This document shows positions 1 through 64,000 of a stretch of DNA of 64,000 bases, piece by piece. Made by a program: the position numbers and the translations under genes. How positions within the stretch are numbered: position 1 is the first letter of the stretch; each line of letters opens with the position of its first letter. The notes under the pieces were generated by a model. It saw only the letters and a program-made list of their open reading frames with translations, had not been told where the DNA came from and did not search any database. Origin of the DNA: Haloglomus litoreum (lineage in GTDB: Archaea; Halobacteriota; Halobacteria; Halobacteriales; Haloarculaceae); contig NZ_CP119988.1 in the NCBI RefSeq assembly GCF_029338515.1, forward strand, positions 682,001 to 746,000. The letters are read 5' to 3'.

Positions 1-59
1 TCGTCCGCCCCTTCGTCACTGTCCGTCCCATCAGTAGCTTCGTCCTTCCCGTCAACCAT
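1..59 (-). CDS. 5' end of an unidentified acidic protein (partial)
   Basis: An ATG at 57-59 on the minus strand opens a reading frame that leaves the window on the left after about 19 codons. The visible residues (MVDGKDEATDGTDSDEGAD) are strongly acidic, as in haloarchaeal N-termini, but too few to name a family. A TATA-like tract (about 78-90) lies roughly 25-30 nt upstream, which fits a leaderless transcript. The gene diverges from nothing visible, since the next gene is also on the minus strand. It is a call on start codon and promoter only. Confidence 0.4.
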   Translation of the reverse strand, partial: MVDGKDEATDGTDSDEGAD

Positions 60-85
60 CGTCCGGTAATGTGTGATTAATAGTA

Positions 86-126
86 TACCGGTTATTACCG
101 GTCAAACGCGAGGTAATAACCCGGTA
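86..126. promoter_or_regulatory. Near-perfect inverted repeat upstream of the partial gene
   Basis: Left arm TACCGGTTATTACC (86-99) and right arm GGTAATAACCCGGTA (112-126) are reverse complements except for one extra C, with a 12-nt spacer. It lies just upstream of the promoter of the gene at 1-59. The core GGTTATTAC recurs on the minus strand at about 1010, 30-35 nt before the LicD-like gene. It may be an operator or a stem-loop; no regulator is identified. Confidence 0.4.
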
Positions 127-300
127 GCTACGGTTGGTCACGTTTGGCCATCAGATAGCTACGTTTCGTCTGGATCCGCACCCGACGGGGTCCCGACTCC
201 GTCCCATCCGGAGCCCGGCGAGAAGGAACAGCGTACTGCCACTCGGCGGTGGTCAGGAGCTCGTTACCGGTGCCGGCCGGGCTGGCGCGCGACCCGTGCG

Positions 301-978
301 TCAGGCGAGCAGGTCCGACGGCCCCCGCTCGTGCACCGCGCCGTCATCGGTCAGCGACCACTCCGCGACCGGAGTCTCCCAGTCCCCGTACCTGATGGCG
401 AGGTAGTCCTCCAGCTCCGTGGGCGTATGGACGCCGAGTTCCTCATCGTACCGTAGCTCCTCGAGGTGCGACAGCGGGAGCCGGAGGGTGAGCACCTCCA
501 CCAGGAGCGATTTCGGGAACGACGTCATCTCCACGTGCCCGCCGGTGGACCGTGCGTACCACTGGATGAACGGGTAGAGCCGGTCGACGACGGTCGTGAG
601 TCCCGGGACCCCGAACTCCTCCCTGACGCGTGACTGGGCCGTCCAGGCGCACTCGCCGTCGCGCCGGAAGACCATCACGTCGACGATGCGCCTGTTCGAC
701 CGGGAGCGTGGTCCCCGGTCCGTCCGAGGGAGGAACTGGTACTTGTACGTGTGCCCGCGGTAGGATCTGCTCTGGACGTGATAGCCCTTCGACTCGATCT
801 CCGGCCGGAGCGCCTCGATCACGTCGACGTCCGAGGCCCACACCGCCAGGTCGATGTCGTCGTCGTACTTCGTGAGTTCACCCGACCGGACCAGCGTCAA
901 CAGCGTCCCGCTCTCGACCCAGTGGGTGACGTCGTGCTCGGCGAACAGCGACGTCACCCAGGATAGCTGCTCGTCCAT
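301..978 (-). CDS. LicD-like / nucleotidyltransferase-fold protein
   Basis: A 225-residue protein starting MDEQLSWVTSLFAEHDV. Near the N-terminus it has W-x-E-S-G-T-L-L followed by a DDDIDLAVW metal-binding motif, the hallmark of the LicD/nucleotidyltransferase-like fold used to transfer phosphocholine or other phospho-groups to cell-surface glycans. The ATG at 978 was chosen because the longer open frame upstream runs into the neighbouring glycosyltransferase and reads as Arg/Pro-rich shadow sequence. A GGTTATTAC box 30-35 nt upstream may be its promoter. It lies at the end of a glycan-assembly cluster on the same strand. The fold is fairly certain, the substrate unknown. Confidence 0.7.
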   Translation of the reverse strand: MDEQLSWVTSLFAEHDVTHWVESGTLLTLVRSGELTKYDDDIDLAVWASDVDVIEALRPEIESKGYHVQSRSYRGHTYKYQFLPRTDRGPRSRSNRRIVDVMVFRRDGECAWTAQSRVREEFGVPGLTTVVDRLYPFIQWYARSTGGHVEMTSFPKSLLVEVLTLRLPLSHLEELRYDEELGVHTPTELEDYLAIRYGDWETPVAEWSLTDDGAVHERGPSDLLA

Positions 979-1037
979 GACCCCACCGAGACGCGGTGCT
1001 GTGCTTGTAATAACCGGCCTACTGGGCGGTAGCCGGG

Positions 1038-2006
1038 TCACCAGGTGAGCCGGCGTGGGTTGGCGATGATCCGGCGGGGGTCGGGACCGAACCACCACCC
1101 GTACAGCATCGTCGAGCGGGACTTCAGGCGGGCGATGGTCTCGGCAGAGACGACCTGTCGCTCGGCGAGCAGGCTCCGGCGCTGGCCGTACAGCCGCACG
1201 AGGACGCGCCACACCGGTCCGACCCGCCCCCGCGCGGTCACGACGCCGTAGGCGGACCAGACGAGTGTCGTGAACAGTACGTAGCGCCACGGGAGGTTCC
1301 TGACGGCGAGCCGGATGCGGTTCTCGATCCCCCGCTCGCGGGTCTCCGCCGGTGGGAGGCGTGCCTTCGGGGTCTGCTTGTGTGAGACCACGACCTCCGG
1401 CGTGTAACGGATGTCGTAGCCCGCATCGAGGAGCCGCAGGGAGAGGTCGTGTTCCTCGAAGCCGTAGACGAACTCCGGCGGGAAGGCGCCGACGTCGTCG
1501 ATGACCTCGCGGCGGATGGCGTTCCCGACCCCGCAGAACGACGACGCACGGTAGGGCTCGCTCGGCGGTGTGTCGAGGTCCGGCGGGTCGGGAATCTCCA
1601 TCAGGATGGGGTCGCCCGTCTCGTGACTCCGGCTCTGGAAGGCGAGGACGCCGACGTCCGGAGCGGCGCTGAACAGCGATACCATCCGCCCGGTCGCCTC
1701 CGGGTCAGGGAGCACAGCGTCGTCGTCGATGGTCACGAGGAACTCGCCCGCGGCCCGCTCGTAGCCGAGGTTCCGGGCCTTCGGCACCCCCATCCGCTCG
1801 TCGAACTGGTGGTAGTGGACCCGTTCGAGGTCGAACCGGCCGCCCGGCTCGAACATCGCCCCCGTCTCGTCGGTCGAACTGCTGACGACCACGACCTCCA
1901 GCGGGCGGTACGATTGCTGGAGGATGGAGTCGAGCGCCGCCGCGAGCTCGGTCGGCCTGTTGTACGTCGCGACGACGTAGGAGACGAGCGGGTCCGTCGC
2001 CGTCAC
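1038..2006 (-). CDS. Family 2 glycosyltransferase
   Basis: A 322-residue GT2 (GT-A fold) enzyme. The N-terminus reads LVSYVVATYNRPTELAAALD, a nucleotide-sugar binding motif. An aspartate cluster TIDDDA follows in the DxD position, and later FCGVGNAIRR and GFEEHDLSLRLLDAGY correspond to the acceptor and catalytic-base region. The GTG at 2006 is preferred because it overlaps the upstream stop codon in a GTGA junction (4 nt), implying translational coupling. An open frame continues upstream but is antisense-type low-complexity sequence. The protein probably adds a sugar to a lipid-linked N-glycan or surface polysaccharide. Donor and acceptor are not predictable. Confidence 0.88.
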   Translation of the reverse strand: MTATDPLVSYVVATYNRPTELAAALDSILQQSYRPLEVVVVSSSTDETGAMFEPGGRFDLERVHYHQFDERMGVPKARNLGYERAAGEFLVTIDDDAVLPDPEATGRMVSLFSAAPDVGVLAFQSRSHETGDPILMEIPDPPDLDTPPSEPYRASSFCGVGNAIRREVIDDVGAFPPEFVYGFEEHDLSLRLLDAGYDIRYTPEVVVSHKQTPKARLPPAETRERGIENRIRLAVRNLPWRYVLFTTLVWSAYGVVTARGRVGPVWRVLVRLYGQRRSLLAERQVVSAETIARLKSRSTMLYGWWFGPDPRRIIANPRRLTW

Positions 2007-4324
2007 GGCGACCACCCCTCGGCCGGGACTGGCGTTCTGGTTGGCCCGGTGGACAGGTCCACGACGGCTGGATGTCGCGCACCGATCCGGGTGGGCTCCT
2101 CGTCGGATGACGCCTCCGGGTCGACGACCGGGCCCCCGTCGGCGGCGACCAGCCGGACGGCGCCGGAGCTGTAGACGACGTTCCGCGGAGCGGTGATCCG
2201 TTCCGCCTCCGTTGCCGTGAGGTGGGTCGGCGGGACCCGGGCGAACTCCTCCGGCCCGGCGATGGCACGCTCCCGGACGAACACGTATCCGGCGTCGAGC
2301 GTCTCGAACCGGACGGCCGGCTGCCACTCGTTCTTCAGGACCACGAGTTCCACGTCGTAGTATCCGGACGGCAGGACCGACCGGAGCAGCTGATAGCTCA
2401 CCGGGTCGGCGAAGACCGGTGTCTGGTCGGGGTACTCCCGGACCTCGAGCTTGTTTGCGGGCTGGTACGTCACCCGTTCGACGGGCGCGTGGGTCCGCAG
2501 CCAGACGGCTCCCTGTCGCTCGACATCGGAGAACGACGACTCGTGGGCGTCGGCGTCGAACGTCGCGTCCTGTGCGGTGCCGAAGGTGGCGAACACGAGC
2601 CCGGAGTTGAACGCCAGCAACACCACGAGCAGGACCGACAGCAGCGCCCACGGCACGCGGAGCCGCCCGTGGACGCGCCCGAGCCCCCGCGAGACGAGGT
2701 GGTAGCCGACCGCCATGAACGGCGCCAGCACCGGGAGCACCATCTGGTACACCCGGTCGGCGTAGAGGCTCACGATGACCACGTACGACGACCCGAGGAA
2801 CGCGAACAGCGGGAGCGCCAGCGCCGTCAGTCCGGCGCCGGTGACCGTCACCCCCCGCCGCGCCCGCCACAGGTGGTCGAGGCTGGTCCACGCGAGGCCG
2901 AGCCCGAGGAGGAGGGTGAACCCGACGTAGAGGCCGAGGTTGACGGTGTCGAGGAGGGTGGTCTGGGTGGCGACGTAGGTGGCACCGGACCCACCGGGGA
3001 CGACGCCGGTGGTGGCGAACTCCACGAGCTGTTCGAACGTGTCCGGCGGGATGGCCCGGAGTGTCGCCACCAGCTCCGTCGATACGGTCCCGTACCACGC
3101 CGTCGCGCCCGCCAGCAGGATGATGGGGTACACCACCGACAGGCGGTGGCCGATGTCGCCGACCACCCGGTCGGTGACGGCGAGCCCGACGGCGGCTGCG
3201 AGCAGCGTCAGTCCGAACACGTACGTCGTCCCGTAGTGGGCGTGGACGAGGCCGACGCCCAGCAGGCCGGCGACGACCGCTCCCTGCCTGTCGACGGTCC
3301 GATTCTGGAGGAACAGCAACACCAGGAGAACGACGAACAGCTCGGCCAGCAGTTGCTTCCCGGGGGTGTAGGTGAACGAGAGGTGGTAGAACGTGAAGAA
3401 GAGGGCGCCGTACAGCCCCACCCGGTCCGAGAAGGCGGTGGTGCCGACGTAGTAGACGCCGACCGGGACGAGCGCGAACAGGCCCGGGGTCACGACGACG
3501 AAGGTGGTCGGGAGGTCGAGCCCCGTCACCATCGCGACGGCCGCCGGGACCGCCGTGACGACCGGGAGCGCCTGCAGAGCGGATCCGGGAGCGGGGGACC
3601 AGGCCTGGGCGTCGAGCACCCGCTCGGCGACGAAGTACAGCGCCTGGATGTCGTTCCCGACGACGTGGCCGGTGAGGAGGTTGACGTGGAGCACCGCGGA
3701 GACGGCGACGGAGAACACCACGAGCGGGTACCGCTCGCGCGGGACGTAGCCGCTCGACGTGGCGAGGACGACGGCGCCGACGACGCCGATGAACAGGTAC
3801 ATCCCCGCGTTCGACCCGAACCACCGCATTACGCCGGCACCGACCGCTGCGAGCGTGGGCAGGCTCGAGAGCAGGAGGAGCAGGCTCGGCGAGTCACTGA
3901 CCGACGGGAGGCGCGGCCGGGGGACGGGGCCGGTAACGGTCGTGACGACGACGAGCAGCCCGACGGTCGCCGTCAGTACCCCGGCGAACGGGCCGAGCGA
4001 GAGCGGGTCGTCGATGCCGGCGTGCGGCAGGAGGAGGCTCGTGACGACGGTCAGTACCGACAGGAGCGCGAGGCTCAGTCCGACGGCGAACAGCGTGAAT
4101 CGGCCGGTGTGGGTGGTGTCGCCGCCGAGGAGGTGGAGGAGCAGGGTACCGGGAACGACCAGGAGGAGCGCCACTCCGGAGGCCACACGGAGACCACCGA
4201 CCACCGGTCCGCCGGTCCCCAGCCAGACGCTCGCCCAGAAGAGGACGACGAGTCCGACGACCGTGGGCTCGAACCAGCCCGGGCGGACCCGGAGCCGGCG
4301 GGCGGTCCGGGCCAGCCGCCCCAT
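2003..4324 (-). CDS. Large polytopic membrane protein of the glycan cluster
   Basis: A 773-residue protein with about a dozen or more hydrophobic segments through residues 20-560 and a hydrophilic C-terminal domain of about 200 residues, probably outside the cell. This resembles the layout of membrane glycosyltransferases of the GT-C/DUF2206 type, which use lipid-linked sugars on the outer face, but I see no decisive catalytic motif. It sits between the flippase and the GT2 enzyme, with a 4-nt overlap to the latter, so co-expression in surface-glycan assembly is likely. The assignment to a specific family is inference. Confidence 0.65.
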   Translation of the reverse strand: MGRLARTARRLRVRPGWFEPTVVGLVVLFWASVWLGTGGPVVGGLRVASGVALLLVVPGTLLLHLLGGDTTHTGRFTLFAVGLSLALLSVLTVVTSLLLPHAGIDDPLSLGPFAGVLTATVGLLVVVTTVTGPVPRPRLPSVSDSPSLLLLLSSLPTLAAVGAGVMRWFGSNAGMYLFIGVVGAVVLATSSGYVPRERYPLVVFSVAVSAVLHVNLLTGHVVGNDIQALYFVAERVLDAQAWSPAPGSALQALPVVTAVPAAVAMVTGLDLPTTFVVVTPGLFALVPVGVYYVGTTAFSDRVGLYGALFFTFYHLSFTYTPGKQLLAELFVVLLVLLFLQNRTVDRQGAVVAGLLGVGLVHAHYGTTYVFGLTLLAAAVGLAVTDRVVGDIGHRLSVVYPIILLAGATAWYGTVSTELVATLRAIPPDTFEQLVEFATTGVVPGGSGATYVATQTTLLDTVNLGLYVGFTLLLGLGLAWTSLDHLWRARRGVTVTGAGLTALALPLFAFLGSSYVVIVSLYADRVYQMVLPVLAPFMAVGYHLVSRGLGRVHGRLRVPWALLSVLLVVLLAFNSGLVFATFGTAQDATFDADAHESSFSDVERQGAVWLRTHAPVERVTYQPANKLEVREYPDQTPVFADPVSYQLLRSVLPSGYYDVELVVLKNEWQPAVRFETLDAGYVFVRERAIAGPEEFARVPPTHLTATEAERITAPRNVVYSSGAVRLVAADGGPVVDPEASSDEEPTRIGARHPAVVDLSTGPTRTPVPAEGWSP

Positions 4325-4391
4325 CAGCGGCCACCTCCCGGTCGAAGCCTCTCAGGTCCCGGCGCCCCGCGCCCGTCCCGGCGTCGGTGGG

Positions 4392-5816
4392 TCAGGCGAG
4401 GACGCGCAGCCCCGGTGCGATGACCCGGGTCCGGACCTCCGGGATGGCGGCCGAGACGGCGACGTAGACGGCCGCACCGAACCCGATCTCTACCAGCAGG
4501 ACCGGGAGGCCCGTCACGGGCACGGCCGTCTCGACGACGACCAGCAGCCCGCCCATCACCAGCGATGCGAGGATGTACCAGCCGACGAGGCGGTACGGCG
4601 GGTCGATGGCGACGAACCGGGAGAGGTAGCGGACGTGGAGCGACGTGTTGACCAGCCAGGAGAGGGTGGTCGCGATGGCGGCACCGACGAAGCCGACCGT
4701 CGCCAGCAGCAGCGGGCTGAGGACGACGTTCAGCGTGATGCCGACGACGGTCGCCCGCGCCGCGAGCTCCGGGTGGTCGAGCGAGCGGACCAGCCCCTCC
4801 ACGATGTCGTTGACGGACTGGACCACCTTCTCGGCCATCAAGACCACCAGCACCATCGCCGCGATGGCGTACTCGGGGGTGAAGAGGTACACCAGTATCT
4901 CCTCGGCGTAGATGGCCGCCCCGACGAGCGCCGGGATCGAGACGAACAGTCCGAACCCGAGCGCGGTCGGGAGGACGGACTCGAGCCGGTCGAGGTCGGC
5001 GGTGGCGCTCCACCGACTCACCTGCGGGAACAGCGTCATCGCGATGGACTTGCTGACGAGGATGACCAGCAGGGTGATCTGCCAGGCCACCTCGTAGGCA
5101 CTGACGTAGTGTGGCGCCAGGAAGAGCCCGACGAACGCGAGGTCCATCCAGGAGTAGACCCGTCCGCCGACCGCCGTGACGGTCTGGTACTTCGAGAAGG
5201 CGTAGAGCGACCGGAGCTGTGCCCGGGAGGGCGCGCCCAGCCTGGTCGAGCACCGGTGGTAGGCCCAGCCGAACGACACCGCCCGGCCGGCGAGGAGCCC
5301 CAGGACGAGCCCCTCCACGCCGAACCCCAGCACGACGAGCGCTGCCCCGAGGCCGATCCAGACGAACCGGTCGGCGAACGTGATGGATGCCGTCTCGCCG
5401 ACGCGGAGCTCCCCGCGGACGGCGTGGACGTACAGCTTCGAGAACTCCACGAGGACGAGCCCGACGACGAGATAGCCGACCAGGCCGCTGCCGAGGAAGT
5501 CCTCGACGTACCGCCGGGCGAGGAGGACGGCGGCGACCACCACCGCGAGCGTGCAGAGCTTGAACACGACCGCCGTCCCCAGGACGCGAGCGGCGCCGTC
5601 CGCCGACGTTCCCTCGCTGAGGCGCTTCTCGAGCGCGACGCTGATGCCCAGGTCGGCGGGGATGGCGAGCAGCCCCAGCAGCGTCTGGAACAGGAAGAAG
5701 ACGCCAAGCTGGGTCGCGTCGAGCTGCCGGGTGAAGAAGGCGAGGCCGGCGAACACGACCAGCGCGTTGCCACCCTTCGACAGGAACAGCTTGAACGATG
5801 CCCGACTCAGGTCCAT
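4392..5816 (-). CDS. Polysaccharide/lipid-linked glycan flippase (Wzx/MOP type)
   Basis: A 474-residue integral membrane protein starting MDLSRASFKLFLSKGGNALV, with 12-14 hydrophobic helices along its whole length. The N-terminal pattern (F-K-x-F-x-S-K-G, then FAGLAFFTRQLDATQLGVFF) is typical of the polysaccharide biosynthesis/MATE-like MOP superfamily, which turns lipid-linked oligosaccharides across the membrane. It is the first gene of a minus-strand run (flippase, membrane protein, GT2, LicD-like), suggesting one glycan-export operon. The 286-nt region upstream separates it from the divergent DUF1616 gene and should hold both promoters. Confidence 0.85.
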   Translation of the reverse strand: MDLSRASFKLFLSKGGNALVVFAGLAFFTRQLDATQLGVFFLFQTLLGLLAIPADLGISVALEKRLSEGTSADGAARVLGTAVVFKLCTLAVVVAAVLLARRYVEDFLGSGLVGYLVVGLVLVEFSKLYVHAVRGELRVGETASITFADRFVWIGLGAALVVLGFGVEGLVLGLLAGRAVSFGWAYHRCSTRLGAPSRAQLRSLYAFSKYQTVTAVGGRVYSWMDLAFVGLFLAPHYVSAYEVAWQITLLVILVSKSIAMTLFPQVSRWSATADLDRLESVLPTALGFGLFVSIPALVGAAIYAEEILVYLFTPEYAIAAMVLVVLMAEKVVQSVNDIVEGLVRSLDHPELAARATVVGITLNVVLSPLLLATVGFVGAAIATTLSWLVNTSLHVRYLSRFVAIDPPYRLVGWYILASLVMGGLLVVVETAVPVTGLPVLLVEIGFGAAVYVAVSAAIPEVRTRVIAPGLRVLA

Positions 5817-6102
5817 GGTGCTCGAACGGTGGACGGGAGCCCTCGTCCCATCGCGGTGTGCTCCGAATCACTCTCTCCCACGCCGCTCGCTGGCCCGGCG
5901 CTCACTTTGTTGGATGCAGCCTACCCTGCCCGAGGAGGGCCTACTCGGCTCGGGTGGCGGGGTGACCGGCTACGGACGTGCCCGGGCCATCGCGGTAGCC
6001 CTCGCACGACACGCCACACGGCCAGCCGACCCACGCTCTCCCTACCGGCGGTGTGCCGGTGGCTAACCAAGTCCTCTCGACCACGTATCGGCCACCGGAA
6101 GG

Positions 6103-6861
6103 ATGTGGACCCCGCTCGGACGCCCGGTCGACGTGAGCTGGCCGGTCGGCGGTAGCCGTACCGGGTCGGGGTCGTCGCGACGCGACGCGACCAGCGTCCT
6201 CGTGACCGCCCTGCTCGTCGTGAGTCTCGCACTCGCGGGGGGGAGCGTCCTCTTCGTCGCATCGCAGGACGCTCCGGGGACCACGGAGTTCGCGCTGTTG
6301 ACCCGGAGCGATTCGGGCGATCTCGTCGCCACCGGCTACCCGCAGAACCTCACACGCGGCGAGTCCGCGTCGGTCGTCATCGAGGTCACGAACGACGGTC
6401 GGGTCAACCGGGAGTACACCGTCGTCGTCCTGATACAGCGGGTCCGGATCGGGCCGGCGGGGACGCCACGGTCGGTCCTCGACCAGCACGCGCGCGAACC
6501 GCTCCGGGTCGCGGTCCCGGCCGGTACGACACGCCATCTCGCCTACGATATCGCGCCCGACGTGGTCGGCGAGGCGGTCCGGGTCCGCTTCCTGCTCTAC
6601 CGCTCGGACCCGCCGCCGGGGCCGGCGGTCACGAATGCTCACCGGGACCTCCACCTCTGGCTGAACGTCTCTGGCGACTCGCCACAGCGCATCCGTCCCG
6701 GTACCGACGCGGACGGGCCGGCGGCGGCGCTGTCGGGTGTCGATGCGTCGCAACGAGCTGTCACGGGGCGTCGGAACGTGGCCGACGCGACGCGGCGTAT
6801 CCGGATGGGACGCTCCGCTGCCCACGGTGTTCACGGGAGAAACGCCGGGACAGGGATTTGA
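6103..6861 (+). CDS. DUF1616-type membrane-anchored protein
   Basis: A 252-residue protein with one clear transmembrane helix near residues 29-50 followed by an extracellular domain. That domain holds YPQNLTRGESASVVIEVTND and EYTVVVLIQRV, matching the soluble part of haloarchaeal DUF1616 proteins. N-x-T/S sites (QNLT, LNVS) are possible glycosylation points. It diverges from the flippase gene, and DUF1616 genes often accompany glycan clusters. The last 40 or so residues are of poor quality, and the 3' end overlaps the opposite-strand tRNA-Ser by 19 nt. The true C-terminus could have been extended by loss of a stop codon. Function unknown. Confidence 0.7.
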   Translation: MWTPLGRPVDVSWPVGGSRTGSGSSRRDATSVLVTALLVVSLALAGGSVLFVASQDAPGTTEFALLTRSDSGDLVATGYPQNLTRGESASVVIEVTNDGRVNREYTVVVLIQRVRIGPAGTPRSVLDQHAREPLRVAVPAGTTRHLAYDIAPDVVGEAVRVRFLLYRSDPPPGPAVTNAHRDLHLWLNVSGDSPQRIRPGTDADGPAAALSGVDASQRAVTGRRNVADATRRIRMGRSAAHGVHGRNAGTGI

Positions 6862-6923
6862 ACCCTGGATCCCAGAGGGAACACGCTTTCCAGGCGTGCG
6901 CCTTACCACTCGGCCATCCCGGC
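6843..6923 (-). tRNA. tRNA-Ser (anticodon GGA)
   Basis: The minus strand folds as a complete tRNA. A 7-bp acceptor stem pairs GCCGGGA with TCCCGGC. The anticodon stem pairs CACGC with GCGTG around loop CTGGAAA, giving anticodon GGA. A long variable arm (TCCC/GGGA) is typical of serine tRNAs, and the T arm reads CAGGG-TTCAAAT-CCCTG. The discriminator is G and CCA is not encoded. No intron is seen. Confidence 0.95.
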
Positions 6924-6950
6924 TCGGACGAGGCTAACCCGTTGCGCCGC

Positions 6951-7199
6951 TTAAGACTGTTCCTTTCCCCCGGGTCCGTCGCCCTCGCCAGGTTCCGGGA
7001 CGGCGAACGCGGGCCCGACGCGGCCCTCCAGCCAGTAGGCGGTACCGCCGGCGGCGAGGCAGACGAGCGCCGCGCCGCCCAGCGCGACCGGCAGTGTTAC
7101 CGTCGCCGTGGTGGCGAGCTGGAGCGCCTGCACGCCCGCGAGGAAGGCGAGCGCGCCGATGGCGGCCCACAGGAGCGCCGACTTCCGTCGCGGCCTCAT
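6951..7199 (-). CDS. Small two-helix membrane protein
   Basis: An 82-residue protein with a basic N-terminus (MRPRRKSALLW), two hydrophobic helices (about residues 9-30 and 34-54) and an acidic Gly/Pro-rich tail. Its ATG overlaps the RidA stop codon by 4 nt (7196-7199), so it is translated with RidA. I recognise no family with certainty. Small proteins of this layout are common beside metabolic genes in haloarchaea. Function unknown. Confidence 0.65.
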   Translation of the reverse strand: MRPRRKSALLWAAIGALAFLAGVQALQLATTATVTLPVALGGAALVCLAAGGTAYWLEGRVGPAFAVPEPGEGDGPGGKEQS

Positions 7200-7579
7200 T
7201 CGACGACCGCGACCGCCTCGATCTCGACGGCCACGCCCTTCGGGAGCGCCCCGGCCTGCACGGCCGACCGGGCCGGCGGCTCCTCCCGGAAGTAGGTCGC
7301 GTACGTCTCGTTCATCGCGTCGAAGTCGTCGATATCGGCCAGGAAGACCGTCGTCTTCAGCACGTCCGACGGGTCGGCCCCGGCCTCGGCGAGGACGGCG
7401 ACGAGGTTGTCCAGGGCCTGCTCGGTCTGCCTCGCGACGGGGGCGTCGTCGAGCAGTTCACCGTCGGGGGTGAGGGGGATCTGCCCGGCGGTGAAGACGA
7501 GGTCGCCGTTCGTCGTCGCCTGGCTGTACGCGCCGACGGCCTCCGGGGCGGCGTTCGTGTGGACGATGTCCTTGGGCAT
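7196..7579 (-). CDS. ridA: RidA family enamine/imine deaminase
   Basis: A 127-residue protein of the usual RidA/YjgF length. Family signatures are GAYSQATTNGDLVFTAGQIP near the N-terminus, the conserved arginine in PPARSAVQAGALP and the terminal VAVEIEAVAVV. RidA proteins hydrolyse reactive 2-aminoacrylate and other enamines made by PLP enzymes, so the role is metabolite damage control in the cytoplasm. A TATA box at 7603-7609 lies about 27 nt before the ATG, which sets the start. It is the first gene of a two-gene unit with the small membrane protein. Confidence 0.93.
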   Translation of the reverse strand: MPKDIVHTNAAPEAVGAYSQATTNGDLVFTAGQIPLTPDGELLDDAPVARQTEQALDNLVAVLAEAGADPSDVLKTTVFLADIDDFDAMNETYATYFREEPPARSAVQAGALPKGVAVEIEAVAVVE

Positions 7580-7602
7580 ACCGGAAGAGGGCCCCGGACG
7601 CG

Positions 7603-7609
7603 TATAAAA
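7603..7609 (-). promoter_or_regulatory. TATA box of ridA
   Basis: TATAAAA on the plus strand, read TTTTATA on the minus strand, centred about 27 nt upstream of the ridA ATG. This is the spacing expected for a leaderless haloarchaeal transcript. Confidence 0.65.
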
Positions 7610-7693
7610 CCAGCCGAGATTCCGTACCGGTCGGGTCGTAGCGTGGCGTCCGTCTGGTCTCTCCTCGCGAGGGGTTCTTGTCCGTCCCCTGTG

Positions 7694-8180
7694 CCGACAG
7701 CGACGACAGAGCCCTGTTGCTGGTTCGGCCGAGCGTTCGTACGTGGTGGTTCCACCGGAGCGCTAGTGGCCCCACACCTCCCCGCGCTCGCGCCGTCAGA
7801 GCAAGCTCTGACGAGCTGCTCGAAAATCGAAGATTTTCGGCATGACGAGACGGCTTCGCCGTCTCGAACCACCTCGTTCGCTTCGCTCACGAGGACGCCG
7901 AGTGTTCCGGCCCCTCGCCGCAAGGGCTCGGGAGCCTCCGCGGCGGAGGCGCGAGCGCGCTTCCTGGTCTCGGAACCGGCCTGCTGAGCAACCGCTCTCC
8001 GGCCGGGAGCGCGTGGTGAGCCCCGAAGCGGGCGAACCCGTGCGACCTGGGGAAGGGCAGGGCCACAGTGCCCATGATACAACTGACTCCTGGCGGACTC
8101 GAAGGGCGAGAGCGCGAGGGCTTCGGAGGAGTCTCGGTGGTCGCCGCTGTCGTGGGAGAGCGCGAGGGCTTCGGAGGTGG
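7694..8180. repeat. Dispersed inverted-arm repeat, copy A (left arm mostly missing)
   Basis: This fills most of the 690-nt gap between ridA and the kinase-like gene. It shares ordered blocks with the copies at 43.8 and 61.6 kb. These are GTGGTGGTTCC then GCTAGTGGCCCCACACC (about 7742-7780), CGCGCTCGCGCC, GCGCGAGCGCGCTTCCT, GGCCGGGAGCGCGTG, CCTGGGGAAGGGCAGGGCC and TGGCGGACTCGAAGGGCGAG. The terminus GAGAGCGCGAGGGCTTC follows in tandem duplicate (around 8108 and 8156). The loop carries three perfect micro-palindromes (7795-7812, 7821-7839, 7846-7866). Long frames in it are not credible genes. Confidence 0.75.
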
Positions 8181-8269
8181 CATCCACTCAGTAATACCGA
8201 TACGACCGACAGCATCGCGCCCGGAACGCAGCCGTTAACCCGCGCTACCGAGAACGAGGGCCAACCACA

Positions 8270-8902
8270 ATGCGCGTCATCGGAACCGTCGGGCTGGCGG
8301 GGAGCGGCAAGGGCGAGTTCGCCGCGGTGGCCCGCGAGGCCGGCGTCCCGGTCGTCACGATGGGCGACGTCATCCGGGCGGAGTGCCGGGACCGCGGGCT
8401 CGATCCGGCCGACCACCACGGCGAGGTGGCTCAGGCGCTCCGTGCGGAGCACGGACCCGCGGCCATCGCCGAGCGGTCGCTCCCGCTCATCCGGGAGGCC
8501 CTGGCGGACCACGACGCCGTCCTCGTCGACGGCCTCCGCTCGGACGTGGAGGTCGACGCCTTCGAGGACGCCTTCGGCGACGCCTTCTCGCTCGTGAGCG
8601 TCGAGGCGCCCTACGACGTGCGCGAGGAGCGCATCACATCTCGTGGGCGGGACAACACGGACCGCGAGACGCTGGCCGAGCGCGACGCCCGCGAACTCGG
8701 CTTCGGGATGGGGCACGCGATGGACCGCGCGGACCTCGTCGTCGAGAACGTCGACTCGCTGGAGCGCCTCCGCGAGCGCGCCCGGGCCGTCATCGAGACG
8801 GGTATCGACGCCGTCGACCCCGACGAGGGCTTCGACTGGCGCGAGAGCCCCGGGGCCGAGGAACTGGACGAGGGGGCGGCCGAGGAGGTGGACGGGTCGT
8901 GA
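8270..8902 (+). CDS. P-loop nucleotide kinase-like protein (UPF0200, dephospho-CoA kinase-like)
   Basis: A 210-residue protein beginning MRVIGTVGLAGSGKGEFAAV, whose GLAGSGKGE is a P-loop. Its fold resembles adenylate kinase and dephospho-CoA kinase (DGLRSDVEV, DNTDRETLAERDARE, then MDRADLVVEN). Archaea use an unrelated GTP-dependent enzyme for the last CoA step, so the usual dephospho-CoA kinase label is doubtful. It has an acidic tail, and its stop overlaps the next start in a GTGA junction. The conserved pairing with UPF0201 suggests a shared, unknown cellular role. Confidence 0.8.
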   Translation: MRVIGTVGLAGSGKGEFAAVAREAGVPVVTMGDVIRAECRDRGLDPADHHGEVAQALRAEHGPAAIAERSLPLIREALADHDAVLVDGLRSDVEVDAFEDAFGDAFSLVSVEAPYDVREERITSRGRDNTDRETLAERDARELGFGMGHAMDRADLVVENVDSLERLRERARAVIETGIDAVDPDEGFDWRESPGAEELDEGAAEEVDGS

Positions 8903-9318
8903 CCGACGTCTACAGCGTCGACGTCCAGGTCACCGCGCCCGTCATGCCGACCGAGGTGACCGCCCGCGTCCGCGACGCCGTCACCAACCTGTTCCCCGAG
9001 GCGGATCTCGAGGAGGGCCACGGTGAACTCCTCGGCGAGGCCCACAGCCTGGAGACGCTCTCCGAGCGCATCCACGAGCAGGAGATCCTCGACACCGCGC
9101 GCGGCCAGTTCCTCGCCGACCGCCAGGGGAACACCTTCTCGTTCGACCTGAAGAAGCAGGCCGCGTTCCAGGGCGTCGTCAACTTCGCCGTCGGCGACCC
9201 CGCCGAACTCGGCGACATCCACGTCCGGGTGACCGTCCGCGAGCCCTCCGTCGAGGCGTACATCGACCACATCGCGCCGCCGACGGAGGACGGCCGACCC
9301 ATCGAGGAGCGGGAGTAG
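8899..9318 (+). CDS. UPF0201 family RNA-binding-domain protein
   Basis: A 139-residue protein starting with GTG at 8899, coupled to the preceding stop by a 4-nt overlap. It contains YSVDVQVTAPVMPTEVTARV, then SLETLSERIHEQEILDTARG and a C-terminal VRVTVREPSVEAYIDHIAPP. This is the archaeal UPF0201 family, whose structure resembles ribosomal protein L5-type alpha/beta folds. An RNA-related role is assumed for the family but not shown. No alternative start fits as well, because the longer frame overlaps the kinase-like gene. Confidence 0.82.
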   Translation: MTDVYSVDVQVTAPVMPTEVTARVRDAVTNLFPEADLEEGHGELLGEAHSLETLSERIHEQEILDTARGQFLADRQGNTFSFDLKKQAAFQGVVNFAVGDPAELGDIHVRVTVREPSVEAYIDHIAPPTEDGRPIEERE

Positions 9319-9361
9319 CGCCGCTCGCGGGTGGAGCTGTTCCGGTCGCGAGGAGTCCCGC

Positions 9362-10603
9362 TCAGCGCTTCTCGGCCTCGGCGATGGCGTTCGATAGGCC
9401 GTGCCCGTTCGTCGCGGGTTCGGGTGCGGAGGTGCTGTATCCGGGGTCGTCGGCGTCGTCGCCGTCCCCGTCATCGGTGTCGTCCGCGTCGGCAGCGGCG
9501 TCGTCGGCGCTCGACTCCTCGCCGTCGTCGACCCGGCGGATGGCCGGCGTGAGGTCGTTCGCGCCCGACACGCCGTCGTCCGGGTCGGTCGCGCGGCGCA
9601 CGGCCGGAGTCGTGTCGTCGGGGACCTCCCGGGGCCCGACGCTCGGGGCGACCGTCTCGATGGCCCGGGCGGGGTCGTCGCTCCGTGCGGCCGGGTCATC
9701 GGCCGCTGCGTCGGTCCCGGTTCCGGCGTCGGCGTCGTCGGCCGCGTCGGCAGCGGCGTCGTCGTCGGCCGGTTCCCGGGTGATGTTCATCGCCCCACGG
9801 GCACGGATGGCGCCGTCGACCTCGGCGTCGTCGTGGAGGTCCAGGTTCTCGCAGGCCACGTCGCCGCGGACGTGGGCGTCCTCGGCGATGGTCACGTCGC
9901 CGCCCCGGGTCGTCACGTCGCCGTGGATGACCGCATCCGGGGCGACCGTGATGTCGCCCTTCGCGCGGAGCGAGCCGAACAGCTCGGTTCCCCGTCCCAC
10001 GTCGATGGACTCGGCCCGGAGGTTCCCGTGGAGTCGGCAGTCCGCGCCGACCTGTGCGGGGGTCGAGACCTGCCAGGCGTCGTCGGAGACGCGTGCGCCC
10101 CGGGGGACGAGCACGGGTTCGTGCTCGCGGTCGTCGGTCAGGAACTCGTCGACGACCTCCTCGGCGTCCTCGTCCCGGCCCAGGCGCAGGAGCTGCGAGA
10201 GGTAGACGAACAGGAAGACGATGGTCGGCATCGGGTTCCGGATGACGATCCAGCCGTTCGCCTCGAAGCCGTCCTCGATGTCGACGTCGTCGCCGATGTC
10301 GAGGTCGCCCGAGACGATGAGCTGGCCGGCGACGTGGACGCGCTCGCCGAGGTAGGCGTCGCCGCCGACGAGGACGTTGCCGCCGACGTCGCACCAGACG
10401 TCGAGCCGGCACTCCCCGTCGGCCTCGATGTCCCCGCCGAAGCGGACCCGCTCGCCGGCGTAGACGTTCCGCCCGCGGACCCCGAACTCGACCGTCGACT
10501 GCCCGCCGACGACCACGTCGCCCTTCGCGACGAGGTCGTGCTCCTCGACGGTCGTGCCGTCGGGGATCTGCAACCGGTCCAGGGGGTCCGAGCGGATGGA
10601 CAC
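9362..10603 (-). CDS. Bactofilin-like polymer-forming protein
   Basis: A 413-residue protein built of repeating short beta-strand turns. Examples are VEEHDLVAKGDVVVGGQSTV, VRFGGDIEADGECRLDVWCD and VHAVIHGDV-type repeats, as in bactofilin (DUF583) right-handed beta-helices that polymerise at the membrane. A hydrophobic stretch (MPTIVFLFVYLSQLL) near residue 120 splits the repeat domain, and the last 120 residues are Asp/Ala-rich and disordered. The GTG at 10603 is preferred because TTTATG at 10628-10633 lies 27 nt upstream (leaderless). An in-frame ATG at 10630 would add nine residues. Confidence 0.78.
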   Translation of the reverse strand: MSIRSDPLDRLQIPDGTTVEEHDLVAKGDVVVGGQSTVEFGVRGRNVYAGERVRFGGDIEADGECRLDVWCDVGGNVLVGGDAYLGERVHVAGQLIVSGDLDIGDDVDIEDGFEANGWIVIRNPMPTIVFLFVYLSQLLRLGRDEDAEEVVDEFLTDDREHEPVLVPRGARVSDDAWQVSTPAQVGADCRLHGNLRAESIDVGRGTELFGSLRAKGDITVAPDAVIHGDVTTRGGDVTIAEDAHVRGDVACENLDLHDDAEVDGAIRARGAMNITREPADDDAAADAADDADAGTGTDAAADDPAARSDDPARAIETVAPSVGPREVPDDTTPAVRRATDPDDGVSGANDLTPAIRRVDDGEESSADDAAADADDTDDGDGDDADDPGYSTSAPEPATNGHGLSNAIAEAEKR

Positions 10604-10627
10604 GCCGTCCGGTTGGCACAGGCCCCG

Positions 10628-10633
10628 CATAAA
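10628..10633 (-). promoter_or_regulatory. TATA-like box of the bactofilin-like gene
   Basis: TTTATG on the minus strand, 25-30 nt before the GTG at 10603. It overlaps the alternative in-frame ATG at 10630, which would therefore probably not be transcribed. Confidence 0.5.
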
Positions 10634-10768
10634 CCCTGACGGCGCGCACGACGGATGTCTGACGCCCGCGTGACGCCCGCTCGCCCCGGCTGCTGGGGGA
10701 CCGTGGGCTGGGTCCCGTCGGCGCCGGGGACCCCAACCCCTTTGCGTGGGCCACACCTCGGTCCGGTA

Positions 10769-11677
10769 ATGGCAACGTGCGCCGTCTGCGGGAAGCACGT
10801 GGATATGCCGTACCGGTGTAATCGGTGCGGCGAGAACTACTGCTCCGAGCATCGGCTCCCCGAGAACCACTCCTGCACCGGGCTGAACGACTGGAACGAC
10901 CCGGACGGCGTGTTCGACTCGGGGTTCGACGACAGCGTGGACCAGCGCGACGGCGCCTCGTCGGGGCTGTCCGGCCGGCTCTCCTCGGTGACGAGCACCG
11001 GCGGCCCGCTGGGCTACGTCCGCGGGAACGTCTCCTACCTGTTCCTCGGCATCATGTTCGTCGTCTTCGTCCTGGAGTTCGTCGTCCTCGCGTTCGCGCC
11101 CCCGCTGTTCCAGGACATCTTCGTGCTCACGTCGGCCCACCCGGAGTACGTCTGGACCTGGGTGACCTCGGTGTTCTCGCACTCGCCGGGCACGTTCTTC
11201 CACATCATCGGGAACGGCATCGTGCTGTACTTCTTCGGGCCGGTCGTCGAGCGCCGCATCGGCTCGAAGCGCTTCGCCGCGCTGTTCCTCGGCACCGGGG
11301 TCCTGGCGGGGCTCGCACAGATCGGCTTCGGCTTCGCCATCGGCGAGCCCATCTCGGGGGTCCTGGGCGCCAGCGGTGCCATCATGGCCATCCTCGGCGT
11401 CCTCACGGTCCTGAATCCGGACCTGAAGGTGTACCTCTACTTCATCCTCCCCGTCCCGATCTGGCTGCTCACGCTCGGCTACGCCGGCCTCTCGGTGGTC
11501 GGGGCGCTGGGCTCGACCAACGTCCTCAGCAACGTCGCCCACATCGCCCACCTCTCCGGCCTCGTCCTCGGCCTGGCCTACGGCCAGTACGTCAAGGGCA
11601 AGGTCAGGGGTCCCGCCGACGAACTCCAGCTGGGTGGCGGGATGCGCCGCCGCGGTGGCGGCCGCGGGCCGTTCTGA
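10769..11677 (+). CDS. Rhomboid intramembrane serine protease with N-terminal AN1-type zinc finger
   Basis: A 302-residue protein. Residues 1-36 hold CAVCGKHVDMPYRCNRC, then YCSEHRLPENHSC, an AN1-like zinc-binding finger. The rest is a six-helix rhomboid core. It has FFHIIGNGIVLYFFG in the second helix, the catalytic-serine motif GASGA, and HIAHLSG carrying the catalytic histidine. It should cleave transmembrane substrates within the bilayer, with the finger on the cytoplasmic side possibly choosing substrates. The ATG at 10769 starts directly at the finger; upstream in-frame sequence is not protein-like. Confidence 0.9.
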   Translation: MATCAVCGKHVDMPYRCNRCGENYCSEHRLPENHSCTGLNDWNDPDGVFDSGFDDSVDQRDGASSGLSGRLSSVTSTGGPLGYVRGNVSYLFLGIMFVVFVLEFVVLAFAPPLFQDIFVLTSAHPEYVWTWVTSVFSHSPGTFFHIIGNGIVLYFFGPVVERRIGSKRFAALFLGTGVLAGLAQIGFGFAIGEPISGVLGASGAIMAILGVLTVLNPDLKVYLYFILPVPIWLLTLGYAGLSVVGALGSTNVLSNVAHIAHLSGLVLGLAYGQYVKGKVRGPADELQLGGGMRRRGGGRGPF

Positions 11678-11717
11678 GCGGGGGCGCCGCCGGAGGGAGG
11701 GAGAGGCGGGTGTCGCC

Positions 11718-13712
11718 TCAGTCGCCCATCGACACACCCCGGATCTCGAACCGCGCCCCGCCGTCGCTCCCCTCCGTGGCGGTGATCGTCCAGCCGTGCG
11801 CCTCGGCGATGGTCTGGACGATGCTGAGCCCGAAGCCGGTTCCCTCGCTGGCGGTGGAGTAGCCCGCCTCGAACACTGCCTCGCGCTGGTCCGCCGGGAT
11901 GCCGGGCCCGTCGTCCTCGACGTAGAACCCGTCCCCGTCCGGGAGCATGCCGACCGTGACGGTCACCGACCCCCCGTCGGCGACCTGCTGGTCGCCGGCG
12001 TCCCGGTCCTCGGCGGTCACGCGCTCGTCCGTGGAGCCGTGCTCCACACTGTTCCGGAACAGGTTCTCGAACAGCTGCGCGAGGCGGTTGCTGTCGGCCA
12101 TGACCGTCCCGCCACCGTCGATACGGAGGCGGCCCCCGTCGGTCTCGACACCGTTCCAGCACTGCTCGGCGTGGGCGGCGAGGTCGACCCGCTGCAGCTC
12201 GTCGATCGCCTCGCCCTCGCGAGCCAGCGTGAGCAGGTCGTCGATCAGCGTCTCCATCCGCTGGAGTGCGGCGTCGATCTTCCCGACGCTCTCGGAGTCT
12301 GACTCCTCGCGGACGAACTCCAGGTGGCCCCGGGCCACCGCCAGCGGGTTCCGCAGGTCGTGGCTGACGACGCTCGTGAACTCGTCGAGCCGCTCGTTGC
12401 GCTGCTGGAGCGCACGGCGGCTCTCCTCGAGCGCCCGCGTCCGGTCGATGCGGGCCAGCGCCACCTCCACGTTCGCGGCGAGGACCTTCCCCAGCGACAC
12501 CTGCCAGCCCTCGAACCGCTCGGTCGTCGTCGACCCGGCCATGAACACGCCGAACTCGCCCAGCGGGAGGATCACCTCGCTCCGGGTGGGCGCCTGCTTC
12601 CCGCCCGGCGCGGTCCTGACGTCGTCGTACACCTGCGGCTCGCCCGATTCGAACACCTCCCAGGCGAGGCTGTCCCCGGATTTGAACGTCGGCAGCGACC
12701 GCTCGTCGGCATCGGCGGCGTCGGTCGCCGCCGTCGGCACCAGCTCGTCGCGCTCTCCATCGTAGAGCCAGATGGTGTTCGCCCGGAGGCCGAGTACCTC
12801 CTCGGCCGCCTCGGTCGCGATGCGGGCGGCCTCGGCCTCGGTCTCGGCGCGGAACAGCCGCCGCGTCGCGTCGTGGAGGCTCACGAGCCGCTCGCGGTGG
12901 GTCCGGCGGGTGGTGATGTCGCGCGCGATGCAGGCGAGGGCGTCCAGCCGGCCGTCCCGGTAGAGCGGCCGGCCGCTCAGCCACGCCCAGCGGGTGTACC
13001 CCCCCTCGGGGTCCACCCTGAGTTCGATCTCGATGGGGGTCCCCTCCGCGAGGGCATCCAGTTGCGTGCGGAGCTCCTCGCGGTCGTCGGGGTGGACCGC
13101 CTGGAGGAGCGCCGTCGGGTCGCTCTCCAGCTCCGTCGCCGGCCGACCGAACAGCCCCTCGTAGCCCGGGTTGACGTAGAGCGTCCGCGAGCGGTCGGCG
13201 TCGAACAGCCACGCCGCCTGGTCGACGGCTCCGAGGAGCCGTGTCGGCGCGCGCCGCCGCCGGACGGCGCGGGCGCGCCACACCCCGGCGGCGAACCCGG
13301 GTGCCCCGCCGAGACTCCCGGCCACCACCATCGAGCCGACGCCGAGCGTCGACGGGACGAGCGCCGGAACGCCGCCGGGACCGCCCCAGACGGCACCGAC
13401 CCCGCCGACGACGAGCCAGGCGAGCGCCGCCGTCGCGACACCGATGCTCGCGACGTACCACCCGCTCACGACCCGCCACGCGTACCACGAGTACCCGGTC
13501 CGCCGGAGGGCGAGCGCGCCCACCAGGACCAGCACCGGCGGGCCGACGCTCGCCGCCGCCGTGAGCAGCCACGGCTCCCCGGCTGCCTCGGCCGCGAGCG
13601 CGAGCAGCCCGCCGGCGACGGCGTAGCCGATGGCGATGGCGTAGACCGCCAGCTCCGGGACCGACAGGGTCCCCCCTGATTCGTAGCCTCCCCTGTGCGT
13701 GTGTGCGGCCAT
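11718..13712 (-). CDS. Membrane-bound sensor histidine kinase (PAS, GAF)
   Basis: A 664-residue protein with four or five hydrophobic helices in residues 15-145. A PAS domain follows (about 158-268, NPGYEGLFG to RDITTRR), then a GAF domain (about 275-420) and a HisKA domain with phospho-acceptor His451 in VVSHDLRNPLA. The C-terminal HATPase (about 540-655) holds LFENLFRNSVEH, DDGPGIP and GTGFGLSIV. It is an autophosphorylating sensor of unknown signal. The longer open frame upstream is the antisense of endonuclease V and was rejected. A receiver protein lies nearby at 14733-16514 on the same strand and could be its partner, which is inference. Confidence 0.92.
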   Translation of the reverse strand: MAAHTHRGGYESGGTLSVPELAVYAIAIGYAVAGGLLALAAEAAGEPWLLTAAASVGPPVLVLVGALALRRTGYSWYAWRVVSGWYVASIGVATAALAWLVVGGVGAVWGGPGGVPALVPSTLGVGSMVVAGSLGGAPGFAAGVWRARAVRRRRAPTRLLGAVDQAAWLFDADRSRTLYVNPGYEGLFGRPATELESDPTALLQAVHPDDREELRTQLDALAEGTPIEIELRVDPEGGYTRWAWLSGRPLYRDGRLDALACIARDITTRRTHRERLVSLHDATRRLFRAETEAEAARIATEAAEEVLGLRANTIWLYDGERDELVPTAATDAADADERSLPTFKSGDSLAWEVFESGEPQVYDDVRTAPGGKQAPTRSEVILPLGEFGVFMAGSTTTERFEGWQVSLGKVLAANVEVALARIDRTRALEESRRALQQRNERLDEFTSVVSHDLRNPLAVARGHLEFVREESDSESVGKIDAALQRMETLIDDLLTLAREGEAIDELQRVDLAAHAEQCWNGVETDGGRLRIDGGGTVMADSNRLAQLFENLFRNSVEHGSTDERVTAEDRDAGDQQVADGGSVTVTVGMLPDGDGFYVEDDGPGIPADQREAVFEAGYSTASEGTGFGLSIVQTIAEAHGWTITATEGSDGGARFEIRGVSMGD

Positions 13713-13883
13713 CTCGTGTGCCCCCCCGGTCTCGCGTTCCTCTTGCCGCTCCCCCGATAAGTATCTGTACCGTACTTGCCCCGCCAGCGGTGGTCCGGTT
13801 CCCGGCTCCCGACGTGTCGGCCCCCCTGGACGCTCGGCCCCGTGTCCGACAGGTTCCTGCCGCCGCGGGCCGAGTGTCCGGCC

Positions 13884-14648
13884 ATGCGCGCGCCGCCAGC
13901 CCGTTTCGACCCGGACCCGACGCGCTCTCGTGCCGAGATGGAGGCGCTCCAGCGGGAGCTCGTCGAGGAGGCCGTGTTCGCCGACGACCTCCCCGTCGTC
14001 CCCGCCGAGGTGGGCGACGCCGGCGAGGGGGCTCCCGTCGTCGCGGGGGTCGACCAGGCGTTCCGCACGGACCGCGACCCGGAGCAGGCCGTCAGCGCCA
14101 TCGTCCTGTGGCGCGGCGGCGAGGTCCTCGAGCGGGCCCACGCCGTCGTCGACTGCGAGTTCCCCTACGTCCCCGGGCTCCTGGCCTTCCGCGAGGCCGG
14201 CTCCATCCTCGCGGCCTTCGACGCACTCGAGCGCGACCCGGACCTCGCGCTGTTCGACGGGAGCGGCCGCATCCACTTCCGCCAGGCCGGCCTCGCGACC
14301 CACGTCGGCACGGCACTGGACCTGCCCAGCGTCGGCGTCGCCAAATCGCTGCTCTGTGGCACGCCCCGCGAGCCCGTCGACGCGCTCCCGCAGGGTGCTC
14401 GCGTCCCCATCGAGGTCCGCGAGGGCGACGACGTGGACGCTCCCGTCGGGACCGTCATCGGCTACGCCTACCAGAGCCGGCAGTTCCCCGACTCGAAGCG
14501 CATCAACCCGCTGTACGTCTCGCCGGGCCACCGGGTGAGCGCCGAGACGGCCGTCGACCTCGTCGAGCGCTGTGCCGGCGACTACAAGCTCCCCGAGCCG
14601 ACGCGGCTGGCGGACTCGTACGCCGACGAGGTGAAATCGGAGTTGTAG
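13884..14648 (+). CDS. nfi: Endonuclease V
   Basis: A 254-residue protein with endonuclease V signatures. These are VAGVDQAF with the metal-binding Asp, FPYVPGLLAFREAGSI, LFDGSGRIHFRQAGLATHVG and SVGVAKSLLCG. The enzyme nicks DNA near deoxyinosine left by adenine deamination, and in some organisms it also acts on inosine in RNA. The ATG at 13884 gives the usual length; the longer frame upstream lacks family similarity. It lies alone between two minus-strand signalling genes. Confidence 0.92.
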   Translation: MRAPPARFDPDPTRSRAEMEALQRELVEEAVFADDLPVVPAEVGDAGEGAPVVAGVDQAFRTDRDPEQAVSAIVLWRGGEVLERAHAVVDCEFPYVPGLLAFREAGSILAAFDALERDPDLALFDGSGRIHFRQAGLATHVGTALDLPSVGVAKSLLCGTPREPVDALPQGARVPIEVREGDDVDAPVGTVIGYAYQSRQFPDSKRINPLYVSPGHRVSAETAVDLVERCAGDYKLPEPTRLADSYADEVKSEL

Positions 14649-14732
14649 TCGGATATCTGCGACAAATATTGTATGTCGGGTATTAACTCGGAGGGGGTCG
14701 AGTAGTGGGAATCTCCACCCGAGAGACCGTCG

Positions 14733-16514
14733 TCACTCCCGTTCGAGTTCGTCGCTCACCAGCCGGCTCAGTAGCCGGAGGAACGTCCGTTCGGCCGTCG
14801 TGAACGGTTCCTCACGCGGGGCATCCGACGCGAAGAAGACCGTCCCGTACAGCTCGCCGTCGACCGTGACCGGGGTGCCGAGGTACGACCCGAGGCGGAA
14901 CTTCTCGTACGCCGCGTCGCCGCTCCACCCGGCTGCCACGGCGTCCTGTATCTCCATCAGTCCGTCCTGTTGGATGGTCTTCCGGCAGTAGGACTCGGAG
15001 AGCGGGCACGAGTCGCCCGGCCGCAGCAGGTCGTGGTCCCCGCTCGCCTCGATCACCGTCTGGATGCCGTCGCCCGTCGTGGCGTCGTCCACCGTGATCC
15101 GGGTCAGGCAGCCGTACGGGAGCCCGAGTTCCTCCGGCCCGGCGCGCAGGAGCCGGGTGACCTTCTCCTCGAAGCCGAGGTCCGCGTCCGTCGCCACGTC
15201 GAGCACCCGCTGCAGGAACTCGAGCGTCGCCTCCCGCTCGCGTTCACGCTCCTTCTCCTCGGTGACGTCCTCCTGGAACCCGACCCAGTTCCGGAGTGTA
15301 CCGGCCTCGTCGGTGATGGGGGCGATGGTGACCCGGTTCCAGAACTCCGACCCGTCCTTCCGGTAGTTCCGGAGTTCGACGGTCGTCGGCTCCCGGCTGT
15401 CGATGGCCGCTCGCATCGCGGCGACCGGTTCCTCGTCCGTGTCCTCCCCCTGGAGGAAGCGGCAGTTCCGGCCGAGGACCTCTCCCTCGTCGTACCCGAC
15501 CAGTTCGACGAAGTGCTCGTTGACGTAGACGAGCGGGTTGTCCTCCCGGTCGGGGTCGGAGAGGGTGATGCCGATGGGCGCTTTCTCCATCGTCCGGGTC
15601 ATCCGCTGGAGGTCCGCCTCCCGGGTTGTCCGTTCGATAGCGGTCGCGAGGACGTTCGCCACGCTCTGGACGAACGTGACGTCGTCGTCGGTGAAGGTGG
15701 TCCGCTCGACCGTGTGGGCCCCCAGCACCCCCCACGGGTCGTCACGGGACCCGATGAGCACGCTGATACCGCTCACGACGTCGTGGTCGACCAGCAGCGA
15801 TGGCTCCTGGAAGCGGTCCTCGGCCCGGATGTCCTCCACGACGACCGGGGCCTCCGCCCGGAGCGTGTATCCGGCCTGTGAATCCGCATCCGTGCCGACG
15901 GTCGCCTCGCCGACCAGCCCCTCCTGCCAGCCCACCCCCGTACGGAGGAGGAGGTCGTCGTCGGGGCGGTACTGGAGGACCTTGACGTAGTCGGTACCGA
16001 GGGTCTCGGCCACGGCCTCGACCGCCCGTTCGAACAGCTCGCCCGGGGGTGCACCGGCCAGCGCCTGCTGTCCCAGTCCGGCGACGCACCGCTGTTGTTC
16101 GGCGCGGGTCTCGAGCTGCGTCTCCGCCCGGTACCTGGCGACGAGGTTGCCGATCCGGTTCGCCAGCAGCGAGTAGCGGTCGGCCCCCGACCGCTTCCGG
16201 AGGTAGTCGCTCACACCGGCCGAGATGGCCTCGCTTGCGACCTCCTCGCTCCCCTTCCCCGTGAACAGGATGAACGGGAGGTCGGGATACTGCTCCCGAA
16301 CGATCTGGAGGAACTCGATGCCGTTCCGCCCGGGCATCTCGTAGTCGGAGACGATGCAGTCGAACGACTCGGCGGCGAGCCGTTCGACGCCCTCGCTCGC
16401 GCTGGTGGCCGTCACCACCGTCAGCTCGGGCTCCTCCCGCTCGAGGGACGCCCCGACCATCTCCGCGAAATCGGGCTCGTCGTCCACGTGAAGCACCCGC
16501 ACCCCCCGGGTCAT
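14733..16514 (-). CDS. Receiver-GAF-LOV-GAF signalling protein (blue-light sensor candidate)
   Basis: A 593-residue protein. The receiver domain (1-120) has the DDE acid pocket, phospho-acceptor Asp57 in CIVSDYEMPG and Lys87. A GAF domain spans about 135-295. The PAS domain at about 305-418 is a LOV domain, with GRNCRFLQG (reactive Cys351), NYRKDGSEFWN and the glutamine in GFQEDVT, all flavin-binding positions. A second GAF spans about 430-593. No kinase or DNA-binding domain follows, so the output must pass through partners. The protein would combine phosphorelay input with blue-light sensing. It is encoded alone on the minus strand. Confidence 0.9.
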   Translation of the reverse strand: MTRGVRVLHVDDEPDFAEMVGASLEREEPELTVVTATSASEGVERLAAESFDCIVSDYEMPGRNGIEFLQIVREQYPDLPFILFTGKGSEEVASEAISAGVSDYLRKRSGADRYSLLANRIGNLVARYRAETQLETRAEQQRCVAGLGQQALAGAPPGELFERAVEAVAETLGTDYVKVLQYRPDDDLLLRTGVGWQEGLVGEATVGTDADSQAGYTLRAEAPVVVEDIRAEDRFQEPSLLVDHDVVSGISVLIGSRDDPWGVLGAHTVERTTFTDDDVTFVQSVANVLATAIERTTREADLQRMTRTMEKAPIGITLSDPDREDNPLVYVNEHFVELVGYDEGEVLGRNCRFLQGEDTDEEPVAAMRAAIDSREPTTVELRNYRKDGSEFWNRVTIAPITDEAGTLRNWVGFQEDVTEEKEREREREATLEFLQRVLDVATDADLGFEEKVTRLLRAGPEELGLPYGCLTRITVDDATTGDGIQTVIEASGDHDLLRPGDSCPLSESYCRKTIQQDGLMEIQDAVAAGWSGDAAYEKFRLGSYLGTPVTVDGELYGTVFFASDAPREEPFTTAERTFLRLLSRLVSDELERE

Positions 16515-16624
16515 AGCCCCGTTATGGACAGAGCCGTCAAATGAGTTGTGTTAACACGAGACGCGAGCGCCGTCCCCGTCTTCGGGCGCCAGACATAGGC
16601 CCACGGCCGCACAAGGGCTCACCG

Positions 16625-17716
16625 ATGGTCACGAAGGAGGCGTCGTGGGCGTACCGCGACGCGTTCGGGGAGGCGTTCGCGCGGACCTACTTCCGGCGGT
16701 ACGGCCTGGGCGTCGTCTCCTCGGTCGGCATCGGCACCTATCTCGGCGACACCACGGACGAGGCCGACGACCGCTACGAGCGCGCCGTGCGCGAGGCCGT
16801 CGAGTCCGGCAGCAGCGTCGTGGACACGGCGGTCAACTACCGCGCCCAGCGCTCGGAGCGCGCGGTCGGTCGGGCCATCGAGGCCGCCGACGTGGACCGT
16901 GAGGCGCTGCTCGTCGCGACGAAGGGCGGGTTCGTCCCGTTCGACGGCGAGCGCCCCGAGGACGCGGCCGCGTACGTCCGCGAGGCGTGGTTCGAGCCCG
17001 ACCACGCGAGCCCCGATGAGATGGTCCGTGGCAACTGCCTCGCGCCACGCTTCCTCGACCGGTCGCTGGACCTGTCGCTCGACAACCTGGGCCTCGACAC
17101 GGTCGACCTGTACTACGTTCACAACCCCGAGACGCAGCTGGCGGAGCGCGACCGCGACGCGGTGTACGACCTGCTGGAGGACGCGTTCGTCCGACTGGAG
17201 GAGCGCCGGGAGGCGGGCGACATCCGCAACTACGGCATCGCGACGTGGGAGTGCTTCCGGGTCCCGCGGGGCCACCCGAAGTACCTCTCCCTGCCCGAGG
17301 TCGTCCGGCGCGCCCGGGCCGCGAGCGACCGCGCGGGGACGGGCGCGACCGGGTTCCGTGCGATCCAGCTCCCGTTCAACGTCCACATGGCCGACGCGTT
17401 CACGCGCGAGGCCCACGAGGGGCCCGAAGGCCCACAGAGCGCGCTGTCGTTCGCCCACGAGGCCGGGCTGAACGTCTTCGCCAGCGCGCCGCTGAAGCAG
17501 GGCGCCCTCGCCCGCGAGGGTGCCATCCCCGAGGATGTCGCCGCGCGGCTGTCCGGCGAGACCCCCGCCCAGCGGGCCATCAACTTCGCGCGGTCCGCGC
17601 CGGGCGTGACGGCGGCGCTCGTCGGAACCGGCAGCCCCGAGCACGTCGAGGAGAACGTCGGGGCCGGCCGTCACGAGCCGCTCGGCGCCGACGCGTTCGA
17701 CGCCACGTTCGAGTGA
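16625..17716 (+). CDS. Aldo/keto reductase
   Basis: A 363-residue TIM-barrel oxidoreductase. The catalytic tetrad is visible as Asp and Tyr in SVVDTAVNYRAQRSE, Lys in LVATKGG and His in LYYVHNPE. NADPH-binding elements appear near the C-terminus (ALVGTGSPEHVEENV). It should reduce carbonyl compounds, but the substrate cannot be told. It starts at the ATG at 16625, about 110 nt from the divergent receiver-LOV gene. Its insert between residues 100 and 150 makes it longer than typical family members. Confidence 0.88.
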   Translation: MVTKEASWAYRDAFGEAFARTYFRRYGLGVVSSVGIGTYLGDTTDEADDRYERAVREAVESGSSVVDTAVNYRAQRSERAVGRAIEAADVDREALLVATKGGFVPFDGERPEDAAAYVREAWFEPDHASPDEMVRGNCLAPRFLDRSLDLSLDNLGLDTVDLYYVHNPETQLAERDRDAVYDLLEDAFVRLEERREAGDIRNYGIATWECFRVPRGHPKYLSLPEVVRRARAASDRAGTGATGFRAIQLPFNVHMADAFTREAHEGPEGPQSALSFAHEAGLNVFASAPLKQGALAREGAIPEDVAARLSGETPAQRAINFARSAPGVTAALVGTGSPEHVEENVGAGRHEPLGADAFDATFE

Positions 17717-17846
17717 CCGGCAGCGCCTCGTCCCTCTCGGGCCTGAACGACCAGACAGTCGAGTCAGCGTGCCACGCCCCGGTTCGTGGCGGGTTCGTCG
17801 TCCGCGGCCGCAAGCCCCATACGACCGCACATCCTACCGACGTGCA

Positions 17847-18860
17847 ATGAGGGAACGGGCGGCGACGGTGCTGGTGGCGGCGCTTCTGGTCCTCTCGGGC
17901 TGCACGCTGGGACCGGGGGGGCCGAGTGTCGACCCCGGGGACGCCGACCCGACCTGGGCCGGCGATCCGGACAACCCGTACCGACAGGGGGAACTCGTCG
18001 TGGCGGTGGTCCCGCCGGCCGACGGCGACCGTGACTTCACGCCGCTCGTCCGGCAGGCGCTGGACTACTGGGAGGCCAACAGCGAGCAGTACGCGGGCTA
18101 CCCCATCGACTACCGCCTGGCGCCGGACGCCGCTGACCCCGACCTCCGCATCGAGTTCGTCGGCTCCGTCGACCAGTGCGGCACCGAGGAGCACGCCGCG
18201 GGCTGTGCGCCTGTCATCACGGAGCCGGGCCAGTTCGACCCGCCCGTCGACGTGCGCATCCGGACGGGGTTCTCGGACGACTCGACCGTCCAGGTGCTGA
18301 AACACGAGCTCGGGCACACCCTCGGCCTGAACCACGGGGACGCTCCGGCCGACGTGATGCAGGCGGAGTCGACGCTGACGACGCCGCCACAGCGCAACGC
18401 CAGCGAGCGGGCGCTCCCCTGGCAGTCGGAGACGCTGTCGGTGTACGTCGACATGTCGGCGCTCCCCGCGAGCGAGCGTGACGAGGCCCGGCGGCAGGTC
18501 GACGGGGCCCTGGGCTACTTCGCCGACGGTGCTGAGGGGACGGTCCCGGAGAACGTCAGCTTCGTCCGGACGGAGAACCGCTCGGCGGCGGACATCACGG
18601 TCCGCGCGACCGAGACCTCCGAGTGCAGCACCGCCTCGGGGTCGTGCGGCTACATCCTCGGGACCGACCCGGACGGCGACGGCGCCCGCGAGTGGTACAC
18701 GCGCCTGGAGATCACCGTCACCGACCTCGACACGAAAGCCATCGGCTGGCACGTCGGCCGCTGGCTCGGCGTCGGCTTCGGCCTGGAGGGCGAGGAGTAC
18801 CCCGAACCGCTCCGCGAGAGCGCCTCCTATCAGGAGCGCCGGAGCGACTGGTGGGAATGA
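17847..18860 (+). CDS. Secreted lipoprotein metalloprotease (metzincin, matrixin-like)
   Basis: A 337-residue protein with a Sec lipoprotein signal (VLVAALLVLSGC, lipid-modified Cys19). A zinc site HELGHTLGLNHGD (His153, His157, His163) is followed by Met171 as the possible Met-turn, the mark of metzincin peptidases. Two cysteine pairs (C111/C120 and a pair near residue 260) may form disulfides. It is expected on the outer face of the membrane. The ATG at 17847 begins the signal peptide directly. The substrate is unknown, and there is no obvious operon partner. Confidence 0.85.
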   Translation: MRERAATVLVAALLVLSGCTLGPGGPSVDPGDADPTWAGDPDNPYRQGELVVAVVPPADGDRDFTPLVRQALDYWEANSEQYAGYPIDYRLAPDAADPDLRIEFVGSVDQCGTEEHAAGCAPVITEPGQFDPPVDVRIRTGFSDDSTVQVLKHELGHTLGLNHGDAPADVMQAESTLTTPPQRNASERALPWQSETLSVYVDMSALPASERDEARRQVDGALGYFADGAEGTVPENVSFVRTENRSAADITVRATETSECSTASGSCGYILGTDPDGDGAREWYTRLEITVTDLDTKAIGWHVGRWLGVGFGLEGEEYPEPLRESASYQERRSDWWE

Positions 18861-19012
18861 CGCTACAACTCCCGTGATCGTGCGGTAATCTCGGACCTCT
18901 GGATTCTATTCCTGGTTTTTCTGCGATATCTCTGTGTCTGGTGGGCCCTGCGGTGCTTCCCAGGTGGCCGGGGCACCGACAATCAAGTGCGTCGCGGTCG
19001 CCAGCCAGCAGT

Positions 19013-19882
19013 ATGGCAGTCGGAATCATCGGTGGCAGCGGGGTGTACGAGGCCCTCGACCTCGAGCAGGAGGCGACCCAGTACGTGGACACGCCGTTCG
19101 GCGACCCGAGCGGTCGGCTCACGGTCGGTGAGCTGGCCGGCGAGGAGGTCGTCTTCCTGCCCCGGCACGGGCGCAATCACTCGCTCTCCCCGACGGAGGT
19201 GCCGTACCGCGCGAACATCCACGCGCTGAAGCAGGTCGGCGTCGACCGCGTGCTGTCGACGAACGCCGTCGGGAGCCTCCGCGAGGACCTGCCCCCCCGG
19301 ACGCTGGTGGTGCCGGACCAGTACTTCGACCGGACGAAACACCGGCCGATGAGCTTCTTCGGCGACGGCGTCGTCGCCCACCTCCCGATGGCCGAGCCGT
19401 ACTGCCCGCACACCCGCGAGCACCTCGTCGAGAGCGGCGACGCGACCGACGCCACGGTCGAGGCCGGCGGCACCTACGTCTGCATCGAGGGGCCGCAGTT
19501 CTCCACCCGCGCGGAGAGCGAGTTCTACCGCGCCAACGACTGGGACGTCATCGGGATGACGACCGTCCCGGAGGCGAACCTCGCGCGGGAGGCCGAACTC
19601 TGCTACGCCACGCTCACGGGCGTCACCGACTACGACGTCTGGCGCGACGCGGAGGTGACCCTGGGCGAGGTCCAGGAGAATGCCGCGGCCAACGAGGCCG
19701 CCATCAACGCGGTCCTCGAGCGGGCCATCCGGAACCTCCCCGAGGAGCGCGACTGCGACTGCGGCTCGGCGCTCGCCGGCGCAATCAACACCCCGCCCGA
19801 GGCCATCCCGGTCGAGAAGCGCGAGCCGCTTGACCTGCTGCTGGGTGACTACCTGAACGACCCGGACGCCGAGGAGTACTGA
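19013..19882 (+). CDS. mtnP: S-methyl-5'-thioadenosine phosphorylase
   Basis: A 289-residue nucleoside phosphorylase (class 1) starting MAVGIIGGSGVYEALDL. It has the phosphate-binding RHGRNHSLSP, TNAVGSLRED, the family signature IEGPQFSTRAES and VIGMTTVPEANLAREAELCY. The last is typical for cleavage of methylthioadenosine to adenine and methylthioribose-1-phosphate in the methionine salvage pathway. The ATG at 19013 fits the conserved N-terminus. Purine nucleoside phosphorylase activity cannot be excluded. Confidence 0.92.
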   Translation: MAVGIIGGSGVYEALDLEQEATQYVDTPFGDPSGRLTVGELAGEEVVFLPRHGRNHSLSPTEVPYRANIHALKQVGVDRVLSTNAVGSLREDLPPRTLVVPDQYFDRTKHRPMSFFGDGVVAHLPMAEPYCPHTREHLVESGDATDATVEAGGTYVCIEGPQFSTRAESEFYRANDWDVIGMTTVPEANLAREAELCYATLTGVTDYDVWRDAEVTLGEVQENAAANEAAINAVLERAIRNLPEERDCDCGSALAGAINTPPEAIPVEKREPLDLLLGDYLNDPDAEEY

Positions 19883-19969
19883 CCGCTTCGGGCGCCGGCG
19901 GTCGGACGCGCCTGCACGCCGCCCGCCGGGGAGACCAACGACTAAGCCCCGGCGGCCGCCGATGGGTGC

Positions 19970-20890
19970 ATGGACCCGACCCGACAGCTCCACCTCGCCG
20001 AGGCGACCGGCTGGCGTCGCGGCCTCTACGAGGACGTGATGGCCACGTTCCGCGCGTCCATCGTCAACAGCATCTGGCGGACGCTGGTCGCGAACCGGCC
20101 GTGCGCCGCCCGCCACCTCTGGACCGCGGTGAAGCCGACGTTCCAGACCCGCGCCTTCGCGGACTTCTCCGTGCGCTACCGCGACGACGTGCTCGCCGCG
20201 CTGGAAACGGCCGACGAGGGTTCTAGCACCGAGTCCCCGACGCTCCCCGCGTACGACTCCGGCGACGTCGACCTGTCGCCGGCGGCCTTCGCGGCGCTCC
20301 GGGGACAGCTGGCGACCTTCGACATCGTCGCCCCCCGCCTGGCCGCCCTGTTCGCGGTCTGCGACCGCGCGCTCTCCGAGGGGTTCGACGGCGCCCGCGA
20401 GGGCCATGCCGCCACCGCGCCCGCACCGGAGTGGCTCGACGCCGACCGCGGCGCCCGGGTGACGGTCATCGACAGCGACGCGGCACGGGAGGCCGCACCC
20501 GACACCGTCGAGGCCATCGAGGAGTATCACGCGACGGCGTTCCTTCCCTCCATCTACCGCTGTCTCGCGCAGTGGCCGTCGTATCTGGAGACGGTCTGGG
20601 CGGACACGGCGCCGCTGCGCGAGGTTGACGGGGACGCGGGCTTCGACGCCGCCCGGCAGGCCGCCGACGAGGTCGTCGCGTCGTTCGCCGAGCGTCCACC
20701 CGTCCCGGTCGCGGTCACGACCGACGGCCTCGCGGCGGCGGGCGTCGCGGACCCCGACGACGCGCTGGCGGACCTCCGGAACACGTTCGCCGCGTTCGCC
20801 GCCGGGGCGAGCGGGGTGCTCCCGTTCCTGCACGCGTACGCGGCGACCGTCGACGCGACCGGGGAGCGCGGCTGGCGGCTGGCCGACTGA
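19970..20890 (+). CDS. DehI-family protein (halocarboxylic acid dehalogenase-like)
   Basis: A 306-residue, probably all-helical protein. The N-terminal ATGWRRGLYEDVMATFRASI, then VNSIWRTLVANRP and HLWTAVKPTFQTRAFADFS, with a related second half (EYHATAFLPSIYRCLAQWP), look like the two-repeat DehI family. Its founding member dehalogenates 2-haloacids. Haloarchaeal members are common but their substrate is unproven. A CTAA box about 28 nt before the ATG suggests a leaderless mRNA. It lies between MTA phosphorylase and a small membrane protein, which gives no pathway hint. Confidence 0.7.
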   Translation: MDPTRQLHLAEATGWRRGLYEDVMATFRASIVNSIWRTLVANRPCAARHLWTAVKPTFQTRAFADFSVRYRDDVLAALETADEGSSTESPTLPAYDSGDVDLSPAAFAALRGQLATFDIVAPRLAALFAVCDRALSEGFDGAREGHAATAPAPEWLDADRGARVTVIDSDAAREAAPDTVEAIEEYHATAFLPSIYRCLAQWPSYLETVWADTAPLREVDGDAGFDAARQAADEVVASFAERPPVPVAVTTDGLAAAGVADPDDALADLRNTFAAFAAGASGVLPFLHAYAATVDATGERGWRLAD

Positions 20891-20903
20891 CAGCCGACGG
20901 GCG

Positions 20904-21182
20904 TCAGAGGCCGGCGTAGATCCCTCCGAGCCCGGCGAGAAGTCGCGAGGCGAGGAACACGAGGCCGAGCGCCGCCATCGTCCGGCCGGCCTGTGGCCAC
21001 CAGTCGCGCCCCTCGATGGCCAGTACGAGGCCGAGTATCAGGAACAGGGCGCCGAACTGCGCCGTGTCGAAGTAGACGAGGAAGCGTTCGACGACGAGCA
21101 ACACGAGCCCGAGAGAGGCACCACGCGCGGCCGGCGTGGCGGTGACGACATCGGGGATGGACTCCGCGGTGACTCGTTCCAT
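20904..21182 (-). CDS. Small membrane protein next to scpA
   Basis: A 92-residue protein with three hydrophobic stretches (about residues 21-38, 42-56 and 68-88) separated by short polar turns. It follows scpA on the same strand after 68 nt, so it may be the last gene of the condensin operon. I do not recognise the family. The N-terminal MERVTAESIPDVVTATPAA is unremarkable. Confidence 0.6.
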   Translation of the reverse strand: MERVTAESIPDVVTATPAARGASLGLVLLVVERFLVYFDTAQFGALFLILGLVLAIEGRDWWPQAGRTMAALGLVFLASRLLAGLGGIYAGL

Positions 21183-21250
21183 GCCACGGCCGAGTGGCCC
21201 CTGGGACTAAACGGCGGCCATAGCACAAAGAGCAGTTTCGCCGTCCGTGC

Positions 21251-22315
21251 TCAGTCCGCGACCGCTTCCTCGGTCCCCTCCACCGCCGCGGGGTCCTGCA
21301 CCCAGAGGTCGCCGAACGTCTCGTCCTGTTCGAGGCGGACCTGGCCGCGGTGGGCGAGGAAGAGCAGGCCCAGGAACGTCTGGACCGTGCTGCCGCCGGC
21401 CTCCCGGACCTCCGTGAACAGGACCTCCGCGCGGCCCTGGTCGTACTGCTCCCGCAGCGCGGTGTAGACGTCCGTGATGACGTCCTCCATGTGCTCGTCG
21501 TGGGCGGTCCCGGTCACGTCGTCGACCGTCGGCTCCTCGTCCATCCGGAAGTCGTCGCCCGCCCGATAATCGAGCGTCTGCGTGCCGCGGCTGTAGCCGC
21601 TGGGCGAGCCGCTGGTGTCGTACGTTCGGGACTCCTTCCACCGGGACTCGCGTTCGCGCTCGCGGAGTTCGCGGACCAGCTGGTCCAGCGTCTGTGGCAT
21701 CCCGCGGGCGTTCTTGCGCTCCAGCCGGCGCTCCATCTCCTCTTCGAGGCCGGCGATGGGGTCGACCGACGGGTCGCCCGCCGCCCCCTCCGGGTCGGCC
21801 GGCCCGTCCTCCCAGGCGACCTCCCAGGGCTCGCGGGGGTCCTCCTCCCACGCGTCGTCCTCGTCGTCGGTCAGCATCGCGTCGCTCTTCATCCGCAGCA
21901 GGACGCTCGCGTAGAACAGCGCCCGCCCGCCCGTCCGGAGGTCGGCCCCGTCCAGCCGGTCGAGGAAGGCGTCCGTGACGGTCACGATGTCGATGTCCCA
22001 GGGGTCGATGCGGTCCTCGTCCGCGAGCTGGACCAGCAACTCGACCGGCTCGACGGCGTCGTCGTCGCCCACGTCGCTCTCGTCGACCGCCTCGACCTCG
22101 TCGGCGACGGAGAAGCCCGCAAAGCCCGTGTCGGGCTCGCCGTCGTCATGGTCGTCGGGGCCCAGGCCGGGCACGTCGACCGACGGCTCGCCCGGTTCCG
22201 CCGAGCCGTCCGGCTCGGCCGCGTCGTGCCCGTCCTCGCCCCCGTCGCCCTCGCCGGGGCGGGTCCGGTCCTCGTGGCCCGCGATGTTCAGCGGGATGTC
22301 GTCGTCATCGCTCAT
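21251..22315 (-). CDS. scpA: Segregation and condensation protein A (kleisin)
   Basis: A 354-residue kleisin. A disordered acidic N-terminus (about 85 residues) is followed by EPVELLVQLADEDRIDPWDIDIVTVTD-like sequence, the ScpA core that binds SMC. The segment GRALFYASVLLRMKSDAML and a C-terminal winged helix (TVQTFLGLLFLAHRGQVRLEQ) complete the family pattern. It bridges the two heads of the SMC dimer. It lies 27 nt downstream of smc in the same operon. No ScpB gene is seen in the window. Confidence 0.93.
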   Translation of the reverse strand: MSDDDDIPLNIAGHEDRTRPGEGDGGEDGHDAAEPDGSAEPGEPSVDVPGLGPDDHDDGEPDTGFAGFSVADEVEAVDESDVGDDDAVEPVELLVQLADEDRIDPWDIDIVTVTDAFLDRLDGADLRTGGRALFYASVLLRMKSDAMLTDDEDDAWEEDPREPWEVAWEDGPADPEGAAGDPSVDPIAGLEEEMERRLERKNARGMPQTLDQLVRELRERERESRWKESRTYDTSGSPSGYSRGTQTLDYRAGDDFRMDEEPTVDDVTGTAHDEHMEDVITDVYTALREQYDQGRAEVLFTEVREAGGSTVQTFLGLLFLAHRGQVRLEQDETFGDLWVQDPAAVEGTEEAVAD

Positions 22316-22342
22316 CGCGAGACACCCCCGCGCGGGTCGGCG

Positions 22343-25300
22343 TCAGTCATCCGCGACCACCTCCTCGTCGGCGTCGGGCCCCTCCTCCGAGAGGTCGATG
22401 CCGGTGACGGCCGAGACGTTGTCGTCCTGCATCATCACGCCGATGGCACGCTCGGAGCGCTCGAGGAGGGCGGCGCGGTGCGAGACGACGATGAACTGCG
22501 CGTCGCCCGCGAGCTCGTCGACCATCTCCCCGACCATCTCCGCGTTCGCGGCGTCGAGGAAGGCGTCGACCTCGTCCAGCGCGTAGAACGGCGCCGGGTT
22601 GTACCGCTGGATGGCGAAGATGAAGGCGAGCGCAGTAAGGGACTTCTCGCCGCCGGACATGGCGGCGAGGCGCTGGACCGGCTTGTCCCCGGGCTGGGCC
22701 TTCATCGTCAGGCCGCCGTCGAACGGGTCCTCGCGGTCCTCCAGGTGGAGCTCGCCGGAGCCGTCCGAGAGCTTCGCGAAGATGCGCTGGAAGTGGTCGT
22801 TGATGCCCTCGTAGGCCTCCATGAACACCTCGCGCTTGCGCTCCTCGTAGGACTCGATGCGCTCGCGGATGCCGTCGGCCTCCTCCTGCAGGGTCGCGCG
22901 CTTCTCCTGGAGGTCGTCGAGGTCCTCGGCCACGGCGTCGTACTGGTCGATGGCGCGCATGTTGACCGGCTCCAGCTCGGCCATCCGGTTCTCGAGCTTC
23001 GTGATCTGGCCCTTGACGAAGCCGTGGTCGGGGATCTCCTCGGGGTCGTAGTCGCCGACCTCCTCGGCCAGCTCGTCGACCTCCCACTCGAGTCGCTCGG
23101 CCTCGCCCTCCAGCTCCGAGAGGTCGGACTCGACGCTCGAGACGGCGTCCTTCTGCTCGTCACGTGCCTGCCGGGCCTCGCGGAGGTCCTCCTTCAGCTC
23201 CTCGCGCTCGCCCTTCAGGTCGGCCAGCTCCGCCTCGAGCTCGGCGACCGCCTCCTCCTTCTCCTCGAGCAGGTCCTCCTGCTCGTCGATCTCGGCCTCC
23301 AGCTCCTCGACGGCCGCCTCGGCCTCGGCCTTCCGGTTCTGGGCGTCCTCGATGGTGTCGTGGAGGTCGTCGATCTCGTTCTCCGCGTACTGCTTCTCCA
23401 GCTGGAGCTGGTTCAGCTCGCCGTCGATGTCGTCCATCCGGCCCTCGAGATCGTCGATCTCCTCGCGGAGTTCGTCGGCCTCGGCGTTCAGCTCGGCGAT
23501 CTCGGACTCCTCGAGCTCGGTCTCCAGCTCCGTGATGTCGGCCTGCACCGACTCGATCTCGTCGGTCTTCCCGGCGATCTCGGCCTCCAGCTCGTCCATC
23601 TCCTCGGAGACGGCCTCGCGCTGGTCCTCGATGTCCGCGAGTTCGGATTCGAGGCGCTCGACGCGAGACTCGGTGTCGGCGATCTCGCCCTCGACGCGGT
23701 CGATCTCGTTCTCGACGTCGCGGACCTGCTCGGCGGCGTTGGACTGCCGGTCGCGGGCGTCCTCGAGCCGGTCCTCCACGTCGCGGATCTCCTCGCGGAG
23801 GTCGCGGCGCTGGTCCTCGAGGTCGTTGATGCGCTCGGCGACCCGCTCGATGCGGCCCTTGCCGCTCTTGGTGAACGAGTAGCGCGACCCCGACGAGGAG
23901 CCGCCGGTCATCGCGCCGCTCTTCTCGACCAGTTCGCCGTCGAGCGTGACGAGCCGGTACTGGCCCATCAGGTCGCGGGCGGTCTCGATGTCCTCGACGA
24001 CGAGCGTGTCGCCCAGCACGTACGAGAAGACGCCCGAGTAGTGCGCGTCGAAGTCGACGAGGTTGTACGCGAAGTCGACGACGCCCGGCTGGTCCGGCGC
24101 GCTCGGGAGCGAGCGGTCGTCCATCTGGTTGATGGGGAGGAAGGTCGCCCGGCCCGCGCCCCGTGATTTCAGGTGCTCGATGCCGCGCTGCCCGACGCCG
24201 TCGTCGTCGACGACGACGTGTGCGAGCCGCCCACCGGCCGCCGTCTCGCAGGCCGTGGCGTACTCGCCGGGGACGCCGCCGAGTTGCCCGACGGTCCCGT
24301 GGACGCCGTCCATGTCGGCGTTGAGGATGGTCGTCACCGCACGGCCGTAGGACTGGTCGCCGCTCTGTCCGGCGTTGGCCTCCAGCTCGGCGTACTCGGA
24401 CTGCTTGGCCTTGATCTCGTCCTCGACGTCGTCGAGGTCGTCGGTCAGCGAGCGCTTCTCGGCCTTGAGGTCCTCGACGACCTCGGTGATGGTCTCGCGG
24501 TTCTTCTCGGCCTTCTCGCGCTCGGTCTCGAGGTCCGACAGCTCGGCCCGCAGCTCGGGCAGGTCGGCCTCGGCTTCCTCGATGGCCTCGCGCTTCTCGC
24601 GCTCCTCGTTCGAGCGCCGGCGCGCCTCGTCGGTGAGGCGGTCCTGCTCGCGCTGGAGCTCGTTCTTCTCGTCCTTCAGCTCGTCCAGCTCCTCGCGCTT
24701 CGTGGCGAGGTTCTCGCGGAGCTCGTCGTACTCCGTGTCGATGGCCTCGATCTCGGCCTCGACCTCCGCCAGCGATTCCTGCTTCTCGACCTTGTCGGCC
24801 TTCAGCGAGGACTTCTTCACCTTCCGCTGGCGGATGTCCGCCTCCAGCTCGTCGACCTCCTCGTTCTTCCGGTCGATCTTGACGAACGCCTGCCGGCGCT
24901 CGTTCTCGGCGGCCTCGATGCGCTCCTCGGCGTTGCCGATCTTGTCCTCCAGCCGCGAGATCTCGCCCTTGATCTCCTCCATCTCGCGCTTGATGGCGAG
25001 CTGCTCGTCCTCGCCCTTGCGCTCGATCTCGCGGTTGAGCTCCGCGAGCTCGTCCTCCAGCCGCGTGACGCGCCCCTGCCGGTTGTCGAGTTCCTCGCGC
25101 AGCTCCGCGAGTTCCGCCTCGGTCTCCTCGATGGCCTCGCGCGTCTCCTCCAGGTCCGTCCGTTTCGTCTCGAGTTCGGCGGCCTTCAGGTGACCCTCGT
25201 ACTCGGCCTTCTCCTCCTTGAGGTCGCGGTACTGGAGCGCGGTCTCGCGCTCGTCCTCGAGTTCCTCGAGGCGCTTCTCCTTCTCCTCGATGCGGAGGTC

Positions 25301-25939
25301 GGCCTCCTCGATGCGGTCCTGGACGGTCTCCAGCTCGTCGAAGGCGTCTGCCTTCTTGGCGTCGAACTCGGCGACGCCGGCGATCTCGTCGATGATCTCC
25401 CGCCGTCGACCGGCGGTCATCGTGATGATCTCGGTCACGTCGCCCTGCATCACGACGTTGTACCCCTCGGGCGTGACACCGGCCTGCGCGAGCAGGTCGC
25501 GGATGTCGGAGAGGTTGACCGAGCGGCCGTTGAGGTAGTAGTACGAGTAGTAGGTGTCCTCGTCGGTCTGCTTGACCCGGCGGCGGATGGAGATCTCCTC
25601 GACGTCGCCGACGTCCTCGGTGCCGGCGGCGCTGACGACCTGCGACCGTTCGAGCGTGCGGTCCTCGTTGGCGAGGATGACCTCGACGGAGGCCTCGCGC
25701 TCGCCCGTGAAGTCGTCGCTCTCGTCGTCGTGGCCGGGGTTGTAGATCAGGTCGGTGAGCTTGTCGGCGCGGATGCCCGAGGTCCGGGCGAGTCCCAGCG
25801 CGAACAGGACGGCGTCGATGATGTTCGACTTGCCCGAGCCGTTCGGGCCGCTGATGGTTGTGAAGTCCTGGTAGAACGGGATGCGCGTCTTCCGGCCGAA
25901 GCTCTTGAAGTCGTCCAGTACGAGCTCTTTGATGTGCAT
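22343..25939 (-). CDS. smc: Chromosome segregation ATPase SMC
   Basis: A 1198-residue protein of standard SMC length. It has an N-terminal Walker A (GPNGSGKSN), two long coiled coils rich in Glu/Lys/Leu flanking a hinge (about residues 510-670, with glycine-rich turns), and a C-terminal head with signature motif MSGGEKSLTALA. The Walker B FYALDEVDAFLD follows. It organises and segregates the chromosome with ScpA. Start MHIKELVLDDFKSFG is the conserved N-terminus. It follows the small coiled-coil gene by 23 nt. Confidence 0.97.
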   Translation of the reverse strand: MHIKELVLDDFKSFGRKTRIPFYQDFTTISGPNGSGKSNIIDAVLFALGLARTSGIRADKLTDLIYNPGHDDESDDFTGEREASVEVILANEDRTLERSQVVSAAGTEDVGDVEEISIRRRVKQTDEDTYYSYYYLNGRSVNLSDIRDLLAQAGVTPEGYNVVMQGDVTEIITMTAGRRREIIDEIAGVAEFDAKKADAFDELETVQDRIEEADLRIEEKEKRLEELEDERETALQYRDLKEEKAEYEGHLKAAELETKRTDLEETREAIEETEAELAELREELDNRQGRVTRLEDELAELNREIERKGEDEQLAIKREMEEIKGEISRLEDKIGNAEERIEAAENERRQAFVKIDRKNEEVDELEADIRQRKVKKSSLKADKVEKQESLAEVEAEIEAIDTEYDELRENLATKREELDELKDEKNELQREQDRLTDEARRRSNEEREKREAIEEAEADLPELRAELSDLETEREKAEKNRETITEVVEDLKAEKRSLTDDLDDVEDEIKAKQSEYAELEANAGQSGDQSYGRAVTTILNADMDGVHGTVGQLGGVPGEYATACETAAGGRLAHVVVDDDGVGQRGIEHLKSRGAGRATFLPINQMDDRSLPSAPDQPGVVDFAYNLVDFDAHYSGVFSYVLGDTLVVEDIETARDLMGQYRLVTLDGELVEKSGAMTGGSSSGSRYSFTKSGKGRIERVAERINDLEDQRRDLREEIRDVEDRLEDARDRQSNAAEQVRDVENEIDRVEGEIADTESRVERLESELADIEDQREAVSEEMDELEAEIAGKTDEIESVQADITELETELEESEIAELNAEADELREEIDDLEGRMDDIDGELNQLQLEKQYAENEIDDLHDTIEDAQNRKAEAEAAVEELEAEIDEQEDLLEEKEEAVAELEAELADLKGEREELKEDLREARQARDEQKDAVSSVESDLSELEGEAERLEWEVDELAEEVGDYDPEEIPDHGFVKGQITKLENRMAELEPVNMRAIDQYDAVAEDLDDLQEKRATLQEEADGIRERIESYEERKREVFMEAYEGINDHFQRIFAKLSDGSGELHLEDREDPFDGGLTMKAQPGDKPVQRLAAMSGGEKSLTALAFIFAIQRYNPAPFYALDEVDAFLDAANAEMVGEMVDELAGDAQFIVVSHRAALLERSERAIGVMMQDDNVSAVTGIDLSEEGPDADEEVVADD

Positions 25940-25962
25940 GTGGGGCGCTCGTGGCCCCGCGT

Positions 25963-26274
25963 TCAGGCGACGATGATGTCGTCCGACGCGGAGTCTTCGT
26001 CCGCCTCCTCGCTCGCCTCGTTCTTATCGCCATCGGCCGACTCGACTGCTTCGTCGACCTTCTCCTGTGGGGCCTCCCGGCCGTTCTCCATGCTCGGCTG
26101 GGTTCCGGTCGGCTCGGGGGCCATGATGTCGCTGCCCTCCGGTTCGGGCTCCACCGCGGCCTCCAGATGCTGGATGCGCTCCTTGCACTCGACGAGTTCG
26201 TCCGTCAGGCCGTCGACGGTCGCCTCCAGCGAGCGCACCTTCGCCTCTAACTCCTCGACCCGGTTGCCGGTCAT
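25963..26274 (-). CDS. Small coiled-coil protein upstream of smc
   Basis: A 103-residue protein. Residues 1-42 form a heptad-patterned coiled coil (VEELEAKVRSLEATVDGLT) and the rest is acidic and disordered (ending DSASDDIIVA). It is the first gene of the smc-scpA unit. A family of this layout is conserved next to smc in haloarchaea (DUF7518-like), suggesting a condensin accessory or regulator, but no function is known. Confidence 0.7.
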   Translation of the reverse strand: MTGNRVEELEAKVRSLEATVDGLTDELVECKERIQHLEAAVEPEPEGSDIMAPEPTGTQPSMENGREAPQEKVDEAVESADGDKNEASEEADEDSASDDIIVA

Positions 26275-26440
26275 ACGACCACGACATCGCCGCCGACCCT
26301 TAAACCTGCGTCAGACACCCACACCGTGTCTGACGCGCGTCTGCCGCGCCGATCCCCCGGCGGGCGGTGGCGTCCGGCCTGTCACCCGCCGGACCCCTCC
26401 GGCCAGAACGACTTTCCGCCACTCGTGCGACCATCTGCCA

Positions 26441-27310
26441 ATGTTCGGCGACCAGGAGCGCGTGACCGTCCGCGAGCTGATGACCGAGGACCCACAGGAG
26501 GTCCACCCGGCCGCCGAGGTGGCCGACGTGCGGGAGTGGCTCGACGAGAAGGGGTACACGGCGGCGCCGCTGGCCCGCGACGAGCCCCCGTTCATGTACG
26601 TCACCCGCGAGGCGCTCGCCGAGGCGTCGGCCGCGGCCATCGACGAGCCCGTCTACGAGCACGCCGACCGCTTCGGGCTGGACGACCTCGTGGCGCCGGA
26701 TCTGGGGTTCGAGGGACTGCTGCGTGAACTGGCGGACCGCCCGTTCTATTTCGTCGGCTGGCACGGCCGCGTCGAGGGCATCGTCACCCGCGCGGACCTG
26801 AACAAGCCCGCCGCGCACGCCTTCCTCTACACCCGCGTCGGGGAACTGGAGATGCGCCTGCGCGACCTGCTGGACGCCGAGACCTCCTGGCAGGGGGCGC
26901 TCTCGATGCTCCAGCGGGAGGGCCACGGCGAGGAGACCGAGTACGACGCCGTGCTGGAGGAGTACGAGGCCCACGCCGACTCGGATCTGCAGCTCCGCGA
27001 GATCGACTACACCACCTTCTGGCAGCTCACGCAGGCCGTCCGCGAGGAGGACGGGGCGGTCGAGCACCTCCCCTTCGAGGACGGCGACGCCGCGGCCGAC
27101 GCGCTGAACGAGGTCCGCGAACTCCGGAACCACGTCGCCCACTACGGCAACGTCGTCCACAACCTCGACGCCGACACGCTGGCTTCGGGTCGGAACGTCC
27201 ACGAACTGGAGGGGACCTACGCCGACATCGAGGCCATGCTGGATGCGCTGCGGGAGTGGGCCGACCACGAGACCGGCCGGCGGCCCGTGGGTGCGGTGCC
27301 CGAGGAGTGA
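26441..27310 (+). CDS. CBS-domain protein with HEPN-like C-terminal domain
   Basis: A 289-residue protein. Residues 1-125 form a CBS pair (VRELMTEDPQEVHPAAEVAD, then FVGWHGRVEGIVTRADLNKP), a module that usually binds adenine nucleotides. Residues 125-280 are helical and contain ELRNHVAHYGN, where Arg229 and His234 fit the R-x4-H motif of HEPN RNases. No antitoxin-like partner adjoins it. It diverges from the smc operon. The nucleotide-controlled RNase idea is inference from two motifs; it could equally be a catalytically dead signalling domain. Confidence 0.75.
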   Translation: MFGDQERVTVRELMTEDPQEVHPAAEVADVREWLDEKGYTAAPLARDEPPFMYVTREALAEASAAAIDEPVYEHADRFGLDDLVAPDLGFEGLLRELADRPFYFVGWHGRVEGIVTRADLNKPAAHAFLYTRVGELEMRLRDLLDAETSWQGALSMLQREGHGEETEYDAVLEEYEAHADSDLQLREIDYTTFWQLTQAVREEDGAVEHLPFEDGDAAADALNEVRELRNHVAHYGNVVHNLDADTLASGRNVHELEGTYADIEAMLDALREWADHETGRRPVGAVPEE

Positions 27311-27493
27311 GTCGACCTCCGGGCGTCGCTGCCCCCGGCGGTAGACGGGGCGCGACGCTCGTGCGTCTCGGGGCACAGCCCCCGCAGGGCCGCGCTCGTC
27401 GGTCGGACGGAGTCGAGCCCCCGTCCCGCGCACCGAAATGCGGGTCGGTAGGGCACCGACTCCGTGAGTCTGGGTAGATATGCTCCATCTATG

Positions 27494-27500
27494 TTATATA
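27494..27500 (+). promoter_or_regulatory. TATA box of the calcium-repeat lipoprotein gene
   Basis: TTATATA about 28 nt upstream of the ATG at 27525, matching leaderless spacing. The surrounding 60 nt are AT-rich against a GC-rich background. Confidence 0.6.
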
Positions 27501-27524
27501 CTTACTCGACGTATAATCTCAATA

Positions 27525-29309
<1,785 letters not shown>

Positions 29310-29414
29310 GCGCGGCGGCCGTCGTGCCGTGCGCGAGTCACAGGAACGGCCGCAAACATCTACCGAGAGGTTCTGTTTGAGTATTTGTAATTTATTTTAG
29401 AAAATTGCATTTGG

Positions 29415-30160
29415 GGCACTGTCTAGTTAGCGCAGATTGAGGAACGAGCAGGTCGTTGAGTGTCTTGCCTAGAGATGCTCGCAGACCTGCTCGAGAACGA
29501 TTACAACGGCGACTTAGATGAATATTGGGAGCGTGAGCGGACGGCGACGCCCGTCAGGGCGTTCGCCGTCCGGCTTCACGCGACCGGTTGTTCACTCAGA
29601 GAAACAGAAGCGATTCTTGCGTCTCTCGGTGTGGAGCGTTCGCATCAGGCGATCTTTCAGTGGGTACATCGGCTGACTGACAGCAGTCCAGACCCGCCGA
29701 CGGCTTCGCCGTCGCGGGTCGCGGTTGACGAGACTGCTGTCCGGATCAATGGCGACCTGTGTTGGGTGTACGCTGCAATCGACCTTGATACAAAGCTGAT
29801 TCTGGATGCCCAGATTTTCAAGCGTCACGGCACCGATCCAGCGGCTGCGTTCCTCCACCGACTCCGTGAAAATCACGACTGCGCGAATACCACGTTTTTG
29901 ACTGACTCGTTCGGCTATCGGACTGCCCTCAATCGATTAGGGCTGAGCGGTCGGGTGGACTACACCGACCGAAACCTCATCGAAAAGTGGTTTCACACCC
30001 TCAAGCAGCGCATCGACCGCTTCCATCACTCGTGGGTCGGCAGTCGGCGGAGCGTCCGCCGTTGGATTTCTCACTACGTGCAATACTACAACGAACAACG
30101 ACCGCACCAATCGCTCGACGGACGAACGCCAGCTGAGGAGGTGCTAAACTAGACAGTGCC
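29415..30160 (+). mobile_element. Intact IS6-type insertion sequence
   Basis: Terminal inverted repeats GGCACTGTCTAGTT (29415-29428) and its reverse complement AACTAGACAGTGCC (30147-30160) bound a 746-bp element with one transposase gene. It is flanked by perfect 8-bp direct repeats GCATTTGG (29407-29414 and 30161-30168), the target-site duplication size of the IS6 family. The element landed in an AT-rich intergenic stretch between the lipoprotein gene and phoU, so no gene is broken. Confidence 0.95.
29475..30152 (+). CDS. IS6 family transposase
   Basis: A 225-residue transposase from the ATG at 29475 (a GTG at 29460 would add five residues). An N-terminal helix-turn-helix (SLRETEAILASLGVERSHQA) is followed by a DDE catalytic domain: Asp in RVAVDETAV, Asp in FLTDSFGY and Glu in NLIEKWFHTLKQR. 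It moves the element by replicative, cointegrate-forming transposition. It is full length and looks active. The linker at 29691-29720 contains a 30-bp palindrome coding for TASPSR. GC content is visibly lower than in the host genes. Confidence 0.95.
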   Translation: MLADLLENDYNGDLDEYWERERTATPVRAFAVRLHATGCSLRETEAILASLGVERSHQAIFQWVHRLTDSSPDPPTASPSRVAVDETAVRINGDLCWVYAAIDLDTKLILDAQIFKRHGTDPAAAFLHRLRENHDCANTTFLTDSFGYRTALNRLGLSGRVDYTDRNLIEKWFHTLKQRIDRFHHSWVGSRRSVRRWISHYVQYYNEQRPHQSLDGRTPAEEVLN

Positions 30161-30319
30161 GCATTTGGTTTTGGGTATCTGTTCTGGCATTTCACCTCCA
30201 ATATCTCGTCGAGACGCCAATCGGCCCGCCGTTCGCGTCGACCCGGTCCTCGAACTGCCGGCGGTACGGGGTGAACTGCGCCCGCTCGGGCGTCCCTGGT
30301 CCCGGCTCTGCTGCCGGGG

Positions 30320-30988
30320 TCAGTACAGGAGCGCCTCGCTCGCCTCCACCATGTACAGCGTCCGTGCCGCGATATTGACCGCATGGTCGCCGACGCGCTC
30401 GATGTCCCGCACCGTCACCAGCAGCCGGCGGACGCCGGCCAGCAGGTCGTCGTCGACGGCTCGCTCGACGTCGCGGCCGACGAGGTCCTCGATGACGAGT
30501 TGCCCGACACGCTCGCAGAGGCCGTCGAGCTCGTCGTCCTGGTCGGCGACCGCGCGACACAGGTCCGGGGCGCCGGCCTCGTAGGCGTCGATGGCGCGCT
30601 CGATCATCTCCGCGGCGATGTGGGTGAGGTCGTCGACGTTCAGCTCCGGGAGGTAGTCCTCGCGCTTCTCGAGGGCGCGCTCGGCGAGGTTGACCGCGAG
30701 GTCGCCGATGCGCTCGATGTCGGTGAGGATCTTGAACGAGGAGGCGACGAAGCGCAGGTCGCCCGCCACCGGCTGCTGGAGGGCGAACAGGTCGATACAG
30801 CGGGCCTCGAGTTCCAGGTAGCGCTCGTTGACCGTCTCGTCGGCCTCGATGACGGCCCGGGCGGCCGCCGTGTCGCTCTCGGCGAGCGCATCGGCCGCGC
30901 GTTCGAACTGGTCGAGTACCGTCCGGCCCAGCTCGACGATGTCGGCGCGGAGGTCGTCGAGCTCGGCCTGGAACGCCTCGCGAGCCAC
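30320..30988 (-). CDS. phoU: Phosphate signalling complex protein PhoU
   Basis: A 222-residue helical protein made of two PhoU repeats. Each has the metal-binding E/D-x-x-x-D pattern (ILTDIERIGDLAVNLAERAL and VRDIERVGDHAVNIAARTL). It regulates the Pst transporter and phosphate signalling. It starts with GTG at 30988, one nucleotide after the pstB stop, so it closes the pst operon. The IS element lies about 160 nt downstream and does not touch it. Confidence 0.94.
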   Translation of the reverse strand: MAREAFQAELDDLRADIVELGRTVLDQFERAADALAESDTAAARAVIEADETVNERYLELEARCIDLFALQQPVAGDLRFVASSFKILTDIERIGDLAVNLAERALEKREDYLPELNVDDLTHIAAEMIERAIDAYEAGAPDLCRAVADQDDELDGLCERVGQLVIEDLVGRDVERAVDDDLLAGVRRLLVTVRDIERVGDHAVNIAARTLYMVEASEALLY

Positions 30989-30989
30989 G

Positions 30990-31961
30990 CTATCCGAACT
31001 TGCCGGTGATGTAGTCCTCGACGCGCTGGCTCTCCGGGTTCTCGAAGATCTGGTCCGTGTCGCCGTACTCGACCAGGTAGCCACCGGTCAGGAAGACGGC
31101 CGTCTGGTCGGAGATGCGGGCGGCCTGCTGCATGTTGTGCGTGACGACGACGACCGTGTACTCCTCGGAGAGCTCCTCGATGAGGTCCTCGATCTTCGAG
31201 GTGGCGATGGGGTCCAGCGCGGACGCCGGCTCGTCCATCAGGAGGACCTCGGGGTCGGTGGCGAGCGCGCGGGCGATGCAGAGGCGCTGCTGCTGGCCGC
31301 CTGAGAGGCCGAGCGCGTTGTCGTCGAGGCGGTCCTTCACCTCGTCCCAGAGCGCGGCCTGCTTCAGCGACTTCTCGACCAGCGCCTCCTCCGCCTCGCG
31401 GTCGTCGCGACCGGTGAGGCGGGCAAGCAGGCCCGTGTCGATGTCGCCGTGCTTGCGCGGCCCGTAGGAGACGTTGTCGCGGATGGATTTGGGGAACGGG
31501 TTCGGGGACTGGAACACCATCCCGACGCGCTTGCGCAACTCGACGAGATTGGCGTTCTCGGAGTAGATGTTCTGGCCGTCCAGCTCGACGGCGCCGTCGA
31601 CGTTCGCTGCGCGGATGCGGTCGTTCATCCGGTTGAGACACCGGAGGAACGTCGACTTCCCACAGCCCGACGGCCCGATGAGCGCGGTGACGCTGTTCTC
31701 AGGGATCTCCATCGAGATGTCCTTCAGGGCGTGGTCGTCCCCGTAGTGGACGTTGAGGTCCTCCGTGCGCATCTTGGCGCGGCCGTCGAACTCGTACTCG
31801 ACCCACTCGTCGCGGAGCTCCTCCTGGGTCTCGCCCTCGACGGTGGTGCCGGTGGTGCTGGCCGAGATGGACGTGCCGACGTCCGCGCCGGTGGTGCTCT
31901 CGGCTGCTGATTCGGTCTCCGCTTCTGTCTCCGTGTCTGTCTCTGTGACTGAGTCGCTCAT
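30990..31961 (-). CDS. pstB: Phosphate ABC transporter ATP-binding protein
   Basis: A 323-residue ATPase with Walker [10 protein letters not shown], signature LSGGQQQR, Walker [14 protein letters not shown] and H-loop [26 protein letters not shown] is typical of PstB. An added 65-residue N-terminus rich in Thr/Glu/Ser precedes the ATPase core and is likely disordered. Its ATG overlaps the pstA stop (ATGA). It powers uptake of phosphate through PstA/PstC. Confidence 0.96.
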
Positions 31962-33571
31962 GCGCGTAGCTGCCTCCTGAAGTAGTTCCGGGTGACGATG
32001 CCGATCGCGTAGAAGCTCAGCACGACCATCAGCAGCACCAGCGCCGTCGCCCACGGGTCGATGCGGGCGTTCGGCCCGGCGCCGACACCCGCGGTGATGA
32101 GCGCGAACAGCTGGTACGGCAGCGCGCTGGAGGCCTCCAGCAGTGCCGGGTTCGAGATGAACGGCGGACTGGCCGTGAACTGGAAGCCCTGCAGCACCCG
32201 CGGATACGTCTGCGGGAACGGCGACTTCGTCGACGAGGTGACCAGCAGGATGGGCGCCGTCTCGCCGGCGATGCGGCCGACGCCGAGGATGACCCCCGTT
32301 GCGACGCCGGGCAGCGCGGCCGGGAGCACGACGCTCCGGATGGTCTGCCACTGGGTCACGCCCAGCGCGGCGCTGGCGTCCCGGTAGGCGTCCGGGACGG
32401 ACTTCAGCGACTCACGGGCCGTGATGATGACCAGCGGGAGCATCATGAAGCCGAGAACGAGTTGGCCGGCCAGCAGCGACTGCTTGTTGCCAAAGCGCGG
32501 GATGAAGAAGGCCAGCCCGAACAGGCCGTAGACGATACTGGGCGTGCTCCAGAGCCCGTTCGTGGCCGTCTCCACGAGCTGGGTGAACCGCCCCCGCTCG
32601 GCGTACTCGGTGAGGAACACCGCCGAGCCGACGCCGATGGGGACCGACAGGAGCATCGCCCCGATGACGAGCCAGATCGTGCCGATGATGGCCGGCAGGA
32701 TGCCGTTGATGCCCCGAAGCCCCACCCCGCGCATCACGAACGGCACGTCGATGGGGAGCGCGAACAGGCCGAACAGCTGTGGGCCGACGCCGAGACCGAC
32801 CTCGAGACCGCGGACGACGCCGTCGGCCCCCCGGAGGACGATGAAGCCGATGAGGACGATCAGGACGGCGATCATCGCCATGGCGTTCAGGCTCGCGAGC
32901 AGGAAGGCACCGTCCTGTCGTCCGCGGGCACCGAAGCCGGCCCGGGCCTTCGCCGCGGCCCAGGTGATCAGCAGGCCGACGACGATGGACAGGCCGGGCA
33001 CGACGACGCCGGCCGGGAACGTCGGTTCCCAGTCGCCGCCGAGGACCCACTCCCACTGTGGCCCGATGACGCCCGTCACGACGACCGCCCCGACGACCAC
33101 CGCCAGCGTGCCGGTCGTCAGCGTCGAGCCGAGGTCCTCGCGGGGGAGTGCGGTGGCCGCGAACGTCCCGACCGCGCCCACAATCGAGGGGACGATCCAG
33201 AACAGCCCCAGCGGCCCGTTCAGCCCGACCGTCTGCGAGAGCGTCAGCCCGAACGCGGTGAAGCCGATGAGCCCGAACGCGATGCCGGTGGTGACACCGG
33301 CGCTGGCGCTGGGCTCCGTTGCGGTGTAGCCCAGTCGGGAGGCCACACCGAGCGCGACGACCGCGCCCCCACCCAGCAGCATGAGCAGGCCGTACCAGTC
33401 GTGCAACAGTGCGGGACCGAGCGGGTTCGCGGGCTGGACGACCTCGAAGAGGCCGACCCAGCCCAGCACGAACAGCAGGACGCCCACGCCCGTGGTGGCC
33501 GCGGCGGCCCCCTCGGCCAGCGTCGAGTCCTCCCGGACCAGTTCCGTCTCGGTGTCGGTGATGCTGCTCAT
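31958..33571 (-). CDS. pstA: Phosphate ABC transporter permease PstA (extended)
   Basis: A 537-residue permease, nearly twice the usual 280-300 residues. The C-terminal half (about 260-537) is the standard PstA domain, with [11 protein letters not shown]-like and [20 protein letters not shown] (the EAA loop contacting PstB). The N-terminal half adds about six hydrophobic helices of unknown role, a form seen in other haloarchaeal PstA proteins. The gene starts one nt after the pstC stop and overlaps pstB by 4 nt. Confidence 0.93.
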
Positions 33572-33572
33572 C

Positions 33573-34646
33573 TCAGACCTCCCCCTCCAGTTTGCGGCGC
33601 ATCCGCGCCTCGATCCGCTGTGACGCGACCGAGAGGATCATCACGATGACGAACAGCAGGACCCCGGCGGCGAACAGCGCACTGAGCTGGTTCGCCCGCC
33701 CGACGGCGACGCCGTACTGGCTGGCGATGAGACTGGTCAGCGTGGCGGTGTTGTCGAACACGTCCGGCAGCGGCTGGGCGAAGTTCCGGGGGATGTTCCC
33801 GAGGATGACCGTCGCGGCCATCGTCTCGCCGATGGCCCGGCCGACGCCCAGGATGACCCCAGCCGATACCCCGGAGAACGCCGCCGGCAGGGTGATGCCC
33901 TTCATGGTCTGCCAGTCGGTCGCGCCCAGCGCCAGCGAGCCGCTCTTCATCGACTCCGGGATGGCGTTGATGGCGTCCTCGGAGACGGAGACGACCGTCG
34001 GGAGCGCCATCAGTCCGATCATCATGCCCGCGAGCAGGAGGGAGCCGAAGTTCGCGAGCGAGAACTTCACCTGGAAGTACTGGTTCAGGATGGCGAAGCC
34101 GATGAACCCGTAGACGATGGAGGGGATGCCGGCGAGGATCTCGATGCCGGGCTTGACGATGTCGCCCACGCGGTCGGGTGCGATCTCGCTGATGAACAGC
34201 GCGCCGGCGATACCGAGCGGGGCGGCGATGAGCATCGCGATGATGGTGGTCACGATGGTGCCGTGGACGGCGACAGCCAGGCCGTAGACGCCCTCGTTGA
34301 CCGACCAGACGGGCGCCTCCGTGCGCAGGAGGATATCGAGCCCCATCAGCTCGAAGGCCTGGCGGGCTTCCAGGAACAGGAAGACGACGATGAGCGTCAG
34401 GATGAGGACCCCGAGCGTCGTCGCCAGGAGCATCAACCCGCGTGCGGTCTCCGCCTGGTGTCGGACCCAGCCGTAGGCGGCCACGCCGACGAACAGGAAC
34501 AGGGGAACGGCCGACAGTCCCGTATTGAGCAGGAACGAAACGAACGCCAGGACGAGCAGGAGCGCACCACCCCCGACGACCGCCGCGGCTCCCGGCTCGA
34601 TGTCACGCTCGCGCAGTTTCGTCTCCAGTCCGACGCTACCGAGCAT
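33573..34646 (-). CDS. pstC: Phosphate ABC transporter permease PstC
   Basis: A 357-residue membrane permease. About eight hydrophobic helices are seen, and the EAA-like loop SGSLALGATDWQTMKGITLP contacts PstB. PSIVYGFIGFAIL is a PstC hallmark. It forms the phosphate channel with PstA. It lies 128 nt downstream of pstS. The spacer (34647-34774) is GC-rich, with no clear terminator, so read-through is plausible. Confidence 0.94.
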   Translation of the reverse strand: MLGSVGLETKLRERDIEPGAAAVVGGGALLLVLAFVSFLLNTGLSAVPLFLFVGVAAYGWVRHQAETARGLMLLATTLGVLILTLIVVFLFLEARQAFELMGLDILLRTEAPVWSVNEGVYGLAVAVHGTIVTTIIAMLIAAPLGIAGALFISEIAPDRVGDIVKPGIEILAGIPSIVYGFIGFAILNQYFQVKFSLANFGSLLLAGMMIGLMALPTVVSVSEDAINAIPESMKSGSLALGATDWQTMKGITLPAAFSGVSAGVILGVGRAIGETMAATVILGNIPRNFAQPLPDVFDNTATLTSLIASQYGVAVGRANQLSALFAAGVLLFVIVMILSVASQRIEARMRRKLEGEV

Positions 34647-34774
34647 CTGGTATCACGTTGATGGTTGAGGTGTTGTAGGTTACGCTTCGCCCGGTGCGCC
34701 GGACGTGAAGAACGAAGAGCCGCCCCCAGCCGAGAGGGGCCCCCGGTTCGCCCGGCGGGCGGGGAACGGGACCG

Positions 34775-35872
34775 TCAGTTCGTCGTCTCGGCCAGCTTCT
34801 TGCGCTCCTCCTCGCGGCGGCTCGGCGGGAGCTTGAAGTAGTTGTTCGGCTCGACGAAGTTCTTCTGCCCGTACTCGCTCAGGATCATCCGGATGAAGGC
34901 CGACTCCTTCTCGTCCGTGCCCTGCCACGTGTAGCAGTGGAGGTCACGCGAGAGCGGGTACCCCTTCGCGCCGAGGTTCTTGCCCAGCTCGTAGGTCGTG
35001 CCGTCCAGTTCCAGCGCGATGGGCGGGACCTCACCGTCGGGCTGGACGAACGCCAGCGCGATGTAGGCGATGGCGTTGTCGGAGTCCGCGACGGCGGTCT
35101 GGAGCTGCTGGTTCTGCCCGTAGCGGCCGTCCGTCCCGGGCATCGGCGCGTCCGGGTCACCGAGCAGGTTGAGGCGGAAGGCGGTGTCCGTCCCGGAGCC
35201 CTCGGCGCGGCCGAGCGCCTGGATCTCCTTGTCCGGGCCGTCGTAGCTGTCGATCTCCTGCCAGCTCTCGATCTCGCCCTTGTAGATCGCGGCGACCTGG
35301 TCGCCGGTCAGCTTCGTGACGCCGGCGTCGTAGATCTCCCGCGAGACGACGATCGGCTGGCCGTCGACGCCCACGACGTGGTCGATGAAGTCGTCGTAGG
35401 AGTCGCGCTCGGGCAGCTCGGCCTCGACGGGGGCCGAGGACTGACCGATGTCGACCTGGCCCTTCGAGACCTTCGAGACGCCGGTTCCGGAGTGGGAGAG
35501 GCCGACGCTCGTGGTGAACGGCGGGGCACCCTCTCGGGGCTCGAAGCCGTAGAGGCCCGCCCAGTAGTCTGCCATCGGCTTGTCCGTGTCGATCCCGTAC
35601 TGGCCCGGACCCCAGTACTCCTTGTCGTCCGCGGGCGGGTTGGAGTTCCACACCGACCCCCCGTCGGACGTGATCGGGTAGACGGTCGAGGAACCGTCGG
35701 CGGTGAGCGGGGTGATGGGACCACTCCCACCGTCGCCACCGTCGCCGCCGTCGCCGCCGCCACCGTCGCCACCGTCACCCGTACAACCGGCGGCCATCGT
35801 GAGGGCCGCCGCGCCGGAGCCCAGGATGAACTTTCGTCGTGTCGCGCCGTCGAAGCGGTCGTCTTCTGGCAT
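34775..35872 (-). CDS. pstS: Phosphate-binding lipoprotein PstS
   Basis: A 365-residue substrate-binding protein with a twin-arginine lipoprotein signal (ATRRKFILGSGAAAL, lipobox AAGC) and a Gly/Asp-rich linker. The phosphate-binding fold shows TADGSSTVYPITS, GLSHSGTGVSKVSKGQVDIG and GRAEGSGTDTAFR, contacting the phosphate oxygens. It is anchored outside the cell and feeds PstC/PstA. The ATG at 35872 was chosen; a GTG codon just before it (35875) is a possible start. It heads the pst operon. Confidence 0.94.
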   Translation of the reverse strand: MPEDDRFDGATRRKFILGSGAAALTMAAGCTGDGGDGGGGDGGDGGDGGSGPITPLTADGSSTVYPITSDGGSVWNSNPPADDKEYWGPGQYGIDTDKPMADYWAGLYGFEPREGAPPFTTSVGLSHSGTGVSKVSKGQVDIGQSSAPVEAELPERDSYDDFIDHVVGVDGQPIVVSREIYDAGVTKLTGDQVAAIYKGEIESWQEIDSYDGPDKEIQALGRAEGSGTDTAFRLNLLGDPDAPMPGTDGRYGQNQQLQTAVADSDNAIAYIALAFVQPDGEVPPIALELDGTTYELGKNLGAKGYPLSRDLHCYTWQGTDEKESAFIRMILSEYGQKNFVEPNNYFKLPPSRREEERKKLAETTN

Positions 35873-36211
35873 CACGCGAATCGGGGGATGCGATAGGTAA
35901 GTAGCCTACTATGATTACTACTTTCTTAACAGATTTCTATATAGTGGTGGTGATGGTACAGTGTCGCACTCCATGCCCGGGGGATGTACGCAGGGGGCCT
36001 CTTGTGGCCTTCTATCTGGGTTTAGCTGATGAACCTCCCGGCGTGTGCTGGCTCGGATGGGCAGCTCTCGGTGCGGGTGAACGGGATGTCTGACGCCCCG
36101 GAACTCCCCCGGTTCGCCCAGTTGACCGACCCATCAGGGGAAGTACGGGTATTAGGCGTGTTGTATATAGAGATGGATTAATTTATGGTGAGTGGGGTCC
36201 GAGCGCCGGCC
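35873..36211. promoter_or_regulatory. Divergent promoter region of pstS and the AbrB-PhoU gene
   Basis: This 339-nt gap holds two AT-rich tracts. One, around 35895-35945 (TACTTTCTTAACAG, then TTTCTATATAGT), should serve pstS and perhaps a phosphate-responsive factor. The other is around 36155-36186 (TTGTATATAG, then TTAATTTAT at 36178-36186, about 28-30 nt before the ATG at 36212). A short plus-strand open frame at 35911-36093 lacks a convincing start signal and was not called. Confidence 0.5.
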
Positions 36212-37207
36212 ATGGAGACGCGCAAGGTGCAGGTGACGGGCGGCTCGACGTTCACCGTCTCGCTCCCGAAGGACTGGGCGACCGAGAACGGGGTCAGCGG
36301 CGGGAGCGTCGTGGAGTTCCATCCCGAGGACGACGCGCTCCTCCTCACGCCGCGCCGGGAGGAGGAGAAGGTCGAGGGCACGCTGGACATCAGCGGGCTC
36401 GAGGAGCGGGACCTCATGCGCGCGGTCGTGACGATGTACGTCAGCGGGTTCGACATCATCACGCTGGAGTCCTCGCGCGTGACCGCGGCCCAGCGCCGCA
36501 CCATCCGCGACGCCGTCCAGTCGCTGGTGGGACTGGAGGTCATCGGCGAGACCTCCGAGCGCGTGCGGCTGCAGGACCTGCTCGACTCCTCGGAGCTGTC
36601 GCTGCACAACGCCATCACCCGGATGCGGCTCGTCTCCGTGACGATGCTGGCCGACAGCGTGGCCGCGCTCGTCGAGAACGACGACGACCTCGCGGCCGAC
36701 GTGGTCCAGCGCGACGACGACGTCGACCGGCTCTGGTCGATGGTCTCGCGCGTGTTCCGCTCCGTGCTGCGCGACCCCGCCGCCGCGGCCGACGTGGGAC
36801 TGGACCGGGAGACCTGCTTCGACTACCACTCATCCGCCCGCCAGCTCGAGCGTGTCGCCGACCACGCCACCAAGATCGCCACGCACGCCCAGGAACTCGA
36901 CGCGGTGCCCGAGGACGCCGCGGGGGCCCTGGAGGACCTCCACGTCGCCGCGGAGGAGGTCATCGAGACGGCGATGGACGCGCTGCTCGAGGACGACTCC
37001 GAGGAGGCCACCCGCATGGCCAACGACGCCCGGCGCCAGATCGAGGCCATCGACGAGCAGGCCCGCGAGGTGGACGCGCTCATCCGCGAGATGGACCCCC
37101 AGCAGGCCCAGCTGCTCGGGCTGGTCGTCGACTCGCTCACGCGGGCCGCCGACTACGGTGGGAACATCGCCGAGACCGCCCTCCAGAAGGCCGCCCCGAA
37201 ACCGTAG
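36212..37207 (+). CDS. AbrB-domain PhoU-family regulator
   Basis: A 331-residue protein. Residues 1-50 form a SpoVT/AbrB swapped-hairpin DNA-binding domain (METRKVQVTGGSTFTVSLPK). Two PhoU-like helical bundles with ARQLERVADHATKIATHAQE follow. It is divergent from pstS, so it likely senses the phosphate state and acts on the pst promoter region; this is inference from fold and position. The ATG at 36212 fits the TATA-like tract at 36178-36186; an upstream ATG at 36185 lies within that tract and is unlikely. Confidence 0.88.
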   Translation: METRKVQVTGGSTFTVSLPKDWATENGVSGGSVVEFHPEDDALLLTPRREEEKVEGTLDISGLEERDLMRAVVTMYVSGFDIITLESSRVTAAQRRTIRDAVQSLVGLEVIGETSERVRLQDLLDSSELSLHNAITRMRLVSVTMLADSVAALVENDDDLAADVVQRDDDVDRLWSMVSRVFRSVLRDPAAAADVGLDRETCFDYHSSARQLERVADHATKIATHAQELDAVPEDAAGALEDLHVAAEEVIETAMDALLEDDSEEATRMANDARRQIEAIDEQAREVDALIREMDPQQAQLLGLVVDSLTRAADYGGNIAETALQKAAPKP

Positions 37208-37299
37208 CGCGCTCCGCGACCGAGGACGGCGTGTCGGGCGCCCGTCGCCGGAAAAAGCCCGACGATGCGTTTACCACACCCCCACCACTAGGTCGGCCC

Positions 37300-39093
37300 A
37301 TGAGTGCCGCGGACGTTCCGGAACGGGAGGAGGTCGACGAGCAGTACAAGTGGGACCTGGACGCCATGTTCGCCAGCGACGAGGAGTGGGAGGCGGCCTT
37401 CGAGGCGGTCGAGGACCGCCTCGACGAGCTCGAGGCCTACGAGGGCCGCGTCACGGAGGACGCCGACACCCTGGCGGCCGCCCTCGAGACCCGCGAGGAG
37501 ATCATGCGCGAGGTCGCGAACGTCTCCGCGTACGCGCGGATGCGGAGCGACGAGGACACCGCCGACCAGGAGTACCAGGCCCTCTCCGCGCGGGCCCAGT
37601 CGCTCTCGGCCGACGCCTCCTCGGCGGCCTCGTTCATCGAGCCCGAACTGCAGGAGTGCACCCGTGAGGAGCTCCGCGACCTCGTCGCGGAGAACGCCGA
37701 CCTCGAACGGTACGAGCACTACTTCGACGACGTGCTCCGGATGAAGCCCCACACCCGCTCGGCCGAGGTCGAGGAGCTGCTGGCGGACCTCTCCGAGGTG
37801 ACGGGCGCGGGCGGCGAGGTGTACAACATGCTGACGAACGCGGACATGGAGTTCCCGGCGGTTGAGAAGCCCGACGGGAGCGAGGTCCGCCCGACGCTGT
37901 CGAACTTCACCACCCTGCTCAAGAACCGTGACCGGGACTTCCGCCAGCGGGTCAGCGACACCTTCTACGACGAGTGGGAGACGGTGCGGAACGCGGTCGG
38001 GACGGCCTACAAGAACAGCGTCAAGGCCGACATCAAGCTGGCCCGCGCCCGGAACTACGAGACCGCCCGCGAGGCGAGCCTCGACGACGCCAACATCCCG
38101 GTCGAGGTGTACGACAACCTGCTGGACACCGTCGAGGCCAACCTCGACACCCTCCACCGCCACGCCGAGCTGAAGCGTGACGTGCTCGGCGTTGACGAGC
38201 TCCGGAGCTGGGACCTCTACACCCCGCTGGCGGACGGCGAGGTCGACCTCCCGTACGAGGAGGCCCGCGAGCACGTCGTCGAGGCGGTCGCGCCGCTGGG
38301 CGAGGACTACCAGAACCGGGTCGCGGAGGGGCTGGACTCGCGCTGGGTGGACGTCTACGAGACCGCCAACAAGCGCTCCGGGGCGTACTCGGGCGGCACG
38401 TACGACAGCCAGCCGTACATCCTGATGAACTACCAGGACGACATCACCTCGATGTACACGCTGGCCCACGAGCTGGGCCACTCGCTGCACTCCGAGCTGA
38501 CGAGCGAGACCCAGCCGTACGTCTACTCCGGCTACGAGATCTTCGTCGCCGAGGTGGCCTCCACGGTCAACGAGGCGCTGCTGACCGAGCACCTGCTGGA
38601 GACCGTCGAGGACGAGCAGTTCCGCCGGCACGTCCTCGACGAGTACCTCGAGCGGTTCCGCTCGACGCTGTTCCGCCAGACGATGTTCGCCGACTTCGAG
38701 CACCGGACCCACGAACTCGCCGAGGACGGCGAGGCAATCACGCCGGACGTCTGCGACGAGGTGTACGGCGACCTGAAGTCGACCTACTACGAGCCGATGA
38801 CGATGGACGACGGCATCCGCCGGGAGTGGATGCGCATCCCGCACTTCTACTACGGCTTCTACGTCTACCAGTACGCCACGGGCATCTCGGCGGCGAACGC
38901 GCTCGTCGACCGCATCCTCGACGAGGGCGAGCCCGCCGCCGCCGACTACCGCGAGTTCCTCTCGAAGGGCTCGCGCGAGTACCCGCTCGAACTGCTGCGC
39001 GGCGCCGGCGTCGACATGGCCTCGCCGGAGCCGGTCGAGCAGGCCATCGACGCGTACGGCGACCTCGTCGCCGAGTTCGAGTCGCTGACCTGA
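37300..39093 (+). CDS. pepF: Oligoendopeptidase F (M3 metallopeptidase)
   Basis: A 597-residue zinc peptidase of normal PepF length. The zinc motif HELGHSLH occurs about two-thirds along, followed by the second-shell glutamate in EIFVAEVASTVNE. SGAYSGGTYDSQPYILMNY is the conserved approach to the active site. It cleaves short peptides in the cytoplasm, and it lies just upstream of the proteasome ATPase, a sensible functional neighbour in protein turnover. A TTTACC box about 28 nt before the ATG supports the start. Confidence 0.93.
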   Translation: MSAADVPEREEVDEQYKWDLDAMFASDEEWEAAFEAVEDRLDELEAYEGRVTEDADTLAAALETREEIMREVANVSAYARMRSDEDTADQEYQALSARAQSLSADASSAASFIEPELQECTREELRDLVAENADLERYEHYFDDVLRMKPHTRSAEVEELLADLSEVTGAGGEVYNMLTNADMEFPAVEKPDGSEVRPTLSNFTTLLKNRDRDFRQRVSDTFYDEWETVRNAVGTAYKNSVKADIKLARARNYETAREASLDDANIPVEVYDNLLDTVEANLDTLHRHAELKRDVLGVDELRSWDLYTPLADGEVDLPYEEAREHVVEAVAPLGEDYQNRVAEGLDSRWVDVYETANKRSGAYSGGTYDSQPYILMNYQDDITSMYTLAHELGHSLHSELTSETQPYVYSGYEIFVAEVASTVNEALLTEHLLETVEDEQFRRHVLDEYLERFRSTLFRQTMFADFEHRTHELAEDGEAITPDVCDEVYGDLKSTYYEPMTMDDGIRREWMRIPHFYYGFYVYQYATGISAANALVDRILDEGEPAAADYREFLSKGSREYPLELLRGAGVDMASPEPVEQAIDAYGDLVAEFESLT

Positions 39094-39234
39094 GGTCGGG
39101 AGTCCCACGGCTGACGCCGGAGGCCGGTACTGGGCCCTCTCGCACCGGTTGCTCGACCTTCCCGTCTCTTGGTATGGGTACCTGTAGCAACCCAAAGACA
39201 CTTCTAACGAGGACCACCAACTTCTGGACACCTG

Positions 39235-40455
39235 ATGTCGCGTAGTCCCTCACTACCAGACCAACCCACACTCGACCTGGACCCGGAGATGGGCCCCGAC
39301 GAGCGGCTGGCCGCCCTCGAGGACCACTTCGTCGAGGTCACGCGCGTCCACGAGGAGCTGACGAGCCAGCTCGACGCCGCCCAGGACCGCCAGTCCGAGC
39401 TCCGGGAGGAGGTCGACAAGCTCCAGCGGGAGAACGAGGCGCTGAAGACCTCCTCGCTGTACCTCGCCACCGTCGAGGAGATCGCCGACGACGAGGTCGT
39501 CCTGAAACAGCACGGCAACAATCAGGAGGTTCTCACGGACGTCTCTCCCCGACTCGCCGACAAGCTCGAGGCCGGCGACCGCGTCGCCATCAACGACTCC
39601 TTCGCCATCCAGACCGTCCTCGACACGGAGAAGGACGCCCGGGCGCAGGCGATGCAGGTCGACGCCTCCCCCACCGTCACGTACGACGACATCGGCGGGC
39701 TCGAAGAGCAGATCGTCGAGGTCCGCGAGGCCGTCGAGGATCCGCTCACCAACCCCGAGGTGTTCGAGACGGTCGGCATCGAGCCCCCGACCGGCGTCCT
39801 GCTCCACGGCCCGCCGGGCACGGGCAAGACGATGCTCGCCAAAGCGGTCGCCAACCAGACCGACGCCACCTTCATCAAGATGGCCGGCTCCGAGCTGGTC
39901 CAGAAGTTCATCGGTGAGGGCGCCCGCCTCGTGCGCGACCTCTTCGAACTCGCGGAGGAGCGTGAGCCCGCCATCATCTTCATCGACGAGATCGACGCCA
40001 TCGCCTCGAAGCGCACGGAGTCGAAGACGTCGGGCGACGCCGAGGTCCAGCGGACGATGATGCAGCTGCTCTCGGAGATGGACGGCTTCGACCAGCGCGG
40101 TGACATCTCCATCATCGCCGCCACCAACCGCTTCGACATGCTCGACCGCGCCATCCTCCGACCCGGTCGCTTCGACCGCCTCATCGAGGTCCCCGAGCCC
40201 AACCACGAGGGGCGCACGGAGATCCTCAGGATCCACACCCGCGAGATGAACCTCTCCGAGGACGTGGACCTCGCCTCGCTCGCCGGGGCCACCGAGGGCT
40301 TCACCGGCGCCGAGCTGGAGTCGCTCTCGACGGAGGCCGGGATGTTCGCCATCCGCGACGACCGGACCGAGGTCCGCCGCGAGGACTTCGACGAGGCCAT
40401 GGAGAAGATCGACCACGACGGCGACGAGCTCGGGACGCCCATCGCGTTCCATTGA
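39235..40455 (+). CDS. pan: Proteasome-activating nucleotidase (AAA ATPase)
   Basis: A 406-residue AAA protein. Residues 20-80 are coiled coil ([20 protein letters not shown]). An OB domain follows, then Walker A GPPGTGKT, Walker B IIFIDEID, and the sensor/arginine-finger block [20 protein letters not shown]. It unfolds substrates and feeds them to the 20S proteasome. The C-terminus is IAFH, a variant of the hydrophobic-Tyr-X docking motif with Phe in place of Tyr. Haloarchaea usually carry two PAN paralogues; which one this is cannot be told. Confidence 0.95.
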
Positions 40456-40457
40456 GC

Positions 40458-40463
40458 TTTTTT
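40458..40463 (+). terminator. T-tract terminator after pan
   Basis: Six thymines directly after the pan stop codon, the typical archaeal intrinsic termination signal. A hairpin-rich stretch follows. Confidence 0.55.
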
Positions 40464-40660
40464 GCGGTTCGGGATTCGCTTGTCGGCCGGCTTCGCCGGC
40501 CGTCTGTGCGAACCGCTCACCGAAAAAACGTTCAGAAAAAATGCCAGCCCTCGCTCCCTACGGTCGCTCGGGCTGGTGATACGCGCTCGCTTCGTCGTCG
40601 GACTACGTCCGACTGCAAGCGGGACGGAGTCCCGCCCTGCTCGCGCGTACGCACTTCTTC
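40464..40660. repeat. Cluster of perfect micro-palindromes downstream of pan
   Basis: Three perfect 7-bp stems with 3-nt loops occur here: GGCCGGC-TTC-GCCGGCC (40485-40501), GTCGGAC-TAC-GTCCGAC (40597-40613) and GCGGGAC-GGA-GTCCCGC (40619-40635). CCAGCCC/GGGCTGG pair around 40544-40576, TACGCGC/GCGCGTA pair at 40580-40649, and GCGGTTCG/CGAACCGC flank the first hairpin. Two A-tracts lie between (about 40523 and 40536). No open frame here is credible. A structured RNA or remnant element is possible. The rest of the 380-nt gap to 40835 shows nothing further. Confidence 0.6.
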
Positions 40661-40835
40661 TTACTGACCCGCATCATCGACGATTTCCCGGTCGTACCAA
40701 CCACCGCAGTTCGAGGGCTCCTTGCCAGAACGGCGTGGGCACGGAAACAGCATCAGCGCAGCTTTCGGATCCTCTACCTGCCGATTAACTCACTGTACCA
40801 AACCCACTATCCGTGCATCTCTCCTCCGTGGAGGT

Positions 40836-41096
40836 ATGAGCGCGACGGCGGCACAGGGGACGGAGACCGAGACCGAGATCACGGCGGACCTGAACGAGAA
40901 ACAGCAGCGCATCGTCGACTACCTGCGGCGCGAGGCCGACGGGACGGCGTACTTCAAGTCGCGGCTCGTCGGCGAGGCGCTGGACATGAGCGCGAAGGAG
41001 GTCGGGGCGAACATGCGCGCCGTGAAGGAGGCCGCGCCGTTCGAGGTCGAGAAGTGGGGCTACTCCTCGGGGACGACGTGGAAGGTCACGGTCTGA
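40836..41096 (+). CDS. DUF7123-like small protein
   Basis: An 86-residue protein. A Thr/Glu-rich N-terminus is followed by a compact winged-helix-like domain (DLNEKQQRIVDYLRREADGT, LDMSAKEVGANMRAV) and the conserved end KWGYSSGTTWKVTV. This pattern is widespread in haloarchaea (DUF7123). It may bind DNA or another protein, but no function is known. A GGAGGT touches the ATG at 40836 without the spacing of a working ribosome binding site. Confidence 0.8.
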   Translation: MSATAAQGTETETEITADLNEKQQRIVDYLRREADGTAYFKSRLVGEALDMSAKEVGANMRAVKEAAPFEVEKWGYSSGTTWKVTV

Positions 41097-41149
41097 CGGG
41101 AACTGTCGGCTTTCGGTCGGATCCGTCCGGTTGGGTTCCTCTCGAACAG

Positions 41150-41767
41150 TTATCCCGAGTACTCGACGAGTTCGTCGGCGTCCGCGGCGAGCGCCACGGC
41201 GTCGTCGCCGAAGGAGTCGGCGTAGCGCACCAGCAGCAACAGCGTCGTCTCCGGGCGCGTCAGCGTGTACCCGTCCGAGCGGTCGAGCAGTCCCGCGTCG
41301 GCCAGTTCGGCGGCGTACTTGCTGACGGTCGGGGCCGAGACGCCGAGGCGGTCGGCGAGTTCGGTGCCGGTGGCGTCCGGATCGCGCAGGAGCTCGACGA
41401 CGAGTCCCCGGGCGGTGTCGCGCCGGAGGAAGCCCAGGGCCCGGCGCTCGAAGTCGGAGAAGCGGCTGGCCGGGGCGTAGCGGCGGTAGTCACCGTCCTT
41501 CCAGGAGGTGATTGCGCCGCGCTCGACGAGGCGGCGGAGGTGGTACTGTGCCTCGCCCGTGCCCAGCCGGAGGTCGTCGCGGAGCTTCGAGAAGTGCGCG
41601 CCCGGCGTCGTCGCGAGGTAGCCCCGGATGGCGGCGGGCACCTCGCTGGTGGTCTCGTCGTCCTGCGAGTCGGAGCCGGCGAGTCGAGCCAGTGGGCCGC
41701 CGGCGCCGACCGCGGCGAACCGGCGGAGGGTGGCTCGTTTCTCCTCGTCGACCGACTCCTCGCTCAT
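41150..41767 (-). CDS. Double winged-helix transcriptional regulator
   Basis: A 205-residue protein with two helix-turn-helix units. The first, FSKLRDDLRLGTGEAQYHLR, and the second, GTELADRLGVSAPTVSKYAA, each precede a winged segment (ERGAITSWKDGDYRRY and DAGLLDRSDGYTLTRP). The layout matches haloarchaeal regulators related to ArsR/MarR families. Target genes are unknown. It lies 81 nt downstream of the SPFH gene's 3' end on the same strand but probably has its own promoter. Confidence 0.85.
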   Translation of the reverse strand: MSEESVDEEKRATLRRFAAVGAGGPLARLAGSDSQDDETTSEVPAAIRGYLATTPGAHFSKLRDDLRLGTGEAQYHLRRLVERGAITSWKDGDYRRYAPASRFSDFERRALGFLRRDTARGLVVELLRDPDATGTELADRLGVSAPTVSKYAAELADAGLLDRSDGYTLTRPETTLLLLVRYADSFGDDAVALAADADELVEYSG

Positions 41768-41848
41768 GAGTGGTAGTACACGAGTGAGGTGAAAAGGCCG
41801 TCGGCAGCAGTGGACGGGGTCCGGTATCCGGGGGCCGTCCCCGAGCGG

Positions 41849-43081
41849 TCACTCCGGCTCGGGTTCGCGCTCGCCGTCCGCGCTGCCGTCACCGTCCGCA
41901 TCGACGTCGCGGCTGCGTTCCTGCGTCGCCGCGCCGGTGTTGTCGCCCGCCCCGACATCGATGTCGCCGCCCATCTCCTGGTCCATCTCCTCGATGACCT
42001 CGTCGGGGTCGCGGATGTCCGTCGGGTCCTCGCCCTCCTTGATGGCCTGGGCCTCGGCCTCCATCTGCTCGACGTCCATCTCCGTCTCCTGCTCGATCTG
42101 GCCGAGGATCTCCTCGATGTCGTCGAGGCCGAGCAGCTCACGGGTCTCCTCGTCGAAGTCGAGTGCCTCGAGTTCGTGGCCGTCGCCCTGCACGTCGCTG
42201 CCGGTCAGGTGCTTGCCGTAGCGCCCGACCAGCGAGGTGAGCTCCTGGGGCAGGACGAACGTCGTGGACTCGTTCTGGCCGATGGATTCGAGCGTCTCCA
42301 TCCCCTTCTCGATGACCGCGCGCTCGCCCATCGACTCGGCGGACTTCGCGCGCAGCACGGTGGAGATGGCGTCACCCTGCGCCTCCAGGATCTGGCTCTG
42401 CTTCTCCCCCTGGGCCCGGATGATGTCGGACTGCTTGTCACCCTCGGCCTTCTCGATGGCCGAGCGCCGTTCACCCTGCGCCTCCAGGATCATGGCGCGG
42501 CGGCGGCGCTCGGCGGAGGTCTGCTGCTCCATCGCCTGTTGGACGTCCTGGGAGGGGTTGACCTCGCGGACCTCGACGGACTCGACGCGGACCCCCCACT
42601 CGTCGGTGGGTTCGTCCAGTTCCTTCCGGATGCGGGCGTTGATCTCGCCGCGCTTGTTCAGCGTGTCGTCCAGTTCCATGTCGCCCAGCACCGCACGCAG
42701 CGTGGTCTGGGCGAGGTTCGAGACGGCGCGCTTGTAGTTGTCGACCTCGAGGAACGCCTTCTTGGCGTCCATCACCTTGATGTAGACGACGGCGTCGGCC
42801 GTCACGGGCGAGTTGTCGCGCGTGATGGCCTCCTGCCGGGGCACGTCCAGCGTCTGGGTCCGCATATCGAACGCGTAGGTGGCCGAGACGAACGGCGGGA
42901 TGAACGAGATGCCGGGCTCCTTGATGCCGCGGTACTGCCCGAACAGCGTCCACACCTTCCGCTCGTACGCCTGCACGATGACGACGGACTTGTAGACGGC
43001 GACGATGGCGATGGCCAGGATGACCAGCGTGACGATGCCGCCGACGACGCCCGCCTGTGCCGGGAACAGAGGGAGGGCCAT
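41849..43081 (-). CDS. SPFH/stomatin-like membrane protein
   Basis: A 410-residue protein. One N-terminal transmembrane helix (about residues 11-32) is followed by the SPFH/band-7 domain (GISFIPPFVSATYAFDMRTQ, DVPRQEAITRDN, ADAVVYIKVMDAKKAF). Then comes a long Glu/Ala/Lys/Gln helical region (MILEAQGERRSAIEKAEGDK) that drives oligomers, and an acidic tail. It organises membrane microdomains; some relatives bind a clpP-like protease (NfeD), but no such partner is seen here. The ATG at 43081 places the helix correctly. Confidence 0.93.
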   Translation of the reverse strand: MALPLFPAQAGVVGGIVTLVILAIAIVAVYKSVVIVQAYERKVWTLFGQYRGIKEPGISFIPPFVSATYAFDMRTQTLDVPRQEAITRDNSPVTADAVVYIKVMDAKKAFLEVDNYKRAVSNLAQTTLRAVLGDMELDDTLNKRGEINARIRKELDEPTDEWGVRVESVEVREVNPSQDVQQAMEQQTSAERRRRAMILEAQGERRSAIEKAEGDKQSDIIRAQGEKQSQILEAQGDAISTVLRAKSAESMGERAVIEKGMETLESIGQNESTTFVLPQELTSLVGRYGKHLTGSDVQGDGHELEALDFDEETRELLGLDDIEEILGQIEQETEMDVEQMEAEAQAIKEGEDPTDIRDPDEVIEEMDQEMGGDIDVGAGDNTGAATQERSRDVDADGDGSADGEREPEPE

Positions 43082-43176
43082 AACCCGTCTTCGGCGCAAC
43101 GGGGCTTGAAGGTTGGCCCGCGCAGCGCCGTCTGCGGCCCGACGCGCTCTTGTCGGTCGGCCGTCTACGATCGCTG

Positions 43177-43704
43177 ATGCCAGACGAGTTACCGGCCGCG
43201 GCGGCCCGTGCGTTCGACGGCCACGACGCCTACGAGCGGGCGGCGGGCGGGCCGGCGTTCGTGCTGACGACCACGAAGTTCGACGCGACCGTCACGGCCC
43301 GCGACGAGGGCGAGCCCGAGTGGAAGCTGACCTACGAGCTGGAGGTCAGGGCGCCGATGCTGTCGGCCGTGACTGCCGACGAGGTCGGCCCCGCTCTCGA
43401 GGAGGGCTGGTTCGACACGCTCGCGCTCCGCCTGGAGGACGCCCCCGGCGTCGTGCGCGATTCGGTGGACGCCGACCTGGCGGTGGCCGAGGAGGCCGGC
43501 GACGCCGTCGCGACCTACCGCTTCCAGTTCGGTGACGCCGACCGCGCGGCCGCCATCGCGAAGGCGTTCGCCGAGTACGTCGAGGGGACCTACATGGAAG
43601 GTATCGTCCCGGGCTACGACTACCAGCCGCCGGTGTCCGAGATGCTGGCGTCGGCCCGCGGGGCCGGCGGGGACGAGGAATCCGGCGACCCGATGCCGTT
43701 ATAA
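43177..43704 (+). CDS. DUF5813-like haloarchaeal protein
   Basis: A 175-residue protein (MPDELPAAAARAFDGHDAY) with alternating strand segments, TTTKFDATVTARD, EWKLTYELEVRAPML and VATYRFQFG, and a C-terminal helix (IAKAFAEYVEGTYMEGIVPG). It matches the layout of the haloarchaeal DUF5813 family. It is divergent from the SPFH gene. No catalytic motif is seen and the function is unknown. Confidence 0.75.
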   Translation: MPDELPAAAARAFDGHDAYERAAGGPAFVLTTTKFDATVTARDEGEPEWKLTYELEVRAPMLSAVTADEVGPALEEGWFDTLALRLEDAPGVVRDSVDADLAVAEEAGDAVATYRFQFGDADRAAAIAKAFAEYVEGTYMEGIVPGYDYQPPVSEMLASARGAGGDEESGDPMPL

Positions 43705-43800
43705 ATAATTAATATTGTCTACTTAATAAGTGAATTCTTTATTGAGGTTCAATTTGGGGAACAATAGAAATATGTTCGTAGCATTTGTGTAGTGTGGGAC
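43705..43800. other. AT-rich spacer between DUF5813 gene and repeat B
   Basis: About 90 nt of clearly low-GC DNA (for example AATAATTAATATTG and TACTTAATAAG) sit between the stop codon and the repeat. A similar AT-rich tract borders repeat C. It could end transcription of the DUF5813 gene. Confidence 0.45.
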
Positions 43801-43804
43801 ACGG

Positions 43805-44352
43805 CGAAGCCCTCGCGCTCTCGACCACTCCGGGGCTCGCTGCGGTCCTCGGCCTCGCTTCGCTCGGCCTGTGGTCCTTGCGTCGCCCGGGAGGGTTCGA
43901 GAGCGCTCGCCCTTCGAGTCCTCCAGGGGGTTGTGTTTCGGGTCGAGCGACGCTCGTGGTGGTTCCGGCGGAGTGCTAGTGGCCCCACACCTCCCCGCGC
44001 TCGCGCCGGTGTGTTCCGGCACGCTCCCTGCGGTCGCGGCCTCCACGGGGATGGCGCGAGCGCGCTTCCTAAATCCGGAACCGGCCGGCCGACCAACCAC
44101 TCCCCGGCCGGGAGCGCGTGCCGAGGCCCTTGCGGCCGAGTGCCGCGCGACCTGGGGAAGGGCAGGGCCACCGCGCCCGTGACACTCTCGACATCCTGGC
44201 GGACTCGAAGGGCGAGCGCGCTCAGCGGTTCCCGGACGACGCAAGCACCGCAGGGTACGCCCGGAACGGCGGGTGAGCGAAGCGAACCCGCCGCATGCCC
44301 GGACCCCGAGGAGCACAGCGAGTCCCGGAACCCTGAGCGCGCGAGGGCTTCG
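43805..44352. repeat. Dispersed inverted-arm repeat, copy B (most complete)
   Basis: Left arm 43805-43932 runs GAAGCCCTCGCGCTCTCGAC, CTTGCGTCG, CGCTCGCCCTTCGAGTC. Right arm 44193-44352 repeats these blocks in inverted order: TGGCGGACTCGAAGGGCGAG, GACGCAAGC, GCGCGAGGGCTTC. The centre holds GTTGTGTTTCGGGTCGAGCG, CCACACCTCCCCGCGCTCG, an internal CGCGCTCGCGCC/GGCGCGAGCGCG inverted pair and CCTGGGGAAGGGCAGGGCC. The copy fills the gap between the DUF5813 gene and the HerA-like gene. Minus-strand frames through it are shadows. Confidence 0.8.
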
Positions 44353-44453
44353 TAGGGGGTTTCGTTGTCGTTGTAGGAGTCGCCACGGTGGGATTCTCCG
44401 AGAACCCAGTCTAGCCACAAGGCCCATGCCGGAATCCACCAACCTGGCCACCA

Positions 44454-45788
44454 ATGAGCGACGTGCCCGAACGGATCACCGTCGGCGAGGGCGTCTCGCT
44501 GCCGGTGATGGACGTGCTCGCGGGGCGGGGGTTCGTCACGGGCAAGTCGGGGTCGGGGAAGTCGAACACGGCGAGCGTGCTGCTGGAGGAACTGCTGGAC
44601 CTCGGGCTGCCGGTCGCCGTCATCGACACGGACGGGGAGTACTACGGGCTGAAGGAGGAGTACGAGGTCCTCCACGTCGGCGCGGACGACCGGTGTGACC
44701 TGCAGGTCGGGCCGGGCCACGCCGACCGGCTGGCGACGCTCGCCCTGGAGGAGGGCGTCCCGGTCATCGTCGACGTGTCGGGCTACCTCCGGGAGGACGA
44801 CGCCCGCGAGGTCGTCGCGAGCTTCGTCCGGGCGCTGTTCCGGGCCGAGCGCGACGCCCGCACCCCCTTCCTCCTCCTCGTCGAGGAGGTCCACGAGTTC
44901 ATCCCGCAGGACGGCGGCCTGGACGAGGCCGGGGAGGCCCTGGTCCGGGTCGCCAAACGCGGGCGCAAGCGGGGCCTCGGGATGGTGGGGCTCTCCCAGC
45001 GCCCCGCCGCCGTCGACAAGGACGTCATCACGCAGTGCGACTGGCTCGTCTGGCACCGTCTCACCTGGGAGAACGATACCCGGGTCGTGAAGTCGCTCCT
45101 CGGGAGCGAGGCGGCCGAGGCCGTGCGCGACCTCGACGCGGGCGAGGCGCTCCTGCAGGCCGACTGGGAAGAGGGGGTCCGGTGGGTCCGCTTCCGGCGC
45201 AAGCGGACCTTCGACGCCGGCGCCACCCCTGGCCTGGAGGACATCGAGCGCCCGGACCTGAAGAGCGTCGACGAGGCGCTCATCGCCGAACTCGCCGACG
45301 TGGACGACGCGGCCGCCGGGAGCGCCGCCGATGTCGAGGAACTCCGCGAGCAACTCGCCACGAAGGAGGCCCGCATCGAGGAGCTGGAGGCCCGGCTCGT
45401 CGAACTCGAGGGGGAAGACGCCGACTCGGGGGCGGCGGACGCGTCGGGCGAGAACGAGACCACCCCCGACGGGCCGACGGAGGACCCGCTCTGGGAGGCC
45501 GGGCGCTTGCTCGTGCATCTCGCGCGGGGCGGTGGACGCCGGGCGGCCGGCGTCGCACGGCGTGTCGCCCGTGCTCTCACGCTCCCCCGACCGGGCGGCG
45601 GCTCCCAGCAGGGGAACGGCCCTTCGACGGCAGCTCCGACGGCCCCCCCGACAGCCGGCAGTGACGCCGTCGATGCCACCGATGTCGGCGCCGCCGATTC
45701 CGCCCCGGGTACCACGATGGACGGTGACCCGGCGATGCACTACCCCACGCTCGACGACGAGGTCGGCGAGGGCGAACGCTCGGCGTAG
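44454..45788 (+). CDS. HerA/FtsK-like ATPase (DUF87)
   Basis: A 444-residue protein. Walker A GKSGSGKSNTAS at about residue 30 and Walker B FLLLVEEVHEFIP with a following VGLSQRPAAVDKDVITQCDW block are typical of the HerA/VirD4/FtsK superfamily of DNA-pumping ATPases. Residues 1-280 form the ATPase, 285-325 a coiled coil (ELREQLATKEARIEELEARL), and the rest is low complexity. No nurA or conjugation gene adjoins it, so its role (DNA transfer, repair or chromosome work) is open. Confidence 0.85.
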   Translation: MSDVPERITVGEGVSLPVMDVLAGRGFVTGKSGSGKSNTASVLLEELLDLGLPVAVIDTDGEYYGLKEEYEVLHVGADDRCDLQVGPGHADRLATLALEEGVPVIVDVSGYLREDDAREVVASFVRALFRAERDARTPFLLLVEEVHEFIPQDGGLDEAGEALVRVAKRGRKRGLGMVGLSQRPAAVDKDVITQCDWLVWHRLTWENDTRVVKSLLGSEAAEAVRDLDAGEALLQADWEEGVRWVRFRRKRTFDAGATPGLEDIERPDLKSVDEALIAELADVDDAAAGSAADVEELREQLATKEARIEELEARLVELEGEDADSGAADASGENETTPDGPTEDPLWEAGRLLVHLARGGGRRAAGVARRVARALTLPRPGGGSQQGNGPSTAAPTAPPTAGSDAVDATDVGAADSAPGTTMDGDPAMHYPTLDDEVGEGERSA

Positions 45789-45903
45789 ATTCAAGTGCGA
45801 ACCCGGGAGCAACGCCCCGCGTGCTCTGACGCTCGCCCGGCGCGTGGCTGCGGGTGCGTGGTGCGACGCGCGCCGGGACCGACCACAGCACCGCCTGCTC
45901 GCT

Positions 45904-47010
45904 CTACCCCAGTAGCGACGCGACCGCCTCGCGGACGGCGTCGGCCGCCGCGGTGACCTCCTCGCGGCGGACGTACTCCCGCTCGGCGTGTGCGACCGCT
46001 CCCGCCTCGTCCGCCAGCACGCCCGGGCCGAACACGACCGTCGGCGCGTCGGCCGCGAAGTAGGAGGCCTCCGTGGCGGCGCCGAACGGTCGGACCTCGC
46101 CACCCGACGCCGCCACCATCGCCTCGACCAGCGCCTCGTCCGGGTCGGTCGCGAACGCCTCCAGGAACGGCGTCGCGCGCTCGGTCAGCGCGAACGCGAC
46201 GCCCGCACCGTGTGACTCGGCCGCCCTGAGGTGCTCGTTCAGCGCCCGCTCGAAGCCGTCGGCCGTCTCCGGCGGCACGCTCCGGCGGTCGATGCCGACC
46301 CGGACCTCGGCCGGGAGCTGGTTGATGGCCTCGCCACCCTCGACCGTCGTCGCGGTCAGCGTCGGTGCGCCGAGCTGTGGGTCCGTCCCCGGGCCGCGTT
46401 CCCTGTCGAAGGTGTCGAGCGCCTCCAGCAGCGGTGCGAGCGCCCGGAGCGCGTTCGTCCCGGACTCGGGTTCGGCGGCGTGTGCGGCCTCGCCGGTCAC
46501 CGTGAGCGTCCCCTCGAACCGGCCCTTGGCAGCCGCGCAGACGTCGAGCCCGGTCGGCTCCCCGACGATGTAGCCGTCGGCCCGGAGCGGGTCGTCGCCG
46601 AACGCCAGCGCCGCGGCCCCGGCGGAGGTTGTCTCCTCGTCGGGCGTGATGGCCAGCGTCAGCCGGCCGCTGTCGACGGGTGCAGCGAGGAAGGCGTCGA
46701 CGAGCGCCGCCAGCGGCCCCTTCGCGTCGCATGCGCCCCGCCCCCGGACGACCGCGCCGTCCTCGGCCGTCTCGAACGGGACGTGTGGCGGCACCGTGTC
46801 GATGTGCGTGTTCAGGACGAGATGTGGCCCCTCGCCGTCGCCCTCGCGGACGGCGAGGGTGTTGCCCGCGTCGTCGACGTGGGGGTCGGCACCGGCGTCG
46901 GCCAGCGTCGCGACCAGCAACTCGCGCATCGCGTCGGCGGACTCGTGGGACTCGGTCCGGACGGCGCGCTCGTGGAAGGCGAGCGGGTCGAAGCCGGGGG
47001 ACGCGCTCAC
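45904..47010 (-). CDS. dapE: M20 peptidase, probable succinyl-diaminopimelate desuccinylase
   Basis: A 368-residue M20 metallohydrolase. The metal and catalytic residues appear in LVLNTHIDTVPPH, GRGACDAKGPLAALVDAF, ITPDEETTSAGA, GEPTGL and the distal His of VAHAEREYV. It should release succinate from N-succinyl-LL-diaminopimelate. The annotation rests on position, since the M20 family has many substrates, but it lies 4 nt after dapF in a lysine-pathway unit, making DapE the best call. Confidence 0.85.
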   Translation of the reverse strand: MSASPGFDPLAFHERAVRTESHESADAMRELLVATLADAGADPHVDDAGNTLAVREGDGEGPHLVLNTHIDTVPPHVPFETAEDGAVVRGRGACDAKGPLAALVDAFLAAPVDSGRLTLAITPDEETTSAGAAALAFGDDPLRADGYIVGEPTGLDVCAAAKGRFEGTLTVTGEAAHAAEPESGTNALRALAPLLEALDTFDRERGPGTDPQLGAPTLTATTVEGGEAINQLPAEVRVGIDRRSVPPETADGFERALNEHLRAAESHGAGVAFALTERATPFLEAFATDPDEALVEAMVAASGGEVRPFGAATEASYFAADAPTVVFGPGVLADEAGAVAHAEREYVRREEVTAAADAVREAVASLLG

Positions 47011-47014
47011 GCGT

Positions 47015-47974
47015 TCAGTCGCCCGCGTTGGTGCCGACGTCGGTCAGGTCGACGTCCGTCTCGGCGTCGGGGCCCACGCCCGGCTCGGGCACCTCCGCCT
47101 CGAACTCGAGGACCGCGGGACCGCGGAGGAGTGCGTCGTCGTCGGTCACGGTGACGAACAGGTCGCCGCCCGGCGGCGTCACGCGGACCGTCTCGCCGGT
47201 CCCGAGGCGACCCAGGCGGTGGGCGACCGCCGCGATGGCGACCGCGCCGGTCCCGCAGGAATCGGTCTCGCCCTCGACGCCGCGCTCGTAGGTGCGCTGG
47301 CGGAAGGCCGGGCCGTCGTCGCTCTCCGTCCGGGACGCGACGGTGACGTTGGCGCCCTCGGGGAACACGTCGGCGTGGCGGACCGCGGGTGCGACCGCCT
47401 CGAGGTCCACGTCGTCGACATCGTCGACGAACGCGACGGCGTGGGGGACGCCCGTGTTGACGGCCGTGACGGTGAGGCCCTCGACGTGTTCCTCGACGAG
47501 CGGCTCGGCCGTCCGGACCGGGACTGCCTCGGGGAGAAAGCGCGGGCGCCCCATCTCGATGGTGACCTCGTCGCCGAAGCCACGGTCGTCGCCGTGACCG
47601 CGGTTGCCGTCGTCGGGCTCCGTCCGCGCCACCACCGCGCGGCGGGTCCCGGACTGGGTGTCGATCATGACCTCGTCGCTGCCGGTTCGCTCGGCGGCCC
47701 ACCGGGCCGCACAGCGCGCGCCGTTGCCGCACATGGCCGCGACCGAGCCGTCCGGCTGGACGAGCGTCATCACGACGCGCGGGGAGGCGTACTCCGTCTC
47801 GAGATGGAGGAAGAGGACGCCGTCCGCGCCGACCCGGTGGGTATCGGGATGGCTGATACCCGTCGTTCGGTCGCAGAGTACTCGCGCGAACGCCCGCCGG
47901 TCGCCGACCCGTTCGGCGGCGTCCACGATGACGAAGTCGTTGCCCGTGCCGTGGTATTTCTGGATGTGTACCAT
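47015..47974 (-). CDS. dapF: Diaminopimelate epimerase
   Basis: A 319-residue epimerase with both catalytic cysteines, in AMCGNGARCAARW and DSCGTGAVAIAAV. HIQKYHGTGNDFVIVD at the N-terminus binds substrate. It converts LL- to meso-diaminopimelate. The ATG at 47974 was chosen because it directly precedes this conserved start; an upstream ATG at 48022 adds 16 residues without family similarity. It sits between lysA and dapE. Confidence 0.94.
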   Translation of the reverse strand: MVHIQKYHGTGNDFVIVDAAERVGDRRAFARVLCDRTTGISHPDTHRVGADGVLFLHLETEYASPRVVMTLVQPDGSVAAMCGNGARCAARWAAERTGSDEVMIDTQSGTRRAVVARTEPDDGNRGHGDDRGFGDEVTIEMGRPRFLPEAVPVRTAEPLVEEHVEGLTVTAVNTGVPHAVAFVDDVDDVDLEAVAPAVRHADVFPEGANVTVASRTESDDGPAFRQRTYERGVEGETDSCGTGAVAIAAVAHRLGRLGTGETVRVTPPGGDLFVTVTDDDALLRGPAVLEFEAEVPEPGVGPDAETDVDLTDVGTNAGD

Positions 47975-48054
47975 CGTGTCCTCGCGTGGGGTGACGTGCC
48001 GACCCGTGAGACCGTCTGACACGTCGTTCGTTACCGGCTAAACGGGAGACCCGC

Positions 48055-49368
48055 TCAAGAGTCCTCCGCTTCTGATTCTAGCCGGGTTAATTCCGCCAGC
48101 GTCTCGCGCCGCGCCGCGAGCCGGGGTTCGCCGTGTTCCACGGCCACCACCGGAGGTCGCGGCCGGGAGTTGTAGTTGCTGGCCATCTCGTAGCCGTACG
48201 CCCCGGTGTTCCCGATGGCGAGCAGGTCGCCCCGCGACGGGTCCGGCAGCGGCCGGTTCCGGGCGAGCACGTCTGCGGTCTCGCAGACCGGCCCGGAGAC
48301 GTCACAGCCGACGGTGTCGCGCCGCGGGACGTCCGGCTCCAGGCTCCGTATCTCGTGGTAGGCGTCGTACATCGCCGGCCGGACGAGCGTGGTCATCCCG
48401 GCGTCGACGCCGACGACGGTGGTCTCCGGTGTCGGCTTCACGGTGTTGACGGTCGTGAGGAGGACGCCGGCGTCCGCGACGAAGTACCGACCCGGCTCGA
48501 TGGCGAGCTGTGGCGGTTCGGGGGCACTCCCGTCGCCGCCGGCCACGGAATCCCGCCACCCCTCGCCGTAGGCCTCGCGCGTCGCCTCGGCGACGGCGTC
48601 CAGGTCGAGTGGTGGCTCGTCCTCACGATAGGGAACGCCGAAGCCGCCGCCGACGGCGACGAAGTCGAGCGACTCGTCCACGTCGCCCGCGAGCGCGCCC
48701 ATCCGCCGGACGAGTTCGCGGTGCGCCGAGAGGTCGTCGCCGGAGATGCCGCTGCCGGCGTGGGCGTGGAGCCCGACGACCTCGAAGCCGTGCTCGAGCG
48801 CCCGCTCGACGACCTCCGCTGTTCGGTCGTAGGGGACGCCGAACTTCGGCTCCGCGCCGGTCGAGACTTTCGCGTGGTGGCCCGCCCCCACGCCCGGGTT
48901 CACGCGGACGCAGAGCCGGCCCTCGAACTCGCGCTCGGCGACCCGGTTCAGCGTATCCATCGCGCCCACGGTCAGGACCATCTCGTCCGCGGCATCCAGC
49001 CCGCAGACGTAATCGAGGTCCCGGGGCGGCGGGTTGACCGCGGTGTACCGGACCCGGCTCGCGGGGAAGCCGGCCGCCAGCGACCGCTGCACCTCACCCG
49101 CCGCAGCACACTCGGCCCCGACCCCGCGGTTCGCGAGCGTCTCGAGCACCGGCCGCGTGGTGTTGGCCTTCACCGCGTAGCTCAGGTCCGCGTCCGGGAA
49201 CGCCGACCGCAACCGCGAGGCGTTGGCCTTCACGCGGTCGAGGTCCTCGACATAGAGCGGCGTCTCGAACTCGTCGGCGAGGTCCCGGAGCGGCTCGGCC
49301 GGCCAGTCCGACAGGCGCCGGACGGCCGGATTATCCGTCGAGGCGGGCCAGCCCTCGCCGTCAGGCAT
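48055..49368 (-). CDS. lysA: Diaminopimelate decarboxylase
   Basis: A 437-residue PLP enzyme. The PLP lysine is in YAVKANTT. LHAHAGSGI, AVGGGFGVPY and IEPGRYFVADAG are fold-III decarboxylase motifs, and PVCETADVLARNR carries the catalytic Cys of the dimer partner. It makes lysine from meso-diaminopimelate. The ATG at 49368 is the likely start; an open frame continues upstream into repeat D, but that part is repeat sequence and not protein. Confidence 0.95.
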   Translation of the reverse strand: MPDGEGWPASTDNPAVRRLSDWPAEPLRDLADEFETPLYVEDLDRVKANASRLRSAFPDADLSYAVKANTTRPVLETLANRGVGAECAAAGEVQRSLAAGFPASRVRYTAVNPPPRDLDYVCGLDAADEMVLTVGAMDTLNRVAEREFEGRLCVRVNPGVGAGHHAKVSTGAEPKFGVPYDRTAEVVERALEHGFEVVGLHAHAGSGISGDDLSAHRELVRRMGALAGDVDESLDFVAVGGGFGVPYREDEPPLDLDAVAEATREAYGEGWRDSVAGGDGSAPEPPQLAIEPGRYFVADAGVLLTTVNTVKPTPETTVVGVDAGMTTLVRPAMYDAYHEIRSLEPDVPRRDTVGCDVSGPVCETADVLARNRPLPDPSRGDLLAIGNTGAYGYEMASNYNSRPRPPVVAVEHGEPRLAARRETLAELTRLESEAEDS

Positions 49369-49415
49369 CGCTCTCACCTCTCCAGCCAGTGATGTCGCCC
49401 GGTGCGACAGAAGAT

Positions 49416-49650
49416 ATCCTGGTGGACTGGAAGGGCGAGCGCTGTGAGCCGAGCGGAAGCGAGGCGAACGACGGAAGTCGCAGCCCGCGAAGGGAACGGA
49501 GCGACCGAGCAGGACCGTCTTCCGGACCTCGACGAAGCACGCCGACGCAAGCACTGCAGGCCGAGCGGAGCGAGGCCGAAGCGCGCACCGAGGCGCGCGA
49601 GTCGAGAGCGCGAGGGCTTCCGAGGAGTCGTCGGCTGTCGTCGCTGTTCC
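49416..49650. repeat. Dispersed repeat, copy D (solo right arm) inside the lysine gene cluster
   Basis: This fills most of the 309-nt gap between dapD and lysA. It reads ATCCTGGTGGACTGGAAGG, GGGCGAGCGC, GACGCAAGCACTGCAGG, GTCGAGAGCGCGAGGGCTTC and GGCTGTCGTCGCTGTT. This is the order of the right arms of copies B and C. The left arm and centre are missing. It separates two halves of an otherwise tight operon. Confidence 0.7.
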
Positions 49651-49677
49651 GTTCTCGTGATAGCATACGTACTTCTC

Positions 49678-50511
49678 TCAGTTGTCCCGCAGTGCGTCTT
49701 CCCGCTCGGTCGCCTCCAGCGTCGACTCCTCGACGTGGGTGGCCACGACGGCGGGCTTGTACGCGCCACCGTCGAACAGGTCGTGTTCGCCGACGCTGGA
49801 CTCGACGTAGCGGATGAACGCACGCCGCTCCGGCGGCAGCCGGCCGTAGATGACCTCCTCCTCGACGAGGTCGTAGACCGGGATCCGCGGCGTGAGCAGC
49901 GTGTTCTCGCCGACGACGCTGTTCTCACCGACCTCGAAGCCGGAGGTGACCCGACAGCCCGCGCCCAGCGAGACACCGTCCTCGACGACGACCGGCTCGG
50001 CCTCGACGGGTTCGAGGACGCCGCCGATGAGCGTGTTCGCGCCGAGTTTCACGTCGTGGCCGATCTGTGCACAGGAGCCGACCGTGTCACAGGAGTCGAC
50101 GAGCGTCCCGTCGCCGACGTACGCGCCGATGTTGACGAACGCGGGCGACATCATGATGGCGTCGGCACCGACGTAGGCGCCCCGGCGGACGACGGTGCCG
50201 GTCGGGGTGTTCCGGGTCCCGCGTTCGGGGAGGTCGCCGGTCTCGCGCAGCGGCAGCACGTCGTGGTAGGTGACGCCGCCGTGCTCGTAGGCCTGGATGT
50301 CGCGCAGGCCGAAGTTGAGCAGGATGCCGCGCTTGACCCACTCGTTCGCCTCCCAGCCGTCGTCGCCCGGTTCGGCCGCGCGGATCTCGCCCGCATCGAG
50401 CGCGTCGAGGAAGGCCTCCAGCGTGTCCAGTTCCTCGGTCCCGACCTCGTCGACGTTGCCAGCATCGTAGCGCTCGGCCAGTTCCGTCACGTCCGCTTCC
50501 AGCGTGCTCAT
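49678..50511 (-). CDS. dapD: Tetrahydrodipicolinate N-succinyltransferase
   Basis: A 277-residue left-handed beta-helix acyltransferase. The hexapeptide repeats begin at RGAYVGADAIMMSPAFVNIG and continue through GSCAQIGHDVKLGANTLIGG. EWVKRGILLNFGLRDIQAYE precedes the helix. It transfers succinyl-CoA to tetrahydrodipicolinate, showing the succinylase branch of lysine synthesis. Its start overlaps the dapB stop by 4 nt. Confidence 0.94.
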   Translation of the reverse strand: MSTLEADVTELAERYDAGNVDEVGTEELDTLEAFLDALDAGEIRAAEPGDDGWEANEWVKRGILLNFGLRDIQAYEHGGVTYHDVLPLRETGDLPERGTRNTPTGTVVRRGAYVGADAIMMSPAFVNIGAYVGDGTLVDSCDTVGSCAQIGHDVKLGANTLIGGVLEPVEAEPVVVEDGVSLGAGCRVTSGFEVGENSVVGENTLLTPRIPVYDLVEEEVIYGRLPPERRAFIRYVESSVGEHDLFDGGAYKPAVVATHVEESTLEATEREDALRDN

Positions 50512-51290
50512 ACGCCGTCGTCACCCCCGTCCCCGATAACGTCCCCGAACTCGTACCAGCCGGCCTCGCGCCCGGCGAGCCACTCGGCGGCGTCGACGGC
50601 GCCGGCGGCGAAGACGCCGCGGGACTCGGCACGGTGGGTGAGGCTCAGCACCTCGTCGTTGTCGGCGAACATGACCTCGTGCTCCCCGCGGACGGTGCCC
50701 GCGCGGCGGACGTGGACGCCCACCTGACCGGGTTCGCGCGGGTCCTCGCCCTCGCGGCCGTACGTGCGGTCGAGCGCGTCCTCGCGCGCGTCGTCGAGTT
50801 CGTCGAGCAGCGTGTTCGCGGTGCCGCTCGGCGCGTCGCGCTTCCCGTTGTGGTGGGTCTCCGTGAGTTCCACGTCGTAGTCCGGGAGCGCGGTCGCCGC
50901 CTCGCGAACGACGTTCAGGAGCGCCTGCACCCCCCTGGCGAAGTTGGAGGCCTTCAGCACGGGCACGGAGTCGGCGGCCTCGCGGAGCGCGGCGGTCCCC
51001 TCGCTGTTGAAGCCGGTCGTCCCGACGACCGCCGGGACGCCCGCCGCGGCGGCCGCCGAGAGGTACTCCGCGCTGGCGACAGGGACCGTGAAGTCGACGA
51101 GGACGGCGTCGCCGCTCGCCGCCGCCTCATCCAGGAGCGCGGGCAGGTCCTCGGCCGGCCGCAGGTCGGCTCCCGCGATGGTGCCCGAGGGCTCGCGCGA
51201 GACTGGCACCAGGTCGTGGCCGCGCTCGGCGACCTCGCGGGCGACCTCGCCGCCGGTCCGGCCGGTCGCACCGGTGACGACGACCCTCAT
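50508..51290 (-). CDS. dapB: 4-Hydroxy-tetrahydrodipicolinate reductase
   Basis: A 260-residue reductase. An N-terminal Rossmann motif (VVTGATGRTGGEVAREV) binds NAD(P)H. VDFTVP, VVGTTGF and the catalytic ETHHNGKRDAPSGTA follow. It makes tetrahydrodipicolinate in lysine synthesis. It overlaps dapA and dapD by 4 nt at each end, implying one translationally coupled unit. Confidence 0.95.
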   Translation of the reverse strand: MRVVVTGATGRTGGEVAREVAERGHDLVPVSREPSGTIAGADLRPAEDLPALLDEAAASGDAVLVDFTVPVASAEYLSAAAAAGVPAVVGTTGFNSEGTAALREAADSVPVLKASNFARGVQALLNVVREAATALPDYDVELTETHHNGKRDAPSGTANTLLDELDDAREDALDRTYGREGEDPREPGQVGVHVRRAGTVRGEHEVMFADNDEVLSLTHRAESRGVFAAGAVDAAEWLAGREAGWYEFGDVIGDGGDDGV

Positions 51291-52192
51291 GCTTCGGCGT
51301 CGGCCGCGGCGGCTTCGAGGTCGGCCAGCACCTCGCGGAGGTGGTCGCGGTTCGGCTCGCTCAGGTACGACAGCGGCGAGCGCATCGTCCGCGGGTGGTG
51401 GCCCCGCATCTCCATGGCCTCCTTGATGGGGATGGGGTTGGTCTCGACGAACAGCGCGCGGAACAGCGGCCCCAGTTCGTAGTGGAGTTCGCGGGCGCGG
51501 TCCATCTCGTCGGCGAGTGCGGCGTGGACCATCTCCACCGTGCGCTCGGGCTCGACGTTCGCGGCGACGCTGATACAGCCGGTGCCGCCGGTCGCGACGA
51601 CGGGCAGGGTCATCCCATCGTCGCCCGACAGGACGGTGAAGTTCTCCGTCCGCGTGCGCTCGATGACCTCGCAGATGCGGCCCATGTCGCCGCTGGCGGC
51701 CTTGTAGCCGACGACGTTCTCGTGCTCGGCGAGGTTGACCGCGGTCTCGACGGCGATGTTGCGCCCGGTCCGGCCGGGGACGTTGTAGATGATCTGCGGG
51801 AGGTCCACCTCGTCGGCGACGGTGCGGAAGTGGCGCTCCATCCCGGCCGGTTCGGGGATGTTGTAGTACGGCGAGATGAGCAGCAGCGCGTCGGCGCCCG
51901 CGGCGGCGGCGCGCCGGGAGAGGTCAAGCGCCTCGCGGGTGTTGTTCGAGCCGCTGCCCGCGATGACGGGCACGTCGTCGACGGCGTCGACGACCGCCTC
52001 GACGACCTCGATGTGCTCCTCGTGGGTCATCGTCGCGGACTCGCCGGTCGTCCCGACCGGGACGACGCCGTCGACGCCCGCCTCCTCCAGTCGTCGGGCG
52101 TTCTCGCGGAGTGTCTCGAAGTCGATGCTCTCGTCCTCGTGGAACGGCGTCGTCATCGCGGGGTAGACGCCGTCGAACGTGTCGTGGGTCAT
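51287..52192 (-). CDS. dapA: 4-Hydroxy-tetrahydrodipicolinate synthase
   Basis: A 301-residue TIM-barrel lyase. GVVPVGTTGESATMTHEEH, ISPYYNIPEPAGM, the Tyr in IIYNVPGRTGRN and the Schiff-base Lys in VVGYKAASGD are diagnostic. It condenses pyruvate with aspartate semialdehyde, the committed step of lysine synthesis. It is the first gene of the dap unit. Confidence 0.96.
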   Translation of the reverse strand: MTHDTFDGVYPAMTTPFHEDESIDFETLRENARRLEEAGVDGVVPVGTTGESATMTHEEHIEVVEAVVDAVDDVPVIAGSGSNNTREALDLSRRAAAAGADALLLISPYYNIPEPAGMERHFRTVADEVDLPQIIYNVPGRTGRNIAVETAVNLAEHENVVGYKAASGDMGRICEVIERTRTENFTVLSGDDGMTLPVVATGGTGCISVAANVEPERTVEMVHAALADEMDRARELHYELGPLFRALFVETNPIPIKEAMEMRGHHPRTMRSPLSYLSEPNRDHLREVLADLEAAAADAEA

Positions 52193-52361
52193 TGGTGTGG
52201 GGTGTGTCGTGGTTCGCGTGTCACGGGCCGGCGCGTCGTCGGGTGACGCGGTCGGCCGTGTGACCGTTCGTGGGGGAGCGTCGGAGTCGCTCCGGGAAGT
52301 ACGTTGGTAGTTCGTGCGACCGGAACCGGCCCGGGACGGGGTGCCAATCCGCCGCGAGCCG

Positions 52362-52463
52362 TCACTGGCGCTTCTTGCGCTTGCGCTTCCCGGTCGGCGA
52401 GAAGTGACGGGCGGCCGCGCCGCTCGGAGCCGTGTGGACCCGAGTGGACGCGCGCCGTCGCAT
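52362..52463 (-). CDS. Possible 33-residue basic protein
   Basis: The minus-strand frame from ATG 52463 codes for MRRRASTRVHTAPSG, then a tail ending GKRKRKKRQ. A CTAAG box about 27 nt upstream would make the ATG leaderless. Such a basic tail suits nucleic-acid or ribosome binding. No family is recognised, and a chance frame in GC-rich DNA cannot be excluded. If it is not real, 52193-52572 is an otherwise empty gap. Confidence 0.35.
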   Translation of the reverse strand: MRRRASTRVHTAPSGAAARHFSPTGKRKRKKRQ

Positions 52464-52572
52464 ACGCGAACCGTCCGGAGCCGAGAACTTAGCCGTTACG
52501 TCCTGTCGCCGGGGGCGGCGCGGGTGGCTCGCCGCACGGACGCCCGTGAGTGTCGGCACATGGACGCTTCAC

Positions 52573-53649
52573 CTACTCCGCCCGCGAGCACAGGTGCGCG
52601 AGCGCGGGATGGTCGATCTCCAGCCCGACGGCGGGGAGTGTATCACCGCCGGCCGCCCCGACGAGGCCGTCGATCCGGCCGCCCCGGATGACCGGCGGGT
52701 GGTCGTCGCCAGCCGCGGCGACTCGGAACGTGGGGCCGGTGTAGTACGGTTGCTCCGGAAGGTCGGATAGCGACACCGCGACCCGATCGGCCGTGTCGGG
52801 GTCGACAGCGTCGATGACGGTCCGGAACGCCTCGATCGACGCTGCGACGGCGTCGGAACCGGTCAGGTCCGCCAGCACGTCCAGGTCCTCTGCCCCGAGC
52901 CCCAGTAGTTCGGAGACCGTGTCCGCCTGGCCGTAGTTCATGCCGGCATCGACGAGCGCGTCGTGGTACGCCTCGGTGCCGGGGTCGTGGGTCGCCGTGG
53001 CCGACAGCGCGGCTGCCGTCTCGATCTCGCCGCCGAACGCGTCGAAGACCGCCGAGAGCACCCCACGGTGCGAGACGCGTACCGTCGCATCGTCCGGCCC
53101 CAGCCCGCATCCCGCGAGTACCGCCCCCGCGAGCGACAGCAGCTCGGCGTCGGAGGAGCCGCCCGAACCGACGCGGATGGCCGCCGTGCGGTGGAACTCG
53201 CGGCGGCCGTCCGGGCGGACGCCGGCGGCACGCCAGCAGGGCCCCGTCGCCCGCCATCGGGCCGACGACCCCAACCCGTCCGTGTCTTCGCGCGCAACCG
53301 CGCGGGCGAGGGTCCTGGTACGTTCCGGAACCAGTACCGTGGCGTCCCCGCCGCGTTCGCCGTCGCGGGCGCTCCCCACGTGGCTGTCGGCTTCGTGCTC
53401 CTCGTCGGCCGATACGTCCGCCGGGTCCACGATTCGGAGCAGCCCGTCGCGGTCCTGGGCGGCGTACCGGCTCGCGGGCGCCAGCGTCCGGGTGTCGACC
53501 GATCGGAACCCGTGCCGGCGCGTCACCGTCTCCACCGTCTGCCGGACGCCGCGTGCGTGCGTCGCCTCGCTCGCCTCCGTCGTGTCGAGGTCGGTCATGG
53601 CTATGTGGCGACGGGTCGTCCGGGGGTCCGCCCCGGGTTCGACCGTCAT
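52573..53649 (-). CDS. hisZ: HisZ-like class II aminoacyl-tRNA-synthetase paralogue
   Basis: A 358-residue protein resembling histidyl-tRNA synthetase without the anticodon-binding domain. Motif 2 is present as PCWRAAGVRPDGRREFHRTA. The end reads PYYTGPTFRVAAAG, GGRIDGLVGAAGG and PAVGLEID, as in HisZ, the regulatory subunit of ATP phosphoribosyltransferase in histidine synthesis. It may also have another function. The ATG at 53649 fits a TATA-like tract at 53672-53677; the next ATG (53598) would give 341 residues. It stands alone with no his gene beside it. Confidence 0.7.
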   Translation of the reverse strand: MTVEPGADPRTTRRHIAMTDLDTTEASEATHARGVRQTVETVTRRHGFRSVDTRTLAPASRYAAQDRDGLLRIVDPADVSADEEHEADSHVGSARDGERGGDATVLVPERTRTLARAVAREDTDGLGSSARWRATGPCWRAAGVRPDGRREFHRTAAIRVGSGGSSDAELLSLAGAVLAGCGLGPDDATVRVSHRGVLSAVFDAFGGEIETAAALSATATHDPGTEAYHDALVDAGMNYGQADTVSELLGLGAEDLDVLADLTGSDAVAASIEAFRTVIDAVDPDTADRVAVSLSDLPEQPYYTGPTFRVAAAGDDHPPVIRGGRIDGLVGAAGGDTLPAVGLEIDHPALAHLCSRAE

Positions 53650-53671
53650 CCGGGGACGCTCCCTCGACACG

Positions 53672-53677
53672 TAAAAA
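53672..53677 (-). promoter_or_regulatory. TATA-like box of the HisZ-like gene
   Basis: TTTTTA on the minus strand, about 25 nt upstream of the ATG at 53649. It supports the longer start for the HisZ-like protein. Confidence 0.5.
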
Positions 53678-53774
53678 GGAATACCCGAATCGGTTCGTCC
53701 CCCCTTCCCGGCCACTGGGCCCCGTCTGGCCGGTATATGCGTCCGACGGGCCGACAGCCACGTGTGAGCCAACC

Positions 53775-54275
53775 ATGACGACACGGAGAACGCTGATCCG
53801 GAGTCTGGGTGCAGTGACCGCCGTCGGCCTCGCCGGCTGTACGTCCGGCGACGGCAGCGACGGCGATACCGGCGGTGACGGTGGCGGCGGTGGTGATGGC
53901 GGCAGCGACGGCAGCGACGGCGGTAGCGGCGACGAGTGGGTGCAGACGGACACCGTCGACATGACCGACGAGCTGGTCTACGACCCGCCGAAGGTCGAGG
54001 TCGAGGCCGGCACGACGCTCACGTTCGAGAACGCCGGCAGTATCGGCCACACCGTGACCGCCTACGAGGACAAGATCCCCGACGGGGCGTCGTACTTCGC
54101 GTCGGGGGGCTACGACTCCGAGCAGGCCGCCAAGGACGCGTACAACGAGAACCAGGGCGGCAACGTCCCCGAGGGCGAGACCTACGAGGTCACGCTGGAG
54201 ACGACCGGGACGTACGAGTACTACTGCATCCCGCACGAGATGAACGGGATGGTCGGCGAGATCAAGGTGATCTGA
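53775..54275 (+). CDS. Halocyanin (blue copper lipoprotein)
   Basis: A 166-residue exported copper protein. A twin-arginine-type lipoprotein signal (TTRRTLIRSLG, LAGC with Cys22) and a Gly/Asp-rich linker precede the cupredoxin fold. The copper ligands are His92 in GHTVT, Cys151 and His154 in YYCIPHE, and a Met near 156-159. It carries electrons on the outside of the membrane. It lies 1 nt before nosZ, so it is the probable electron donor to nitrous oxide reductase. Confidence 0.92.
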   Translation: MTTRRTLIRSLGAVTAVGLAGCTSGDGSDGDTGGDGGGGGDGGSDGSDGGSGDEWVQTDTVDMTDELVYDPPKVEVEAGTTLTFENAGSIGHTVTAYEDKIPDGASYFASGGYDSEQAAKDAYNENQGGNVPEGETYEVTLETTGTYEYYCIPHEMNGMVGEIKVI

Positions 54276-54276
54276 G

Positions 54277-56244
54277 ATGTCCACCGACGAACTCCGCGAC
54301 CCGAACGAGGTGATCGAGGAGTACGAACAGCGGCTCGACGACGTGCTGGCGGAGGTCGACGAGCCGGTTCCCGGCACGGGCGAGGAGCCGGTGGTGTCGC
54401 TGGACCTGCCGAACCTGTCGCTGAACCGGCGGGACTTCATGAAGGCCGGCGCGGCCGCCGGCGCGATGGGGGCGCTGGCCGGCTGTTCGGACATGGCCCC
54501 GGGCGGTGGCGGCGGTGGCGGCGGCGCGAGCGGGTCGGCGCCCGACCACAGGGTCGCGCCGGGCGAGCACGACGAGTACTACGGCTTCTGGTCCGGTGGC
54601 CACTCCGGTGAGCTCCGTATCGTCGGCATCCCGTCGATGCGCGAGCTGACCCGCATCCCCGTGTTCAACACGGACTGTGCCACCGGCTACGGCTACACCG
54701 ACGGCTCGAAGGAGCTGCTGGAGGAAGGTGGCGACTACACCTGGGGTGACAACCACCACCCGAACCTCTCGGAGACGGACGGGGACTACGACGGGGAGTA
54801 CCTCTACGTCAACGACAAGGCCAACGGCCGCATCGCCCGGGTGAACCTGACGTACTTCGAGACGGACGCCATCACGGACGTCCCCAACATGCAGGCCGTC
54901 CACGGCTGCTGTGTCCTCTCCCCGGACACGAAGTACGTCCTCGGGAACGGGGAGTTCCGGGCACCGCTCCCCAACGACGGCCGCGACCTGGACGACCCCG
55001 ACGCGTACACGTCGCTGTTCGTCGCGGTCGACCCGGAGTCGATGGAGACGCAGTGGCAGGTGAAGGTCGACGGCAACCTCGACATCGTCGACAGCGGCAA
55101 GGAGGGCCGCTGGGCCATCGCCTCCGCGTACAACAGCGAGGAGGCGACCACCATCTCCGGGATGACGAAGGACGACCGCGACGACGTGAAGGCGTTCGAC
55201 ATCCCGGCCATCGAGCAGGCCGTCGAGAACGGCGACTACGAGGAGGTCAACGGCGTGCCGGTCGTCGACGGCACGAAGGAGAGCCCGCTCAACAGCGGTG
55301 ACCGGCCCGTCGTGAAGTACATCCCGACGCCGAAGAGCCCGCACTGTGTCGAGGTGGGGCCGAACGGCGACTACGCGTTCGTCGCCGGGAAGCTCTCGCC
55401 GACGGTGACGATGATCGACATCGGCGCGCTGAGCGAATCCTCGGACCCGTCCGAGGTCGTCGCCGGCCGGCCGAAGGTGGGCCTCGGGCCGCTCCACACC
55501 ACCTTCGACGGCAACGGCCACGCCTACACCTCGCTGTTCATCGACTCGCAGGTCGCGAAGTGGGACATCCAGGCCGCCGTCGACGCCGAGCCGGGCTCCG
55601 AGGACCCCGTGCTTGAGAAGCAGGACGTCCATTACAACCCTGGCCACATCCAGGCGCTGGAGGCGATGTCGACCGACCCGGACGGGGAGTGGCTGGTCTG
55701 TCTCAACAAGCTGTCCAAGGACCGGTTCCTGCCCGTCGGGCCGACGATGCCGGACAACGACCAGCTCATCCACATCGGCCAGGGCGAGACGTCGATGGAG
55801 CTGGTCGCCGACCACCCGGCGTACCCGGAGCCCCACGACTGCGTCTTCGCCCACCGCGACAAGATCGACGCCAGGAAGGTGTACGACCCGGCGGACTACG
55901 ACGAGGAGTTCGTCGAGGAGGGCGAGACCGGCGTCGAGCGGACCGGCGAGAACAGCGTCCACGTCAGGATGATCACCAAGCGGTCCGAGTACGGCCTCCC
56001 GGACTTCACGGTCCAGGAGGGCGACGAGGTGACCCTGACGGCGACCAACATCGAGAGCGTGCAGGACATCGTCCACGGCGTCGCCATCCCGGAGCACGAC
56101 ATCAACTTCGGGGTGCCGCCGCAGGACACCGAGGAGGTCACGTTCACGGCCGACGAGCCCGGTGTCTACTGGATCTACTGCACGTTCTTCTGCTCGGCGC
56201 TGCACCTGGAGATGCGCAGCCGGATGCTCGTCGAGCCCGCCTGA
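54277..56244 (+). CDS. nosZ: Nitrous-oxide reductase
   Basis: A 655-residue enzyme that reduces N2O to N2 outside the membrane. It has a Tat signal (LNRRDFMKAGAAAG). A beta-propeller carries the CuZ histidines (GDNHHPN, QAVHGCC, SPHCVEVGPNG, LHTTFDGNGHAY, YNPGHIQ, EPHDCVF). A C-terminal cupredoxin carries CuA ligands CTFFCSALHLEM (Cys635, Cys639, His643, Met646). A lipobox-like LAGC suggests anchoring. It is the second gene of the nos cluster. Confidence 0.97.
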   Translation: MSTDELRDPNEVIEEYEQRLDDVLAEVDEPVPGTGEEPVVSLDLPNLSLNRRDFMKAGAAAGAMGALAGCSDMAPGGGGGGGGASGSAPDHRVAPGEHDEYYGFWSGGHSGELRIVGIPSMRELTRIPVFNTDCATGYGYTDGSKELLEEGGDYTWGDNHHPNLSETDGDYDGEYLYVNDKANGRIARVNLTYFETDAITDVPNMQAVHGCCVLSPDTKYVLGNGEFRAPLPNDGRDLDDPDAYTSLFVAVDPESMETQWQVKVDGNLDIVDSGKEGRWAIASAYNSEEATTISGMTKDDRDDVKAFDIPAIEQAVENGDYEEVNGVPVVDGTKESPLNSGDRPVVKYIPTPKSPHCVEVGPNGDYAFVAGKLSPTVTMIDIGALSESSDPSEVVAGRPKVGLGPLHTTFDGNGHAYTSLFIDSQVAKWDIQAAVDAEPGSEDPVLEKQDVHYNPGHIQALEAMSTDPDGEWLVCLNKLSKDRFLPVGPTMPDNDQLIHIGQGETSMELVADHPAYPEPHDCVFAHRDKIDARKVYDPADYDEEFVEEGETGVERTGENSVHVRMITKRSEYGLPDFTVQEGDEVTLTATNIESVQDIVHGVAIPEHDINFGVPPQDTEEVTFTADEPGVYWIYCTFFCSALHLEMRSRMLVEPA

Positions 56245-56262
56245 ACACAGAGGTGACAACCC

Positions 56263-57207
56263 ATGCAACGACCGACCCTCGACGACTTCACCGAGGTCCG
56301 GCGGGCACTCCCCATGGCAGCCGCGGTGCTGTTCGTCGCCGCGCTGGCGTTCCCGATGTGGCGCATCAGCGTCCACGCCGTCCAGTACCCGAGCACGGTA
56401 CTGCAGGTGGAGCTGTACGCGTACCCCCGGATCGCGGGCGACTACACGGAGATGGCCCGGCTGAACCACTACATCGGGTTCTACTTCCCGGATCCGGTGT
56501 TCGTCGAGCCGAACTACCCCGTCCAGGACGGCGCCATCGAGGTGCCCGAGTGGTCGCTGGGGCCGGCCGCGTTCGTGCTCGTCTCGCTGCTGTCGGTGTT
56601 CGTCGCGGTCGCGCCGACGGCGACGAAGCTCAAGCGCGGGCTGACCTACCAGCTCGTCGGCACCGTCACCGTCTTCGCCGTGCTGCTGGCGGACATCCAG
56701 TACCGGCTCTACCAGGCCGGCCACACGCTGGACCCGGACGCCCCGGTGATGGGCGTCGACGGGTTCACCCCGCCGCTGTGGGGCCGCTACGAGGTCGCCA
56801 ACATCACGAGCTACTCCCGGTTCGGCCTCGGCGCCTACATGGCGATGGCCGCCGTCGCGCTGCTCGCGGTGGCGTTCTACTACCGCGACACGGCCGTCGG
56901 GCTGGGTGACCTCCCCGTCCGCGTTCGGGACCGGCTCGCGGCCATCCGCGAGCGGCTGCCCGGCGGCTCCGACCAGATGCCAGACGAGGTCGCACGCGAC
57001 GGCTCCGAGGAGGTGTCCGGAGGCCCGGACGAGGTGCCGACCGACAGCGGCGTCACGGGCGATGGCGGCGTCACGAGCGACGTGACGGGAGACACGACCG
57101 ACGACGGCGTATCGACCGACCACGCACCGAACGACCGCCCATCGACCGACCACGCACCGAACGACCGCCCATCGACCGACCCAGCCGAGACGACGACAAC
57201 GGACTGA
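56263..57207 (+). CDS. Nos-cluster membrane protein (function unknown)
   Basis: A 314-residue protein with four hydrophobic helices (about residues 18-37, 105-123, 130-150, 190-208) and a 90-residue hydrophilic tail rich in Asp/Ser/Thr with the tandem repeat STDHAPNDRP. A conserved-looking NHYIGFYFPDP segment faces outside. Membrane proteins of unknown role sit between nosZ and nosD in other clusters of the Sec/Tat-mixed (clade II-like) type. No copper or haem motif is decisive. It may join electron transfer or copper delivery to NosZ; that is inference. Confidence 0.75.
   Translation: MQRPTLDDFTEVRRALPMAAAVLFVAALAFPMWRISVHAVQYPSTVLQVELYAYPRIAGDYTEMARLNHYIGFYFPDPVFVEPNYPVQDGAIEVPEWSLGPAAFVLVSLLSVFVAVAPTATKLKRGLTYQLVGTVTVFAVLLADIQYRLYQAGHTLDPDAPVMGVDGFTPPLWGRYEVANITSYSRFGLGAYMAMAAVALLAVAFYYRDTAVGLGDLPVRVRDRLAAIRERLPGGSDQMPDEVARDGSEEVSGGPDEVPTDSGVTGDGGVTSDVTGDTTDDGVSTDHAPNDRPSTDHAPNDRPSTDPAETTTTD
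57111..57180 (+). repeat. 30-bp tandem repeat within the nos membrane gene
   Basis: Two identical 30-bp units (57111-57140 and 57141-57170) plus a 10-bp partial unit starting ATCGACCGAC encode STDHAPNDRP in the C-terminal tail. Copy number could vary between strains. Confidence 0.85.
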
Positions 57208-57213
57208 CACACG

Positions 57214-58608
57214 ATGTTCGATTCCACCGCGCTGGAGCGTGCGTTCGCCGTCGCGACAGCGGTCGCGCTGGTCTGTTCGCTGGGGGCGGCGACCGCCGTC
57301 GCTCCCGGCTCGTCGGCCCCGGAGCGCTCGGCCCCAGGGTTCGACCCGTCCGTGCCCGACACGGACGCGTTCGCGGCGCCGACGGCGGACGGCGTCGCGA
57401 CCGTCGACGGCGAATCGTACAGTGACCTCCAGCGCGCCGTCGCGGCGGCCGATCCGGGGGAGACGGTGGCCGTCGACGGCCGCCTCGACGGGCGGGTCGT
57501 CGTCCGGACACCGAACATCACCATCGCGGGGAGCGGCGTCGACGCGGCGCTCCTCCACGGCCCCGGTGAGGGCGACGTGCTCACCATCCGGGCGCCCGGC
57601 GTGACGGTCCGTGACCTCTGGATTCGCAACAGTGGCCTCGATGCCTCGGGCAACGACGCTGCCGTGTTCGTCAACGCCAGCGATGTCACGGTCCGGGACA
57701 GCCGGATCACGGCGGCCACGTTCGGCGTCTGGCTGAACGGCGTCACCGGCGCCCACGTGGAGAACACGACCATCGTCGGCCGGTCGAGCGTGGCCGACCG
57801 CTCGAACCGCGGCAACGGCATCCAGGTCTGGAACACCGAGGACAGCGTGCTCCGGAACAACGACGTGACCGCGGCCCGCGATGGCCTCTACTACAACTGG
57901 GCGTCGAACGTGACCGCGACGAGCAACCGGCTGTGGGACCTCCGCTACGGGGTCCACTACATGTACTCCGACGACAGCCGGCTCGCCGACAACGTCGCGT
58001 TCGACAACGACGTCGGCTACGCGCTGATGGTCTCCAAGCGCCTGACCATCGAGGACAACGTCGCGGTCAACAACACAGGCCGGTCCGGGCATGGCATCCT
58101 CCTCAAGAGCATCGACGACACCGAGGTCCGCGGCAATCACTTCGTCGAGAACGACAACGGGGTGTTCATGTACAACTCCGTGAGCAACACGCTGGCGGAC
58201 AACCTGCTCGCCGGCAACGACATCGGCGTCCACATCACCGCCGGCAGCACCGAGGAGTCCGTGTACGGGAACAGTTTCGTCCGGAACGACCGGCCGGTCC
58301 TGGCGGTGATGGAGGAGCAGGTGTACTGGAACGGGAGTGCCGGCAACTACTGGTCCGGCGCGGACCCGGTCGACCTCGACGACGACGGGGTCGGGGAGAC
58401 CCGCTACCAGCCCGCCGGGGCGGTCCAGCAGGTGACCGCCAGGCAGCCGGCGACCCGGGTGTTCGCGGCCAGCCCGGCGTTCGACGCCGTCCGGCTGGCC
58501 GAGTCGACCGTGCCGGTCGTCGAGTCGCCGGGGATCGTCGACAGCCGGCCGCTCACCGAACCGCCACACGAGGACTGGAGGGAGTACTACGATGATCGAG
58601 ATAACTGA
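57214..58608 (+). CDS. nosD: NosD copper-maturation protein
   Basis: A 464-residue exported protein with a signal peptide (FAVATAVALVCSLGAATAVA) and a right-handed beta-helix of CASH repeats (GIQVWNTEDSVLRNNDVT, GVHYMYSDDSRLADNVAF, GILLKSIDDTEVRGNHFV). NosD helps insert the CuZ centre into NosZ together with NosF and NosY. The stop overlaps the nosF start by 17 nt. Confidence 0.94.
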   Translation: MFDSTALERAFAVATAVALVCSLGAATAVAPGSSAPERSAPGFDPSVPDTDAFAAPTADGVATVDGESYSDLQRAVAAADPGETVAVDGRLDGRVVVRTPNITIAGSGVDAALLHGPGEGDVLTIRAPGVTVRDLWIRNSGLDASGNDAAVFVNASDVTVRDSRITAATFGVWLNGVTGAHVENTTIVGRSSVADRSNRGNGIQVWNTEDSVLRNNDVTAARDGLYYNWASNVTATSNRLWDLRYGVHYMYSDDSRLADNVAFDNDVGYALMVSKRLTIEDNVAVNNTGRSGHGILLKSIDDTEVRGNHFVENDNGVFMYNSVSNTLADNLLAGNDIGVHITAGSTEESVYGNSFVRNDRPVLAVMEEQVYWNGSAGNYWSGADPVDLDDDGVGETRYQPAGAVQQVTARQPATRVFAASPAFDAVRLAESTVPVVESPGIVDSRPLTEPPHEDWREYYDDRDN

Positions 58609-59551
58609 CGTTTCGGCGGCGTACGGCAACGTGCAGGCGCTCGACGGGGTCTCGCTGTCGGTCGGCCGCGGCGAGGCCGTCGGCGTCTTCGGCACCAACG
58701 GGGCCGGGAAGACGACCCTGTTCAAGCTCCTGACCGGGCTGAACCGGCCCGACGAGGGAACGGTGCGCGTCGCCGGCGCCGACCCGGCCGACGGGAACCG
58801 CGTCCGGGAGCTGGTTCGGTACCTCCCCGAACACGCGGGGTTTCCGGCGAACCTGACCGGGCGCGAGGTGCTGCGGTTCCACGCCCGCGTCCGGGGGGTC
58901 CCGGCCGACGACCGGGCCCATCACGTCCGGCGGATCCTCGCGACGGTCGGGCTCGGCGACGCCGCCGACCGCCGGGTGGGCGGCTACTCCAACGGGATGA
59001 ACCGCCGGCTCGGCCTCGGGACGGCGCTCGTCGGCGAGCCCGCGGTCCTCATCCTCGACGAGCCGACCGCGGGGCTCGACCCGGACGGCATCACCGCGTT
59101 CCACGACGTCGTCGGCGGGCTCGCCGACCGGACGGACGTGACCGTCCTGTTCTCCTCGCACGCGCTGTCGGAGATCGAGCGGCTCTGCGACCGGGCGGTC
59201 GTCATGAACGACGGGCGGGTGGCGGTCGACGGGCCGGTCGAGACGCTCCGGCGGTCCGGGGAGACGGTCACCGTCTCGCTCGGCCTCCCGGACCCGGAGG
59301 CCGCCGCCGATGCCGCCCGGCTGCTCCGGGAGCACGCGGCCGTGACGGCCGTCTCACAGCGCGGGACGCGGGTGACCGCCGACTGCCCGCCGGACGCGGC
59401 GTACGACGCGCTGGTCGCCGTCGGGGAGGCCCACCCGCTCGAACGGTTCGAGGTGACCGAGCCCGGGCTGGAGGCCGCGTTCTACGAGGCCGTCGGCGAG
59501 GGGGGCGACGGCCCTGACCGGGCTGCCGATACCGGGGGTGAGACGGCATGA
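58592..59551 (+). CDS. nosF: NosF ABC transporter ATP-binding protein
   Basis: A 319-residue ATPase with Walker A GTNGAGKTT, signature GGYSNGMNRRLGLG, Walker B LILDEPTAGLDPDG and H-loop SSHALSEI. It energises NosY for CuZ assembly. The signature reads YSNGM in place of the usual LSGGQ, as in many NosF/ABC-2 ATPases. A GGAGGGA lies 11 nt before the ATG. Confidence 0.95.
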   Translation: MIEITDVSAAYGNVQALDGVSLSVGRGEAVGVFGTNGAGKTTLFKLLTGLNRPDEGTVRVAGADPADGNRVRELVRYLPEHAGFPANLTGREVLRFHARVRGVPADDRAHHVRRILATVGLGDAADRRVGGYSNGMNRRLGLGTALVGEPAVLILDEPTAGLDPDGITAFHDVVGGLADRTDVTVLFSSHALSEIERLCDRAVVMNDGRVAVDGPVETLRRSGETVTVSLGLPDPEAAADAARLLREHAAVTAVSQRGTRVTADCPPDAAYDALVAVGEAHPLERFEVTEPGLEAAFYEAVGEGGDGPDRAADTGGETA

Positions 59552-60513
59552 CAGACGCGGAACGGAGTCCCCCGGCCGACGACGCCGCACCCACCGCCGG
59601 CGACCCCTCGCCGGACGGCGGTGTCGCGGCGTCGGGTGCGGCGGCGACCGGAACCGCGGATGCGGCAGCGACCGGGGAGCCGTCCGGGGAAGCGTCCGAC
59701 GGGTGGCTCCCCGGGGGTGGCGCGCTCGCGGCGGTCGCCACCCGGGAGTACCGTATCCTCGTCCGGAGCCGGTGGGCGGTCGGGCTCGTCGCCCTGTTCG
59801 GGCTGTTCACGGTCGCGGTGGTCCGGTTCGGCGGCTCGGCGGTCGGGCCGGGCCGGGTCGACGCCGTCGTCGCGACGGTCGTCGAACTGGGGGTCTATCT
59901 CGTACCGCTGGCGGCGGTCGCGGTCGGCTACGACACGGTCGTCGGGGCCGACGAGCGCGGGTCGCTGGAACTGCTGCTCGCGCTACCCGTCTCGCGCGGC
60001 GGGCTCCTGGTCGGGCGCTTCGCCGGTCGCGCGGCGGTGCTCGGCGGTGCCACGCTGGTGGGCTTCCTCCCCGGCGGGCTGCTGCTGGCGCTGACGCTCG
60101 GGGCGGGCGGCCTCGGCGCGTACGCCGTCGTCGCGCTCGCCGCTGTCGCGCTGGGCTGGGCCGTGCTCGCCGTCGCCACGCTGGTCTCGACGGTGGCCGC
60201 CGAGAAGACCCACGCGCTGGGGCTCTCGCTGGCCGTCTGGCTCTGGGTCGTCCTGCTGCACGACCTGGTCGCGTTCGCGGCCGTCGCCGGCCTCGACCTG
60301 GGGTCGCGGGCGGTCGCCGTGGCCGTGCTGCTCAACCCGGCTGACTGCTTCCGGGTGCTGGCGCTCTCGCAGGTCGACGTCGTCGCTGGCGGCTTCGGGA
60401 GCGTGATGGCGTCGGCCGGGCTCTCGGTGCCGGTCGTCGCCGCCGCGCTCGCCGGCTGGGTCGTCGTGCCGGCCGTCGTCGCCGCCCGGCTGCTCGGGCG
60501 CCGCCGGGTCTGA
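59548..60513 (+). CDS. nosY: NosY ABC transporter permease
   Basis: A 321-residue ABC-2 type permease. A low-complexity Ala/Gly/Asp N-terminus (about 65 residues) precedes six hydrophobic helices. AVATREYRILVRSRWAVGLV is the typical NosY start. It pairs with NosF; the two overlap by ATGA. No nosL follows, so the cluster ends here or continues elsewhere. Confidence 0.92.
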   Translation: MTDAERSPPADDAAPTAGDPSPDGGVAASGAAATGTADAAATGEPSGEASDGWLPGGGALAAVATREYRILVRSRWAVGLVALFGLFTVAVVRFGGSAVGPGRVDAVVATVVELGVYLVPLAAVAVGYDTVVGADERGSLELLLALPVSRGGLLVGRFAGRAAVLGGATLVGFLPGGLLLALTLGAGGLGAYAVVALAAVALGWAVLAVATLVSTVAAEKTHALGLSLAVWLWVVLLHDLVAFAAVAGLDLGSRAVAVAVLLNPADCFRVLALSQVDVVAGGFGSVMASAGLSVPVVAAALAGWVVVPAVVAARLLGRRRV

Positions 60514-60591
60514 ATCCCGGGGCCGCGAGCCGACGCTCGCACTCCTCCCGGCCGTCGAAACCCACATGCCGGCGCCCCGTGTCCAGCCGGT

Positions 60592-61578
60592 ATGACCGAC
60601 GCCGACGCGCTCGTCATCGGTGGCTCCCGCTTCATCGGCCGCCACACCGTCCAGGCCCTCCGCGACGAGGGATACGAGGTGACGACGTTCAACCGCGGCA
60701 ACCGCGACTCGCCGTTCGGGGACGCGGTCGGCCACGTCGAGGGCGACCGGCGACAGGACGACGACCTCCGGGCGGCGCGCGACGCCGTCGACCCGGACGT
60801 CGTCGTGGACTGCGTCGCCTACTACCCCCGCGACGTCGAGGTCGCCTGCGAGGTGTTCGCGGACGTCGACGCCTACGTCTTCATCTCCTCGGGCGCGGCC
60901 TACGGTGCCGAGCGCATCCCCAAGCGCGAGGGCGAGACGCCGCTCCACCCCTGTACCGACGAGCAGGCGACCGACGACACGTGGGACACCTACGGCAACC
61001 GCAAGGCCGAGGCCGACCGTCGACTGTTCGCGGCGGCCGAGCGCGGCGTGAACGCGATGAGCCTGCGCCCGCCCATCGTCTACGGTCCCTACGACTACAC
61101 CGAGCGGTTCGACTACTGGGTCGACCGCGTCGACGGCTACGACCGCGTCCTCGTGCCCGGGGACGGGACCAACCTCCGCCACCTCGTCTACGTCGAGGAC
61201 GTGGCCGACGCCGTCCTGACGCTCATCGACCGCGGCGAGCCGGGCGAGGCGTACAACTGCGGCGACGACCACCTCCCCGTGCTGGGCGAGTGGGTCGACC
61301 TCGTCGCGGACGCGTGCGACTCGCACCCCGAGGTCGTCACGGCCGGCGAGCGCGAACTCGAGGCGGGCGACCTGACCCACGAGGACTTCCCGCTCTACCG
61401 CCCGTATCCGCACGTGCTCGACACGACGAAACTCCGGGCGCTGGGCTGGCGGTCGACCCCCCACGAGGAGGCCGTCGCGGCGACGGTCGAGCACGTCCGC
61501 GAGCGCGGGTTCGAGGGCGAGCGGGGGCCCTCGCGGGAGGACGAGGAGCGGGTGCTGGATATCCTGGAGACGATGTAG
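60592..61578 (+). CDS. NAD-dependent epimerase/dehydratase (SDR family)
   Basis: A 328-residue extended short-chain dehydrogenase. The Rossmann motif is VIGGSRFIGRHTVQAL, and the following NRGNRDSPF suits NAD binding. The catalytic Y-x-x-x-K is YGNRKAEAD, with SSGAAYG as the serine region. RPPIVYGPYDYTERFDYW is typical of sugar epimerases. A role on nucleotide sugars or in detoxification is possible. It starts 78 nt after nosY but is not obviously part of it. Confidence 0.87.
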   Translation: MTDADALVIGGSRFIGRHTVQALRDEGYEVTTFNRGNRDSPFGDAVGHVEGDRRQDDDLRAARDAVDPDVVVDCVAYYPRDVEVACEVFADVDAYVFISSGAAYGAERIPKREGETPLHPCTDEQATDDTWDTYGNRKAEADRRLFAAAERGVNAMSLRPPIVYGPYDYTERFDYWVDRVDGYDRVLVPGDGTNLRHLVYVEDVADAVLTLIDRGEPGEAYNCGDDHLPVLGEWVDLVADACDSHPEVVTAGERELEAGDLTHEDFPLYRPYPHVLDTTKLRALGWRSTPHEEAVAATVEHVRERGFEGERGPSREDEERVLDILETM

Positions 61579-61642
61579 GACAGGGCTGCTGGAGGAATCG
61601 CGCTCTCACGGTACTGACGACAGTGACGAGAAGAACCGGTAC

Positions 61643-62534
61643 GAAGCCCTCGCGCTCTCTCACAACCCTGCTAGTGACAGAGCCCCCTACGAAGCCCTCG
61701 CGCTCTCGACCGGCCGCGCCTCGCTGTCGTTCGAGAGAGCGAAGCTCTCTCGTGATGACGAGAGACGCCGCAGGCGTCTCTCGAACCACGCTCCTCGCCT
61801 CGCTCCGCTCGGCTGCGGTGCTTGCGTCGTCGGGGCCGGGTCGAGAGCGCTCGCCTTCCGGCAGAGCAAGCTCTGCCGACGTTCGCCTCGCTTCGCTCGG
61901 CTCACCTTCGAGTCCGCCAGAGGGGTTGTGTTTCGGGTCGAGCGACGCTCGTGGTGGTTCCAGCGGAGCGCTCGTGTCCCCACACCTCCCCGCGCTCGCG
62001 CCGGGACGGCTCGCCACGCTCCCTTCGGTCGCGGGCTCGCCGGCTGAGGCGCGAGCGCGCTTCCTGACCCCGGAACCAGCCGGCCGATCCAGCCGCTCGT
62101 TCGGTGCGTGCCAGCCTCGTCAGTCGAACTGGCGTGCGCTGGCGGCTGTGCCGGGGGCCAGCCGCCTCTAAGCGCACGAGGGCCGAAGCGCGCAGCGGTA
62201 GCGAGCACTGCAGGCGGTTGGGGAGGCACGAGGCCTACGGCTACCGACTGACCCACGTGCGGTCCTGGTGACTTCCGAAGGTGAGCCGAGCGAAGCGAGG
62301 CGAACGCCGGAAGACTCCGTCTTCCGGAAGGCGAACCCGCTCGACCCAGCCCGGGCGACGTAAGCACTGGACTGCATGCCCGGAACGGCGCGAGCGAAGC
62401 GAGGGCCGCATGCCCGGAACAGGAAGCGCGCAGCGAGCCCCGGATGGTCGAGCGGGTGAGGGCTTCGGGAGCAGTCTCGCTGTCGTCGCACGCACCTGAA
62501 CCAGAGAGCGGGTGAGGGCTTCGGGAGCAGTCTC
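61643..62534. repeat. Dispersed inverted-arm repeat, copy C (longest)
   Basis: This fills most of the 1.1-kb gap between the epimerase and esterase genes. The left arm has GAAGCCCTCGCGCTCTC in two tandem copies (61643, 61691), GCTTGCGTCGTC and CACCTTCGAGTCCGCCAG. The centre has GTTGTGTTTCGGGTCGAGCG, CCCCACACCTCCCCGCGCTC and GCGCGAGCGCGCTTCCTGA. The right arm has GAGCGGGTGAGGGCTTCGGG twice. Perfect micro-palindromes occur at 61732-61752, 61759-61783 (11-bp stem) and 61860-61877. Plus- and minus-strand open frames over it are shadows. Confidence 0.78.
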
Positions 62535-62662
62535 ATCGGAATCGTGATAGGAGCCAACACTGCATTCTGAAAAGATGTTCGTGGGCTAAGGAACGAAAAT
62601 CAGGTATTGAATGTTAAATAGGCACATAAAAGATGAAGTCCAGATATTCAGATATAACCTAT
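62535..62662. other. AT-rich spacer between repeat C and the esterase gene
   Basis: About 125 nt of low-GC DNA (such as TATTGAATGTTAAATAGG and AGATATTCAGATATAACC) next to the esterase stop. A similar tract precedes repeat B. It may end transcription of the esterase gene. Confidence 0.45.
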
Positions 62663-63667
62663 CTAGTCATAGATGCCGAACCCGCGCTGCAGGTTCTCGC
62701 AGATGTCCTGAATCGCCTCGTGGGCCCGGTCCAGTTCCACGGGCTCGGCGAGCATCGTGATGAAGCCGTGGATGACGTCGTCGTAGTTGCGGTGTTCGAC
62801 CTCGATGCCGGCCTGGCCCAGTTTCTCGGCGTAGGCGAGGCCCTCGTCGCGCAGCGGGTCGAAACCGGCCGTCACGACCGTCCCCGGTGGCAGGTCGTGG
62901 AGGTCGCCCTCCAGCGGGAACGCGTACGGGTTCTTCTGGTGGAGATCGCTGCCGAAGTAGCAGTCGAAGAACCAGAGCATGTCCTCCTCGACGAGGAAGT
63001 AGCCCTCCTTGTTCTGCTCCCAGGAGGGGCGGTCCTGCCGGGCGTCGACCGCGGGGTAGATGAGTACCTGGCGGTCGATGTCGGGGATAGGCATCGCGGG
63101 GTCGCGCCGGTCTGCCTCCTCCCGGCGGTCGCGGGCCATCTGGCAGACCGCGGCCGAGAGGTTGCCGCCGGCGCTGTCACCCATGACGGCGAGCTGGCCG
63201 TTGCCGTCGACCTCCTCGGGGTTGTCGTGGACGAAGCTCGCGGCGGCGTATGAGTCCTCCACCGCGGCGGGGAACGGGTCCTCGGGCGCCAGCCGGTAGT
63301 CGACGGAGACGACGTTGACACCGGCCTCGTTGCAGATGTGCCGGCAGGTCACGTCGTGACTGTCCAGGCTCCCGATGACGAAGCCGCCGCCGTGGTAGTA
63401 GACGACGGTCGGTGCGGTGGTGTTGGCCTTGCCGGGGCGGTAGTGACGCACCGGGACGGGGTCGCGCTGGTCACCCTCCTGTGGCTGGTAGCCGGGGACG
63501 GTGAAGTCGTGGACGCGCCCGACCTCCGGCTCGTCGACGTCGGCGGCGAACTGCGAGAACAGGTCGCGGGCGCCGCGCGCCCCGTACTGGTTGAGCGGGA
63601 GCGCGTTCAGCGCCGCGAGCTGTTCGAGAACGAGTTCGACCTCCGGATGTAGTTCGTCGGCTCGCAT
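62663..63667 (-). CDS. Alpha/beta hydrolase, hormone-sensitive-lipase-type esterase
   Basis: A 334-residue enzyme. The oxyanion-hole HGGG (92-95) follows VVYY, and the nucleophile Ser165 lies in GDSAGG. The acid Asp is in TAGFDPLRDEG and the His in DDVIHGFI. This is the HSL (type IV) esterase family, acting on short acyl esters. The ATG at 63667 is supported by TTTATG 26 nt upstream. No pathway neighbour. Confidence 0.92.
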   Translation of the reverse strand: MRADELHPEVELVLEQLAALNALPLNQYGARGARDLFSQFAADVDEPEVGRVHDFTVPGYQPQEGDQRDPVPVRHYRPGKANTTAPTVVYYHGGGFVIGSLDSHDVTCRHICNEAGVNVVSVDYRLAPEDPFPAAVEDSYAAASFVHDNPEEVDGNGQLAVMGDSAGGNLSAAVCQMARDRREEADRRDPAMPIPDIDRQVLIYPAVDARQDRPSWEQNKEGYFLVEEDMLWFFDCYFGSDLHQKNPYAFPLEGDLHDLPPGTVVTAGFDPLRDEGLAYAEKLGQAGIEVEHRNYDDVIHGFITMLAEPVELDRAHEAIQDICENLQRGFGIYD

Positions 63668-63690
63668 ACCCGGCCCACTCGCCCCCACAG

Positions 63691-63696
63691 CATAAA
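63691..63696 (-). promoter_or_regulatory. TATA-like box of the esterase gene
   Basis: TTTATG on the minus strand, centred about 26 nt before the esterase ATG. This spacing suggests a leaderless transcript. Confidence 0.5.
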
Positions 63697-63803
63697 CGCG
63701 GTGCGACCATCTCGGGGCTCGTTTAACCGGCTCCCGCGCGGCGGCGGGCGCCTCCCCCCGGCCCGGGGCTCCGGTCGCCGTCCCTTCGGTCTCTCGGCCG
63801 CCG

Positions 63804-64000
63804 TCACTCGTCGCCCGTCACCCCGTACGCCTCGGTCTCGGGGTGGAACGCCCGCCACGCGTGCCAGAACAGCGGTGCGATCTCGTTCGCCCGCCGGAGC
63901 CGCTGCCCGGCGTGTGGACCGCCCGTGGCACGGCCGCTCTCGCGGCTCCAGCGCGACCCGCCGGCCCGCAGCGCCTCGCCATCGGGCCCGTCCACGGCCG
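63804..64000 (-). CDS. 3' end of a DUF3179 protein (partial)
   Basis: The last 65 or so residues of a minus-strand frame whose start lies beyond the window. AVDGPDGEAL and the final LFWHAWRAFHPETEAYG match the C-terminal end of DUF3179 proteins. Their function is unknown. Confidence 0.7.
   Translation of the reverse strand, partial: AVDGPDGEALRAGGSRWSRESGRATGGPHAGQRLRRANEIAPLFWHAWRAFHPETEAYGVTGDE

Follow-up and report, generated by a model that had tools for sequence, protein, structure and literature searches.

Between nfi, which encodes endonuclease V, and a gene for an aldo/keto reductase (AKR), the 64,000-nucleotide stretch of Haloglomus litoreum DNA analysed here (the window) carries a gene for a protein of 593 amino acids (Table 1). 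The product proposed earlier from the sequence alone is a real open reading frame; it lies on the minus strand, a point that reading left unsaid, and the plus-strand reading of the same interval is interrupted by stops. Pfam recognizes a receiver (Response_reg, residues 7-112), GAF in two stretches and PAS at residues 315-419, and nothing besides REC, GAF and PAS at E ≤ 0.001. Neither Pfam nor our own HMMs found a histidine kinase or an HTH_10 domain in the protein. The receiver-GAF-LOV-GAF layout and the lack of an output domain, both claimed in the sequence-only reading, are thus borne out. A chance origin of the domain assignments is excluded because of the E-values of the matches.

The phosphorylation set of the receiver is complete (D11, D12, D57, T85 and K107), and it includes the Asp57 named earlier as the phospho-acceptor. 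Judged by these residues the receiver could take a phosphoryl group, and it would presumably be phosphorylated in the cell; the light gating of a phosphorelay put forward in the sequence-only reading is conjectural. A receiver with its phosphorylation residues, followed by nothing but PAS/GAF domains, is also what distinguishes the output-less REC-(PAS/GAF)n class of regulators, and the window protein has both features.

Table 1. Features at the locus, in window coordinates.
Feature	Positions	Strand	Remarks
REC-GAF-LOV-GAF protein, without output domain	14733..16514	minus	593 aa ORF; Pfam, own HMMs
Receiver (REC) domain	16140..16514	minus	aa 1-125; Pfam, own HMMs
First GAF domain	15615..16094	minus	aa 141-300; Pfam, own HMMs
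LOV domain	15261..15602	minus	aa 305-418; NCBIfam, solved-structure match, alignment, predicted fold
TGC codon of adduct-forming Cys351	15462..15464	minus
Second GAF domain, the protein's end	14736..15194	minus	aa 441-593; Pfam, own HMMs
nfi (endonuclease V)	13776..14648	plus	left flank of the LOV gene
Aldo/keto reductase (AKR)	16625..17716	plus	right flank of the LOV gene
Nearby histidine kinase, PAS-GAF-HisKA-HATPase	11718..13712	minus	664 aa; not part of the LOV unit

The LOV gene stops about 85 bases from the convergent nfi. In all three congeneric genomes nfi and AKR are direct neighbors: about 71 bases separate them in two genomes and about 451 in the remaining one, the surrounding gene order is kept, and no ortholog of the LOV gene occurs in any of them. 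Therefore, the gene is either extra here or was lost elsewhere. No mobile-element signature was seen in the form of a common 8-14-base word, direct or inverted, between 14641-14760 and 16501-16640, and no partner gene conserved beside the LOV gene is seen at the locus. Upstream of the LOV gene, before the divergent AKR gene, lies a perfect palindrome, GTGTTAACAC (window 16548-16557). It is statistically weak: it has one match in the window, and at least one match (up to one mismatch) occurred in 26 of 100 shuffles.

The LOV domain

The stretch from MTRTMEK to GFQEDVT resembles the LOV domain of YtvA above all. The top NCBIfam match is the YtvA family of blue-light photoreceptors (E 1.8e-44), covering only the LOV part of that model and scoring below its full-length cut-off. 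The top match of the product among solved structures is the YtvA LOV domain itself (2pr5, E 1.5e-33), other LOV proteins being matched as well. The motifs singled out by the sequence-only reading all lie where it had placed them: GRNCRFLQG (residues 348-356) with Cys351, NYRKDGSEFWN (NYRKDG at 383-388, FWN at 391-393), and the glutamine of GFQEDVT (Gln414). The protein therefore carries, with its cysteine, the GxNCRFLQ motif that marks LOV photoreceptors. When aligned with YtvA of Bacillus subtilis, the domain shares 52 of 106 residues with it and keeps N350, C351, R352, Q355, N383, N393 and Q414, of which we take N383, N393 and Q414 to be the equivalents of flavin-contacting residues in YtvA. 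YtvA presumably has no kinase, like the window protein, but presumably ends in a STAS output and has neither REC nor GAF, unlike it. A cysteine at the adduct position is present in all 103 aligned LOV sequences, the 102 others having been selected by motif.

The predicted structure is consistent with a LOV/PAS fold. The LOV region is modeled at a pLDDT of about 81-94, and Foldseek returns LOV structures, with target TM values of 0.87-0.95 for single LOV domains such as 9vf7, 2pr5, 3t50 and 9vf8. The full-length model has a mean pLDDT of 61, and its two GAF regions are poorly modeled, probably for want of sequences, the alignment having just 12.

At residue 410 a Trp replaces a Phe of YtvA. The site is variable among the 103 aligned LOV domains (Tyr in 48, Trp in 33, Phe in 20, His in two), and this spread is in line with the remark on the position in PMC12202551, by which a Trp or Tyr there may quench the flavin. 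The same source describes ALovD-1, a haloarchaeal LOV protein with an experimental photocycle that functions up to 3 M salt. As described there, ALovD-1 and the Halonotius LOV histidine kinases resemble the window protein in being haloarchaeal LOV proteins with the photocycle residues, but differ in having a histidine kinase and three PAS domains, with LOV the second, and ALovD-1 has Tyr48 where the window protein has F353 (PMC12202551). Among the sequences collected here, that of Halonotius pteroides (L014; LOV identical at 75 of 119 residues, 63%) likely belongs to the ALovD-1 ortholog family as that source presents it: it is 726 aa long counted from the first Met and has C46, Y48, Y30, Y36 and R44, residues that we numbered by hand counting.

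The flavin binding and adduct formation foreseen in the sequence-only reading are well supported, as predictions, by the conserved residues, the predicted fold and the published photocycle of ALovD-1; the window protein would be expected to bind flavin and to photocycle. To judge by its residues, its LOV domain is an intact-looking, canonical and ordinary member of a known family. Haloarchaea commonly carry LOV domains, and the sensor is ordinary for the group. A strong match to the window LOV stretch (E ≤ 1e-25) occurs in 261 of 292 genomes of the class, a count of similarity to the stretch in which the cysteine was checked for part of the rows. The host genome itself has eight LOV-stretch matches at E ≤ 1e-5, of which five are without the cysteine motif and three have it, namely the window protein and two domains in histidine kinases. 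The third of the host's cysteine-bearing domains (G000:C1:2489368-2489703) reads GEDCRFLQ, with Asp replacing the usual Asn before the Cys, and sits in a GAF-LOV-GAF-PAS-PAS-HK protein.

Relatives and the missing output domain

The closest relative, L118 (G317 C2:146145), comes from another family of the same order and is a REC-GAF-LOV-PAS-GAF-HK protein. The two are 65% identical over residues 2-439 of the window protein and share the LOV cysteine and the last GAF, which in L118 matches the window protein up to its stop. L118 then continues into a kinase; its additional parts are one PAS and a complete histidine kinase core. From the L118 layout, the window protein is therefore the same arrangement minus one PAS and the kinase. 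Further relatives also carry kinases (L124, REC-LOV-GAF-HK; L135, REC-PAS-LOV-GAF-HK). A full-length protein of the window layout is found in none of 391 genomes of the class and none of 146 of the family, the host's own aside, and so gives no sign that the truncated form is conserved. In a tree of REC-GAF sequences the window protein falls in none of the starred groups.

That the kinase had been split off, or shifted out of frame, immediately after the gene was considered and is rejected. The kinase of L118, used as a query over 3 kb, finds none directly 3′ of the gene and matches only the separate nearby kinase. The LOV/PAS part of L118 gives a weak match, also within that nearby kinase gene.

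How unusual a LOV protein without output is was judged from 94 distinct cysteine-bearing LOV reading frames. These comprise the three of the host genome, those of loci L044-L072 and L136-L195, which are most, not all, of the better-scoring LOV-stretch matches in the class, and L118, L124 and L135, which entered through whole-protein similarity. By our HMMs, 67 have a histidine kinase, 21 have HTH_10 and six have neither. Besides the window protein, the six include L054 and L060, which are cut by the ends of their loci and whose longer pieces (L217 and L216) contain kinases; L160, with a kinase in another frame; L177, with a kinase behind one in-frame TAG; and L148, a fragment with no kinase or HTH_10 whose frame stops 77 bases from the contig end. 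Among the 94, the window protein alone is clearly without an output in frame or directly downstream.

Some of these frames are odd in their own right. In L177 (2297-4582), a REC-PAS-LOV-GAF frame is parted from its HK core by the TAG, at a place where the frame of relatives continues; it could be a nonsense mutation, a sequencing error or a split gene. L160 is a REC-PAS-LOV-HK arrangement whose kinase is out of frame, probably by a frameshift or sequence error. In L216, as in L137 and L173, the order is unusual in that the HK core precedes the LOV domain (GAF-HK-PASn-LOV-PAS).

A survey published in 2014 lists 167 archaeal LOV proteins, and in its account all of them are of two kinds, with HTH or with a kinase: HTH is present in 30% of the halobacterial ones, and the remaining archaeal ones are called LOV kinases (Losi et al., 2014; PMC4844311). 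Its bacterial tally includes 20 LOV proteins with a directly attached response regulator. The archaeal proteins of the survey are built of the same RR, GAF and PAS blocks as the window protein, but the latter is of neither kind: it has no HisKA and HATPase, as in the archaeal LOV histidine kinases, and no C-terminal HTH_10, as in the Bat-like LOV-GAF-HTH_10 class. In build it agrees with the output-less archaeal REC-PAS/GAF regulators, which likewise have only GAF/PAS after the receiver. As presented by Galperin et al. (2018; PMC5847659), these are a described class of which no member had been studied at the time; the main text of that paper does not use the word LOV, whereas the window protein has such a domain. 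The literature searched, of partial coverage, yielded no output-less archaeal LOV regulator. What is new is the combination, the LOV domain and the output-less class being each already known.

Kinase-less relatives of REC-GAF-PAS layout are present in five genomes of another genus, g6 (L122 in G295, L128 in G142, L130 in G364, L131 in G197 and L132 in G186), and the 7-7.5 kb of sequence surrounding each showed no kinase. They lie beside CheF; CheR, a HEAT-repeat protein and a second CheF are found around them, CheF and CheR having been named by Pfam in L132 only. Possibly they belong to the haloarchaeal taxis system as a component not yet studied. CheF is present in the congeners G001 and G002 and was not found in the host or in the congener G003 (81% complete), where a loss of taxis is possible.

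What the protein may do

The likeliest view, to which we give about even chances, sees in the window protein a response regulator that lacks an output but carries a canonical LOV domain, descends from a kinase-bearing ancestor and acts in trans as an adaptor responsive to light and phosphorylation. This view starts from what can be read in the sequence: the domains and their critical residues, the absence of an output, the position as an extra gene and the kinase-bearing closest relative. The ancestor would have been a REC-GAF-LOV-PAS-GAF-histidine-kinase; one PAS and the kinase would then have been lost, kinase loss as the direction of change being something we infer. Blue light would form the flavin-Cys351 adduct; a change at Gln414 and in the helix leaving LOV would then alter dimerisation, and a separate kinase would pass a phosphoryl group onto Asp57 of the receiver. 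Light and phosphorylation would together set the binding to, or dimer swapping with, another signaling protein, and the window protein would thus work in trans as an adaptor, a competitor or a phosphate sink. For the output-less REC-PAS/GAF class, the expectation of Galperin et al. (2018; PMC5847659) is that phosphorylation triggers dimerisation or, alternatively, that a bound ligand alters the shape of the protein, and that the action is via protein contacts. By analogy, we adopt their mechanism for the window protein, with light added as one input. The more specific proposal, that a functional kinase-less LOV regulator pairs with or sequesters the cell's related sensor kinases in trans, one adaptor reading both inputs, we consider possible but rather doubtful. 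The kinase-less REC-GAF-PAS proteins of g6 are a supporting parallel for the adaptor. Speaking against it are the lack of an ortholog of the same architecture and of a conserved neighboring partner, and the fact that a recent random truncation would likewise end where a kinase would start. The REC-GAF branch of the protein is also longer than usual (0.28, against a median end branch of 0.17 in the same tree), and Trp410 occupies a possible quenching site, though about a third of the LOV domains aligned here have Trp there.

A less likely alternative, though one with a real chance of being right, is a young truncation without function: a LOV sensor kinase gene would have reached its place between nfi and AKR by copying or import and then shed the kinase end, with decay yet to set in. 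The gene is extra in one of four congeneric genomes, the protein stops exactly before the kinase, and in L177, also a haloarchaeal LOV kinase, the TAG falls close to this junction. Set against this, the 593-aa frame is intact and conserved residues are retained in all four domains. At columns with at least 95% agreement, the window protein departs at none of four in REC (94 others) and none of two in GAF1 (40 others), counts that rest on few columns, and at one of 30 in LOV (102 others) and none of ten in GAF2 (25 others). The sole LOV departure is V339 for Thr, unique among the 103. The GC3 of the gene is 0.918, compared with 0.942-0.956 in three neighbors, and the upstream intergenic space could hold a putative promoter of its own. 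The intact frame and the kept residues speak against old decay, not against recent truncation. That the protein is instead the light-responsive partner of the nearby histidine kinase, as the sequence-only reading hinted, is improbable. The kinase is on the same strand two genes away, its core shares 56% identity with the L118 kinase, and the phospho-acceptor set of the receiver is intact. However, nfi intervenes on the opposite strand, and the kinase has its own PAS and GAF sensors. Two of three congeners, both without the LOV gene, retain this kinase at the same place beside nfi (65% identity), and the third lacks it there; because of this a dedicated LOV-kinase pair is unsupported, the two genes as an evolutionary unit are rejected, and the kinase is unlikely to be the dedicated partner.

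Still less probable is a LOV domain that senses redox state or flavin, its cysteine merely inherited and light not the physiological signal. Trp410 near the flavin could quench it, the site being one discussed in PMC12202551, and signaling through flavin photoreduction is possible in LOV proteins that lack the cysteine, as reported in PMC4682037. Yet Cys351 and all other checked photocycle residues are conserved, and the photocycle reported for a haloarchaeal LOV domain in PMC12202551 works at up to 3 M salt. We regard as very improbable a blue-light input to taxis, in which the output-less REC-GAF protein would be phosphorylated by CheA and talk to CheF and the archaellum. It draws on the g6 relatives, which adjoin a CheF-like gene in five genomes. 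It is strongly disfavored because the host genome, 97% complete, has no CheF in protein and Pfam searches, the second of which detected CheF in the controls (G001, G002, G186, G215, G317 and Haloferax volcanii).

If the gene is only a dead truncation, the finding matters little. A LOV-bearing output-less regulator, on the other hand, could be switched by light, so that its partners and effects could be compared between light and dark and in C351 and D57 mutants. The window protein adds a third kind to the archaeal LOV proteins, which in the 2014 survey's account were kinases or DNA-binding proteins (PMC4844311). If the adaptor view is true, the output-less archaeal regulators, an unstudied class, would gain a member that light can switch.

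Follow-up and report, generated by a model that had tools for sequence, protein, structure and literature searches.

A repeat family of Halobacteria with inverted hairpin arms, probably a non-coding mobile element

The closest described counterparts of the repeats analysed here are the REP elements and REPINs, bacterial elements with RAYT (Y1 HUH) transposases (PMC3116915, PMC3733652), and the SMR-A and SMR-B repeats of Haloquadratum, which are units of about 110 bp whose inverted ends are prominent and bear no relation to known transposons, with no transposase and no reported target duplication, and whose mobilisation is enigmatic (PMC3119063). SMR-A is inserted mainly into IS605-type elements and into PATEs, the palindrome-associated transposable elements of haloarchaea, which in turn have no terminal inverted repeats and carry palindromes matching IS605-type elements (PMC3119063).

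The family under study is found in a stretch of 64,000 nucleotides from Haloglomus litoreum (NZ_CP119988.1, positions 682,001 to 746,000), hereafter the window. Its likeness to REPINs lies in the many intergenic non-coding copies, which are thought to be moved in trans, and in the palindromic units found in inverted pairs, since neighbouring opposite-strand arms recognised by the arm profile face one way in 47 cases and the other way in 0; furthermore a GTAG-type tetranucleotide precedes many arms of genus g74 and some of Haloglomus, being absent or varied elsewhere. However, the arm measures 105-125 nt against 20-40 nt for a REP, the core reaches about 400 nt, and no Y1 (RAYT) gene is found near the arms. 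Y1 transposase loci have no arms within about 1.5 kb and four arm-bearing genomes (G026, G034, G058 and G041) have no Y1 match, and an IS200/RAYT partner is not supported by this search. By description the family also resembles the SMRs in its size of about 110 bp and its inverted ends; its reading frames have no family match and no duplication was read, the boundaries being unsharp, and its copies lie between ordinary genes and not, as those of SMR-A, in PATE or IS605 palindromes. With PATEs it shares heterogeneity, lack of coding capacity, palindromes near the ends and the absence of a target duplication, whereas the Haloglomus copies have inverted arms and a link to a Y1 element was not found, as Y1 loci are without arms. 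Similarly, short non-coding units with inverted ends and variable presence recall MITEs, but no parent transposon with these ends was found in a transposase search that covered the Y1 loci, and no target duplication was found at empty sites with unsharp boundaries.

The attC sites of integrons are imperfect hairpins with a variable stem sequence and with conserved structure and unpaired positions. The arm of the present family may be likened to them, as its stem also appears variable and its structure and unpaired positions conserved, although neither integrase nor cassette array nor reading frames were seen with it.

Taken together, we consider these repeats to be, with a probability of roughly 60%, a family of non-coding, non-autonomous mobile elements of Halobacteria with a DNA hairpin arm of about 115 nt as their recognition unit, and the unit found in Haloglomus is probably a REPIN-like element of about 550 bp with inverted arms around a structured core. 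The family is most likely REPIN- and SMR-like in behaviour and lies outside REPIN, PATE and Rfam on the features tested, and we do not place it among the SMRs or MITEs.

Copies in the window and their anatomy

The sequence-only reading had noticed four loci with common ordered blocks, and BLAST among the four copies (A to D) reproduces them. It had also proposed a genome search with copy B, and this 601-nt copy indeed gives 145 BLAST matches in about 40 places of its own genome, with E down to 1e-142 against other copies and with 70-88% identity over hundreds of bases for the better ones. In the source genome (G000, 4.70 Mb) a core can be recognised in about 40-70 copies and the arm has 114 matches, and congeneric genomes have core-bearing copies in similar numbers. 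Searching the genome for a 22-mer of the core at up to one mismatch gives 28 occurrences as opposed to 0 for the reversed control pattern, and copy B folds as a single strand with z = -8.2 against 100 dinucleotide-preserving shuffles (DNA parameters). Since it folds far better than its shuffles, similarity of low complexity is excluded, and the matches, the 22-mer control and the folding together rule out chance or low complexity as the source of the repeat. The repeat family is thus confirmed and is larger in extent than first noticed. The copies are mostly placed between genes, as had been claimed for the four loci, and the view that no credible protein is encoded holds as well, given that a 187-aa reading frame across copy B and other frames tested over the copies have no NCBIfam family match and that some tandem units hold in-frame stops; a protein-coding reading was accordingly rejected.

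The basic unit is the arm, an imperfect hairpin of about 115 nt (105-125 nt) running from AAAGCCC to GCCCTTTC, the ends of which pair as AAAG/CTTT or GAAG/CTTC. Its outer stem varies freely together with its pairing partner, and there is high conservation in the internal-loop boxes CTCGCTGCGSTCCTCG ... CTGCGGTSCTT. Two arm types, beginning with GAAGCCCTCGCGCTCTC and AAAGCCCCCGCCCGCTC, can occur within one copy. In Haloglomus two inverted arms surround a structured core of about 270 nt, with a median arm-to-arm length of 545 nt, and a full-length copy reads tandem partial ends, left arm, core, inverted right arm and again tandem ends.

In copy B the left arm (43805-43925, plus strand; arm profile 43806-43925; covariance-model match G000:725805-725925, with covariation) is an imperfect hairpin of about 120 nt with the conserved ends GAAGCCC...CGCCCTTCGAGTCC and the conserved internal-loop boxes CTCGCTGCGGTCCTCGG and CTTGCGTCG. 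The right arm (44197-44353, minus strand; arm profile and match of covariance model R2 at G000:726197-726352) is the left arm inverted with a longer hairpin tip. Between them lies the core of about 270 nt (43926-44196, plus strand), for which alignment A1, its consensus fold and a match of covariance model R1 at G000:725979-726171 indicate a multibranch structure with the closing stem CCTCCCC/GGGGAAGG and the conserved string GCGACCTGGGGAAGGGCAGGGC. The central pair CGCGCTCGCGCC/GGCGCGAGCGCG seen earlier is real, and no helix of the family covaries better. In the covarying core stem CGCGCNNGCGCC/GGCGCNNGCGCG the NN pair is TC/GA, GG/CC, CA/TG or GA/TC. A conserved pseudoknot joining the loop of the hairpin to the stretch that follows CTTCCT was considered and rejected as inconsistent when alignment A1 was inspected by eye. 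The copy lies between a DUF5813 gene (43177-43704) and a gene for a HerA/DUF87-like ATPase (44454-45788), with an AT-rich tract, evident from the sequence, to its left (43705-43790, no strand assigned).

Inverted outer arms had been claimed for copies B and C; this stands for B, but copy C (49416-49647, minus strand; BLAST blocks and arm profile) is partial, with one recognisable arm left (49528-49620, minus strand) beside an inner fragment. The two complete two-armed copies of the window are B and D, the latter having a left arm at 61689-61857 (plus strand) and a right arm at 62327-62466 (minus strand), both recognised by the arm profile, and a first core part at 61905-62098 (plus strand) which by BLAST is 86% identical to that of B. 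Copy A (7742-8115, plus strand) is made up of diverged core pieces at 7742-7795 and 7902-8115, its arms not being recognised by the profile; a tRNA-Ser gene is found about 0.8 kb from it (6843-6923, minus strand).

The tandem partial ends usually comprise 0-3 extra units, mostly 48-60 bp apart, and at the outer flanks of L009, L081, L085, L003 and L032 spacings of 48, 51, 54, 57 and 60 bp are found. Spacings are multiples of 3 in 36 of 47 cases, the copies not being independent, and this probably reflects triplet slippage. Each outer unit consists of an arm end and a GAC-rich spacer, and as they are ordinary tandem duplications of these, a CRISPR-like array was rejected. The hairpin tips of arms and core change fast, with words like GCTCGCTTCGCTCGC (for instance at 43860-43885 of the window), and some tips carry extra hairpins of 40-60 nt.

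Base pairing in arms and core

Earlier the repeat had been taken to fit either a non-autonomous element or a structured RNA, and many copies with compensating changes had been named as a sign of the latter. Such changes are indeed strong in both core and arm. The arm scores 0.427 for covariation as compared to 0.133 when shuffled, 94.7% of the cells of its alignment are paired, and 167 cells have both sides changed. Together with the ornate nature of the conserved core, this would be in agreement with a large structured non-coding RNA in many copies, transcribed as arm, core and arm from an AT-rich promoter at the left and selected for its fold as RNA. The AT-rich tract is indeed found more often on the left, in 55 of 95 copies, but it lies on the right in 19 (and on both sides in 0). 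At L010, one of the copies, the upstream gene too ends in synonymous codons that are AT-rich by comparison with relatives.

The RNA reading is however made rather unlikely by the kind of pairs that the helices contain. G·U accounts for just 8 of about 963 paired cells in the arm (0.8%), A·C mismatches are at least as frequent as G·U in the stem count of left and right Haloglomus arms alike, and G·U is not in excess over A·C in the core helices, whereas the tRNAs of the same loci have 9 G·U and 0 A·C in 222 pairs, a small control with copies that are not independent. The RNA-type compensation in which G·U is favoured over A·C is thus seen in neither core nor arms. Since compensation is almost all Watson-Crick and shows no excess of G·U over A·C, pairing at the DNA level is favoured rather than a structured RNA, and of the two earlier suggestions, for both of which signatures were found, it is the mobile element that is favoured, as the RNA lacks this excess. 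In addition, the two arms, being inverted, would show opposite strands within a single transcript, and Rfam has no match to the family at E <= 1. We found no paper describing the repeat family either, so that the earlier impression of no named family is borne out.

The near-absence of G·U would mean that pairing is selected or re-copied at the level of DNA. Re-copying could in principle suffice, if GC-rich inverted repeats were kept perfect by template switching (quasi-palindrome correction) as a neutral by-product involving neither selection nor transposition. Although the scarcity of wobble pairs, the variable hairpin tips and the tandem duplications of the ends are in agreement with this notion, it is very improbable, because more than correction is needed to explain unpaired boxes that are invariant throughout the class and units that appear at new sites. 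So many compensations almost devoid of wobble provide a natural data set for asking whether selection acts on DNA hairpins.

Distribution, gain and loss, and turnover

The arm covariance model has matches in 339 of 391 sampled haloarchaeal genomes and in 77 of 86 genera, and all 39 arm-model matches in a phylum-wide sample (n=247) are haloarchaeal. Under strict filters 23 of 392 genomes of the order have matches to the core covariance model, the cores being mostly diverged. The core string with one mismatch allowed is present in 49 of the 391 class genomes, and three genomes from other genera have 60, 49 and 9 copies; a single Streptomyces match to this string may be due to chance. Outside Haloglomus the unit may consist of two arms about 30 nt apart or of one arm with a tail. 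As to viral or phage carriage, exact patterns have no match in IMG/VR, and BLAST yields none among phage records.

The retention across the class, together with the strict Watson-Crick pairing and the conserved internal loops, could alternatively suggest a cis-acting DNA site kept by the host in many intergenic places, such as a hairpin for binding, chromosome structuring, recombination or replication priming. This is quite improbable, since the number of copies per genome lies anywhere between 0 or 1 and about a hundred, also among relatives (the two species of g74, for example, have 92 and 15 arm matches, about a sixfold difference), since the genes around the copies show no preferred orientation, and since sister species differ by the loss and gain of sites.

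Empty orthologous sites, which had been named as support for mobility, are in fact present in sister species. Of the fetched copies of G001, 28 of 40 are at the same site as a fetched copy of G002. At L212 an element is present in G001 but missing from G002 and G000, and on the sequences compared a gain in G001 is the best reading. Of the same three genomes, G000 alone is occupied at L010, L211 is filled in G001 and G002 but not in G000, and G002 has no element at L203. As for copy B, the DUF5813 orthologues of G001 and G002 have no adjoining element, and since no HerA-like gene is found beside them, the copy lies at a synteny break relative to these genomes. In g74 several single-arm units are absent, together with some adjoining DNA, from the sister species, where the sequence on either side is present. 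Since copies come and go between close relatives in this manner, the family has the look of a miniature mobile element, and it may be that an enzyme encoded by host or plasmid reads the folded DNA of the arm and moves the element in trans. No target-site duplication was read in the empty-site comparisons, the boundaries of which are not sharp; at occupied sites the extra DNA extends about 100 nt or more past the arms. Furthermore, no two fetched cores within a Haloglomus genome are more than 88% identical, and there is therefore no sign of a recent burst in this genus. The single-arm units of g74 (G379/G192) share about 50 nt upstream, TTCAGATA...TGTAG, and often seem to be placed between divergent genes; the gene downstream of units L331 and L317 presumably encodes a malate dehydrogenase.

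At shared sites the cores turn over. Between G001 and G002 orthologous cores are either at least 96% identical or partly to wholly replaced, and at sites shared with G000 core identity is 0.69-0.87, close to that of unrelated copies, although orientation is identical in every case where both flanks are shared. That sequence turns over while site and orientation stay speaks for a host-kept cis-acting site, and the good conservation of orthologous copies in sister species speaks for the RNA reading. However, conservation of orthologous cores does not clearly exceed that of the adjacent intergenic DNA, so that there is no strong sign of a function in place. The simplest inference is that cores were replaced through recombination with related strains. 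Among the fetched copies of the three genomes, a subset of all copies, no donor for a swapped core exceeds about 93%, and that for part of the core, most being at about 80-87%; a donor within the genome may therefore still exist. The hairpins might favour slippage and recombination, which would give rise to the tandem ends and allow core variants to be exchanged in place.

A related element on plasmids

A related arm also starts a non-coding and unannotated element of about 640 nt, complete or partial copies of which occur at 254 places in 165 haloarchaeal plasmid records, mostly at 80-97% identity, examples being L362:3995-4655 (NZ_CP101167.1) and L363-L374. It has no Rfam match near the gathering score. 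In 9 of 13 sampled loci the gene downstream encodes an OB-fold protein of about 288 aa with weak SSB-like or OB matches. The arm thereby occupies a conserved locus on plasmids, for which reason a fixed function in cis fits better here than purely selfish movement, and under the host-kept cis-site explanation the plasmid form would be a counterpart of the chromosomal sites, its conserved locus and downstream OB-fold gene being points in favour of that explanation.

If one starts instead from the preferred reading of a mobile family, it is possible, though doubtful, that the repeats make up a class-wide archaeal mobile system in which an unrecognised enzyme provides movement in trans, with the folded hairpin of about 115 nt as the sole recognition site and with cores exchanged in place, and in which the plasmid form beside the OB-fold, single-strand-binding-like gene is the source or the autonomous counterpart. 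A family present in about 87% of the sampled haloarchaeal genomes, yet absent from Rfam and unannotated in the plasmid records inspected, would, if mobile, point to an undiscovered archaeal mobilisation enzyme, and the plasmid form is readily open to experiment in model haloarchaea, Haloferax mediterranei among them. The body of the plasmid element is absent from all fetched Haloglomus chromosomal loci, and L058, from another genus, is the one chromosomal locus in which it was found.
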